A program made the position numbers and the translations under genes. From assembly GCF_010672455.1 (NCBI RefSeq), contig NZ_JAAHGO010000067.1, positions 1 to 50,189 on the forward strand: DNA of 50,189 bases. The letters are read 5' to 3'. The notes beneath the pieces were generated by a model. That model was not told the DNA's origin. It saw nothing but the letters and a program-made list of their open reading frames with translations, and searched no databases. Of the stretch, positions 1-50,189 are shown piece by piece; the stretch's first letter is position 1; every line of letters begins with the position of its first letter. This DNA is from Okeania sp. SIO2C9. Lineage in GTDB: Bacteria; Cyanobacteriota; Cyanobacteriia; Cyanobacteriales; Microcoleaceae.

Positions 1-3000
1 TACCATTGTTATCAGTATCTTCAAAAACGGTACCTGATATGGTGCCTACTTGCTCATCCACAAAGTCGTTACCAGTATCATTTTCACCAGGGTCTAAGAT
101 CACTGGGATGTTGTTAGCGATATTGTTGCTACCACCATCTGTGTCATCACCACCGTCATTTTGACCATCGACTTCACTCACATCTTGATAACCAGGTAGG
201 TTTGTTTGCACCACCTCGTAGTTACCAGGTTCTACATCTGTAAATGAGTATGTACCGTCTGAACCTGTAGTTGTAGTGTCTACAGTCTGGCCTTGGTCAT
301 CTAGCAAGGTTACAGTTACACCTTCTAGAGTAGTATCACCTGTACCATCATTATCAGTATCTTCAAAAACTGTACCTGATATGGTGCCTACTTGCTCATC
401 TACAAAGTCGTTACCAGTATCATTTTCACCAGGTGTGAGAATAACTGGGATGTTGTTAACGATATTGTTGTTACCGCCATCTGTATCATCACCACCGTCA
501 TTTCCACCATCTACCTCACTCACATCTTGATAACCAGGTAGATTAGTTTCCACAACCTGGTAGTCACCAGGAGCGACATCTGTGAATATATAGTCTCCAT
601 TGGCATCAGTTGTTGTAGTGTCTACGGTAGCGCCCTGGTCATCCAGCAACGTTATAGTGACGCCTTCTAGAGGAGTATCACCTGTATCATTGTTATCAGT
701 ATCTTCAAAGACTGTACCGGATATGGAGCCATTGGGTATCTCCTCAACCTCAGCAGTGTCATCATCAGTAACGTCATCGTTATCTTGACCATCGCCATCT
801 ACATCTAAGTCGGTGCCATCTGCATAGGTAGGATTAGCTGTTGTTGTAGCCGTATTAATTAAGTCACCATTAATAGTAGTCTCATAGAAGTAGACTGCCA
901 TATCACCAGGAGCTAAACCATCTCCAGGAGTTCCACTCAATAGCGTTAGGTCATTGATGCTTATGCCTAAGTCATTATCATCAATTTCAATACTGTTGAG
1001 ATCAGTTGCGCCAGTGTTAGTCACCTTGAAGTAGTAGGTAACCTCAGCACCAGGAGCGCCTGTAATTAATTCACCACTGCTGCCAAAGGAAGCACCATTG
1101 TCATGACCCGAAGCAACAGTCTTTTGAATTTCTATAGCTGGTTCAAAGTTCAGTGGGTCTTCTGTTTCAAACTCATCAAGGGGATCGCCACCTCCTGGCG
1201 GCCTTAACACACCTTGGTTGATAATGGTGTCTGTACCTGCTGTCAAGTCCCCAAACTCATCAATCTTCACCTTGAAGGTAATAATTTGGTTACCACCTTT
1301 GGGTAAAGCGACAGTGTTGGTAAACCCACTTTCATCTAATGGAAAAGCAGTACTACCAACATCAGCAATTGGTGAGTCTGGAATGCCGTCCCCATTGTCA
1401 TCATACTCAGTAGAGTTCAGCACATAGGTCGCATCATCAAATACTGGCGAGAAGAAGTCGAGAACGTTGAAAGACCCAGCAGGTAAATCTACTTGACCAA
1501 TATTGACAATATTGATCGAGTATAGTAAGGTATCCCCAGGACTAATCTCTCCGTCGCCATCAGCATCAGTTTCTAGTTGAGAAGTTTTTCCTGCTTCTAC
1601 AATAGGTAGGGCAGGTATCACTGTACCTAAATCAAGAGAACGACCTTGATCCGCAGTGCCTGGTCCATCAGTGTCAGCAGGACTCTGACCCCAAGCTACC
1701 GCAATATCAACGGGATTGCTCAGATCATTACTAGGATCGGCTGCAAAAATAATCGCCCCCGTCATATCCTGATCGTCTTCAGCTCCTGAATAAACAGAGC
1801 TATCATCAACAATCTTAATGCTTTCGAGAGCAGACACAGAGACAGTATTGTCAACAACGCCATCACCGTCGAAATCAATATTAATAGTTGCATCTTCGAG
1901 GGCAGTTACCCAGACCACATTGAAACTATCAAAACTGGGGTTATTTTGAGTATTACCATAACCCCAGCCAATCAGAGCTTGGGAGGTAAGTTGATTAGCC
2001 GCGGTTAAAGGATGCCCCCAGTCAAATGTCCTGCCGCTATTATCAGTTCCGCCAGTACTGTCTGTCTGAGTGAGAGCGAAAAAGTCTTCTCCTCCTGCAG
2101 TAAAGAAGCGACCTCCTGAACCATCGGGGATTGCTGGACTTAAGGCTGTACTCCCTGCTGGCACTGTAATAGTTCCATCAGGGCTACTACCACCGAAGAA
2201 GTCGTAGGAAACTGTAATATCATTGTCTGTATCTGGGTTGTACAACCACACTTGGGTTGGACCATCATTGCCATTACCGCTCTCAACACCATCGCCAACA
2301 GGGGTGTAGTAGTCGTTTGACCAATCCGCTAGTGGAGCCAGGGAGTAAAAGCGCACTTCCCACTCTGAGCCAATGTCTCCAGTCACTAGGCCTGCTTGTA
2401 CCGGAGAACTTGTTGTTATATGATCTCCTTGATTTACCCGCACCACAAAATTTTCGCCGGTGTCGAGCAGTCCTTGAGAAACATTGTTGAGGAAAACTTC
2501 GGTGTTGTCTTCTCCAGCCATCACATAGAGGCCTGTGTACTCAAATGCTTCGGTGCCACTTGTTCCTGGGACATCCTCACCCACTGGCATCACAAATTCA
2601 GTACCCCAGGTATCTGTATCCAGTACTTCTACAGCACCAGCTAGCACAGTACCTGGGTTGAAGCTACCTGCTATTTCAGGATAAGCACCACGGGTTACGG
2701 CAATGGGGAAGGTGGCCTGAATTCGATCGCTGGCATCATATAGATCTAGGTCACCGTTGATTGTGCCATCGGGATTTTGTCGCACAATTGGTACGAAATT
2801 CTCAAGTACCATTGCATCGCCACCAAAATGGACATCATCCAGAGCATCCAAAACGTTGTCTTGGTTTCTGTCAACATCGACTATTCCATCACCATCCGTA
2901 TCTGCTAATGGTGAAATTCCGTTAGTAATATCTTGGTCTCCCCAGATTCCTATTCCAGTTCCTGGAACTGCGGGATTTAGTACATCAGCTTCATAACCGT

Positions 3001-3565
3001 CTTCCCAATGGTCGTAGTAAATAATTGTGTTATCTGCGGCGATGGCGACTGAGATGATTGTGTTGATGTCTCCGTCGGTATTGGGTTGGATAGTGTCAAA
3101 AGACGTGAATACATCGTCTTCCCGTAGGGGCACAAAATAAGTTTGTACCGGAGGCGTTAGGGGTAAGGCATCGGTAAAGGTTGTTGATGCTATCTCGTCA
3201 TCAGGTGTAAAAAATATGCTATCGGCACCCACTCCCGTTGCTGTCAAATTCAACGTCGCATTTAAGGCATCGGGGGGACCACTGCCAGTACTATTATTAT
3301 CAATGGGCACAAACCACTCGGCCGTAAATTCACCAAATTCATCCACAGTGGCTTTGATAGGTTCATACACATCTACATCACCATCATCCCCCGGATCATC
3401 CGGGTCATCTGTAATCTCAACTATCACCTCTGAATTAGGCGTATACCCGCTCCCGGTAATTACTGCCGTTTCACCAGGCGCGTAATCCTCTTTGTCAGTT
3501 GAGACAATGGGCGTTAAAAAAGGTCCATATACATCCGTATTGTTACTACCCTGATTTTGATCCAT
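1..3565 (-). CDS. Giant modular surface/secreted protein with SdrD B-like repeats (3' end outside the window)
   Basis: An open frame of 1188 codons starts at ATG (3563-3565) and runs off the left edge, so the C-terminus is missing. After a short polar N-terminus (MDQNQGSNNTDVYGP) comes an Ig-like stretch (PGETAVITGSGYTPNSEV), then a long beta-rich region with Asp-rich calcium-like loops (DTDGDGIVDVDRNQD, DFDGDGVVDN), two DUF11-type segments (ending near EFGDLTAG, and starting EIQKTVASGHDNGASF), and finally tandem modules of about 112 residues of the form GTVFEDTDNN...LEGVTVTLLDDQG...GTYSFTDVEPGNYEVV. These modules match the SdrD B/CnaB-like fold used in adhesins. There is no N-terminal signal peptide, so I infer type I secretion with a C-terminal signal beyond the edge. 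A surface, sheath or adhesion role is likely but the ligand is unknown. The AGGA upstream lies about 16 nt from the ATG, which is far for a ribosome site. Confidence 0.85.
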   Translation of the reverse strand, partial: MDQNQGSNNTDVYGPFLTPIVSTDKEDYAPGETAVITGSGYTPNSEVIVEITDDPDDPGDDGDVDVYEPIKATVDEFGEFTAEWFVPIDNNSTGSGPPDALNATLNLTATGVGADSIFFTPDDEIASTTFTDALPLTPPVQTYFVPLREDDVFTSFDTIQPNTDGDINTIISVAIAADNTIIYYDHWEDGYEADVLNPAVPGTGIGIWGDQDITNGISPLADTDGDGIVDVDRNQDNVLDALDDVHFGGDAMVLENFVPIVRQNPDGTINGDLDLYDASDRIQATFPIAVTRGAYPEIAGSFNPGTVLAGAVEVLDTDTWGTEFVMPVGEDVPGTSGTEAFEYTGLYVMAGEDNTEVFLNNVSQGLLDTGENFVVRVNQGDHITTSSPVQAGLVTGDIGSEWEVRFYSLAPLADWSNDYYTPVGDGVESGNGNDGPTQVWLYNPDTDNDITVSYDFFGGSSPDGTITVPAGSTALSPAIPDGSGGRFFTAGGEDFFALTQTDSTGGTDNSGRTFDWGHPLTAANQLTSQALIGWGYGNTQNNPSFDSFNVVWVTALEDATINIDFDGDGVVDNTVSVSALESIKIVDDSSVYSGAEDDQDMTGAIIFAADPSNDLSNPVDIAVAWGQSPADTDGPGTADQGRSLDLGTVIPALPIVEAGKTSQLETDADGDGEISPGDTLLYSINIVNIGQVDLPAGSFNVLDFFSPVFDDATYVLNSTEYDDNGDGIPDSPIADVGSTAFPLDESGFTNTVALPKGGNQIITFKVKIDEFGDLTAGTDTIINQGVLRPPGGGDPLDEFETEDPLNFEPAIEIQKTVASGHDNGASFGSSGELITGAPGAEVTYYFKVTNTGATDLNSIEIDDNDLGISINDLTLLSGTPGDGLAPGDMAVYFYETTINGDLINTATTTANPTYADGTDLDVDGDGQDNDDVTDDDTAEVEEIPNGSISGTVFEDTDNNDTGDTPLEGVTITLLDDQGATVDTTTTDANGDYIFTDVAPGDYQVVETNLPGYQDVSEVDGGNDGGDDTDGGNNNIVNNIPVILTPGENDTGNDFVDEQVGTISGTVFEDTDNDGTGDTTLEGVTVTLLDDQGQTVDTTTTGSDGTYSFTDVEPGNYEVVQTNLPGYQDVSEVDGQNDGGDDTDGGSNNIANNIPVILDPGENDTGNDFVDEQVGTISGTVFEDTDNNG

Positions 3566-3644
3566 GACTGTTTATTTTTATTCCTCAAATGTCTTCATTC
3601 TTTAGGTATATCACTAGTTTTCGATAAAGATGCTATGAAACATA

Positions 3645-3697
3645 GAATCTTCATCGAATCTTCATAAATACGAGTTTCCCCTTAATCGAATCTTCAT
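3645..3697. promoter_or_regulatory. Three direct repeats GAATCTTCAT upstream of the giant surface-protein gene
   Basis: The decamer GAATCTTCAT occurs exactly at 3645-3654, 3656-3665 and 3688-3697; on the gene strand it reads ATGAAGATTC. The start-to-start spacings are 11 and 32 bp, close to one and three helical turns, so all copies would face the same side. The block lies 80-130 bp upstream of the minus-strand start at 3565. I infer an operator or activator site; I do not recognise the motif. Confidence 0.35.
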
Positions 3698-3836
3698 AAT
3701 ATTAATTTTCATCAAGATCATTGACAAACAGACAAATAATGAGGTAATTGACAGATGATTGTGGGTTTATGAGAATGGCAGAAGTTATATCAAATCCATT
3801 GGTGTAATTAGATTCATCTGTGGGGAAGGTGGGGAG

Positions 3837-4098
3837 CTAGAATATAAGTGTCAATGGTACGGATCTGAGTTGGTAGTCATTGATAGATTTTTCCCATCCT
3901 CAAAGACTTGCTCGAACTGCGGTCATGTTCAAGATATGCCCTTGGAGCTGAGAACTTATGATTGCAAGAAGTGTGGGTTGTCAATAGATAGAGATTTAAA
4001 CGCTAGTATTAATTTGAGAGATGCGGTCGGCTTGACCGTGAATGCCTGTGGATGAGTAGCCGCCGACGGCCTCACAAGAAGCAGGAAGTAAACAGTAA
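3837..4098 (+). pseudogene. tnpB 3' remnant (IS200/IS605 family, RNA-guided nuclease C-terminus)
   Basis: The readable part starts LEYKCQWYGSELVVIDRFFP and contains the zinc ribbon (SSKTCSNCG and CKKCG) and the last RuvC motif (DRDLNASINL). The two earlier catalytic regions are missing, so only about the last 75-85 codons survive. The frame breaks at NACG (TGA at 4053-4055); the usual family tail reappears in another frame as TASQEAGSKQ followed by TAA at 4096-4098. The open frame extends upstream to 3759 only because the MITE end happens to be open. It is closest to the broken tnpB at 13763-14947. Non-functional. Confidence 0.7.
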
Positions 4099-4210
4099 AA
4101 TGTCATTTTATGACGTTTTATATCGGTTTTATGAAGCAGATGAGGAGGAAGTAAACATCAAATTGTCACGTTATGTAACGCTTTGTATCAGTTTTATAGA
4201 GCAGATAAAG
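4085..4210. repeat. 63-bp tandem duplication of an IS605-type right end with hairpins
   Basis: Two 63-bp units start with GAAGTAAACA at 4085 and 4148. Each holds a short palindrome, TGTCATTTTATGACG in the first and GTCACGTTATGTAACG in the second. A related single copy lies on the minus strand at 34864-35010 next to the same tnpB 3' tail. Subterminal imperfect hairpins at the right end are what TnpA recognises in IS200/IS605 elements, so I read this as a duplicated right end. Confidence 0.5.
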
Positions 4211-4293
4211 ATTTGGCAATGGCGCTCAGGTGGAACATTTTTTTAGACCGAACCCGAGCGGATTTGATATCATCTATTTGTTGAATTTATAAA

Positions 4294-4511
4294 ATTGGGG
4301 CGTTGGTGAAAAGAGGTATGATATCTGTCCGGATAAGAGCGCGATAAAACTCTGTTCCGCTTACCCGACCAAAAAACTTTCTCCTTATACTCGGGGTTTC
4401 TTCTTCTTTCTTCCCTCCTGACTCCTGAGGACTGACTCCTGAGGACTGACTCCTGACTCCTAAGTAATTAAGATTAGTATCATACACGCGCTTTACCAAC
4501 GCCAAAATTGG
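4294..4511. mobile_element. Degenerate MITE, nested inverted repeats
   Basis: An outer inverted repeat (AATTGGGGCGTTGGTGAA at 4294 against TTTACCAACGCCAAAATT at 4494) surrounds an inner one (GTATGATA at 4316-4323, TATCATAC at 4478-4485). The interior shares CAAAAAACTTTCTCC and the TTCCCTCCTGACTCCTGA microsatellite with the clean element at 30027-30141, so it seems to be a decayed member of that family inside another short element. No coding potential. Confidence 0.45.
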
Positions 4512-4620
4512 AAATCCTAATATTATTGATTCACAGTTAGTAAAAACTACTGAAAAAGCGGATGCAACCGAGTTAGAAAAATTTCACACTCACAGTGAGT
4601 GGCAGCAGATGCAAGGTCTG

Positions 4621-4804
4621 ATATCAAATCCGGTAGCATCGGTGTAATTAGATGGGGAGATGGGGAGATAGGGAGGTAGGGAGGTGGGGAGATGGGGAAC
4701 CCACCCCTCGCCCCTCCCCCTCCCTGGAGGGGAATATAGAGAAATATTTGGTAATGGTTGAAGATGGAACATTTTTTACGTGCCGAATTAAACGGATTTG
4801 ATAT
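4621..4804. mobile_element. MITE, ATATCAAATCCGG terminal repeats
   Basis: A 184-bp element bounded by ATATCAAATCCGG and CGGATTTGATAT. The left end continues GGTAGCATCGGTGTAATTAG, and the interior is a GGGGAGAT microsatellite plus a GC-rich block (CCCACCCCTCGCCCCTCC). It sits within the smc relic directly after GCAAGGTCTG. Its head TCCGGTAGCATCGGT is shared with the ATATCATGTCCGG family at 17082 and 20286, so the two families are related. Confidence 0.65.
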
Positions 4805-4805
4805 C

Positions 4806-4975
4806 ATATCAAATTCGTTTAATTGGACATAAAAAAAATCTCGAATCGTCATAACTACGCTCATCTTTGTGATTCTCTCTCTTCCTGACTCCTGACTCTC
4901 CCTCCTGGGAGCAGGAGGGGTGGGTTGACTCCTAAAGACCTAACCAATCTGTAACTGTTTAACCTGATTTGATAT
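4806..4975. mobile_element. MITE, second copy placed head-to-tail
   Basis: ATATCAAATTCGTTTAATTGG at the left and CTGATTTGATAT at the right bound a 170-bp element that begins one base after the previous MITE ends. The smc relic resumes just downstream (CAGTCTCAGGAATCATTG). The interior contains TCCTGACTCCTGACTC microsatellite and no gene. Confidence 0.55.
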
Positions 4976-4994
4976 GACCCAGTCTCAGGAATCA

Positions 4995-5440
4995 TTGACA
5001 TCTCCAGGGGTTGAAACACCCTGGATTCCGTGGTTTACCCACCGCAAATGGGATCAATCCACATTTGCTTACAGCCTGAAGGGCAGACTTCTAAACTCCT
5101 CGGCATAGACCAAAATCTAGCTGTGAGCTTACTTTTTTTAGCTTTCACGAGTGGTTTTACTCGCGCTGGTTGGAGCAATCTTCTCGCTGCTTTAGCTGCC
5201 TGCTTGCTTTTCCTGCGGAATGCGCTCGCATTCAGCCGTCGTAGGAAATTAATTCCCCGTCTCCTGTCCACCGGAATTTCACCGCAAAGCGCGGTCATGT
5301 CATGGCGACAAACCTTGTTCTTACTTGCTATATCTAGTATAGCATGTATAGCAGATTTTTACTACGGGTTAAAATCCGCGTGTCGTTATTCAACCAGCCG
5401 TTAAAACAGGCGCTGCGTACTTCCTCCCGTTATTTTTTTA
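4995..5440 (-). mobile_element. Internally deleted IS200/IS605-like element with possible guide-RNA (omega-type) 3' end
   Basis: Read on the minus strand, the segment ends AACCCCTGGAGATGTCAA (at 4995), closely matching the right end GGGGAGGATGTCAA of the tnpB element at 7608-8948. Before it lie several strong hairpins (CCAGGGTGTTTCAACCCCTGG, GTGGATTGATCCCATTTGCG). The other end has a left-end-like hairpin (GATTTTAACCCGTAG) and TATACT-like promoter bases. No tnpB body is left; an 87-codon open frame (5035-5298) shows no nuclease motifs. It interrupts the smc relic. The family is inferred from the ends. Confidence 0.4.
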
Positions 5441-5585
5441 GGTTTTGCAAGAGCGGAAGGCTACTTAGCGAGGTATCCAACAACAACTTCAGGAGTTGGA
5501 AAATCAACAACAGCTTTTACAAGAAAAGGTAGAAGCTTCTTCCCGTCAGCAGTCAGAATATCAAGAGCAAGAATTAGCAGATATA

Positions 5586-5998
5586 CAATTAGAAAAGACC
5601 ATTATTATTGTAATTGTCTAGAGCAGTATGGATTGATTCACCAGTTGAACGGTGCCGTTGGGGGATTTTTTTTTAGGCTATATTGTATATAATATTATCT
5701 GTGTGACTAAAAGGTGATCGCGACTATCAAACCCTTACTTACTCTGTTATTGAATAGTCTAGAGATACTAATGGTGGGTTGGGAAGCAATTAAATGTGAT
5801 CGAGTTATTGAGAGCGATCGCAACACATCCTCTAGGGAAGTGAATGGATGCGATCGGTTAAAAGGGAGGAATTTTTCACCTAAGTCTCTCATGGCCTTTT
5901 TTTTTTAATCCTTACCCTGCCTTTTTTTACGCGGGAAATATGCCAAAAAGATAGGGCTTTGTTGCATGGAAGTAGCGATAGAACATCCATGCCGCAGC
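5586..5998. other. Intergenic stretch, no recognisable gene
   Basis: Between the smc relic and the 67-bp array I see only short overlapping open frames on both strands (5707-5908) with no family features, GATCG motifs and poly-T runs (5667-5676, 5896-5906). The last 70 bp (TATCGCTCTGTTTCGCC...) already resemble the array. Confidence 0.5.
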
Positions 5999-6990
5999 TA
6001 TATCGCTCTGTTTCGCCATTATTAATGTTTGATCTATTGTCCAATAGTTATTGTTCTACTGATTAGCGATCGCTCTGTTTCGCCATTATTAATGTTTGAT
6101 CTATTGTCCAATAGTTATTGTTCTACTGATTAGCGATCGCTGTGTTTGGCGATTATTGATGATTTATCTATTGTCCAATAGTTATTGCTCTGCTGAGTAG
6201 CGATCGCTCTGTTTCGCCATTATTAATGTTTGATCTATTGTCCAATAGTTATTGCTCTGCTGAGTAGCGATCGCTCTGTTTCGCCATTATTAATGTTTGA
6301 TCTATTGTCCAATAGTTATTGTTCTACTGATTAGCGATCGCTGTGTTTGGCGATTATTGATGATTTATCTATTGTCCAATAGTTATTGCTCTGCTGAGTA
6401 GCGATCGCTCTATTTCGCCATTATTAATGTTTGATCTATTGTCCAATAGTTATTGCTCTGCTGAGTAGCGATCGCTCTATTTCGCCATTATTAATGTTTG
6501 ATCTATTGTCCAATAGTTATTGCTCTACTGATTAGCGATCGCTGTGTTTGGCGATGATTGATGATTTATCTATTGTCCAATAGTTATTGCTCTGCTGAGT
6601 AGCGATCGCTCTATTTCGCCATTATTAATGTTTGATCTATTGTCCAATAGTTATTGCTCTGCTGAGTAGCGATCGCTGTGTTTGGCGATGATTGATGATT
6701 TATCTATTGTCCAATAGTTATTGCTGTGCTGATTAGCGATCGCTGTGTTTGGCGATGATTGATGATTTATCTATTGTCCAATAGTTATTGCTGTGCTGAT
6801 TAGCGATCGCTGTGTTTGGCGATGATTGATGATTTATCTATTGTCCAATAGTTATTGCTGTGCTGATTAGCGATCGCTGTGTTTGGCGATGATTGATGAT
6901 TTATCTATTGTCCAATAGTTATTGCTGTGCTGATTAGCGATCGCTGTGTTTGGCGATTATTGATGTTCTATACTATTGTCCAATAGTTAC
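5999..6990. repeat. 67-bp tandem array, 15 units, each with a HIP1 octamer and a hairpin
   Basis: GCGATCGC recurs exactly every 67 bp at 6066, 6133, 6200 and onward to 6937; the first unit (5999) has a damaged octamer. Every unit contains the palindrome CTATTGTCCAATAG. There are two unit types, b (CTCTGTTTCGCCATTATTAA) and a (CTGTGTTTGGCGATTATTGA). Their order is bba bba bba b followed by aaaaa, so the left part is a 201-bp higher-order repeat and the right part a homogeneous run. The whole unit is conserved with no unique spacers, so it is not a CRISPR array. No coding function is seen. Confidence 0.9.
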
Positions 6991-7012
6991 AGCAGTTTCC
7001 GCACATAATGTT

Positions 7013-7408
7013 GAGCAAAAACTCCTATTGCGCCATACGCAACAAAAGCAAATTCTGAGCAAAAACTCCTATTGCGCCATACGCAACAAAAGCAAATTCT
7101 GAGTAAAAATTTCTATTGCGCCATACGCAACAAAAGCAAATTCTGAGTAAAAACTCCTATTGCGCCATACGCAACAAAAGCAAATCTTGAGTAAAAACTC
7201 CTATTGCGCCATACGCAACAAAAGCAAATCTTGAGTAAAAACTCCTATTGCGCCATACGCAACAAAAGCAAATCTTGAGTAAAAACTCCTATTGCGCCAT
7301 ACGCAACAAAAGCAAATCTTGAGTAAAAACTCCTATTGCGCCATACGCAACAAAAGCAAATCTTGAGTAAAAACTCCTATTGCGCCATACGCAACAAAAG
7401 CAAATGTT
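7013..7408. repeat. 44-bp tandem array, 9 units, hairpin in each
   Basis: Units beginning GAGCAAAAAC or GAGTAAAAAC repeat every 44 bp from 7013 to about 7408. Each has the short stem-loop TTGCGCCATACGCAA. The first units end AAATTCT and later ones AAATCTT, showing a one-sided spread of variants. A decayed unit (ATTGCGATATTCGCAATAAA) follows near 7430. Units are near-identical throughout, which rules out CRISPR spacers. Confidence 0.88.
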
Positions 7409-7478
7409 GTAGAAGTAAGCAAAAATTCTTATTGCGATATTCGCAATAAAACCACTGAATCAAAACTAAGCAAAAATT

Positions 7479-7551
7479 CTTATCAAAATAATATGGGTCT
7501 AAAACCCTGCCTTTTAAGGCGCAATATTTTTGGAGCCTTGCTCAAATTCCC
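7479..7551. repeat. Terminator-like hairpin repeat, copy 1 (pair at 16921)
   Basis: CTTATCAAAATAATATGGGT followed by CCTGCCTTTTAAGGCG and TTTTTGGAG, ending TTGCTCAAATTCCC, is repeated at 16921-16993. The core CGCCTTTTAAGGCG is self-complementary and followed by T-rich sequence. It resembles a left end of IS605-type elements but has no own gene. Confidence 0.5.
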
Positions 7552-7706
7552 GTTACAAAAATAACTTCTTACTTCTGACTTTTGAATTCTGACTTTTGAC
7601 CGAAAAAATGGGTCTCAAGCCTCGCCCTAGAAGGGCGACTTTTTATTGTGGGTTGATTTTTTTTCAATAAATATGCTATCATTTTGTTAGGAGCAAAAGT
7701 CAAGTT

Positions 7707-8878
7707 ATGAAAGCTAGATTTAAGTACCGTATATATCCAACCCCGGGACAAAAATACCGAGAGCGCCAAGCTATTTGGCTGTGTCCGTGTGGTTTGGAAT
7801 GATAGTCTAGCTTACTGCCAACAGAGGTATAAATCAGGAGAAAAGAAATCTGACTTATCAGAACTACAAAAGCTTTTTATTACTCAAGCTAAAAAGACTG
7901 AAGAAAGAGAATGGTTGTCAGAGGTTTCTAACATACCATTGCAGCAATCATTGAATGATTTAAACCAAGCTTATCAAAACTTTTTTAAGTCAACAAAAGG
8001 CCAGAGAAAAGGTAAGCCTGTTAAACCTCCTAAATTTAAAAGTAGGAAATCAAAACAGACCGCTAGGTTTAGAAAGGGTGGCTTTAAGATTGGTCAGCAT
8101 AAAGTTTATTTAGCTAAGATTGGAAAACTAAAAATAGTTTGGTCAAGGGAGTTACCTGCTGCTCCATCATCAGTAACAGTAATCAAAGATTCCGCCCATA
8201 GATATTTCTTGAGTTTTGTAGTAGAAATACAACCAGAAATCTTACCTAAAACTGATAATTCAGTAGGTATAGATTTAGGTATTAAAACTTTTGCTACATT
8301 TAGCGATGGTACAAAGGTTGATGCTCCTAAGCCACTGAAGGAACGAATTAAGAAATTAAGAAAGTTAAGTAAGTCATTATCTCATAAAACTAAAGGGTCA
8401 AAAAGGTATGAAAAAGCACGGGTTAGAGTAGCTAAATTTCATGCCAAACTAAAAGATACGCTTGACAGATTTTCTACATAAATTATCTACTAAAATAATT
8501 CGTGAAAACCAAACAGTTGTTTTAGAAGATTTAAACGTTTCTGGTATGATTAAGAACCGTAAATTATCTAGAGCAATATCTGATTTAGGTTGGAGAACTT
8601 TCAGAACATTCCTAGAAGGAAAAGCAGAAAAATATGGTAGTGATTTTAGAGTAATTAATCGTTGGGAGCCTACTTCTCAAATTTGCTCAAATTGTGGCTT
8701 TAAAGGTGGCAAGCTAGACCTTAAGGTGCGAGAATGGGAGTGTCTCAACTGCGGTGCAAAACATGATAGAGACGAGAATGCAGCAATAAATATATTAGTC
8801 GCGGGCGGGCAGTCCGAGACGCTAAACGGACGTGGAGGCAAGCGCAAGACTACCGCATCTGGCAGCAGCAGCCAATGA
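7707..8878 (+). pseudogene. tnpB: tnpB with two frameshifts (RNA-guided nuclease)
   Basis: Reading starts MKARFKYRIYPTPGQK at ATG 7707 with the site AGGAG upstream. It shifts frame near 7765 (continuing LFGCVRVVWNDSLAYCQQRY) and again near 8460 (KLKDT to TDFLHKLSTK). Summed over three frames the protein is full length, about 390 residues. The three RuvC acidic residues are in place: Asp in GIDLGIKTF, Glu in VLEDLNVSGM, Asp in DRDENAAINI. So is the zinc ribbon (CSNCG, CLNCG). The frameshifts rather than loss of the active site disable it. In the family TnpB is a nuclease guided by an RNA from the element's 3' end. Confidence 0.85.
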
Positions 8879-8948
8879 AACGTCAACTCGCCGAGGAGCT
8901 ACGGCTCGGTAGGAATCCCCCGTGCCTTCAGGCCGGGGAGGATGTCAA
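8790..8948 (+). ncRNA. Candidate omega (reRNA) guide-RNA region at the tnpB 3' end
   Basis: The end of the tnpB frame and the following 70 bp form a GC-rich block with hairpins (GGCAGCAGCAGCC; CCCCCGTGCCTTCAGGCCGGGG) reaching the conserved right end GATGTCAA. In TnpB systems this position encodes the guide scaffold. A related block ends the derivative at 29619-29943 (CGTCAACTCGCCGAGGA shared). This is inference from position and shared sequence. Confidence 0.4.
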
Positions 8949-9043
8949 TTAGTTAATGCAGGCATTGCTAAAGGGCGGGATGAATATAAGTGGTAAGTTA
9001 AGTGGGAGCAGGCATCCTGCCTGTCTCCATCCTGCCTGTCCCG

Positions 9044-9783
9044 AAAATATCTCGAACGGCAAAATATCTCGAACGGCAAAATATCTCGAACGGCAAAATA
9101 TTTGGAACGGCAAAATATCTCGAACGGCAAAATATCTGGAACGGGCAAATATTTGGAACGGCAAAATATCTGGAACGGGCAAATATTTGGAACGGCAAAA
9201 TATCTGGAACGGGCAAATATTTGGAACGGCAAAATATCTGGAACGGCAAAATATTTGGAACGGCAAAATATCTGGAACGGGCAAATATCTGGAACGGGCA
9301 AATATCTGGAACGGGCAAATATCTGAAACGGGCAAATATCTGAAACGGCAAAATATCTGAAACGGCAAAATATCTCGAACGGCAAAATATCTCGAACGGG
9401 CAAATATCTGAAACGGCAAAATATCTGAAACGGCAAAATATCTGGAACGGGCAAATATCTGGAACGGGCAAATATCTGGAACGGGCAAATATCTGAAACG
9501 GGCAAATATCTGAAACGGGCAAATATCTCGAACGGCAAAATATCTGAAACGGCAAAATATCTCGAACGGCAAAATATCTCGAACGGGCAAAATATCTCGA
9601 ACGGCAAAATATCTCGAACGGGCAAAATATCTCGAACGGGCAAAATATCTCGAACGGCAAAATATCTCGAACGGGCAAAATATCTCGAACGGGCAAAATA
9701 TCTCGAACGGGCAAATATCTCGAACGGCAAAATATCTGAAACGGGCAAATATCTCGAACGGCAAAATATCTCGAACGGGCAAG
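9044..9783. repeat. 17/18-bp minisatellite upstream of smc, about 43 units
   Basis: Units of the type CTCGAACGGCAAAATAT (17 bp) or CTCGAACGGGCAAAATAT (18 bp) fill 740 bp. Variants CTCGAAC, CTGGAAC, TTGGAAC and CTGAAAC are clustered. Between about 9130 and 9240 two variants alternate as a 34-bp dimer (CTGGAACGGGCAAATAT with TTGGAACGGCAAAATAT). At the edges are GCATCCTGCCTGTCTCCATC and GCAAGATGCCCATTCCACA. Long open frames through it on both strands are a by-product of a repeat lacking stop codons. Confidence 0.9.
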
Positions 9784-9870
9784 ATGCCCATTCCACAAAT
9801 CCCAAGTCCTGTCTATAATGTCTAGAATAATTAAAAGCCTAAAATCTATCCAGTCCACAAACTGGCCTTC

Positions 9871-12800
9871 ATGGTTCATATCAAACGCCTGGAACTCACA
9901 AACTTTAAATCTTTCGGTGGCACTACTACTATTCCGTTGCTGCCTGGATTTACTGTGGTTTCTGGGCCTAATGGTTCTGGCAAATCCAATATTCTCGACG
10001 CACTTTTATTCTGCCTGGGCCTATCTACTTCCAAAGGTATGAGAGCCGAACGCCTACCAGACCTAGTTAATAACAAATTAGCAGGACGCAAAACTGTTGA
10101 AACTATAGTTAAAGTCACTTTTGATTTAGAAGATGTAGAAACAAGTCTAAATGGGTACGAAGACCCCGAACCTTCACAGTCAGAAACCCAAACAACTACA
10201 GAAAATCCACCAGAAGTAATAGAAAATGGAGCAAATACTCCAGAATCTGAAGATCCATTTGAGATAGCTTCATCTTTTCATTCATTAAGTGAGTGGAGTA
10301 TTTCCCGCCGCCTCCGAGTAACTAAACAAGGGACTTACACCTCCACTTATTATATGAATGAGCAACCATGCACCCTGACCGAACTCCACGAACAACTAAA
10401 TCAACTCCGGGTCTACGCCGAAGGATATAACGTTGTGCTTCAGGGTGACGTAACCAGCATTATTTCCATGAAGTCTCGCGAACGTCGGGAAATTATTGAT
10501 GAAATGGCAGGTGTGGCTCAATTTGACAGAAAAATTACCTTGGCCAAAGATAAATTAGACTTGGTGAAAGAACAAGAAGAAAAGAGTGGCATTGTAGAAA
10601 AAGAACTGAAAAAACAATGTGACCGTCTTTCTCAAGACTGCGTAAAAGCTCAAAAATATCAAGAATTGCGGGGTCAACTAGAACAAAAGAGTCTCTGGCA
10701 AACAATTCTTAAATGGCAAAATCTCCAAAAACAAGAATGGAAACTTAGAGAAAATATAGAATCAGGCGATCGCTCTGCCACAGAAATTAACCAAAATATT
10801 CAAACCAAACAAACCGAAATTCAACAGGCCCAAACCGAGCTAGACCAACTCAATGTCCAAGTAAAAGCTTTGGGAGAAGAAGAACTTTTAGCCCTACAAT
10901 CAACCCTCGCCACCCAAGAAGCTGACCGCCGTCAACTCAAACAAAAGCATAAAGAATTAGAAACCACAATTGAGCAAACCATCAATAACCTCAGCCAACT
11001 CCAACAAGAAATACAGAAACATCAACAAAATCTGGAAATATTAGCCACAAACAAAATTGTTCAAGCTCAAGAAGTCGAATCTCTAGAGACCACTCGCAAC
11101 CAAGCACGGGAAACTCTTAACCAACAACGAGAGTCAGCTAGTGCCATTGCCTCTACTGCTGAAGCTTGGATACAAGAACAAGCCCAACTTCATCATCAAA
11201 TTGAAACCCTACAACAAACCCTCAACCCCCAACTTACCGAACAAGCAAGAGTTAGGGAACAAATACATCAGCTAGAAAAGCAAATCCAAGAACAGCAAGA
11301 GTCCATGGCCGCCCTGGCGGTAGAAATAGAAAATCAAAATACTTACCATAAAAAAATAGAAAAGTCAAGAGAGACCGCCAATTATCAAGTAGAATCCTTG
11401 ACCAAACAATTAGCAGCAGTAGAACAAGACCTGCAAATTCAACAAGATACTCAAACTCGCCTCCTCCAAGAACAAAGGGAAAGACAGCGGAAACTAGATA
11501 AATTAGAAGCCCAACAACAGGCAGTTCAAGAAGCTTCGGGAACTTATGCCACAAAAATGCTGCAACAGTCTGGTATTTCTGGCATTTGTGGTTTAGTGGC
11601 ACAACTGGGGAGAGTAGAACCAAAATATCAGTTGGCTTTAGAAATTGCTGCCGGAGGACGCCTGGGAAATATGGTGGTAGAAAATGATGCAGTGGGAGCT
11701 GCCGGGATTGAATTTTTGAAGCGGCAAAGAGCTGGGAGAATGACATTTTTACCTTTGAATAAAATTCGGTCTCCTCGTCTGAACCGGGATGATAGTTTGC
11801 GTTGGGGGGCAGCGGGGTTTATTGATTATGCGGTAAATTTGATTGACTGCGACTCTCGTTATCAGAATATTTTTGCTTATGTGTTTGGCTCCACCGTGGT
11901 ATTTGATACTTTGGCAAATGCTCGGAAGTATTTGGGTAAACATCGAATTGTTACTCTGGATGGGGAAATATTGGAGACCAGTGGGGCGATGACTGGGGGA
12001 AGTGTGTCCCGTCGTTCTGGTAGCTTGCATTTTGGTACAGTTGATGGTAATGAGTCGGCAGAAATAGGGGAAATGGAAGTTCATCGCCAGCGCCTCCAGG
12101 AAATAGATATTGTTTTGGAGCGCTGTCAGGTAGAGATTTCTCAGAGAAAGGAGGATGTGAAGGAGCGATCGCAAGCTTTGATGGAAGGGAAGCAGTATTT
12201 TAGAGAAACTCAGCTCAAAGTGGAGCAAATTGAGTCAGAATTGCAAAAATTGAGGAAACAACAGGAGCAAGGACAAGGGCAATTACAGAAAAATGAACGA
12301 GAACTGGCCAATGCTCGGACAAGATTAACATTCTTAGACCAAGAAATTCCGGCACGAGAAGTCCAATTAACAGAGTTAAAGCAAACTTTGGCTGAGTTGG
12401 AAAAGTCTCATACTCACAGTGAGTGGCAACAAATGCAGGAGATGATTAGGTCTCAGGAAACTGTATTGCAAGAGCGGGAGAGTAATTGGCGAGCTGCTCA
12501 ACAACAATTTCAGGAGTTGGAAAATCAACAAAGACTTTTACAAGAAAAGGTAGAAGCTATTTCTCGTAGACAGTCAGAATATCAAGAGCAAGAATTAGCA
12601 GCTAGGGAAAATATTAAAGATATAAATAGTCAATTATCGGTTGTAGACGAGCAAATTGCTGAAATTAAAGCAGGTATGGCCAAAGTAGAAGAAAAATTAG
12701 GCACAGAAAAACAAAAAAGAGACCAAGCAGAGGCAAGTCTGCGAGAACTTTATTTAGCTAAACAGCAATTAGAATGGCAACTACAAAAACTCCAAGAATC

Positions 12801-13551
12801 TCAGGAAGGACGTCGGGAACAGTTAGTGGCTTTGCGGACTCAGTTAGAAGAACAAAAGGCAGAATTACCCGAACAAGTGCCAGAAGTGCCGGAAAATATT
12901 AAAATAGGAGAATTAGATAAGGAGGTGCGATCGCTACAGAAACAACTTCAGGCCCTAGAACCTGTAAATATGTTGGCCCTGGAAGAATATGACCAAACCC
13001 AAAAACGTTTAGAAGAGCTAAGTCAAAAGTTAGCTACTCTGGAAGGAGAGCGGACGGAGTTGTTGTTAAGAATAGAAAACTTTACTACTTTGAGACAACG
13101 TTCATTTTTTGAGGCTTTCAATGCTGTGAATGAAAATTTTCAGACCATTTTTGCCCAACTTTCTGAAGGAGATGGTTATCTACAGTTAGATGATACAGAA
13201 GACCCATTCAACAGTGGGTTAAATTTAGTAGCCCACCCCAAAGGAAAACCAGTGCAAAGATTAGCCTCTATGTCTGGGGGAGAAAAATCTTTGACAGCTT
13301 TAAGCTTTATATTTGCCTTACAGCGTTATCGTCCATCTCCTTTTTATGCCTTTGATGAAGTGGATATGTTTTTAGATGGGGCAAATGTGGAGCGATTAGC
13401 TAAAATGATTAAACAACAGGCACAACAAGCTCAATTTATAGTTGTCAGTCTACGGAGGCCAATGATGGAATCATCCGATCGTACTATCGGCGTTACCCAA
13501 GCTAGGGGCGCTCATACCCAAGTTTTAGGGATTAAAATGACTAAAGATTAA
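9871..13551 (+). CDS. smc: Chromosome segregation protein SMC
   Basis: A 1226-residue SMC ATPase starting MVHIKRLELTNFKSFGG. The Walker A GPNGSGKS is at residues 32-39. A cyanobacterial acidic insert (about 88-145, rich in Glu, Pro, Ser, Thr) splits the head before EWSISRRLRVTKQGTY. Two long coiled coils flank the hinge (about 566-720, from SGISGICGLVAQLGRVEPKY). The C-terminal head has the signature SGGEKSLTALSF (about 1135) and Walker B YAFDEVDMFLDG (about 1158). SMC with ScpA/ScpB forms condensin, which loops and organises the nucleoid; no scp gene is in the window. All motifs are intact. No clear ribosome-binding site is seen. A duplicated fragment of its coiled-coil coding region lies at 4571-5585. 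Confidence 0.97.
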   Translation: MVHIKRLELTNFKSFGGTTTIPLLPGFTVVSGPNGSGKSNILDALLFCLGLSTSKGMRAERLPDLVNNKLAGRKTVETIVKVTFDLEDVETSLNGYEDPEPSQSETQTTTENPPEVIENGANTPESEDPFEIASSFHSLSEWSISRRLRVTKQGTYTSTYYMNEQPCTLTELHEQLNQLRVYAEGYNVVLQGDVTSIISMKSRERREIIDEMAGVAQFDRKITLAKDKLDLVKEQEEKSGIVEKELKKQCDRLSQDCVKAQKYQELRGQLEQKSLWQTILKWQNLQKQEWKLRENIESGDRSATEINQNIQTKQTEIQQAQTELDQLNVQVKALGEEELLALQSTLATQEADRRQLKQKHKELETTIEQTINNLSQLQQEIQKHQQNLEILATNKIVQAQEVESLETTRNQARETLNQQRESASAIASTAEAWIQEQAQLHHQIETLQQTLNPQLTEQARVREQIHQLEKQIQEQQESMAALAVEIENQNTYHKKIEKSRETANYQVESLTKQLAAVEQDLQIQQDTQTRLLQEQRERQRKLDKLEAQQQAVQEASGTYATKMLQQSGISGICGLVAQLGRVEPKYQLALEIAAGGRLGNMVVENDAVGAAGIEFLKRQRAGRMTFLPLNKIRSPRLNRDDSLRWGAAGFIDYAVNLIDCDSRYQNIFAYVFGSTVVFDTLANARKYLGKHRIVTLDGEILETSGAMTGGSVSRRSGSLHFGTVDGNESAEIGEMEVHRQRLQEIDIVLERCQVEISQRKEDVKERSQALMEGKQYFRETQLKVEQIESELQKLRKQQEQGQGQLQKNERELANARTRLTFLDQEIPAREVQLTELKQTLAELEKSHTHSEWQQMQEMIRSQETVLQERESNWRAAQQQFQELENQQRLLQEKVEAISRRQSEYQEQELAARENIKDINSQLSVVDEQIAEIKAGMAKVEEKLGTEKQKRDQAEASLRELYLAKQQLEWQLQKLQESQEGRREQLVALRTQLEEQKAELPEQVPEVPENIKIGELDKEVRSLQKQLQALEPVNMLALEEYDQTQKRLEELSQKLATLEGERTELLLRIENFTTLRQRSFFEAFNAVNENFQTIFAQLSEGDGYLQLDDTEDPFNSGLNLVAHPKGKPVQRLASMSGGEKSLTALSFIFALQRYRPSPFYAFDEVDMFLDGANVERLAKMIKQQAQQAQFIVVSLRRPMMESSDRTIGVTQARGAHTQVLGIKMTKD

Positions 13552-13562
13552 ATCTATTGAAG

Positions 13563-13596
13563 AAGGAGACAGGAGACAGAAGACAGGAGACAAGGG
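13563..13596. repeat. STRR microsatellite (GGAGACA heptamers)
   Basis: GGAGACAGGAGACAGAAGAC and further GGAGACA units just after the smc stop. Heptameric STRRs of this type are common in filamentous cyanobacteria and recur here at about 20529, 29418 and 46919. Confidence 0.7.
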
Positions 13597-13762
13597 TAGC
13601 GGTTTGCTGGTACACAACTATCGTTAATGTCCCTACAGGAGTCAGGAGCTGATTGCTAGTATCAATATCTATGGCAATTTCCGGTAATAACTGACACATC
13701 TGATGGGTATTTTTTGGACTTAGCCAAAAAAATAGTTGACAATGTGGTTGGAGGTGATTTGA

Positions 13763-14947
13763 TTGTACGCCAAAAAACTCGAATTAAAACTCAGTAACCA
13801 AGAGCAATCAAAAATGGCTCAATGTGCTGGCCCGTGCCCGTTTTGTTTACAACTATGGCCTCAATATGGTTAATGCAACTTCTGCCATGACCAAAGTTAA
13901 CAAGGGTGGTCAGAAAGTTAGCTTGAGTTACAAATTACGCATTTTAGAAGCTAAAAAAGTCTTTACTAACTATGTAAAAAAGCAACCACAATATACCTGG
14001 GCTAATAATTATTCCTCTCGCATTTACCAAAGTGCTTTTCAACATCTAGGTGAAGCATTTAAACCGAAATAGGGAACCAGTAAATATCCTAAATTGAAAA
14101 GGAAAAAAGACAGACAATCTTTTACTGTTTATGACGGTAATGGAAAAGTAACTATTAGTCCTGGTAAAAAAATTAAAATACCAACATATTAAAACTTTTC
14201 AATTATGGGAATCAATTCCTTACACCACAGCAAGCCATACTTTTACTATTAGTAGAACAGGGGAAAAATGGTTTGTTAGTTAAAGCAATTGAAGCCGAGC
14301 AGTTGCCAGTTCATCCTCTATTAGATGAGCGGCAATACGAAACTTTTGGTATAGATGTTGGGGTCAAACAATTTGCCAGTATAGCAAAGCAAGAAAAGAG
14401 GGACTCCGAAGTTGTAAGTCTCCCAGACTCTATTAAACTAGAGCAATTAAAAATGGCTAAATTTCAATGGCGTAATCGGAAGAAACAACTAGGAGGTAAA
14501 GGTAAACAACCTTCAAAAAATGCTATTAAATATTACAAAAAACTCGCGAAGTACCATGACCGTGTGAAGAACGTGCGCAGGGATTTCATAGAGAAAACTA
14601 CTACAAAATTAGTGGGTAAAGTTAAGCACGTCTGCTTAGAGAGTTTAAATGTGAAAGGGATGATGCAAAATGGTAAATTGGCAGCATCAATAGCAAGGCT
14701 TGGATTTTATGAATTTAGACAACGATTGACAACCAAAATCGTAAGCTCTGGTGGGACAGTAGTGCTAGCTGACCAGTGGTTTCCATCATCCAAAACTTGT
14801 CATAATTGTGGTTGTATTAACCAAGAATTAAAGCTAAAAGACCGTACTTTTAACTGTCCTCACTGCGGAATGAGAATAGACCGGGACTTGAATGCGGCAC
14901 TGGTGTTATCTCAGTATGGGGAAGTTAATGAGAATGCTAGGGGGTAG
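13763..14947 (+). pseudogene. tnpB: Second tnpB, broken by frameshifts and a stop
   Basis: The frame opens at TTG 13763 (LYAKKLELKLSNQEQSKMAQ), shifts near 13825 (then ARFVYNYGLNMVNATSAMTK), meets TAG at 14070-14072, continues in the same frame (GTSKYPKLKRKKDRQSFTVY), and shifts again near 14190 into the last 224 codons. The RuvC residues (GIDVGVKQF, CLESLNVKGM, DRDLNAALVL) and zinc ribbon (CHNCG, CPHCG) are retained. It belongs to a different TnpB subgroup from the 7707 gene and is close to the remnant at 3837. Downstream, to about 15108, comes a likely right end with GCAAGAAGCAAACAT and CTCCTGTGGATTCAAGGC. No tnpA. Confidence 0.85.
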
Positions 14948-15109
14948 GCTGTACCCGAATTTACGCTTGTGAACTGGAAGAGGGCGGCCTCCCAGGTTGA
15001 AGCAAGAAGCAAACATCTAAGACTTGCATTACCAGGTTTTACCCAATGAGTGCCGGAATTGTATAGGTATTGTACAGCAGTGAGAATAAGCTCCTGTGGA
15101 TTCAAGGCC

Positions 15110-15243
15110 GATAAATTACAATATAGAAATTAGTAATTTATCTTAACTTTTGAATTTGGACTGCTTTCTCAGAGAGCAGCTTCGGGAGGATGTCAATGAT
15201 AAATTACAATATGGAAATTATTAATTGTTCTTAACTTTTAACT
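15110..15243. repeat. Direct repeat (about 47 bp) flanking an IS605-type right-end stub
   Basis: GATAAATTACAATATAGAAA (15110) recurs as GATAAATTACAATATGGAAA (15198), each followed by AATT and TTAACTTTT. Between them, 15158-15196 holds the hairpin CTGCTTTCTCAGAGAGCAG and GGGAGGATGTCAA, the right-end sequence of the 7608-8948 family. Either a 3' stub was captured in a duplication or the duplication arose around it. Confidence 0.55.
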
Positions 15244-15281
15244 TTTGACTTTTGACTTTTGACTTTTGACTTTTGACTTAT
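15236..15281. repeat. STRR microsatellite (ACTTTTG heptamers)
   Basis: Six heptamers of the type ACTTTTG lie immediately upstream of the PRC-barrel gene. They may set promoter spacing, but no direct sign of that is visible. Confidence 0.7.
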
Positions 15282-15306
15282 TATTAATAATCGGGATTAA
15301 ACAATA

Positions 15307-16407
15307 ATGACATTTGAACAAATTTGGCAACGCTCCGATCTGTTAGGGACTCAAATAATCACCCGTGATAAAGGTAAGCGCCTAGGAGTAGTAAGCCAGT
15401 TATGGGTAGACGTTGATAGACGGGAGGTAGTAGCTATTGGACTACGGGACAATATATTAGCCGTAGCTGGAATACCTAAGTTTATGTTTCTCGAAAATAT
15501 CCGTGAAATAGGCGATGTTATTTTGGTAGATGACGAAGAAGTTGTGGAAGAAGATATTGATCCTGAAGCTTATAGTAGTCTAATTAATAGCGAAGTCCTG
15601 ACAGAAAATGGTGAACTATTAGGCCGAGTTCGGGGTTTCAAGTTTGATACTACAGATGGCAAAGTTTTGTCATTGATTATTGCTTCTATTGGTATACCAC
15701 AAATTCCAGAGCAAGTTATTAGCACTTATGAACTCTCAATTGATGAAATTGTTAGTAGTGGGCCAAATCGGCTGATTGTGTTTGAAGGTTCTGAAGAAAA
15801 ACTCAAACAGTTAACAGTGGGAGTATTAGAACGTTTAGGTTTAGGAGAAGCACCTTGGCAAAAAGAGGAAGATGGATTATATTATCCTCCCACTGTGAAA
15901 CCTGATAATCAATTAGGTACAGGACAACCAGCTACTCAGGAACCTATTCGTACAGTAGCACCGTCAACTCAAGAAGCATGGGATGAAGATTGGGCAGAGC
16001 CAGAACCCAGAAGACCTAGAGTAGTTGAACCTGAACCTGTTTATGATGACTACTATGAACAAGAAGTTGCTCCCCCTCCACGTCAGCTAGAGCGAGAGGC
16101 AGTTTATGAAGATTATTATGAGACAGAAGCGGTTGTTGCACCACCAGTCGCCCGTCAGGTAAGACAAAAACCTACTTATGATCAGTATGAAGAAGATAAT
16201 TGGGGAGAGTCAGACGGATATGAGTATGAAGAGGAGAAATATGAACAGAAAGAATATAAACCTGCTGCAGAATATGAATATGACGAAGATATAGAAAAAG
16301 ATGCCTGGGCTGATGATGAGGCTCCAAAACCCTATCAAGCACCTCGTGTAAATATTCCTCAGAAAACTAAGATGCCAGAATATGAAGAAGAACCTGGTGG
16401 TTATTAA
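15307..16407 (+). CDS. PRC-barrel domain protein with acidic disordered tail
   Basis: 366 residues. Two PRC-barrel-like modules occupy about 1-80 (RSDLLGTQIITRDKGKRLGV) and 90-175 (INSEVLTENGELLGRVRGFK). A loop with an APW motif (GLGEAPWQKEEDGLYYPP) follows. The remaining 150 residues are rich in Glu, Asp, Tyr and Pro (VYDDYYEQEV, DEDIEKDAWADDEAPKPYQ) and look disordered. PRC-barrels are small beta domains in RimM, photosynthetic reaction-centre H subunits and cyanobacterial proteins of unknown role, often beside smc. The start follows the STRR and has only a weak ribosome site. The function is not known. Confidence 0.85.
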   Translation: MTFEQIWQRSDLLGTQIITRDKGKRLGVVSQLWVDVDRREVVAIGLRDNILAVAGIPKFMFLENIREIGDVILVDDEEVVEEDIDPEAYSSLINSEVLTENGELLGRVRGFKFDTTDGKVLSLIIASIGIPQIPEQVISTYELSIDEIVSSGPNRLIVFEGSEEKLKQLTVGVLERLGLGEAPWQKEEDGLYYPPTVKPDNQLGTGQPATQEPIRTVAPSTQEAWDEDWAEPEPRRPRVVEPEPVYDDYYEQEVAPPPRQLEREAVYEDYYETEAVVAPPVARQVRQKPTYDQYEEDNWGESDGYEYEEEKYEQKEYKPAAEYEYDEDIEKDAWADDEAPKPYQAPRVNIPQKTKMPEYEEEPGGY

Positions 16408-16585
16408 ATAGTGTTTACCAGCTTGCAGCATCCGCAAATAGCGATCGGCAAAAACTTAAGGTATAGCAGTTGAAGGAAAGGTTAGGATAGATTAAAAGCT
16501 TAAAACTTAGGCAAAGTAAGATTTTTCCAACTTCCTTCTTCTTCTCTCCTGATATAACTAGGTAGATATGATATAAAATCCGGTT

Positions 16586-16655
16586 ATATCATGTCCGGTA
16601 GCATCGGTCTTGTATAGTAAGTAGGCAACAGCTCATCTGCTCCGGAAGGCAACAG
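16586..16655 (+). mobile_element. Truncated MITE (ATATCATGTCCGG family, left part)
   Basis: ATATCATGTCCGGTAGCATC and the next 50 bp (TTGTATAGTAAGTAGGCAAC) match the left half of the elements at 20286 and, inverted, 17082. It is cut off where the next MITE starts at 16659. Confidence 0.6.
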
Positions 16656-16658
16656 GTA

Positions 16659-16817
<159 letters not shown>

Positions 16818-16920
16818 AAGATATTTTTATGAAAAAGGCACGAAAAAGGATTTTTTAGGGTGAATTTTTCGTATCCTTAGCTTGCTCTAGTTAAAAGATT
16901 TATTTTCTGGAGATGTCTAT

Positions 16921-16993
16921 TTATCAAAATAATATGGGTCGCGCAACCCCGCCTTTTAAGGCGATCGGGTTTTTGGAGAGTTGCTCAAATCCC
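16921..16993. repeat. Terminator-like hairpin repeat, copy 2
   Basis: TTATCAAAATAATATGGGTC, CGCCTTTTAAGGCG and GGGTTTTTGGAG, ending TTGCTCAAATCCCC, repeat 7479-7551. The stem ACCCCGCC..GGCGATCGGGT followed by five T could end transcription on the plus strand, although the gene before it (PRC-barrel) ends 500 bp upstream. Confidence 0.5.
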
Positions 16994-17081
16994 CTACTTC
17001 CCCTCCACGGTCGGGGGAGGGGCTAGGGGTGGGTTAACTTCTGTACCTCCCCAATCCGACAGCTTCCCTATCTGACTTCTG

Positions 17082-17252
17082 ATATCATGTCCGAAGGCAA
17101 TCGTTTGTGTAAAAGTTAGCGTGGATATCTACAGGGAATTTAAGTTTTTTTCTTGTCTTAAGCCTTCCGGAGCTGTTGCCTTCCGGAGCTGTTGCCTTCC
17201 GGAGCTGTTGCCTACCTTTGCTATACAATACCGATGCTACCGGACATGATAT
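17082..17252 (-). mobile_element. MITE with a 16-bp internal repeat in three copies
   Basis: Bounded by ATATCATGTCCG and CGGACATGATAT, 171 bp. On the minus strand it reads as the element at 20286-20415, but AGGCAACAGCTCCGGA occurs three times here against once there. GACTTCTG flanks both sides, which fits an 8-bp target duplication, although the local sequence is itself repetitive. It lies 15 bp downstream of the adenylate cyclase stop. Confidence 0.75.
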
Positions 17253-17267
17253 GACTTCTGACACGCG

Positions 17268-19283
17268 TTAACATCCCTCTATTTTGCCCTTAAGAAAATA
17301 AGTAGTCATACCTCCTTTTCCTTTGATTGATATCTTACCCCGCTCTTCAAATACAAATTTTTTCTGGAGTCGCTGATATACAACATTAGTAACTTGAATT
17401 TCACTAGCAATACCACTAGACTCCATCCTAGATGCAATATTTACAGTATCGCCCCACAAATCATAGATAAATTTAGTTTGACCAATAACTCCAGCAACCA
17501 CAGGCCCGACATGGATACCAATTCGCAGAGTCAAAGGTTTTTCTAGCCGATCGCATAGATCATCAAAACTAACCTGCATATCTAGTCCCATATTAGCGAT
17601 CGCCTCCAAATGCTTATCTAGCTGAATTAGCAAACCCCCAACTACCATATAAGCATCCCCAATAGTTTTGATTTTCTCTAAACGATGTTTTTTAGTTAGT
17701 CGGTCAAACTCAGAAAAAATCAAATTCAGAAAATTTACAAGTTCAACGGGAGAAACATTTGAGCAAAACTCAGTAAACCCCACCAAGTCAGCAAATAAAA
17801 CACTCACATCATCAAAACTATCAGCGATCGCCCTTTGCTCTTGTTGTAGACGTTGAGCAATTTTAGCTGGCAAAATATTTAGCAACAACTGTTCCATTTG
17901 TTCTTGCTGAAACTTCAAAGCTTCCTGCGCCATTTTCCGCTCAGTAATATCAGAAACAGTGCCCTCATAATACAACAGTTTCCCCTGAGAGTCATGTACA
18001 GCACGAGCATTTTCAGAAATCCAAATTGTCTGACCATCTTTGCGATATATTAAGGACTCAAAATTATATACAGCATTATCTACTCTAATTGCTGCTACAA
18101 ATTCTTGCCTACGGTTAGTCTTGACATATAACTGCCGAGAAACATCTTTAATATCTTTGAGTAACTCTTCTGGTGAATGATAACCATAAATTCTTGCTAG
18201 TGCCATATTTGCACTAATAAAACGTCCACTAGGAGTGGATTGAAAAATACCATCAACAGCATTTTCTACGATACCATGGTATCGTTGTTCTGCAATTCGG
18301 AGAGCTTCTTCTGCTTGCTTACGTTGGACTAAAGAGGCTAATTGGGTAGCTACTGCCTGAATTAATTTGATCGGATAAAGTGGGAAAGAAATAACTTTTT
18401 TTTTAAAGAAAATCAAGACTGCTAATGCCTGATTATCCGCAATAATTGGCACTCCAAAAGCTGCTTTTAATCCCATTTCTGCAGCTACTTTTGACTCAGT
18501 TGAAAAATCTTCTATCCACTGTGGTTTTTGGGATGCCCAAATCTTACCAGGCAAACTATTATTATAGCTAAAAGTTAGCTTTGAACTTTGAGTTCCAAAT
18601 TGGTATAAATTAGGATCTCTAGCATACCAAACTTGACTATATTCAAGTACATTAGTAACATTATTAGGAATCCATGCTTCACTAAAATCCCAATTAATTA
18701 GTTGGCAACAAGACTTAAGAATAATTCCTAACGCAGAATGAAAATCATCGGCATTATTGATAGATTGAGTTGTTTCTAATAAAAACCTAATTTCTATTTC
18801 TGCTCTTTCTTTTTCTGCTATTTCTGCTTGTAATTGTAGATTCTGGTCTGTCAATTCTTGGTTTTTTTCATGTAGTTGTGCTTGTAAGGAACTAATTGTT
18901 AATTGATTTTTAACTCGCGCTAAAACTTCTTCACTTTGAAAAGGTTTAGTAATATAATCAACGGCTCCTACTTCAAAAGCTTTAACTTTATCTAAAGTTT
19001 GATCTAAAGAACTAATAAAAATTACTGGAATATCATAAAGTTCATCTAAAGTTTTTAGTTGTTGACAAACTTCATAGCCATCCATTTCTGGCATCATTAT
19101 ATCTAGTAATATTAAATTAGGAGGATTAGCTCTAATTGTCTCTAGAGCAGTTTTGCCACTTAATTCTGCCTTAACTTTATAGCCGTTACGCTGGAGCAAG
19201 ATTGACAAAAGTCTTAAATTAATAGGCACATCATCAACTATAAGTATATAGTTTGATAAAACAGTATTTAAGTCTAGGGACAT
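17268..19283 (-). CDS. Response regulator with GAF, PAS and class III adenylate cyclase domains
   Basis: 671 residues. The receiver domain (1-125) has Asp17-Asp18, phosphoacceptor Asp61 (LILLDIMMPEMDG) and YITKPF. A short coiled coil leads to a GAF domain (about 165-325, DFSEAWIPNNVTNVLEYSQV), a PAS domain (about 340-460, NAVDGIFQSTPSGRFISANM) and a cyclase domain (about 485-665). The cyclase has the metal aspartates in FADLVGFTEF and IGDAYMVVGG, the purine-selecting Lys of EKIKTIGD and the LWGDTVNIASRME segment, so cAMP is the likely product, with cGMP less likely. Similar multidomain cyclases in cyanobacteria (CyaC type) affect motility and respiration. It shares its receiver-GAF input with the next minus-strand gene (21161-22675). 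Confidence 0.9.
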   Translation of the reverse strand: MSLDLNTVLSNYILIVDDVPINLRLLSILLQRNGYKVKAELSGKTALETIRANPPNLILLDIMMPEMDGYEVCQQLKTLDELYDIPVIFISSLDQTLDKVKAFEVGAVDYITKPFQSEEVLARVKNQLTISSLQAQLHEKNQELTDQNLQLQAEIAEKERAEIEIRFLLETTQSINNADDFHSALGIILKSCCQLINWDFSEAWIPNNVTNVLEYSQVWYARDPNLYQFGTQSSKLTFSYNNSLPGKIWASQKPQWIEDFSTESKVAAEMGLKAAFGVPIIADNQALAVLIFFKKKVISFPLYPIKLIQAVATQLASLVQRKQAEEALRIAEQRYHGIVENAVDGIFQSTPSGRFISANMALARIYGYHSPEELLKDIKDVSRQLYVKTNRRQEFVAAIRVDNAVYNFESLIYRKDGQTIWISENARAVHDSQGKLLYYEGTVSDITERKMAQEALKFQQEQMEQLLLNILPAKIAQRLQQEQRAIADSFDDVSVLFADLVGFTEFCSNVSPVELVNFLNLIFSEFDRLTKKHRLEKIKTIGDAYMVVGGLLIQLDKHLEAIANMGLDMQVSFDDLCDRLEKPLTLRIGIHVGPVVAGVIGQTKFIYDLWGDTVNIASRMESSGIASEIQVTNVVYQRLQKKFVFEERGKISIKGKGGMTTYFLKGKIEGC

Positions 19284-20156
19284 ACTTTCTATAAGTAATA
19301 TATAAGTAATAATTTAATTAAAACTTAGTATAACAGCTCTATTGAAATTTTATAATTTGTAATATCATATTTGGATAATTGCCGACCGATGAAATTATCG
19401 CTATCGGTAGCACTAAAAAAACACGCTCATATATATTCTCTCTATCTCCCAATCTCTAAAAATTATTTAATTTGAAATAAAAAAATAATGCTACGGTTAT
19501 TGATGATTTTAGTTATTAAGTAATCAGTATAATACCAATTTGATCAACATTTGTTACAAATAGTAGAAGTCAAAAAGAAGGAAGAAGCAAAAAGGAAGAA
19601 GGAAAAATGTCAAAAAAAAAGGGAAAACAATAGATATAACCATCTTAAATCAACTGGATAAGTCATTCTTAAGCATATCCAGTCGAGATGCACTTTTTAT
19701 AGAATTCTTTTTTCAAACTGGTATAATTCAGTAATATTTTAAATAATGATCGCTATGAAGTCTAGATATATTACTACTGACATTATACAAATAGTATAGT
19801 AGTTAAATTAACGACTTTTAAAGTTATAATTAATAATATTATATTAATTCCTCAAAATAATTCTATAGTGATTGAACACTTCAGTTATTAAGTAATAAAT
19901 CAAGCCCGCGCGCCCCTCCCTAGAGGGGAAGTGTGGGGAGTGTGGGAAGTGTGGGGAGTGTGGGAAGTGTAGGTAGGTATCCACCTGCGCGCCCCTCCCT
20001 GGAGGGGAATGTAGGGTTAGGGGGAGAAAAAGACACCTAGAAACAAAAATCAGAGTGCACAGTTTTAGGTGTGCCACTCCAGTAGCACAATTAAATGTAT
20101 TTCTAACTTAATATTCTGTGAACACAAAGAATTAGCCCTGCCATTAGGGGGAGTGG
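19284..20156. other. Intergenic stretch with AT-rich DNA and microsatellite
   Basis: No gene is supported. The AAACACGCTCATATATATTC block at 19420 recurs near 28850. AGTTATTAAGTAAT is present at 19512 and 19880. A GC-rich microsatellite (GAAGTGTGGGGAGTGTGGG) lies at 19928-19970. The first 200 bp must contain the promoter of the minus-strand cyclase gene, but I cannot pick boxes with confidence. Confidence 0.45.
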
Positions 20157-20285
20157 GTAGGGACGTTGTATGCAAAGTTCCTATAGAGAAGTAAACATAA
20201 GAATAATTAAGAGCTGATTTATAAAGTAAATATTAAGAGGCTGAATTTCTGGCAATACAAGGGTTTTGGGAGTTATAGTCCAATA

Positions 20286-20415
20286 ATATCATGTCCGGTA
20301 GCATCGGTCTTGTATAGTAAATAGGCAACAGCTCCGGAAGGCAAGAAAAAAACTTAAATTTCCTGCAAATATCCACGCCAACTTTTACACAAACGATTGC
20401 CTTCGGACATGATAT
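20286..20415 (+). mobile_element. MITE, ATATCATGTCCGG family, one internal unit
   Basis: 130 bp between ATATCATGTCCGG and CGGACATGATAT. About 90% identical by eye to the inverse of 17082-17252, sharing AACTTAAATT, ATATCCACGC and TTTTACACAAACGATTGCC, but with a single AGGCAACAGCTCCGGA unit. Confidence 0.75.
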
Positions 20416-20496
20416 AATGCCTAAATTCCTGAGAGTTAGATGAAATAAGGGTTTTAGCTAAGTTTACAAATCAGCTCTAACATTAACTTGCTAATT

Positions 20497-20744
20497 AGGG
20501 TTTGCGTATGGAAAGTCTTTTTGCTGAGGTAGGAGACAGGAGACAGGAGACAGGAAACAGAAGAAATGGCTTGGGAGCGAGGAGGTAGGAGCTAAGTTTT
20601 GTCAATTTGGGATTTTTCTACCATAGTCAGCCGAAAATACTAGCATGCATGAGCTTTTTGCACCGAAAAGCTGGCACCCCCTTGAACCCCAAAAAGGCTT
20701 TAGCCTTTATTTATCAATACTTTAAGAATTAATCAGCAAGCCCT
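20497..20744. mobile_element. MITE, AGGG(T/C)TTGC ends, AATT target duplication
   Basis: 248 bp from AGGGTTTGCGTATGGAAAGT to GCAAGCCCT, with AATT on both sides. The inverse copy is at 29241-29484 (flanked by ATTT), and a truncated one ends at 49184. The interior has GGAGACA heptamers, CCGAAAATACTAGC and TTTTTGCACCGAAAAGCT. No coding potential. Confidence 0.7.
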
Positions 20745-20790
20745 AATTATTAGTAAAAAGGTGATAAAGTCAGTGTTAATTACTTAATAA

Positions 20791-20882
20791 CAGGACTTAC
20801 GCAAAGCCACTATATATAGTAAATTAAAACTATAGCACTATGGTATATATAGTGTTTTTACCATGAAAATGCGTAAGTCCTG
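20791..20882. mobile_element. MITE, CAGGACTTACGC ends, 5-bp target duplication AATAA
   Basis: 92 bp with inverted ends CAGGACTTACGC and GCGTAAGTCCTG. AATAA is present directly on both sides (20786-20790, 20883-20887). Removing the element and one AATAA restores TTACTTAATAACTGAAATG, matching the uninterrupted TTACTTAATCATTGAAATG at 34833. The sister copy is at 43492-43584. Confidence 0.85.
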
Positions 20883-20940
20883 AATAACTGAAATGTTACC
20901 TAAGTATAGCATTAATGCATGAGAATGGGTATTATTCGTT

Positions 20941-21060
20941 ATTGACATACTCCCTCACACCGAGTGCACTACCAGGTACATTTGTCAGCTTGCGAATGCA
21001 CCCATAGGTAGCGCTTCGTTCCGACCTTTGTAGCACCCCGCAGGGTAACACCGCCACTCC
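20941..21060 (-). mobile_element. IS605-type right-end stub
   Basis: On the minus strand the segment ends GTGTGAGGGAGTATGTCAA, near the family terminus GGGGAGGATGTCAA. It is preceded by GC-rich hairpin-forming sequence (TACCCTGCGGGGTGC). No tnpB frame remains. It lies 100 bp downstream of the diguanylate cyclase stop. Confidence 0.4.
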
Positions 21061-21160
21061 TTGCTCTCAAAAAGATGTAGCAAAAATGGGTGATATTTGG
21101 TATTAATTTTATTTTGATCACTTTATTTGCAGTTTTTATTTATAGATTGAATAAATAGCT

Positions 21161-22675
21161 TTATCTGCTAACAGTACAGTTTCGTTGTTGATTTTTTGCC
21201 TGATAAAGTGCTTGGTCTGCAAGATAAATTAACTCTGCAGGTAACTGATTTTCTTGAGGAATCATGCTTGAAATACCAAGACTAATCGTAACATATTCAT
21301 TGATTTCAGATTTAGCATGAATAATTTGAAGATTTTGCACTTCTAAACGGATAGTTTCAGCAATTATAAAAGCATTTTTAGCATCAGTATTAGGAAGAAT
21401 TATTGCAAATTCTTCTCCTCCATAACGAGCCACTAAATTACCAGGGCAATCGACCATTTTCTGAATAGTTTTGGCAATTTTTTTTAGGCAATCATCTCCT
21501 GCTTGATGCCCATAATTATCATTGTATAATTTGAAATAATCTACATCACAAATAATTAGAGAAAAAGGCAGACTCTCTTGTTTCATTCTCTGCCATTCTT
21601 GGTCGAAATATTCATCAAAATGACGACGATTAGCTACTTGAGTCAAACCATCTAAAGTAGCGAGTAGATGCAATCTTTGATTAGCTAATTTCAGAGTATA
21701 TTCTGCTTTTCTACTTTGAATCATTACTCCTAAATGATTAGCTACTGCTTTAACTAAATCAATTAATTGTTGATTTTTTGGGGTAACTTCTTTCTTGAAT
21801 AACACCAAAATTCCTAATACCCGGTCGCTCCATAAAATCGGTACAGCAAAACAAGATTTTAATCCGATTTGAACAGCCATATCATAACGTTGAAAAAGAT
21901 CAGGTGATATCTGAGAAATATCTTCTATCCATTCTGAATTTTGAGATTGCCAAACTCTACCAGGCAAGCTTTTATGATCGGTAAAAGTTAATTTTTTACT
22001 ATAATCTCGGAATTCATACAAACCTTTTTCATTAGCATAACAAGCTTGACTATATACAATTTTAGAACTATCAGAATTAAGCAGCCAAGCTTCACCAAAA
22101 TCCCATCTAATATTTGAACAAATATGATTTAGCGTAACTTCCAGTGCTGAATTAACATCTGAAGTAGCACTAATTGCCTGAGTAGTTAATAACAAAAAAC
22201 GAATTTGTTCTTCAGTACGTTGACGCTCAATAATTTCTTGTTCCAGCTTAGAGTTTCTCTCTTTCAATTCTATTTGTAGTTTATAAGTAGATAGTTGATT
22301 TTCAACTCGTGCTAATACTTCTCTTAGTTGAAATGGCTTAGTAATATAATCTTTGCCCCCTACTTCAAATGCTCTGATTTTATCTACTTCTTGACTATAA
22401 GAACTAATGAAAATTACTGGTATTTCTTTAGTTTTTTCCAAAGTTTTTAATCTTTGGCATACTTCATAGCCATCTATATCCGGTAAATTAATATCAAGTA
22501 ATATTAAATCTGGCTGAGAAATCTGTGCCCCATTAATTGCAATTCTACCATTAATAGCTTTTCTCACATAATATCCATGATGTTCAAGCATACTTGCTAA
22601 TAATCGCAAATTTTCCGGTGCATCATCAACTACTAGAATGTTTCCTGGTAAATCTTGAGATTTTTTTTTGTTCAT
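21161..22675 (-). CDS. Response regulator with GAF and GGDEF (diguanylate cyclase) domains
   Basis: 504 residues. The receiver (10-130) has Asp17-Asp18, phosphoacceptor Asp61 (LILLDINLPDIDG) and YITKPF. A coiled-coil link leads to a GAF domain (about 175-335, DFGEAWLLNSDSSKIVYSQA) very like that of the adenylate cyclase at 17268. The GGDEF domain (about 345-500) has the active motif RYGGEEFAII near 415-421 and the DVDYFK metal site, so c-di-GMP synthesis is expected. The four residues at the usual inhibitory RxxD position read CPGN, so product inhibition is probably absent. The ATG follows directly on the TAA of the upstream kinase gene, indicating translational coupling. It likely acts as the output partner of that kinase. 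Confidence 0.92.
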   Translation of the reverse strand: MNKKKSQDLPGNILVVDDAPENLRLLASMLEHHGYYVRKAINGRIAINGAQISQPDLILLDINLPDIDGYEVCQRLKTLEKTKEIPVIFISSYSQEVDKIRAFEVGGKDYITKPFQLREVLARVENQLSTYKLQIELKERNSKLEQEIIERQRTEEQIRFLLLTTQAISATSDVNSALEVTLNHICSNIRWDFGEAWLLNSDSSKIVYSQACYANEKGLYEFRDYSKKLTFTDHKSLPGRVWQSQNSEWIEDISQISPDLFQRYDMAVQIGLKSCFAVPILWSDRVLGILVLFKKEVTPKNQQLIDLVKAVANHLGVMIQSRKAEYTLKLANQRLHLLATLDGLTQVANRRHFDEYFDQEWQRMKQESLPFSLIICDVDYFKLYNDNYGHQAGDDCLKKIAKTIQKMVDCPGNLVARYGGEEFAIILPNTDAKNAFIIAETIRLEVQNLQIIHAKSEINEYVTISLGISSMIPQENQLPAELIYLADQALYQAKNQQRNCTVSR

Positions 22676-25600
22676 TTATTCCTCACTTTCTATTAATTCA
22701 AGAATGATATCCAAACGAAAATTTTCTACTAAATTTGTCAAACAATTAATCAAGTCAATTTCTGTTTCAGGAATGTGCTGCATTAGCTCACCGATCATTT
22801 GATCGTTAACAGATAATGCAGCAAAATGTAATTGCTCCAACCATTCAGGAGGCATAATGCTTAAATCTTCTTTTGTAAGTTTTATTTGAGGTTTGATAGC
22901 AGTAGAATTTGATATCATTTCTTGATACAGATAACGTACTCCCAAATAACTTGCCAACTTTTCTAACAATACATCTTCTGAAAAAGGTTTAGCAATAAAA
23001 TCATCACAACCTGCTGCCAAAATAGCATCACGATCTTCATCAAAAGCATTAGCAGTTAAAGCAATAACCGTAGTTGCTTGACCAAGAGATGTTTGCTTAA
23101 TAATTTTAGTTGCTTCATAACCATTCATAACTGGCATAATAATATCCATAAGAATTAAATTAGGTTGCCAAGTTTGCCAAATAGATATAGCTTGTTTGCC
23201 ATTCTCAGCATTCTTAATTTGAAACCCTAAAGGCTGAAGTAACTGAATTAGTAACTGACTGTTTTCTGGCACATCTTCCACTACTAAAATTCGATAAGCA
23301 GGTTGATCAGGTTCTAAACCGATAATTTTATGTCGAGCGGATAATATTGTTGTTTTGGCTATTTCTATAACTTCGGCAACAATATCAAAACTAAAACTTG
23401 TACCTTTTCCTACTTGACTACTAACAGATATATCTCCTCCCATTAAATGAACAAATTTCCGACTAATAGGTAAACCTAAACCAGTTCCTTCTATTGATTT
23501 TCGACCAGTTTTTGTTTGTACAAAAGGCTCAAATAAATTATTTATTTCTGATGTTTCAATCCCTGGGCCAGTATCTGTAATCGTAAATTTTATCTTCCCT
23601 ATTTTGTGATGATTAAATACTGACAATATGACTTGTCCTTCCGATGTAAACTTGACTGCGTTACCTAAAATATTAATCAGAACCTGACGCAATTTCCCTT
23701 CATCAGTTTTAATTATCTTAGGTAAATCATCGGCTACTTCAAAGATTAGATCTAAGCCTTTTTTACTAGCTTTTAGCATCATCATATCTTTTATAGATTG
23801 AAGCAGTTCATCTAAATCAAAGCAACTTTCTTTTAATGTAACTCTACCTGCTTCAATTTTCGACATAGATAAAATATCATTAATTAAATTCAGTAAATGG
23901 TCTCCACTGCGATTAATAATGTTTAACTGATCAATCTGTTCCTCATTTAAAGATTCATCCCGCACTAACAATTGGCTGAAACCCAAAATGGCATTTAAAG
24001 GAGTACGCAATTCGTGAGTCATAGAAGCAAGAAAATTACTCTTAGCATGGTTAGCAGCTTCCGCAGTTTCTTTAGCATTTTTGAGTTCAACTTCTCCTTG
24101 TAAACGTTCTAATTCTGCTCCCACCCGTGCAGCAAAAATTTTCAAAATTAACTCATCAGAAGAATTAATCTCCATTGGTGCAGCATCCATAACTATTAAC
24201 AAACCAATAATTTTGTCTTGGGAATTATATAGAGGAATACCCCAATAACTTTCTACATCTAACTCAATTAACCAGAAATCTTGGGGAAAAAGTTGTTGTA
24301 AAGAATGTGGATAATAACAAATTTTCCCCTCTAATACTTTCTCACAAGGAGCACCTATTATATTATAACTGATGTCTTTTCTCACTTGATTGCCACTCCA
24401 AAATGCCCTGACATAGAGTTTTTTTTCTACTTCCTCTAATTCATTAATGCAAGCATAATCAAGTTGTAGCACTTGAGCCAAACTCCGAACACAAGCACCG
24501 AAAAAATCATCTCCTGTATAAGAAGCAGTCCCTTCAACAATCAAACGTAAAGCTTCTTCCCGTTCCCTTTTCTCTGTGATATCAATACCAAAAGATTGAA
24601 TTTCAATTAAATGTCGGTCTCGATCTATTATTGGTTGATTTGTCCAACTAACCCAGCGCCTTTCCCCAGAAGCAGAAATAACTTGATATTCTGAAGTCGT
24701 TGGAGATAATTTTTTCTGAATTGCTTGAATATTTTCCTGTACTTGCTCTTGAGTTATTCCATCTGGCATTAGTTGTAAAAAGTTACTGCCTAATAATTCA
24801 GTTGCAGACTTGCCAAAAAATTGACAGTAGTATTGGTTAACGAATGTGAGTGCACCATTTGGCTGCCATCTACAAACCAGTACACTGTCCTGTGACTCTA
24901 CCAGTTCCCGATAACGAATTTCACTTTCTCTTAAAGCTTCTTCTATCTGCTTGCGGTCATTGATATCCTGCAGAGATCCTACCATCCTAACTGGTGTTCC
25001 ATCTTTTTCCCAAAGAGCTTGGCCTCTGGCTAAAATCCACTTATAATTCCCATCTTTGCAAAGTATGCGATGCTCGACAACAAAACTGCTAGTCTCTTGC
25101 TTGAGGTGACTTTGCATCAGTTCCATCACCATTTCAAGGTCATCTGGATGTATGCGACTATACCATTCATCAGAATGGGGTTGAATTTCATGGTCTTCAT
25201 AGCCCCATATTGCTTTTAGTCGAGGTGACATAAAGGCTTCATTGGTTGTAATATTCCAGTCGTAAATCCCTTCATTATTGCCTTTTAACACTAACTGCCA
25301 ACGTTCTTCACTTTTTTTGAGTGAATCTTCTACCTGTCTGCGAATTTGAATTTCTTGCTCTAATAGTTCATTTTGTGCGGATAATTCTTGTCGTTGTTGT
25401 TTTTCTTGTGCTAAAAGATTTACTTGAGCGATCGCAATACCTACTTGAGCTGCCACTGCTTCTAACAATTCTATTTCTTCTGCTTTCCAATGGCGAGTAT
25501 AACTACATTGGTGTACGCCGATCGCCCCATTAGTTTTTCCTTGATAAGAAGTTCTAATTGCCATCATTGACCTGAGCTTGAATTGCTTACATAGAGGTAA

Positions 25601-27448
25601 ACATTCTTGCAGCAGAGGTTCAACATAGACATCATCAGTAGCAATTGCTAAGTCTTGGGACAACATTAACTCAGCATGAAAATTACCTAATATGGGAATT
25701 TCTATATTGGAGGGTAACTCTAGACCGTAGCTCTGATACTGAGCAACTATTGGAATTCGTGGTAAAGGAAATTCTAAATAAGTATGAATCAAGCAGCGGT
25801 CTGGATGTAAAACTCTGGCTATTTGATTTGCTGCAGTTTGGTATACTTGTTCTGGTTCTAGGCAAGAGCGAATTTGATGAGTAATTTCTCTGAGTACTAA
25901 TGCTCTTTGTATTTGTCTCTCTAGAGAGCATTTTGCTGTGGATAGTTCTATTTCTGCCTCTTTACGTTCTGTAATATCAATTCCAGCACTAATGTAACCT
26001 GCAAAAGTACCATTAGGAGTAAATCTTGGTTTAGCTGTATCTACTACCCATCGATACTTGCCATCAAACCGACGCAGACGATATTCCATCTGAAAGGCAG
26101 CAAAAGTTTTGTGACTGTGTGTATACATTAACCGACAGTGTTCTCTATAGTCTGGATGAACCAATTTTAACCATTCATTTGTTATAGCATCAGATAACTT
26201 GTCTCCGGTAAATTCTAACCATGTTTGATTAAAAAATGTGCTGTTACCATTGGTGTCTGCCACACGGATCATTACGGCGATACCATCTGCCATTGAGCGA
26301 AAACGAGCTTCACTTTCCTGCATTGCCTGTTGTGCAATTATACGCTTGGTAACATCTACCTGGACTCCTACATAATGAGTTAAAGTTCCAAAGTCATCAT
26401 ATACTGGAGAAATTGTTACTTCATTCCAGAATTTGCTACCATCTTTGCGGGTATTTTGCAACACTACCGAACATTTTTTTTCAGCGGCGATCGCCTGTTT
26501 CAATTCTTGAATTTCTGGTTGATTTGTATCAGTACCTTGTAAAAAACGACAATTTCTACCAATAACTTCAGAAATTGAGTAACCTGTAGTTTTTTCAAAA
26601 CCTGAATTAGCATATATTACTGGGTGTTCGTCTATACTTAAATCGCTAATTACAATTCCTTGAGGAGCTGTAAATATTGCTCTTTCTAATAGTTTTAAAC
26701 GTTCTTGTTCACGACGACGTTCTGTAACATTTTTAAGGGTTAAAAGATAAGCTGTTTCATTTTCCCAAATAATTTCTCCTATATGTGTTTCTATAAATAA
26801 AACTTTTCCCGATTTCTGTCGAATATATATTTCTGTTTCATTACCATTTACAAGAGGCAAACCTATTTCTTCGCCGATTAACTCTGAGGCTGATTTTTCC
26901 CATAATAATTCTGTTGATTTGTTAACAAAAACTATTTTACCTTCTTTGTTGATAATCATCAAACCTTCTGATATATTAGTGATAATTGCTGATAAATTAT
27001 CTTCAGTTTTTCGTTTGATTTCTATTTCCTTTTCTAGTTGCTTATTTTTTTCTTCTAATTGATGTAGTTTTTTTATTTCCAGTTGAGCTTTTATTCTTGC
27101 TAATACTTCTTCACTCTGAACAGGCTTACTAATATAATCTATTCCTCCAGCTTTAAATCCTTTTACTCTTTCCGTAACATCAGATAAAGCACTCAGAAAA
27201 ATTACTGGTATATTCTGAGTATTAGGATTTGCTTTAAGTTGTTTACAGACTTGATAGCCATCCATTTCTGGCATTTTTACATCCATTAAAATTAAATCTG
27301 TCTTACTCTCCATTACATATTTTAATGCTAATTTACCAGAATTAGCTTGTTTTATTTTATACCCTTTTAAGCCGATCATCTCAGATAGAAAAGATAAAAT
27401 ATGGGGATGATCATCTACTATGAGAATTGTAATTTGATCGTTATTCAT
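22676..27448 (-). CDS. Hybrid sensor histidine kinase (REC-multi PAS-GAF-HisKA-HATPase-REC)
   Basis: 1590 residues with no membrane segment seen, so probably cytosolic. Order: receiver (1-125; LILMDVKMPEMDG), PAS (about 155-250), LOV-like PAS/PAC (about 255-375, with GRNCRFLQGTDTNQPE), PAS (about 380-500), GAF (about 520-680, ending GVHQCSYTRHWKAEEIELLE), two more PAS/PAC (about 710-970), a second GAF (about 980-1120), HisKA with the phosphoacceptor His in ASMTHELRTPLNAIL (near 1145), HATPase (N box LINILGNAVKFTSEG; G boxes DTGPGIE, GTGLGLPIS), a C-terminal receiver (LILMDIIMPVMNG) and a short tail. GRNCRFLQG carries the flavin-binding cysteine motif of LOV domains, so blue-light sensing is possible. 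Its stop abuts the start of the diguanylate cyclase gene. Confidence 0.92.
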   Translation of the reverse strand: MNNDQITILIVDDHPHILSFLSEMIGLKGYKIKQANSGKLALKYVMESKTDLILMDVKMPEMDGYQVCKQLKANPNTQNIPVIFLSALSDVTERVKGFKAGGIDYISKPVQSEEVLARIKAQLEIKKLHQLEEKNKQLEKEIEIKRKTEDNLSAIITNISEGLMIINKEGKIVFVNKSTELLWEKSASELIGEEIGLPLVNGNETEIYIRQKSGKVLFIETHIGEIIWENETAYLLTLKNVTERRREQERLKLLERAIFTAPQGIVISDLSIDEHPVIYANSGFEKTTGYSISEVIGRNCRFLQGTDTNQPEIQELKQAIAAEKKCSVVLQNTRKDGSKFWNEVTISPVYDDFGTLTHYVGVQVDVTKRIIAQQAMQESEARFRSMADGIAVMIRVADTNGNSTFFNQTWLEFTGDKLSDAITNEWLKLVHPDYREHCRLMYTHSHKTFAAFQMEYRLRRFDGKYRWVVDTAKPRFTPNGTFAGYISAGIDITERKEAEIELSTAKCSLERQIQRALVLREITHQIRSCLEPEQVYQTAANQIARVLHPDRCLIHTYLEFPLPRIPIVAQYQSYGLELPSNIEIPILGNFHAELMLSQDLAIATDDVYVEPLLQECLPLCKQFKLRSMMAIRTSYQGKTNGAIGVHQCSYTRHWKAEEIELLEAVAAQVGIAIAQVNLLAQEKQQRQELSAQNELLEQEIQIRRQVEDSLKKSEERWQLVLKGNNEGIYDWNITTNEAFMSPRLKAIWGYEDHEIQPHSDEWYSRIHPDDLEMVMELMQSHLKQETSSFVVEHRILCKDGNYKWILARGQALWEKDGTPVRMVGSLQDINDRKQIEEALRESEIRYRELVESQDSVLVCRWQPNGALTFVNQYYCQFFGKSATELLGSNFLQLMPDGITQEQVQENIQAIQKKLSPTTSEYQVISASGERRWVSWTNQPIIDRDRHLIEIQSFGIDITEKREREEALRLIVEGTASYTGDDFFGACVRSLAQVLQLDYACINELEEVEKKLYVRAFWSGNQVRKDISYNIIGAPCEKVLEGKICYYPHSLQQLFPQDFWLIELDVESYWGIPLYNSQDKIIGLLIVMDAAPMEINSSDELILKIFAARVGAELERLQGEVELKNAKETAEAANHAKSNFLASMTHELRTPLNAILGFSQLLVRDESLNEEQIDQLNIINRSGDHLLNLINDILSMSKIEAGRVTLKESCFDLDELLQSIKDMMMLKASKKGLDLIFEVADDLPKIIKTDEGKLRQVLINILGNAVKFTSEGQVILSVFNHHKIGKIKFTITDTGPGIETSEINNLFEPFVQTKTGRKSIEGTGLGLPISRKFVHLMGGDISVSSQVGKGTSFSFDIVAEVIEIAKTTILSARHKIIGLEPDQPAYRILVVEDVPENSQLLIQLLQPLGFQIKNAENGKQAISIWQTWQPNLILMDIIMPVMNGYEATKIIKQTSLGQATTVIALTANAFDEDRDAILAAGCDDFIAKPFSEDVLLEKLASYLGVRYLYQEMISNSTAIKPQIKLTKEDLSIMPPEWLEQLHFAALSVNDQMIGELMQHIPETEIDLINCLTNLVENFRLDIILELIESEE

Positions 27449-27904
27449 AATTAGACTTTTTCTCTATTGATTATTTAAGTTACAAATTACGATTTGATAT
27501 TGTCTGCATTTTTTATTGAGTATATATTTTCTAATTATAAGATAATTATATACCAATTTTATCGAGGTGATATATAGCATTTTTATCTGGGTCGTCAATA
27601 CTCAATAATGAAAGAGAACAGTTCAACAATGAATAATGAATAATGAATAATGAATAATTACCTCTCTATGAATTGAAGAGGATTGACAAATTCATGAAAA
27701 TTTTTTTTTATTATCCCCTTAAAAGGGGAGGCGCATACCCACAATTTTTCGGTAAAAGAAAACAAGGATTAAATAATACTATTTTTTTTCAAAAAAAAAT
27801 ACCATCTAGATTGATAAATCATTTAAAAAGGCTATATTGAGGTGATTTCTCCCTGTTACCTTTCAACTAAAATATTTTGCCCTGATATGAAATAATAAAA
27901 TTTT
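27449..27904. other. Intergenic, AT-rich, upstream of the kinase gene
   Basis: Contains AATGAATAATGAATAATGAA microsatellite (27627-27656), the palindrome CCCCTTAAAAGGGG (27716-27729) and poly-A/T runs. The kinase promoter must lie here. No gene is supported. Confidence 0.45.
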
Positions 27905-28295
27905 TACCGAATAATTAATAATTAATAATTAAATAATTCGCGCCTTGAAGGCTCCCCTTTTAAGGGGAAAAAAGCGGTCGTTTGCGGAGCATGACCTTAG
28001 GATGGGATGGCGAGGTCCGGGAGCCATATCCAATCGACCAGGACAGCGGTCGTTTGCTTTTGCTTCGCAAAACTGGCGTAACGCAACGCTGACGCGAAAC
28101 GCGACAGCGGAACGGAGTTCTCTCTTCGGAGCTTCCCCATTGGGTGGGATGGCGCAATTCGGAGCGGCTCTGTCAAGAGCTGGTCTCCTCGCCATATCCA
28201 ATCGACCAAGAGAAGAAATAATATTTCCTTATATTCAATTCCGTAACGGTTAAAACCCGAGGTAATTATCAATTATCAATTATCCATTATCAATT
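27905..28295 (+). repeat. Interspersed repeat, long copy (391 bp)
   Basis: Begins TACCGAATAATTAATAATTA, then GCGCCTTGAAGGCTCCCC, AAGCGGTCGTTTGCGGAGCA, GGATGGGATGGCGAGGTC and GCCATATCCAATCGACC, and ends TTCCGTAACGGTTAAAAC plus AATTATCAATTATC. The short copy on the minus strand at 43992-44225 lacks about 150 bp that here lie between two GCCATATCCAATCGACC direct repeats. Both copies are flanked by TAATTATTAATT-type sequence. Open frames across it have no known family. Confidence 0.7.
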
Positions 28296-29025
28296 AATGA
28301 AGATATATTGCACTCTAAAAAATGGGGGTTAGGGAGGAGCTTCCATAGTATTATTTTTCATATTTCATATCAGCATGATGAAGTGTTTTACTATTTTTAA
28401 AAGAGAATACAGAAAATTTCAGGATAGTGAGGTACAGTTGAAAATTAATGTACAATTTTGATTCATTCCTTTTTCCCAAATCCGGTGTTCCCTAAAAGCA
28501 TAAAATTTTGTACCTTATCAACTCGAAAACTGCTGTATTACAAACTGTTTAGGTAAGGAATAAGGAAAGACTTACGTTGGATAAAGTAAGAAAAAAAGCA
28601 ATAAAATGATATGTTTTATTGCTTAATTATATCGATAAGTTTTAACAGCAATATGTAAGTTATTATCAATAATCTCTATTATAACATGATATACATCATA
28701 TAATAATTGTTTACAAATAAAATTATACCAAATTCAAAAAAGGTAGTTATACTATTAATCTCTAGATTTCCACCAACAGACCAAACTACTGTAGCAATAT
28801 TTTATGAAACTGGTATTATACTAATTGACACTACGACAAAAACACGCTCATTATATATTCTCTATCCTATCCTCATCTCTATTATTTTTAGCAAACATTT
28901 ATCAAACTGTTATTATATTCTTTGGAGTACAATAGAGTACAACTAGTAGATAAAGTGTCACAAAAAAAAGACGATAATGAAATTATCGCCATGATTAAAA
29001 ATGAAAGTAGAGAAAAAAAATGTCT
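28296..29025. other. Intergenic, very AT-rich
   Basis: No supported gene. AAAACACGCTCATTATATATTC at 28850 repeats 19420. Short imperfect repeats (TTATTATATTC) and poly-A tracts are the only other structure; a 79-codon open frame at 28707-28946 lacks coding character. Confidence 0.4.
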
Positions 29026-29163
29026 TCAACGAGTGGTTTGATCCCTTTGTTGACGTCTACGATCACGCCACTCAGCCGCCGTTAAATATACCACACCTCC
29101 AGTAACAATTAACATTAGTCCTGATGCTACTATCGCCATAATATTTACGACTGTTAATTCCAC
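29026..29163 (-). CDS. 45-residue single-membrane-span protein, possibly NdhP-like
   Basis: A GTG start (29161-29163) follows GAGGAGGAGTT, a strong ribosome site, and gives MELTVVNIMAIVASGLMLIV then TGGVVYLTAAEWRDRRRQQR and a short polar tail. There is one hydrophobic helix (about 5-28) and a basic C-terminus. The VYLTAAEWRDRRR segment resembles, from memory, the small NDH-1 subunit NdhP of cyanobacteria; I could not verify this, so no symbol is given. Good initiation signals and a clean membrane-helix-plus-basic-tail design argue that it is real despite its size. It stands alone among repeats. Confidence 0.6.
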   Translation of the reverse strand: MELTVVNIMAIVASGLMLIVTGGVVYLTAAEWRDRRRQQRDQTTR

Positions 29164-29240
29164 AACTCCTCCTCAAATTTTAGATTTTTTCTTTTAAATT
29201 TTATCAAAAAAAAATGCTTTAGAGTAACTAAACTATATTT

Positions 29241-29484
29241 AGGGCTTGCTGATTAAATGTCAAAACATTTACTGATATTGGTTTGCTGCCTTTTTTTGCC
29301 TTTAAAAAGTGCAAGCTTTTCGGTCTAAAGAGCTGCATAAAGCTAGTATTTTGGGATAATTATCGCAGAACAATCTTGGGACAATTTTTACGACTACCTC
29401 GTCTATAATTTCCATTTCTCCTATCTCCTGTCTCCTGTCTCCTATCTCCTACCCCTACCAAAAGACTTTCCATACGCAAACCCT
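29241..29484. mobile_element. MITE, AGGGCTTGC ends, ATTT target duplication
   Basis: 244 bp from AGGGCTTGCTGATTAA to GCAAACCCT, flanked by ATTT on both sides. Inverse copy of 20497-20744: it shares GCTAGTATTTTGGG (against CCGAAAATACTAGC), GTCTCCTGTCTCC microsatellite and GACTTTCCATACGCAAACCC. Confidence 0.7.
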
Positions 29485-29618
29485 ATTTAGGCGTTGGTGA
29501 ATCAAGCTATGAAAGCTAAATTTATAAAGTATAAAATGCTTTTTAATTAGTATTTAGGCGATCGCCATTTAAAAAAATCATAGCCAAAATCACCAACAAC
29601 TCTATTTACCAGAAAATT

Positions 29619-29943
29619 GGGTTTAAAGCCTCGCCGAGGTGCGGGCGACTTTTTATTTTATTTGCAAGTGAATTGAATATATGATAGAGTGTTATTAATT
29701 GCCGGGAGACACGTCTCCTCCTCAGGAGCTTTCCTATCGGAATGCTACGCAAACGCTAACGGGAACTCGTGCACCGACGTGAAGGGAAGCGTAACCCACC
29801 TCCATCCCGTCCCGGGAGGGGAGCAAGAGGGGTAAGTCCAGCACTCTGTGTTAGTGGCAGCTCTGCGTCAGCAAAGCGTCAACTCGCCGAGGAACTAAGG
29901 TTCGATAGGAATCTGTGCGTCTTTAGGCCAGAGAGGATTTCAA
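29619..29943 (+). mobile_element. Deleted IS605-type element (left and right ends without tnpB)
   Basis: The left end GGGTTTAAAGCCTCGCC..GGGCGACTTTTTATT matches 7608-7650. The right part CGTCAACTCGCCGAGGAACT...GGCCAGAGAGGATTTCAA matches 8881-8948. The tnpB body is gone, leaving 325 bp, so this is a non-autonomous derivative that keeps the putative guide-RNA 3' end. Confidence 0.6.
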
Positions 29944-30026
29944 ATAAAGACATTCTCCAAAATAATTATTTCCATATACAGAATGTAATAAATAATTGTT
30001 CTTTCTCTTCTTCCTTATTCCCTCTC

Positions 30027-30141
30027 ATATCATGTCCGGATAATTAGTGATCAAAAAACTTTCTCCTTTTCCTCCTCTTTCTTCCCTCCTGACTCCTGAC
30101 TCCTCGATTATTATTTATAAGTATTCAACCGGACATGATAT
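30027..30141. mobile_element. MITE, ATATCATGTCCGG family, second core type
   Basis: 115 bp with perfect inverted ends ATATCATGTCCGG and CCGGACATGATAT. Inverse of 16659-16817, with a shorter microsatellite (TCCTGACTCCTGACTCC). It lies 18 bp downstream of the transglutaminase gene's stop. Confidence 0.75.
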
Positions 30142-30159
30142 TACTTCTTCCTTCTGCAA

Positions 30160-31827
30160 CTACAACCCAGGTAACTCTTCTAAAATAGTAAACCTGACAT
30201 GATTAATTGCCAAATTACCAATAGAAACTTTTTCCTTATTAACAGGTATCCCCTTATTTTTCAGAGTTTCAAACTTAATTCCTTTACCAATTTCCACATG
30301 ATACCAAGCTAAACCCATAAAAAACCTTAACGGATAAGGTCCTCCTTCTTGTAAATCATCAGGGTTTGATTCCATAGGCACCCAACCAAAACCAGGTAGA
30401 TAAAATTCTAACCAAACATGATTAAATTCTGGCTCTAAAGGCACACCTTTTCTATCAGCAAAAGCCGGACATTTATAGCGACCCACTGTACGACAAGCAA
30501 TATTATTTAATCGTGCCAAAGCTAACAATAACCCTACATATTCTCCACAAGAACCAACACCTCTTTCTAATACAATATCTGGAGTATCAATCTTAGTTGT
30601 TACTCCATAAGAAAGTCGATCATAGACATAATTCCGAATACTGAGAAGTTGACGCAATAGATTTTTTTCTTGTAAAATAGCATCTTTTGCTGCCTGGATA
30701 ACTATCTCTTTATCCATCGCCAAATTATCATTATCTACCAGATATTTTTCCTGAAAACCTTCTGGCAATTCCGGAATATTTTCTACATTAAAAGGTTGAA
30801 TTTGGTACTTAATTGCCCTGACTTCTAATAACGCCTTCCAACCAAATATACGCCTTTCACTTTGACGCAATGGTTTAAACCGAAAAACAGCAACTTTTTC
30901 ACCATTTTGAATTTCTTCAGTAAAAGGTATTCCTATAGGAGAAATTTCCCTAACTTTTTGGCGATGAGTTTCTGATGGTAAAGCAATACGCCATTCTAAA
31001 TCTTCTAAAAAAACTTCATCTAATGGTTCTAATTCCTCAACATAAGACATCTCTATTAAAAAAACATTAGACACAGCATACTTTTCCTCTTCATTATAAT
31101 AAAAATAAAGAGGATGTATAAAAGAGCGATCGCGCTTACTCAGCTCATACTGTCTTTCTGAGTTTGGGTCATCCCTGATATAAAGTTCATCACCAGCATA
31201 AGCGACATAAAGCTGTCTTTCCCCTGTATTTATATCCAGATAAAATGCTAACCCCGTAGGACTTTCAAAAGGAGTAAGTACACTAAACTTAACTTTACCC
31301 GTTGCCCTTTCTAGACAATAAACAGTTTGCTCCTCGCGGTCACAAAGCCACAATTCTTCATCTTGTACTGTAATATTTTCAAACCCTATTCCTGGAGCAT
31401 AAAACCCTGTAATTTTTTGTCTAGTATTTTTGTCTAATACAAAAATCCTACCTAGTTTTTGACAAGTGACATAAACTGTTGATTCCCAAACAGCAATTCC
31501 ATCAGCAGGATAAGGTAAAGTGAAAAAATGTTGCCATTTTCGGCGTCCCTCTGATGAATTACCAATTGCATTGAGACAGAAATAAACTTCATTTTCCCTT
31601 GTCAACCAAAGAGTATCTTTCCAAAGCGCGATACCTGTAACATCAATAAATTCATTAGTTTGAAAAGGATTGATAACTATTGTATTATCTGTTTTTGGGT
31701 CAATTTCTAGCAGAAAACCACGGTTTTTGTCAATGGCATAGAGAGTATCTCTAGAAAAAGCAATACTATGTAGTGAGGCAACTCCAATTGGTCTAATAGT
31801 CCGTGGCCCAGAATATTGTTTTTGCAT
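30160..31827 (-). CDS. Transglutaminase-like protein with N-terminal beta-propeller
   Basis: 555 residues. About 1-250 is a propeller-like region with repeated blade motifs (VTGIALWKDTLWLTRENEVY, PADGIAVWESTVYVTCQKLG, FENITVQDEELWLCDREEQT, SPTGLAFYLD). A linker of beta strands (250-370) leads to a transglutaminase core (about 375-520). Its catalytic triad is Cys in GVGSCGEYVGLL (near 423), His in EFNHVWLEFY (near 469) and Asp in ESNPDDL (near 490). Such folds act as cysteine proteases or amidases on peptides or polyketide chains rather than as true cross-linkers in most bacteria. No signal peptide. The substrate is unknown. A 750-bp non-coding upstream region separates it from the divergent gene at 32586. 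Confidence 0.85.
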   Translation of the reverse strand: MQKQYSGPRTIRPIGVASLHSIAFSRDTLYAIDKNRGFLLEIDPKTDNTIVINPFQTNEFIDVTGIALWKDTLWLTRENEVYFCLNAIGNSSEGRRKWQHFFTLPYPADGIAVWESTVYVTCQKLGRIFVLDKNTRQKITGFYAPGIGFENITVQDEELWLCDREEQTVYCLERATGKVKFSVLTPFESPTGLAFYLDINTGERQLYVAYAGDELYIRDDPNSERQYELSKRDRSFIHPLYFYYNEEEKYAVSNVFLIEMSYVEELEPLDEVFLEDLEWRIALPSETHRQKVREISPIGIPFTEEIQNGEKVAVFRFKPLRQSERRIFGWKALLEVRAIKYQIQPFNVENIPELPEGFQEKYLVDNDNLAMDKEIVIQAAKDAILQEKNLLRQLLSIRNYVYDRLSYGVTTKIDTPDIVLERGVGSCGEYVGLLLALARLNNIACRTVGRYKCPAFADRKGVPLEPEFNHVWLEFYLPGFGWVPMESNPDDLQEGGPYPLRFFMGLAWYHVEIGKGIKFETLKNKGIPVNKEKVSIGNLAINHVRFTILEELPGL

Positions 31828-32585
31828 ACTTTTAGCTGATTCAAAATTCGTGTTAAATTCAGAATAAATATTTTCGCAGTAGGTTTTGAGTATTCGTTTA
31901 CTAAGCTACTTAGTATTGAAACTATATAATTTCTTTGTCAAAAGTCACCCTTAACAGAGAACATAAAATCTAAATGCGTCTGATGTTTACTATACAATTA
32001 TTGACAAAATTCAATTGTTTATGCTAATGCTTCAGAAAAAACTTATATTTTATAAAATAAATACCCTATTAAAGAAACATAGCAAAACTTAATACCGATA
32101 CTTTATTCGGCAATTAGGCGCATTTTATCTCTCAAGAAATAATTTTTTTTTAGCTGTTATTAGGTAAGCATTCAGCTATTATACATCTCCAGAAAAGAGA
32201 GAACAGGGAACAGGGGAAAATAATTGATAATTTATGAATAATAATTGATTTTATTTTTGATTTTCACTCCTATGTCTATTAGCAGTCAGCTAGTCTCCTG
32301 CTGAGGAACTACGTTAACAGTAATTAGTAATGAATAATTACTTCTAAGGTTTAGGAAGGCGGACTTGGCAGTAACTTTTTATTCAAACTCAATTTCAAAG
32401 GTTGCTTTTACCTTCCCCAAAATTAATGGCTGAAGTCCGCAGTTCCTCTTGAGGAAGCTAGCTAATAGCTAACAACTGTTTGCGCAGCATTCCGCAGGAA
32501 ATGCTTACGTTATTAGATCAATATAGGAACCAGAATGCACCTTTTTTTTGGTAAGTAAAATTACACCTAGAGCATAACTATTGCA
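31828..32585. other. Divergent intergenic region with a nested inverted repeat
   Basis: At 32303-32448, GAGGAACT (32303) pairs with AGTTCCTC (32441), and inside it GCGGACTT (32359) pairs with AAGTCCGC (32433), a possible folded element. The segment 32186-32270 (CTCCAGAAAAGAG...AATAATTGATTTTATTT) recurs at 41021-41105. Promoters for both divergent genes must be here. Confidence 0.5.
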
Positions 32586-34667
32586 ATGTTTCAATTTATC
32601 ACATTAATTCCTACTACATTTATAATTATTTGCCTATTAGCTAATCAAGCTGTATCCAAAACTGCAGATGTGGATAAATTATGGGATAAAACTTCAGTAA
32701 AAACAAAAAAATGGCATTGTTTATCATCCAAAAACTTTAAACTAACATCAAAATCAACTCCAAAACTAATTTATAAATATCGAAATAAAAACCTTAAACG
32801 ACAAACTTTAAGCTCTCAATTACTCAAAAATAAAGGACTAAAATTAATAGCCAACTCCAAAACTTCTCCTCAACAAAAAAACATTATACAAATACAAACT
32901 CAAATTCAAAACCTATCCAATACTCAGCAAAAACTCACTCACCCTCAAATTATTAATACCTTAACTTCAAAACAACCAAGTTATGCCCAAAATACCCCAA
33001 CAAATCAAGACATACGACAAAATTTACCCGATAACCCTCGACCAGATCCAAATCGCGATCGCTTCCTCCAACCCCTTCCCCAACCAACCCAACCAGAAGA
33101 GCCAAAAGAAGAAGAACTAAAAAAAACACCACCACCCCAACCTCTGCCAGATGAGCCTACTCAAAAAATTCCCGTGCAGAGAATTTTAGTATTAGGAAGT
33201 ACAATCTTAACCCCAGAAGAAATAAACTCCCTCACTAGGCCATTAGAAGGAAATTTAGTCACCCTATTAGAACTTCGGCAAATAGCAGATCAAATTACCG
33301 AAATTTATCTAGAACGTGGCTATATCACCTCAAGGGCGATTTTACCACCCCAAACTATCACCGAGGGCGCAGTTAGAATTCAAGTCATAGAAGGAATTTT
33401 GGGAGAAGTCCAAATAGAAGGTACAAAAAGATTACATAAATCTTATATTGAAAATCGGATACGACTTGGAGCAGGTGAGCCATTGGACACTGCTCAACTA
33501 GAAAATCAACTACGATTACTTCGGGGTAATCCTTTATTTGAAAACATTGAAGCTAGTTTGCGAGCCAGCGAAAATCCAGGAGAGAGTATTCTAATTGTTC
33601 GTGTCACAGAAGCAAACCCTTTTGAATTTAGTATAAATACTGATAACTACTCACCTCCCACAGTCGGCTCTGAAAGAGTAGGTTCGACTATACTACATCG
33701 CAACTTGACAGGGCGGGGTGATTTTTTTGTGGCATCCTATAACACCACCAGGCTTTTTAACGATGAATCAGATGTCTTTGACTTTATCTACAATCTACCC
33801 ATCAACTCTATGAATGGCACTTTACAGTTTAGAGCAGCACCCAACAGTAATAGAATTGGTCAAGATTTTCAAGGTATAAAGATTAGTGGCGCAACAGATG
33901 TATATGAGTTTAGTTACCGTCAGCCTGTTCTACGAACTCCTAGAGAAGAGTTAGCTGTTTCTGTGGGTTTGAGCTATCAGCGTACAGAGACTTTTTTGGA
34001 CAATGAACTTTTTGATGACCCTCAAACTCCAGAAGAAGATGGTGTTAACAGCACTACTGTGATTAGGTTAGGACAAGACTATATTCGTCGAGACCCCCAA
34101 GGAGCTTGGGCTTTGCGGTCGCAATTTAATATTGGCACTAATTTATTTGATGCTACAGAGAGAGAAGACCCTGAACCCGATGGAAATTTCTTCAGTTGGC
34201 TGGGCCAAGTGCAAAGGGTACAAAGATTAAGTGCTAATCATTTATTGATTGTCCAGGGAGATTTGCAACTATCCTCAATTGCTCTATTGCCATATCAACA
34301 ATTTATTATTGGCGGTGGTTTGTCGTTACGGGGCTATCGCCAGAATATACGTTCCGGGGATAATGGTTTTCGGTTTTCTATTGAAGACCGGATTACGGTC
34401 TATCGGGATGAGTCTGGTTTACCATCGATACAATTTACTCCTTTTATAGATATTGGAGCTGTGTGGAATGATGGTAGTAATCCTAATAATGAATTTTTAC
34501 CAGACCAAAGATTTTTAGCAGGGGCAGGTGTAGGTTTGATTTGGCAACCACTGCCACAGGTTGATGTGCGTTTGGACTATGGCATCCCTTTGGTAGACCT
34601 GGACGATCGTGGCAATAATGCTCAAGACTCTGGATTTTATTTCAGCGTAATTTTCCGGCCACTTTAG
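32586..34667 (+). CDS. TpsB/FhaC-type outer-membrane transporter (two-partner secretion)
   Basis: 693 residues. The N-terminus MFQFITLIPTTFIIICLLAN is a signal peptide. Residues 25-195 are low-complexity, rich in Lys, Gln, Thr and Pro. A POTRA domain starts near 197 (RILVLGSTILTPEEINSLTR) and another ShlB-type POTRA follows (EGVQIEGT-like IQVIEGILGEVQIEGTKRL). The C-terminal half (from about 345) is a 16-strand type barrel with the lid-loop motif SLRGYRQN (near 581) and a C-terminal strand ending GFYFSVIFRPL. TpsB proteins export large beta-helical TpsA exoproteins across the outer membrane. No TpsA is adjacent; the cargo must lie elsewhere. It could alternatively act in a BamA/Omp85-like role, which the POTRA number makes less likely. 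Confidence 0.88.
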   Translation: MFQFITLIPTTFIIICLLANQAVSKTADVDKLWDKTSVKTKKWHCLSSKNFKLTSKSTPKLIYKYRNKNLKRQTLSSQLLKNKGLKLIANSKTSPQQKNIIQIQTQIQNLSNTQQKLTHPQIINTLTSKQPSYAQNTPTNQDIRQNLPDNPRPDPNRDRFLQPLPQPTQPEEPKEEELKKTPPPQPLPDEPTQKIPVQRILVLGSTILTPEEINSLTRPLEGNLVTLLELRQIADQITEIYLERGYITSRAILPPQTITEGAVRIQVIEGILGEVQIEGTKRLHKSYIENRIRLGAGEPLDTAQLENQLRLLRGNPLFENIEASLRASENPGESILIVRVTEANPFEFSINTDNYSPPTVGSERVGSTILHRNLTGRGDFFVASYNTTRLFNDESDVFDFIYNLPINSMNGTLQFRAAPNSNRIGQDFQGIKISGATDVYEFSYRQPVLRTPREELAVSVGLSYQRTETFLDNELFDDPQTPEEDGVNSTTVIRLGQDYIRRDPQGAWALRSQFNIGTNLFDATEREDPEPDGNFFSWLGQVQRVQRLSANHLLIVQGDLQLSSIALLPYQQFIIGGGLSLRGYRQNIRSGDNGFRFSIEDRITVYRDESGLPSIQFTPFIDIGAVWNDGSNPNNEFLPDQRFLAGAGVGLIWQPLPQVDVRLDYGIPLVDLDDRGNNAQDSGFYFSVIFRPL

Positions 34668-34669
34668 GG

Positions 34670-34710
34670 GAGATGGGGAGATGGGGGGATGGGGAGATGG
34701 GGAGATGGGG
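34670..34710. repeat. GGGGAGAT microsatellite after the tpsB stop
   Basis: GGGGAGATGGGGAGATGG units from 34668 on, the same type as in the MITE at 4621-4804. No role is visible. Confidence 0.6.
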
Positions 34711-34719
34711 AAACCAAGT

Positions 34720-34747
34720 GTAGGGACGTTGCATGCAACGTCCCTAC
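34720..34747. repeat. 28-bp perfect palindrome (dispersed family)
   Basis: GTAGGGACGTTGCA is followed by its exact reverse complement. A near-perfect copy lies at 34911-34936, a decayed one at 20157-20186. It is followed by GAGGAGAAGTAAACATAATA, as at 20157. Of the dispersed palindromic repeat type common in cyanobacteria; as RNA it would form a long hairpin and could end transcription of the 32586 gene. Confidence 0.75.
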
Positions 34748-34863
34748 TGGGAGGAGAAGTAAACATAATAATAATTAATGCGCTCCTCGGGTGCTAATTA
34801 TCAAAAAGGTGATCAGGCTAGTGTAGTGTTAATTACTTAATCATTGAAATGCTACTGACTGCA

Positions 34864-35010
34864 TCTATAAAACTGACACAAAGCGTCACATAACGTGACA
34901 AATTGATGTGTACGGACGTTGCATGCAACGTCCCTACCTGCTTCTTGTGAGGCCGTCGGCGGTGACTCATCCACAGGCATTCACGGTCGATCCGACCGCA
35001 TCTGTTGAGT
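34864..35010 (-). mobile_element. IS605-type right-end remnant with tnpB tail, invaded by the palindrome
   Basis: On the minus strand, GATGCGGTCGGATCGACCGT, AATGCCTGTGGATGAGT and ACGGCCTCACAAGAAGCAGG match the tnpB 3' end at 4020-4084. After the palindrome (34911-34936) comes CATCAAATTTGTCACGTTAT, matching the second unit at 4158. The hairpin GTCAC-ATAAC-GTGAC (34885-34899) is perfect. The palindrome sits exactly where the two sequences would otherwise join. Confidence 0.65.
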
Positions 35011-35836
35011 CTATACCTACATTTAAGTCTTTGTCAATCAACATCAGAAAAAATCCTCAAACCCTGACTGCGCCGTTTTAGCGTAGGGAGCGGGATTTCT
35101 TTTGAGGTCTATGTCTATATAGACAGACTGCCAGAAATGTTTAAGTAGCGATTAGTGCAGAAGATACAAAGCGTCACCATCGTTACTACTTGCGTGTGAG
35201 AACTAGCGTATTATATAGCGCTCCGTATCACAAATTGTTAACTAAGTCGAAACTCCTGACTCCTAATAAATAACCTAGTCAATTGAAGCCATTAATTCTG
35301 ACTCCTGACTCCTGAGGACTAACTGAACCCCCTCAAAAGTTGGTAAATACTCTTTAGTATTCATCTTCTGCCCTTTGCTTTCTACCCAATTTCCTACAGA
35401 AATATATTTGGACTAATCAAATTTTTTGTTATAAAAATTAACCTTGGGCAATTTTGTTCCTAAATAATTGAATTTACTATTGGGCGATCGCCTAATTATT
35501 GGAGCAAACCAGAGAAACCTTATCATCTCAAAGTCTCCGAAAGCCTTGATTTGAGCCATAAAATTTTTCTTGATATTATTCAATACCTAATTTTTTTAAT
35601 ATTGTTACTTTTTATAAAAAATAAACTACAAAAATAATTTATTAGCTGATAAATTTCCCTTAAAAGGAATTAATGAAAGTAAAAAATTAAATTTAAAAAG
35701 TATTCAATCTAAATGCTTATTTTTACAGCATCTGATAAATATTGCCCCTCTTTTTTTTGTAGTGAAGTTAGACAATAATTCTTTTGAGAAGCCCAAATAT
35801 TAAATAAAGGGTTAAACGAGGTGGGTATCATCTTGT
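35011..35836. other. Intergenic, no supported gene
   Basis: Holds a CTCCTGACTCCTAA microsatellite near 35248 and 35300, one HIP1 octamer-like GCGATCGCC (35484) and AT-rich DNA. I see no coding region. Confidence 0.4.
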
Positions 35837-35949
35837 ATGCTTGTGGAGGCTTAGATGTTAATCAGCCTGTGTTCGCGCAGCGTTGCGCCAGCACTCGCAA
35901 GAAACTTCAGGAAACGAAGCTCCCGTTATAATCTCCGATTTAACGGGAG
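35837..35949 (+). pseudogene. Possible tnpB C-terminal remnant and right-end hairpin
   Basis: The reading LYACGGLDVNQPVFAQRCAS followed by TRKKLQETKLPL and a stop resembles the variable C-terminal tails of TnpB proteins after NACG. CTCCCGTT (35920) and AACGGGAG (35942) form a clean stem-loop as in right ends. The zinc ribbon and RuvC parts are absent, so the call rests on weak similarity. Confidence 0.35.
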
Positions 35950-36277
35950 AAAACTTCACAAAAATAGGTTGACCAACCTTAAATCAATCTGGACTCGATC
36001 TCCATAACCAGCAGTTTGCGCATAAGTTATAGCAATACGGAAATAGGTTAGGGCAATTATAAACACTCAAACTAGCGTCAGGGATTACTTCTAAATTCTG
36101 AGTTATGACTTCTGACTTGCGCGTAGCGCTATTGGCCAGCTTTTCAATATCCATAAAGGAAACAAAAAAGCTAACTGCCAACTGCAATCAAAGACAAACT
36201 GAAAAATAAACAAAAATTGAGCTTATTAAAAATTCTTAAGCCTCATCTAAATTAGAAAATTATCTAGGAGAAAAAAA
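35950..36277. promoter_or_regulatory. Upstream region of chlL
   Basis: The 330 bp before chlL contain no gene. The translation signal is CTAGGAGAAAAAAA ahead of GTG 36278. chlL transcription in cyanobacteria is often responsive to light and oxygen, but I do not recognise a binding site. Confidence 0.4.
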
Positions 36278-37144
36278 GTGAAACTCTCAGTATATGGAAA
36301 AGGCGGCATCGGCAAATCTACAACAAGCTGCAACATCTCAGTGGCCTTAGCCAAACGTGGTAAAAAAGTTCTACAAATTGGTTGCGACCCAAAACACGAC
36401 AGTACATTTACCCTCACAGGATTTCTCATCCCCACAATTATTGACACCCTACAAGAAAAGGACTACCATTACGAAGATATCTGGCCAGAAGATGTCATAT
36501 ATAAAGGTTACGGTGGTGTAGACTGCGTAGAAGCAGGTGGACCACCCGCTGGAGCAGGTTGTGGTGGGTACGTTGTCGGTGAAACAGTCAAACTACTCAA
36601 AGAATTAAATGCCTTTGACGAATACGACGTCATCTTATTTGACGTACTCGGTGACGTAGTCTGTGGTGGTTTTGCAGCTCCACTCAACTATTCAGACTAC
36701 TGCATGATTGTCACAGATAATGGCTTCGATGCCCTCTTTGCAGCTAATCGCATTGCCGCCTCTGTCCGTGAAAAAGCTCGCACCCATCCTCTACGTTTGG
36801 CAGGCCTAATAGGCAATCGTACATCCAAGCGCGATCTAATTAATAAATATATAGAAGCCGTACCAATGCCAGTGTTAGAAGTCCTACCACTAATTGAAGA
36901 TATTCGAGTTTCTCGCGTCAAAGGCAAAACATTATTTGAAATGGCCGAAAACGATCCTTCACTCCAATATGTTTGTAACTATTACCTGAATATTGCCGAC
37001 CAAATTTTGGCTTTGCCAGAGGGAGTAGTGCCCAATGAATCTCTCGATCGCGATTTGTTCTCCTTACTCTCTGATTTCTACTTAAATCCTAGTAAGCCTG
37101 AAGTTATGTCAGAGGATGAGAAGCTTGACCTGATGATGGTTTAA
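36278..37144 (+). CDS. chlL: Light-independent protochlorophyllide reductase, iron-sulfur ATP-binding protein ChlL
   Basis: 288 residues, GTG start after AGGAG (36266), giving [20 protein letters not shown] as in other ChlL. The P-loop is at residues 7-15. Cys95 ([11 protein letters not shown]) and Cys129 ([11 protein letters not shown]) bridge a 4Fe-4S cluster between two subunits. ChlL is the nitrogenase NifH-like donor that passes electrons from ferredoxin, with ATP, to the ChlN-ChlB catalytic complex, which reduces the D ring of protochlorophyllide in the dark. Length and motifs are complete. The DUF5331 gene follows after 39 bp, so they are probably co-transcribed. Cluster oxygen sensitivity is known for the family. 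Confidence 0.98.
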
Positions 37145-37183
37145 TAGATTTAGCTCTTCTCAGGATAAGGAATTATAGAAGTC

Positions 37184-38524
37184 ATGGTTTTCTTTGAACA
37201 ATTATCAACGTCCCTCAAACAAAAATGGCTGCACTACTACCAAAAAAATCGCCCATGGTTGGTACTGCACATGACAGATGAAAATACGGTCCAGACTCCT
37301 GATGGAGGAAGGAGACCTCTGTCATACCTTATCTTGGGAATTCTTAATGCCCTGGAACCAGAGTTAGAGGCATTAATGTTGCCTTTCTCCAAACTCAAGG
37401 CAGATGCAGATAGTTTAATAGAAGTTTTAGGGTTAAATTTTGACCCAGACATTGCCATAGGTAAAGAACCAGATTCTTCTATAGATAAATCAACATCAAT
37501 ATCATCTTTGAGTTCCACAGGTGATGATGCTCAGGAGTCACCAGGATCTTATTCCCCAATTATGCCAGACCAGAATGAAGATTCTAATAATTGGGGTACT
37601 GCTGCAGTAGTAGGTGGAGCTGTCGCTGTCGGTGGAGCTGCTGCACTAGCTTCTGGATTGGGTATGGACTCTGATGATTTGCTTGATGATGACCAGAGTG
37701 AGTTAGACCTGGAGTCAGAAGCGGATGAGTTGGATATGGGACTGGATTCTGACTCGGAAGTGGATGATGATTTGGACTTGGGAATGGAGTCAGAAGTGGA
37801 TGAGTTGGATATGGGACTGGATTCTGACTCGGAAGTGGATGATGATTTGGACTTGGGAATGGAGTCAGAAGCGGATGAGTTGGATATGGGACTGGATTCT
37901 GACTCGGAAGTGGATGATGATTTGGACTTGGGAATGGAGTCAGAAGCGGATGAGTTGGATATGGGACTGGATTCTGACTCGGAAGTGGATGATGATTTGG
38001 ACTTGGGAATGGAGTCAGAAGCGGATGAGTTGGATATGGGACTGGATTCTGACTCGGAAGTGGATGATGATTTGGACTTGGGAATGGAGTCAGAAGCGGA
38101 TGAGTTGGATATGGGACTGGATTCTGACTCGGAAGTGGATGATGATTTGGATTTGGGAATGGAGTCAGCAACAGAAGCAGAAGATGACTTGGGTAGCCTT
38201 GACCTCAGCGACCTAGATGGAGATAGTTCTGACGATCTCGAGCTTGGAGAAGATAGCTCCGACTTTGTCGCAGAAGATATTCCTGATCCATTTGAAGATA
38301 CATCGGCGAAGTTGGATGAGTCTGGACTAGATGAGCTAGGTGATATGGATCTTAGCGACTTGGGAGATGATAATCAATTTGATGATTTGTCTTCTGATGA
38401 TTTAGGAGATTTGGACCTCGATCTGGATGGAGATGACCTAGATTTGGATGAGGCCGATCTAGATTCTTTAGCAGGAGATAAAAAGTCTTCTAATGATGAC
38501 GATCTTGAAGGGTTGTTGGGTTAA
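37184..38524 (+). CDS. DUF5331 protein with six 25-residue acidic repeats
   Basis: 446 residues. The N-terminal 95 residues (VFFEQLSTSLKQKWLHYYQK, SYLILGILNALEPELEALML) match a cyanobacterial family, DUF5331, that lies between chlL and chlN. A Gly/Ala stretch (AAVVGGAVAVGGAAALASGL, about 138-157) follows. Then comes an extremely acidic region containing EADELDMGLDSDSEVDDDLD repeated six times (residues about 180-329), and further Asp-rich sequence to the end. Cysteines are absent from what I read. The conserved place beside chlL/chlN suggests a role in assembly, stability or regulation of the dark reductase, but none is established. The acidic tail may be a binding or solubility tail. Confidence 0.9.
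   Translation: MVFFEQLSTSLKQKWLHYYQKNRPWLVLHMTDENTVQTPDGGRRPLSYLILGILNALEPELEALMLPFSKLKADADSLIEVLGLNFDPDIAIGKEPDSSIDKSTSISSLSSTGDDAQESPGSYSPIMPDQNEDSNNWGTAAVVGGAVAVGGAAALASGLGMDSDDLLDDDQSELDLESEADELDMGLDSDSEVDDDLDLGMESEVDELDMGLDSDSEVDDDLDLGMESEADELDMGLDSDSEVDDDLDLGMESEADELDMGLDSDSEVDDDLDLGMESEADELDMGLDSDSEVDDDLDLGMESEADELDMGLDSDSEVDDDLDLGMESATEAEDDLGSLDLSDLDGDSSDDLELGEDSSDFVAEDIPDPFEDTSAKLDESGLDELGDMDLSDLGDDNQFDDLSSDDLGDLDLDLDGDDLDLDEADLDSLAGDKKSSNDDDLEGLLG
37721..38170 (+). repeat. 75-bp tandem repeat inside the DUF5331 gene, six units
   Basis: Units begin GCGGATGAGTTGGATATGGG at 37721 and recur every 75 bp (37796, 37871, 37946, 38021, 38096). They are almost identical at DNA level, including synonymous positions, so expansion is recent or homogenised. 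Because 75 is a multiple of three, all frames are open, giving false frames on both strands. Confidence 0.95.
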
Positions 38525-40291
<1,767 letters not shown>

Positions 40292-41145
40292 TTTACAGAT
40301 TTTTGGGTAGGAAAAAATCCTAAATTGTAGACTTTAGTTGTAGAAATAGTAGGGTGGGTTTTACTCGCTCTACTAATTTTTTTTGACGAGGAGCAGTGGG
40401 AGACAATTATCTTTTCATCCATAAATTTTGCCAGAGAAAAATACCGATAATTTTGGCAAAATTTACCGCCTTATCAAAAAAATAGTTGGTGATACTTTGG
40501 TGAATTTACTAATTTTTTTAGACTAGCAGCGGAGGAGATAATTTTTCAACTCTAGTAATTTTTACAACTACAAGGTAAGCATTCAGCAGTCAGCTATTAG
40601 CTATTGATGATCGAAGGAGGTAAAAGCAATTGAGAAATTTGGATAGAATTAAAAGTTACTGTCAAATTACGCAACTTTTAAGCTTATAAAGAATTATTCA
40701 TTATTTGCGCTCTAGCTGACTGCTAAGACACTACAAGAAGTAGAAGGCAACTCCCATTTCAGGCACAAATTTTATCACAGAAAAAATTTCGATAATTTTG
40801 GCAATATAGCAATTCCCATGCTGGTAAGGTACAAAATTCTACGGTTTGAGGGAACAGGGAACAGGGAATAAAATGGAAATTAAAGATAGGTGTACCTCAT
40901 TAGCCTGAGAAACGCTATATTAAGCATTGAGTTAGAACAATAGAATAGATTTCAATTGAATATAAATTTTACTAAACTTACATTTCATTTCATTCTTATG
41001 CAAGAAGTCTATTAGACCTCTCCAGAAAAGAGGGAGTAGGGAGTAGGGAGTAGGAAGTAGGGGTAAATAATTGATGATTTATCTACGATAATTGATTTTA
41101 TTTGTTATTATTGGACATGTATATTAATTATTAAAAGGAAAAGCT
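40292..41145. other. Intergenic with a degenerate repeat family
   Basis: Repeats related to 41882-42028 lie at 40399-40552 and 40740-40808; all share CAACTCCCATTTCA-like, CCGATAATTTTGGCAA-like and CTCTACTAA-type motifs. The copy 41021-41105 of the 32186 repeat (CTCCAGAAAAGAGGGAGTAG) is also here. AAAAGGAAAAGCT before 41146 is the ribosome site of the next gene. Confidence 0.5.
40399..40552. repeat. Degenerate ~150-bp repeat, copy 1
   Basis: TTTTCATCCATAAATTTTGC, CCGATAATTTTGGCAA and AAAAATAGTTGGTG, ending ACTAATTTTTTTAGACTAGC, align in order with 41882-42028. A shorter part (CAACTCCCATTTCAGGCAC...GATAATTTTGGCAATAT) lies at 40740-40808. Confidence 0.5.
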
Positions 41146-41679
41146 ATGGAAGGATTTAGAAGAATTGTTACGGGAAATAATACTAATGGTAAATCAATAG
41201 TAATGATTGACGGACCCCCAGCAAGATCGATAGGTGAGGAAGTCGGAGGACTATTTGAAGTATGGAATACTGATGGAAATCAAATAAATACTCTTGATAA
41301 AATTGATAGAGCTGATACTGATGTACTTTTGTCTCCTCCAAAAGGAGGAACCAAATTTAGGTATTTTGTAATTAATCCTACTCCAGAGGGAATAACAAAG
41401 GAAAAACTTGAGGAGTTAACAGCCACAGCTTTTGCCAAGATAGGGGCATCTCAAGAAAGAGTTGATACAACTCGACATCCTGCAATGCATAAAACAAAAA
41501 CAATAGATTATATTATTTTACTAAAAGGAGATGTGACTCTGTTACTAGATGATGATGAAGTTCAGTTACAACCATTTGATGTTGTAGTTCAACGAGGCAC
41601 TAATCACGCATGGGTAAATAATGGCAAAGAACCTGCACTTTTTATTGCAGTTCTCATTGATATTGACTTAAAAGATTAA
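41146..41679 (+). CDS. Cupin-domain protein
   Basis: 177 residues. A C-terminal cupin barrel is visible (about 105-170): HPAMHKTKTIDYIILLKGDV with two His and Asp at the usual metal positions, and DVVVQRGTNHAWVNNGKEPA with the second-motif His. The N-terminal 90 residues (VTGNNTNGKSIVMIDGPPAR) are typical of small cupins annotated near aromatic dioxygenases. The catalytic role is unknown; metal binding is likely. No neighbour suggests a pathway. ATG start with AAGGAAAAGC upstream. Confidence 0.8.
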   Translation: MEGFRRIVTGNNTNGKSIVMIDGPPARSIGEEVGGLFEVWNTDGNQINTLDKIDRADTDVLLSPPKGGTKFRYFVINPTPEGITKEKLEELTATAFAKIGASQERVDTTRHPAMHKTKTIDYIILLKGDVTLLLDDDEVQLQPFDVVVQRGTNHAWVNNGKEPALFIAVLIDIDLKD

Positions 41680-43089
41680 CTTATTTAATAGTCTTTTAAG
41701 ATGTGGTAATAGAATTACAGTCAGTCGCCTCTCCTTTTCGGAGGTGGCAGGAATCTCTAATTATAATTATCAATAAAATACTATTTATCTTCCCAAATAC
41801 TTTTATTGCTTTTAGAATCTGAAAACCTATTTTTATCAAAACTTGTTTAAATATGACTATCAGCATTTAAGAAAAATCTAGTTGGAAGCCAACTCCCATT
41901 TCATCCACAGATTTTCTCAGAGCTAAGAATTCGATAGTTTTGCCAATATTTAGGACTAAGGCAGAAAAATAGTAGGTGAGAGTTTTCCTGCTCTACTAAC
42001 TTTTTTCTGACTCAGAAGCTCAAAGTTGACTACTCCCCGCAGCTATTGCCGAGGGGATTCTAAGTTGATACTACGCAACAAGATAAATCCATGTTGCTTT
42101 GTTGCTCCTTAGCTGACCAAAGATATATTCTTTGGGGACAAGTCAAAGTGCCCCTACACAGTCGGCATAGCGTCTAAACCTAGCTTTCTGCTTACTTTTG
42201 TCTAAACGTTTGTATATCCAGATAATAGCACAGGAAAACTTTAGAAGTCTTGTCTAAACGACTCGCTTGTTTTCATCCCCCGGTTAAAACACGGGGGCTT
42301 TCAACGTCGCTTTTCGGTAATTATCATTCTAAATTTCAAAAGTAATATTATGTGCCCCTCCGGGGGAGCTACCCTAGCCCCTTCCAGGGCAGCTGCGCTA
42401 ACGGGTGAATACTTATTATTGGTAGGGAACATCTTAACTATGAATAGGGAATAGAGCAGAGGATGAAAATAGAGCAAATTATTCTGAAGACCAAGGGTAA
42501 GTTTTTGATAAATATAAATCAAACAATCAATAAATTTTTACTTCTGACTTTGAGCGATCGCAAACTACCCTTTAAATCAAAACTTGAGGCAAAGAGGGTA
42601 AAGATAATTTTTACTAATATAAATAAGCTTTAAGATTGTTTCTGCAAATCAAAAAAACACCTTTTTTTATCAATTATTACAAAATATTTCACGAGCTTGC
42701 GTTGTTTCAGAGATTTGTATCATACTCTGAACATTAAGGTATGATGCCAATGTTATATCTAAAACAAAAATAATCTCCTTTCAACAAAACTACAACCCAG
42801 TATTTACGTTAAAAATCTTCTAGATATTGCGATTTGCAACTAGCTAAGGATAAGCTCAAAAAAATAAATTTTACATAAGTAAAAATACCTGAGTAATTAT
42901 AGACATTGACAAAATACCAAAAATAGTATCATAAATTCCTCTACGTCATCTCGGTTTCCTATTTTTGATTTCCTCAAAGCTCAAACTTAGATTTAAGAAA
43001 TGGTATTAATTATTCGGTTAAATTACTACCTCAGCCAGAATTAATCAATCCACAAGACCTTAATATCGCTAAATTATTCGTAGTAAACG
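41680..43089. other. Intergenic with repeats and hairpins
   Basis: 41882-42028 is copy 3 of the 150-bp repeat. CCCCCG (42277) and CGGGGG (42292) form a stem around GTTAAAACA. GC-rich sequence (CCCCTCCGGGGGAGC, CCCCTTCCAGGGCAGC) lies at 42355-42410. A frame at about 42970-43120 (SVKLLPQPELINPQDLNIAK) looks possibly coding but lacks a start. Confidence 0.4.
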
Positions 43090-43491
43090 GTGCAAAAAAT
43101 CAAAATATTTTCCTTTTTTTCAGGCTGTGGCTTTCTAGACTTAGGCTTTGAAAATATTGGCTTTGAAGTTGTCTTTGTCAACGAAAATTTTTCCCCCTTT
43201 ATGACAGCTTATCGTTATGCTCCACAATTATTAGAAATATCTGAGCCAGAGTATGGATATTTAGAAGACGATTTAGTTTATTTAACTGGGGAAAATGGAA
43301 AAACAAATTTACAAGAATTAGTCAAAGATGCTCCGAGAAATTCTGATTTTGTCGGATTTATTGGCAGACCTCCTTGTCCTGACTTTTCAGTAGGAGGAAA
43401 AAACCGAAGGAAAAATGGAGAAAATGGTAAATTATCAGATGCTTATATAGAATTAATTTGTCAACAAAAATCAGATTTTTTTGTATTTGAA
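43090..43491 (+). pseudogene. Truncated DNA (cytosine-5) methyltransferase
   Basis: From GTG 43090: MQKIKIFSFFSGCGFLDLGF contains motif I (FSGCGFLDLGFE), followed by FVNENF (motif II region) and FIGRPPCPDFSVGGKNRR, which is motif IV with the catalytic Cys in PPCPDFS (usual form PPCQxFS). It ends in FFVFE, near the motif VI region (ENV). The MITE at 43492 then interrupts, and the frame stops at 43545 inside it. Excising the MITE adds only a few codons before a stop, so the gene was already decaying. The target-recognition domain and motifs VIII-X are missing. No endonuclease is found beside it. Confidence 0.8.
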
Positions 43492-43584
43492 CAGGACTTA
43501 CGCATTCTTCTGGCAAAAAAGCTATATATACCATTAGTGCTATAGTTTTTATCTACTATATGTAGTGCCTTTGCGTAAGTCCTG
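43492..43584. mobile_element. MITE, CAGGACTTACGC ends, 5-bp target duplication TTGAA
   Basis: 93 bp between CAGGACTTACGC and GCGTAAGTCCTG with TTGAA on each side (43487-43491, 43585-43589). Inverse copy of 20791-20882: about 85% identical by eye, sharing AAACTATAGCACTA and GGTATATATAG. It interrupts the methyltransferase gene. Confidence 0.88.
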
Positions 43585-43991
43585 TTGAAATAGCTGTTTC
43601 ATACAATGCTTGATAACGACGGTCTGGGCGATTCAATACTTTAACAGAGATAAAAGCTTTACTAGTCTTGCCTTAAGTCTACTACATTGAGAATATAATC
43701 GAATTGAAGCTACTGAAAATCATCAGAATTGTGAAAACATCACTAGGGAAAGACCTATCTTAATTATAAAAGGATATTCTCGAGCTGCATCGACCAGACT
43801 TAAAACAAAATGTATTAGTATGAACTGTGTTTATTGATATATAATTTCGGCCAAACAGAGCTGAGAAATAGTTTAAAAAGAACCACTATTAGAGTCAAAA
43901 ATCAATTAGGAAAGCTTACCAATTCTCCCACATTAAGATGGATATTTCAATCTTAATGTGGGATTCATTTGTGAACAATAAATGGATTTTA
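43585..43991. other. Intergenic downstream of the methyltransferase fragment
   Basis: No supported gene. CCCACATTAAGATGG at 43928 and TCTTAATGTGGGAT at 43952 form a strong inverted repeat, a possible terminator or element end. Confidence 0.4.
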
Positions 43992-44225
43992 TTAATGGAT
44001 AATGGATAATGGATAATTGATAATTACCTCTGGTTAAAACCGTTACGGAATTGAATATAAGGAGATATTATTTCTTCACAGGAGTCGATTGGATATGGCT
44101 CCGAGACCTCGCCATCCCATCCTAACGGACTGCTCCGCAAACGACCGCTTTTTTTTCCCTTAAAAGGGGAGGCTTCAAGGCGCGAATTATTTAATTATTA
44201 ATTATTAATCATTAATAATTCGGTA
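43992..44225 (-). repeat. Interspersed repeat, short copy
   Basis: On the minus strand it reads as 27905-28295 without the ~150-bp middle, ending TTCCGTAACGGTTTTAACC and AATTATCAATTATCC, with GCGCCTTGAAGCCTCCCC at the start. A single GCCATATCCAATCGAC is present where the long copy has two. Confidence 0.7.
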
Positions 44226-44227
44226 AG

Positions 44228-44408
44228 CAGGTTGTTAATATCACAGAAGAACCCTGGTTAATTTTAGAGTTTTTACCATCTGCTTGTCAAAAATATTATG
44301 GCTGATTTCAGTGGTATTTTCTGGCAATTTGAGCCACAAAAATTTGATGAATATGATCGCGCTCGGAGTATTGCTGCTTCTGTTTTTTCTGCTGACTATA
44401 GCAACTGA
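44228..44408 (+). pseudogene. Short unrecognised gene remnant
   Basis: QVVNITEEPWLILEFLPSAC is followed, after a one-base frame change near 44298, by ADFSGIFWQFEPQKFDEYDR and ARSIAASVFSADYSN with a stop. Composition looks coding in both parts, but I do not recognise the protein. It could be the decayed end of a gene removed by the repeat at 43992-44225. Confidence 0.3.
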
Positions 44409-44562
44409 TTAGGAATAAAGCTTTGGTGTTCCCGGACTGTGGCGGAGCACCGTATCGCTATCTCTAAGCAAGAGTAGAAAACATACTGTTTGAAATCTTA
44501 CGGTAAACTATTTAAATAAAGGATAACTATGTGTTGAAAAATCTATAGGACTCAAATAAACT

Positions 44563-45225
44563 ATGACATCTTATGCTACTGCCACTGCCAGAGCGGAAAT
44601 GAGTGAAATTAGGCGTCTAAAAGGCTTACTACCACCAGAATTACAAAGTTGGGTCATGGTAGAAAAGTCCATTGAAGTTAATCCTCCACTCATTCGCAGC
44701 GAAGAAATAGGCAAAGACCAAATAGAAATATCCATTGACCTAACACTTTGGGAGCAATTAGCATTAGACCAACGTAATCTATTATTCTGGCATGAAGTGG
44801 CCAGAATTCAAAACGATACAATTCCCAGGGATGGTTGGGAAATGGCTGCCCTTGCTATTGGTTTAGGGGGTGCTGTGGGTGAGCTATGGGTGCAGGATGG
44901 TCTACTTTTAGTTCTAGCTTTAGCTTTGTGTGGTGTATCTGGGTATAGACTCTATCAGAAGAATAATGGAGAACGTAATCTCAAAGAGGCAATAGAAGCA
45001 GACGATAAGGCGATCGCCTTAGCAACTCGTTTCGGTTACTCTCTTCCCAATGCTTATAAAAGTCTGGGCAGCGCTCTGAAAACTTTAATTGAACAAACTC
45101 CGAAAAAACGACAAAGGGCCAAATATGAAGCACGGCTTCAAGCTCTCAAACGCGGTGCGACTAAAGCAAAGGCCAGAGTTAAAGGAAGTCGTGAAACTTC
45201 ACGCTCTGAAAATATCTATAACTAG
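44563..45225 (+). CDS. DUF3318 protein (predicted membrane protein)
   Basis: 220 residues. The N-terminal half MTSYATATARAEMSEIRRLK, LPPELQSWVMVEKSIEVNPP and LFWHEVARIQND matches the cyanobacterial DUF3318 family. A hydrophobic helix-rich stretch (WEMAALAIGLGGAVGELWVQ, LLLVLALALCGVSGYRLYQ; about 92-130) gives two membrane spans. The C-terminal part is a basic coiled region (QTPKKRQRAKYEARLQALKR). A function is not established. Stands alone; a long-armed inverted repeat follows. Confidence 0.82.
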   Translation: MTSYATATARAEMSEIRRLKGLLPPELQSWVMVEKSIEVNPPLIRSEEIGKDQIEISIDLTLWEQLALDQRNLLFWHEVARIQNDTIPRDGWEMAALAIGLGGAVGELWVQDGLLLVLALALCGVSGYRLYQKNNGERNLKEAIEADDKAIALATRFGYSLPNAYKSLGSALKTLIEQTPKKRQRAKYEARLQALKRGATKAKARVKGSRETSRSENIYN

Positions 45226-45235
45226 ACAGGAAATC

Positions 45236-45296
45236 TTGAGTGGGTTAGTAGTAAAATCATCAAAACTAGACTCGGTCGTGAGAACAACCCACTCAA
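45236..45296. terminator. Inverted repeat after DUF3318 gene
   Basis: TTGAGTGGGTT (45236-45246) and AACCCACTCAA (45286-45296) are perfectly complementary with a 39-nt loop, starting 10 bp after the stop. There is no U-run, so it may be an RNA stabiliser rather than a terminator. Confidence 0.4.
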
Positions 45297-45605
45297 ATTG
45301 CTCCTAGTTATTTTGGTGTTATGATGGCGATATAACTAGATTAACAGAAAAAGCAGTTTGGTTTCTGCTGATACCATCTGAATATGTTCTATTCTTGAAT
45401 GTAGTTGGCAGAGATTAGTATATTTAAGTTGATACATTGGTATTGAACTATTGCTAATCATTAGTCTTGAGGATGGTCTAACCATTAAGGTAATTTCTAT
45501 ATACTCGTTTGAGCATAATTCTTAAACTGATTATGCCAAGAAAATCTCAGAAAAAACTCTTGTAGAAACAAAACTATAATCATAAAAAATAGGAACCAAG
45601 ATTTC
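45297..45605. other. Intergenic before the STAS fusion gene
   Basis: No gene. The ribosome site of the next gene is AGGAACC before ATG 45606. The rest is AT-rich, with no box I can assign. Confidence 0.4.
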
Positions 45606-46610
45606 ATGGTCAGCCAAACCTCAGAAACAGATATTCAAGTCACTTTTAGGGATAAAACTCCTGTCATTCATTTGCCTCTTCGTTTTACTGTCTCAGAGGC
45701 AGAATTATTTAAATCAACTTGCCAAAAACTTTTCCAATCAGAAAATACTATAGGCAAAATTATTATTGATTTTAGTCACACTAATTTTATCGATAGTTGT
45801 GGAATTGGTTCTCTAGTAACAAATTTAAAAATAGCAAAGGAAAAAAATATAGAGTTTCTGTTATCTGGTGTTAATTCTCTAGTTATGGGGGTATTTTATT
45901 TAACTGGACTAGACAAAATTTTAATCATCGAACAATCCCCAGATTCAGAAGTTAAAATCAAAACAAATGGTCAACCAGAAGAAAATCAACTTCCTATTAC
46001 TCATCCTTCTGTCAAATCTTTGGTAAAACGTCTGATTGATATTGTCGGTTCTTTAGTAGGATTATTTATTACAGGTATTTTGTTTATTCCCATCGCTATT
46101 TTTATTAAGCTTGATAGTCCTGGTCCGATATTTTTTGGTCAAGAACGATGTGGTTGGATGGGAAAAAAGTTCCTAATGTGGAAATTTCGCTCTATGTGTA
46201 AAAATGCAGAACAAATTAAGGATAAAATCGAAAATAAAGCTCAAGGTGCAATTTTTAAGAATGAAAATGATCCGCGAATTACTAAAGTTGGTAGATTTTT
46301 GAGGCGAAAGAGTTTGGATGAGTTACCTCAGTTTTGGAATGTACTGAAGGGAGATATGAGTTTAGTGGGAACTAGACCTCCAACTCCTGATGAAGTGGGG
46401 CGTTATGAAGTACCTCAATGGCAACGTTTAGATGTTAAACCTGGTATGACAGGAGAATGGCAAGTTAATGGTCGTTCTCAAGTGAAAAATTTTGAAGATA
46501 TTATTAGGTTGGACTTAAAGTATCAACAAAATTGGAGTTTAATGTACGATATAAAGTTAATTATTAAGACTGTGGGAATCTTATTTGACAAAAGTGGTGG
46601 AGCTTATTAG
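45606..46610 (+). CDS. STAS domain fused to a phosphoglycosyltransferase (bacterial sugar transferase)
   Basis: 334 residues. Residues 1-115 form a STAS (anti-sigma factor antagonist) domain with IIIDFSHTNFIDSCGIGSL; the phosphorylatable serine position (Ser64 in DSCG) is kept. After a linker, 140-334 is a polyprenyl-phosphate sugar-1-phosphate transferase: one membrane-inserted helix (SLVGLFITGILFIPIAIFIK), KFRSM, the catalytic Asp-Glu in SLDELPQFWNVLKGDMSLVG (near 238) and TRPPTPDE. It starts lipid-linked glycan synthesis for exopolysaccharide by loading the first sugar on undecaprenyl phosphate at the inner membrane. STAS in place of the usual N-terminal domain suggests control by a serine kinase/phosphatase switch. 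A GT4 glycosyltransferase follows 906 bp on. Confidence 0.9.
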   Translation: MVSQTSETDIQVTFRDKTPVIHLPLRFTVSEAELFKSTCQKLFQSENTIGKIIIDFSHTNFIDSCGIGSLVTNLKIAKEKNIEFLLSGVNSLVMGVFYLTGLDKILIIEQSPDSEVKIKTNGQPEENQLPITHPSVKSLVKRLIDIVGSLVGLFITGILFIPIAIFIKLDSPGPIFFGQERCGWMGKKFLMWKFRSMCKNAEQIKDKIENKAQGAIFKNENDPRITKVGRFLRRKSLDELPQFWNVLKGDMSLVGTRPPTPDEVGRYEVPQWQRLDVKPGMTGEWQVNGRSQVKNFEDIIRLDLKYQQNWSLMYDIKLIIKTVGILFDKSGGAY

Positions 46611-47516
<906 letters not shown>

Positions 47517-48803
47517 ATGCGTATTCTTATTTATTCCTATAATTATTACCCGGAACCAATTGGTATTGCTCCCTTAATGACAGAACTGGCAGAAGGTTTT
47601 GTGAAACGTGGTCATCAAGTTCGTGTAGTGACTGGTATGCCAAATTATCCTGAACGTAAAATTTATGATGAATACAAAGGAAAGTTTTTTTTAACTGAGG
47701 AACTAAATGGTGTAAAAGTTCAACGTAGTTATATCTATATTAAAGGTTCTAAACCAGGGGTTTTAGATCGATTATTGTTAGATGGTAGTTTTATTGTTTC
47801 TAGTCTTTGGCAAGCTTTTAATGGTTGGAAACCTGATGTTATTTTTGCAACGACTCCTCCTATATTAATTTCTTTACCAGTTAGTTTTTATGGATTATTT
47901 TCTAATTCTTCTGTGGTCTTAAATATTCAGGATATTGTTTCTGAAGCTGCTGTAAGAGTTGGGTTAGTTAAAAAAGATAGTTGGATAGTACGTATAGCTC
48001 AAGCTGTAGAAAAATTAGCTTATCTAAAAGCTGCTAAAATTAGCGTTATTGCTGAAGATTTTGTTACTAATTTAGTTGAACAAGGGGTTTCTCAAGACCG
48101 ACTTGTTTGTATTCCTAATTGGGTAGACCTGAATTTTATTAGACCTCTGGATAAAAATAATCAATTTAGAGAGGAACATAATCTTCAAGATAAATTTGTC
48201 GTTGTTTATTCTGGGAATATTGCTCTAACTCAAGGGTTAGAAACGGTAGTTAAAGCTGCTGTTAGTCTCAAGGAAAAATCGGAAATTTGTTTCGTAATTT
48301 TGGGGGAAGAAAAAGCACGTCAACAGTTAAAAGAGTGTTGTGATAAATATCAAGCAGATAATGTACTTTTGCTCCCTTTAGTACCACGAGAAAAATTACC
48401 AGAAATGTTATCTGCTGCTGATATTGGTTTAGTAATACAGAAAAAGACTGTTACTGCCTTTAATTTACCTTCAAAAATTCCTGTTATTCTTGCTAGTGGT
48501 CGTCCAATAGTAGCTTCTGTTCCAGATACAGGTACGGCAATAAGAGTTGTTACTGAAAGTGGTGGTGGAATAGTAGTTACTCCGGAAGATTCTCAAGCTT
48601 TGGCACAAGCAATTGTAGAGTTATATGAAAATCCAGAGAAACTTCAGCAACTTGGTCAGCAAGGAAGAAAATATGCTGAAGAAAATTTTGGTTCAAAAAA
48701 TGCTTTGAATAGTTATGAAGCTTTGTTTACTGAAATTTTAAATTTGAAGGAAGAAGGAGGAAGGAAGAAGGAAGAAGGAAAAAGGAAGGAGGAAGAAGGT
48801 TGA
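47517..48803 (+). CDS. GT4-family glycosyltransferase (WcaI/WbuB-like)
   Basis: 428 residues. The start MRILIYSYNYYPEPIGIAPL with TELAEGFVKRGHQVRVVTG is typical of WbuB/WcaI-type GT4 enzymes. The donor-binding C-domain has VVYSGNIALTQGLETVV, LPLVPREKLPEMLSAADIGL and the IPVILASGRPIVASVP segment. It adds a sugar to a growing lipid-linked glycan at the cytosolic membrane face, probably in the same pathway as the sugar transferase upstream. The last ~20 residues (KEEGGRKKEEGKRKEEEG) are translated from a GGAAGAAGG microsatellite, an unusual recent extension. The donor sugar is unknown. Confidence 0.88.
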   Translation: MRILIYSYNYYPEPIGIAPLMTELAEGFVKRGHQVRVVTGMPNYPERKIYDEYKGKFFLTEELNGVKVQRSYIYIKGSKPGVLDRLLLDGSFIVSSLWQAFNGWKPDVIFATTPPILISLPVSFYGLFSNSSVVLNIQDIVSEAAVRVGLVKKDSWIVRIAQAVEKLAYLKAAKISVIAEDFVTNLVEQGVSQDRLVCIPNWVDLNFIRPLDKNNQFREEHNLQDKFVVVYSGNIALTQGLETVVKAAVSLKEKSEICFVILGEEKARQQLKECCDKYQADNVLLLPLVPREKLPEMLSAADIGLVIQKKTVTAFNLPSKIPVILASGRPIVASVPDTGTAIRVVTESGGGIVVTPEDSQALAQAIVELYENPEKLQQLGQQGRKYAEENFGSKNALNSYEALFTEILNLKEEGGRKKEEGKRKEEEG

Positions 48804-48848
48804 TGAAATTTTAAATTTGAAGGAAGAAGGAAGGAGGAAAAAGGTTGA
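48733..48848. repeat. Tandem duplication of the glycosyltransferase 3' end with microsatellite
   Basis: GAAATTTTAAATTTGAAGGA with GGAAGAAGG units ending AAGGTTGAT occurs twice, the first copy coding and ending with the stop (48801-48803), the second downstream at 48804-48848. Confidence 0.75.
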
Positions 48849-49294
48849 TTATTATAGACATTTCCAAAAATTAAAAATCAAATCTATTCCGATCCATAAG
48901 TTATGAATTACTTCTCCCTATTGCCTATTCCCTCTTTTCTGGATAGGAAACAAGGAAAAAATATTTACCCAGTCAATTTTAAAGATGCTTTCTATACAAA
49001 GAAAATTTTTGTTTATTCACATTCCTAAAACAGCTTCAAAAAGGAGCGTATTTTGGGTAGATAAGGACAGAAAAATTAAGGGACGATTCTTTCAACTACC
49101 TCCTCTATAATTCCCATTCCTCCTGAATTTTGGATTCTGAATTCTGGATTCTCCCCTGACAAAAAGACTTTTTCAGCAAACCCTAATTAAACCCTTCTTT
49201 TTTTCCTACTTCTTCCTTCTTCCTTCTTCCTTCTTCCTTCTTCCTTTGCTATAAATTCAGGATTTTTAAAAAGTTAACAGGTCTTTTTAAAAAA
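48849..49294. other. Intergenic with a truncated MITE and STRR
   Basis: At about 49048-49184 GCGTATTTTGGG, AACTACCTCCTCTATAATTC and GACTTTTTCAGCAAACCCT form the right part of the AGGG(T/C)TTGC MITE family, with the left end missing. CTTCCTTCTTCCTTCTTCC heptamers follow at 49207-49243. Confidence 0.55.
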
Positions 49295-49342
49295 TAGGGG
49301 TAGGTTTCCATTTGAGCAAAATCTCTAGAAAACCTACCCCTA
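49295..49342. terminator. Bidirectional intrinsic terminator after ppa
   Basis: TAGGGGTAGGTTT (49295-49307) pairs perfectly with AAACCTACCCCTA (49330-49342) around a 22-nt loop. There is a T-run on either side (TTTTTT on the plus strand at 49345, and AAAAAA at 49288-49293 giving U-run on the minus strand). It serves ppa and may serve plus-strand transcription from the glycosyltransferase. Confidence 0.85.
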
Positions 49343-49377
49343 AATTTTTTGTAATTCCGAAAATACTAGAATTAATA

Positions 49378-49890
49378 TTACTTGCTTGCAGCTTTAACGA
49401 ATTTTTCTACTAATGGCATTACATGTTCAACATCTTTCCAACCAAGTATTTCTGTCACCTTTTTCTGTAAGTTTTTGTAGGTTCTAAAAAATTCTGCTAT
49501 TTCTTCTAATCGATGAGGTGCTATATCTTGGAGAGATTTAACCTCAGTGTAGCGCGGGTCTTTGTCCGGGACACAGAGAATTTTTTCATCTCTGTCCCCT
49601 CCATCAATCATCTCTAACATTCCGATGGGTCTTGCTGCAATAACGCATCCAGGAAATGTTGGTTCATCCATAATTACCATTCCATCAAGGGGGTCGCCAT
49701 CATCTGCTAGGGTGTTAGGGACAAAACCATAATCGTAAGGATATTGTACGGAAGAATAAAGTACTCGGTCAAGGGCAAAAGCTTGTAAATCTTTATCAAA
49801 CTCGTATTTATTTTTACTTCCTGCGGGAATTTCTATCAGGACATTTATTAGTCCTGGTTTTGGTTGGGCTGGAATTAGCGATAAATCCAC
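49378..49890 (-). CDS. ppa: Soluble inorganic pyrophosphatase (family I)
   Basis: 170 residues with a GTG start (49888-49890) preceded by GGAG at 8 nt. Hydrolyses pyrophosphate to phosphate in the cytosol, pulling biosynthetic reactions forward. The signature DDGDPLDG (residues 63-70) holds the metal aspartates. Other active-site segments are [11 protein letters not shown] (Lys and Glu), [11 protein letters not shown] and [19 protein letters not shown]. The length matches bacterial hexameric enzymes. A bidirectional terminator lies 36 bp beyond the stop. Single-gene unit. Confidence 0.97.
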
Positions 49891-50011
49891 AAAATTTCTC
49901 CATCTTAACTAAAAAAAAGTATATCAGGACTCTGAACTAAAAGGAAGTAGGAAAGTCAAGCGATCGCCTTAGCTGATCGAAGTTTTAATTTAGATAGAGT
50001 ACGGAAGTTCT

Positions 50012-50049
50012 GCCTCCCTAAGAAAAAAGGCACTTATTCCTAGGGAGGC
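50012..50049. other. Hairpin upstream of ppa
   Basis: GCCTCCCTA (50012-50020) and TAGGGAGGC (50041-50049) are perfectly complementary with a 20-nt loop, followed by TTTCCC. It lies 120 bp upstream of ppa and might be the end of a transcript from beyond the window or part of a repeat. A GCGATCGCC HIP1 site is at 49960. Confidence 0.5.
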
Positions 50050-50189
50050 TTTCCCTATTTATTGAAATATAAATTCGGTCGTTATCTCTAGTAAATGGAA
50101 TAGTAGAGCGCCAAAAATAACAAGGAAAACTTACTGATTATCCTACTTTTGGTCTCCAGTTATATTTCTGTTGATTTTCCTTTTCTTAA

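Follow-up and report, generated by a model that had tools for sequence, protein, structure and literature searches.

A decayed pseudogene fragment of smc, broken by small repeats and an IS200/IS605-like insertion, upstream of intact smc in Okeania sp. SIO2C9

Introduction

Bacteria usually purge dead DNA fast. Among the small elements that may interrupt such DNA, those of the IS200/IS605 type have fixed ends and a preferred host tetranucleotide on one side, and they make no target duplication. Trichodesmium belongs to the same family as the strain treated here, Okeania sp. SIO2C9. One study describes Trichodesmium as rich in repeats and its clusters of paralogous genes as enriched (about 78%) in 'selfish DNA elements' (PMC9950141). 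In genomes of this sort, a dead stretch of gene carrying many small elements is to be expected. No literature on transposable elements in Okeania genomes was found.

The window, by which we mean the whole stretch of DNA analysed, comprises 50,189 nucleotides of Okeania sp. SIO2C9 (assembly GCF_010672455.1, contig NZ_JAAHGO010000067.1, positions 1 to 50,189, forward strand). Its stretch from 3.6 to 9.8 kb consists mostly of repeats and gene remnants and holds a relic of smc, upstream of the intact gene. Here, we describe the anatomy, decay, surroundings and probable origin of this relic.

Results

The intact smc gene lies at 9871–13551 on the forward strand and encodes a protein of 1226 aa with Pfam SMC_N and SMC hinge domains. 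The smc genes of the four congeners compared (Okeania SIO3B5, O. hirsuta, Okeania SIO2B3 and SIO1I7, as a set G001–G004, with O. hirsuta as G003 and this strain as G000) are 97–98% identical to it. The part copied by the relic, 12394–12604 on the forward strand, corresponds to about residues 842–912, which we take to be the C-terminal coiled-coil arm, placed behind the hinge (residues 570–687). Elsewhere in the gene, the smc match splits around residues 88–140 in eight genomes (G012, G014, G017, G019, G024, G028, G029 and G034), with both parts assigned an equal open-frame length, a sign that the head domain may hold a variable insert at residues about 90–140. The smc match of Anabaenopsis elenkinii (L163, 10001–14907) is 1.2 kb longer than elsewhere, with parts recurring just upstream, and an insertion or repeat inside the gene is possible there.

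The relic is a dead, truncated copy of the C-terminal arm, about 210 bases in total, in three forward-strand pieces at 4570–4620 (piece A), 4976–4994 (piece B) and 5442–5583 (piece C) that are colinear with, and on the same strand as, smc 12394–12604. The initial annotation had called for an alignment of this region with smc, and local alignment of window 4000–6000 against the smc region gave two plus/plus matches. Piece C matched 12463–12604 at 121 of 142 bases (85%, E 2e-42), and the clearly matching part of piece A, 4570–4613, matched 12394–12437 at 38 of 44 (86%, E 6e-10), reading ELEKFHTHSEWQQMQ in the relic against ELEKSHTHSEWQQMQ in smc. Both pairs were also recovered by a repeat finder. 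Piece B has an exact 10-base core, GTCTCAGGAA, that matches smc at the expected place, and its score was reached by 0 and 1 of 2000 shuffles under two scoring schemes. The proposal of a duplicated coiled-coil piece of smc in three colinear, same-strand fragments is thus borne out. The middle fragment, annotated as 4983–4997, is real, but its right end had been set 3 bases too far, as TTG at 4995–4997 belongs to the inserted element. Likewise, the proposed distance of 8 kb from smc holds only for the matching part of the gene, which is 7.0–7.8 kb away; from the start codon the relic lies 4.3–5.3 kb upstream.

In a shuffle test, no significant further similarity to smc was present left of 4570 or right of 5583, where 349 and 459 of 1000 shuffles, respectively, did as well (629 and 727 under a second scheme). 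A by-eye reading of 5581–5596 as more smc with two small in-frame deletions was not adopted. A search of the strain's own genome (10.9 Mb, 317 contigs) with 5442–5583 gave two matches, the relic itself and smc (best 14 of 43 candidates), and with the smc protein as query, the matches were smc, the relic and a weak one to an ATPase domain (best 17 of 91 candidates). A better fit to another gene, which the annotation had named as one outcome that would speak against it, was found nowhere among the own-genome candidates scored. With its significant colinear similarity to smc, the relic is a real pseudogene fragment of that gene, of an ordinary kind.

The reading frame is broken by three inserts and by an in-frame TAG in piece C that replaces a Trp codon (VLQERKAT*RGIQQQ... 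in the relic against VLQERESNWRAAQQQ... in smc). On 199 aligned columns, 8 changes are peculiar to the relic, and these fall on codon positions 1:2:3 as 3:4:1, compared to 40:10:66 for the differences between Okeania smc genes on the same columns (10 non-independent pairs summed). At most one third-position change in 8 has a chance of 0.014 under the smc pattern and of 0.20 if the positions are equal. This pattern suggests, from a small sample of sites (n = 8), that the relic changed like non-coding DNA on its own branch, free of coding constraint. Polarisation on these columns placed 2 more differences on the Okeania stem, and 11 have both states in the outgroups.

Three small repeats or elements break the relic and leave the order of its pieces undisturbed. 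Two of them, at 4621–4804 and 4806–4975, stand in tandem between pieces A and B, and both have terminal inverted repeats with ATATCAAATCCG/CGGATTTGATAT-type ends and more copies elsewhere in the genome. The two tandem MITEs of the initial annotation are therefore retained as MITE-like repeats. Its description of the elements as nested is not, as they were seen side by side with none lying within another.

The third insert is a non-autonomous element with an IS200/IS605-like mode of insertion at 4995–5441, assigned to the reverse strand from its target side and starting with TTGAC on the forward strand. The genome holds at least 23 further copies of more than 300 bases (among the best 40 of 1117 candidates), and all 19 of the copies read share a constant part that runs from TTGAC to GTTT, with differing flanks outside it. 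When TTGAC...AG is taken out of the relic and GTTT is kept, the remainder fits outgroup smc without a gap (e.g., GAAGCA-GTTTTGCAAG in Tri_jk18), which predicts that GTTT is host sequence. This prediction was examined in an empty-site test in which flanks were joined for the 19 copies, 7 joins were searched in the four congeners and 24 loci were kept. Nine distinct empty places were obtained from 5 copies, and two more places (G002) were filled. The empty places carry exactly GTTT in six cases, one of which (L252) is a weaker, repeat-like match, GTT before a T run in one (that is, GTTT, one T shorter) and GTCG in two, both of the latter belonging to a single copy (L017), with four host bases of which two have changed in the congeners. 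TTGAC was absent from all 9. The congener places (7 GTTT, 2 GTCG) agree with the right-end prediction, as expected from the annotation's suggestion that the relic would give empty-site boundaries, and they speak against the reverse assignment, in which TTGAC would be the host's target and GTTT would belong to the element. The element is thus 4995–5441, 447 bases long, beside 5′-AAAC (host GTTT at its right as read on the forward strand), without a target duplication. The relic served here as a natural empty-site marker that correctly showed which end of the element is host DNA.

A preferred host tetranucleotide on one side and no target duplication are traits of IS200/IS605 elements, and the annotated IS605-like element is confirmed as to its mode of insertion; it would have entered at a GTTT target, leaving no duplication, as those elements do. 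Terminal hairpins were not significant (left end −6.7 kcal/mol, z −1.16; right end z +1.08). Neither a Y1 transposase nor TnpB was recognised in its open-reading frames, 5030–5404 (+) and 5035–5298 (−), which had no Pfam match up to E 1, so the element is at most a non-autonomous derivative and is not filed here as an IS200/IS605 member.

On its left, the relic is preceded by an SdrD_B surface-protein gene at 2–3565 on the reverse strand, which resembles O. hirsuta contig G003:C302, by a TnpB C-terminal fragment with a Pfam TNB domain at 3759–4055, and by a dispersed repeat with inverted ends at 4290–4510, about 60 bases away. A first copy of a tandem duplication surviving on this side was considered and found no support, window 2–3565 being the SdrD_B gene. 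On its right, the relic adjoins, at 5583–5642 on the reverse strand, the surviving 3′ end of a DUF7507/DUF11 repeat-protein gene, otherwise deleted here, of which O. hirsuta has the whole (G003:C178; L106 953–5140). The O. hirsuta gene, of 4.2 kb (L106 830–5146 compared), is cut here to its last 60 bases: C178 is colinear in reverse with window 5583–7264, and the window skips about 4.26 kb of C178 after 5642 and is then colinear through the 67-base and 44-base arrays. At E 1e-20, a threshold that also misses the 60-base remnant, the gene had no match in G000, G001, G002 and G004. What comes after it in O. hirsuta is not the relic but different sequence with a CAP-domain gene. In the four other Okeania genomes, this CAP gene is located elsewhere, on other contigs, so the O. 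hirsuta arrangement may be peculiar to that species.

Three tandem repeat arrays, all common to the window and G004, separate the relic from smc. The 67-base array occupies 6002–6989, the 44-base array, which is present on O. hirsuta contig C302 as well as C178, occupies 7007–7409, and the 17-base array lies just upstream of smc at 9044–9778. Long open frames occur on both strands of the 17-base array.

The search of related genomes suggested by the initial annotation was run, and the relic was absent from all four congeners. With piece C and its right flank searched in whole genomes and all candidates scored, the smc-like matches in G001–G004 were smc itself, and with 5500–6020 searched in all 5 Okeania genomes, the congeners again gave smc only for the part 5500–5583 (best 40 candidates per genome). 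Upstream of smc, the contigs of G001 and G002 run for a further 0.7 and 0.3 kb, respectively, and stop short of the place of the relic. In G004, where smc is on a 750-kb contig, the relic is absent and other genes lie upstream of the 67-base array. Across the family, 5442–5583 was matched in 15 of 61 genomes: the own genome had two matches (relic and smc), 13 others had one each, identified as smc by place or alignment, and one had a 32-base match.

The relic does not resemble a copy of the present smc of its own genome, and in trees it falls outside the five Okeania smc genes or at their base. Its identity is 84.4% to its own smc and 87.3% to that of SIO2B3. At 14 sites, the five Okeania smc genes are unanimous against the relic and its state is present in outgroups; at 7 of these, 11 or more of the 13 outgroup rows have the relic state, with the qualifications that one of the 7 falls in the GTTT needed by the element and that 4 of the 13 rows may repeat others. 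Of the 21 sites where no Okeania gene has the relic state, 11 show both states in the outgroups, and at 3 sites the relic shares its state with Okeania alone. Two sites have a state peculiar to the smc of this strain among the Okeania genes, and at both the relic carries the alternative.

A clade of the five Okeania smc genes that excludes the relic was supported at 98.1/99 (SH-aLRT/UFBoot; 205 columns, nine named outgroup smc genes) and at 96.8/97 after six joint columns were dropped. With the full-length smc tree as backbone, the best placement of the relic was the Okeania stem. On this fixed backbone, the AU test rejected the branch of this strain's smc (p = 0.007 with 205 columns, 0.003 with 199) and did not reject two basal crown branches (p = 0.05–0.11) or the outgroup branches beside the Okeania stem; the SIO2B3 branch had p = 0.08 with 199 columns and 0.03 with 205. 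The SH test rejected no Okeania branch (p = 0.14–0.35), and with free topology the AU test did not reject the relic joined to this strain's smc (p = 0.17), at a likelihood 14.6 log units worse. These placements draw on a phylogenetic signal of about 200 bases, and the full smc sequence, too, resolves the Okeania crown with low support (UFBoot 46, 68 and 78). Judged from these alignments, a recent origin from this strain's smc is improbable, and the relic probably diverged close to, or earlier than, the common base of the smc genes sampled from Okeania.

Partial copies of smc in flanking DNA were surveyed at 81 smc loci, including that of the window, and two clear cases were found, the window and Arthrospira PCC 9108 (L177). 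In the latter, the last 279 bases of smc (13332–13610) recur at 16272–16550, 2.7 kb downstream, beyond an 82-base tandem array of 2.6 kb (13650–16248) and just before a PRC-barrel gene; the 98% identity of the two indicates that this copy is recent. Other matches were an inverted, exact 113-base copy at a contig end in L156, which is probably due to assembly, three in L163 (85 bases at 88%, 173 and 131 at 68%) and short ones in L128 and L142. In G013, which has the same genus code as Arthrospira, a C-terminal smc match with one stop lies 4 kb from smc.

Discussion

We read the relic as an old, local, partial duplication of smc that has been decaying since, and give this a probability of roughly 0.6. 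One local copying event in the repeat-rich stretch upstream of smc would account for it, either as a tandem duplication that had one boundary near 12604 within smc and whose first copy was trimmed later, or as a short template switch during repair; the junction bases favour neither route. The event would date to about, or before, the divergence of the sampled Okeania smc genes, after which the relic would have been passed down this lineage and have disappeared from the others by loss or rearrangement. That it lies on the same strand as its source and a few kb from it argues for local copying, and a random landing within 8 kb on the same strand of a 10.9-Mb genome has a probability of about 0.0007, a figure calculated after the fact. 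With four congeners lacking the relic and G004 carrying different genes upstream, a duplicate of this age needs several losses. A more specific version of this history, in which the relic is an smc fossil that predates the living Okeania radiation, was kept in one lineage and came from short, local template switching at the tandem arrays found beside smc in this family, with the Arthrospira copy as a second, recent product of the same process, is possible and we advance it only tentatively. On the basis of these two cases, local copying of smc pieces beside arrays is plausible.

The main rival is horizontal transfer from a relative of Okeania outside the sample, with the incoming DNA ending near smc. 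Both the branching of the relic outside the five Okeania smc genes and its presence in none of the four congeners would follow from such a transfer. We nevertheless consider it unlikely, since a long functional history in a donor should have left an excess of third-position changes that the 8 private changes do not show, and a same-strand landing within 8 kb of smc calls for a further explanation. Considerably less probable is the fast decay of a copy made recently from this strain's own smc. The relic does lie beside that gene, and neither the free-topology AU test (p = 0.17) nor the SH test on the fixed backbone (p = 0.14–0.20) rejects this origin, but a recent copy should share the two states peculiar to the present gene, should not keep states that have been replaced in all five Okeania smc genes, and should be closer to its own smc than to that of SIO2B3; the AU test on the fixed backbone also speaks against it (p = 0.003–0.007).

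An artefact of assembly might be suspected in a contig with many multi-copy repeats, but neighbouring pieces of smc flank both inserts in the proper order, which gives independent support for the assembly joins across them, and the relic differs from each of 18 aligned smc segments, so that we regard an artefact as very improbable. Retroposition-like copying through RNA, one of the routes offered in the initial annotation, found no support: an RNA step is not required for an internal piece of about 210 bases that lies on its source's strand and a few kb away from it, and no hallmark of an RNA copy, such as transcript ends, a tail or a nearby reverse transcriptase, was noticed in the sequence read. 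We give this route hardly any weight. Equally little is given to a functional relic, for example a small coding or regulatory sequence, in view of the in-frame stop, the insertions, the non-coding pattern of change and its absence from the congeners. We conclude that the relic has no function of its own.

An old, local duplication of smc may be compared with several known systems. The MITE-like repeats resemble cyanobacterial MITEs in being short, with inverted ends and several copies, and differ in that no parent element or target duplication is assigned to them here. The 447-base element shares with IS200/IS605 elements its fixed ends, the one-sided host tetranucleotide and the lack of a duplication, and differs from them in that no transposase or TnpB was recognised in its two open-reading frames and its terminal hairpin is not significant. 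The Arthrospira PCC 9108 copy is likewise a same-strand, partial copy of smc a few kb from the gene and beside a tandem array, although it comprises the last 279 bases, lies downstream of smc and represents a separate event. Because dead DNA is usually purged fast, a relic of 200 bases that seems to be about as old as the smc divergence of the genus is useful for timing such decay in marine cyanobacteria rich in repeats; otherwise, it is ordinary genome debris. Like other bacterial pseudogene fragments and partial duplications, it is truncated, stop-bearing, interrupted by elements and placed beside its housekeeping source gene, yet it differs from them in being apparently at least as old as the Okeania smc split while present in one of five genomes.
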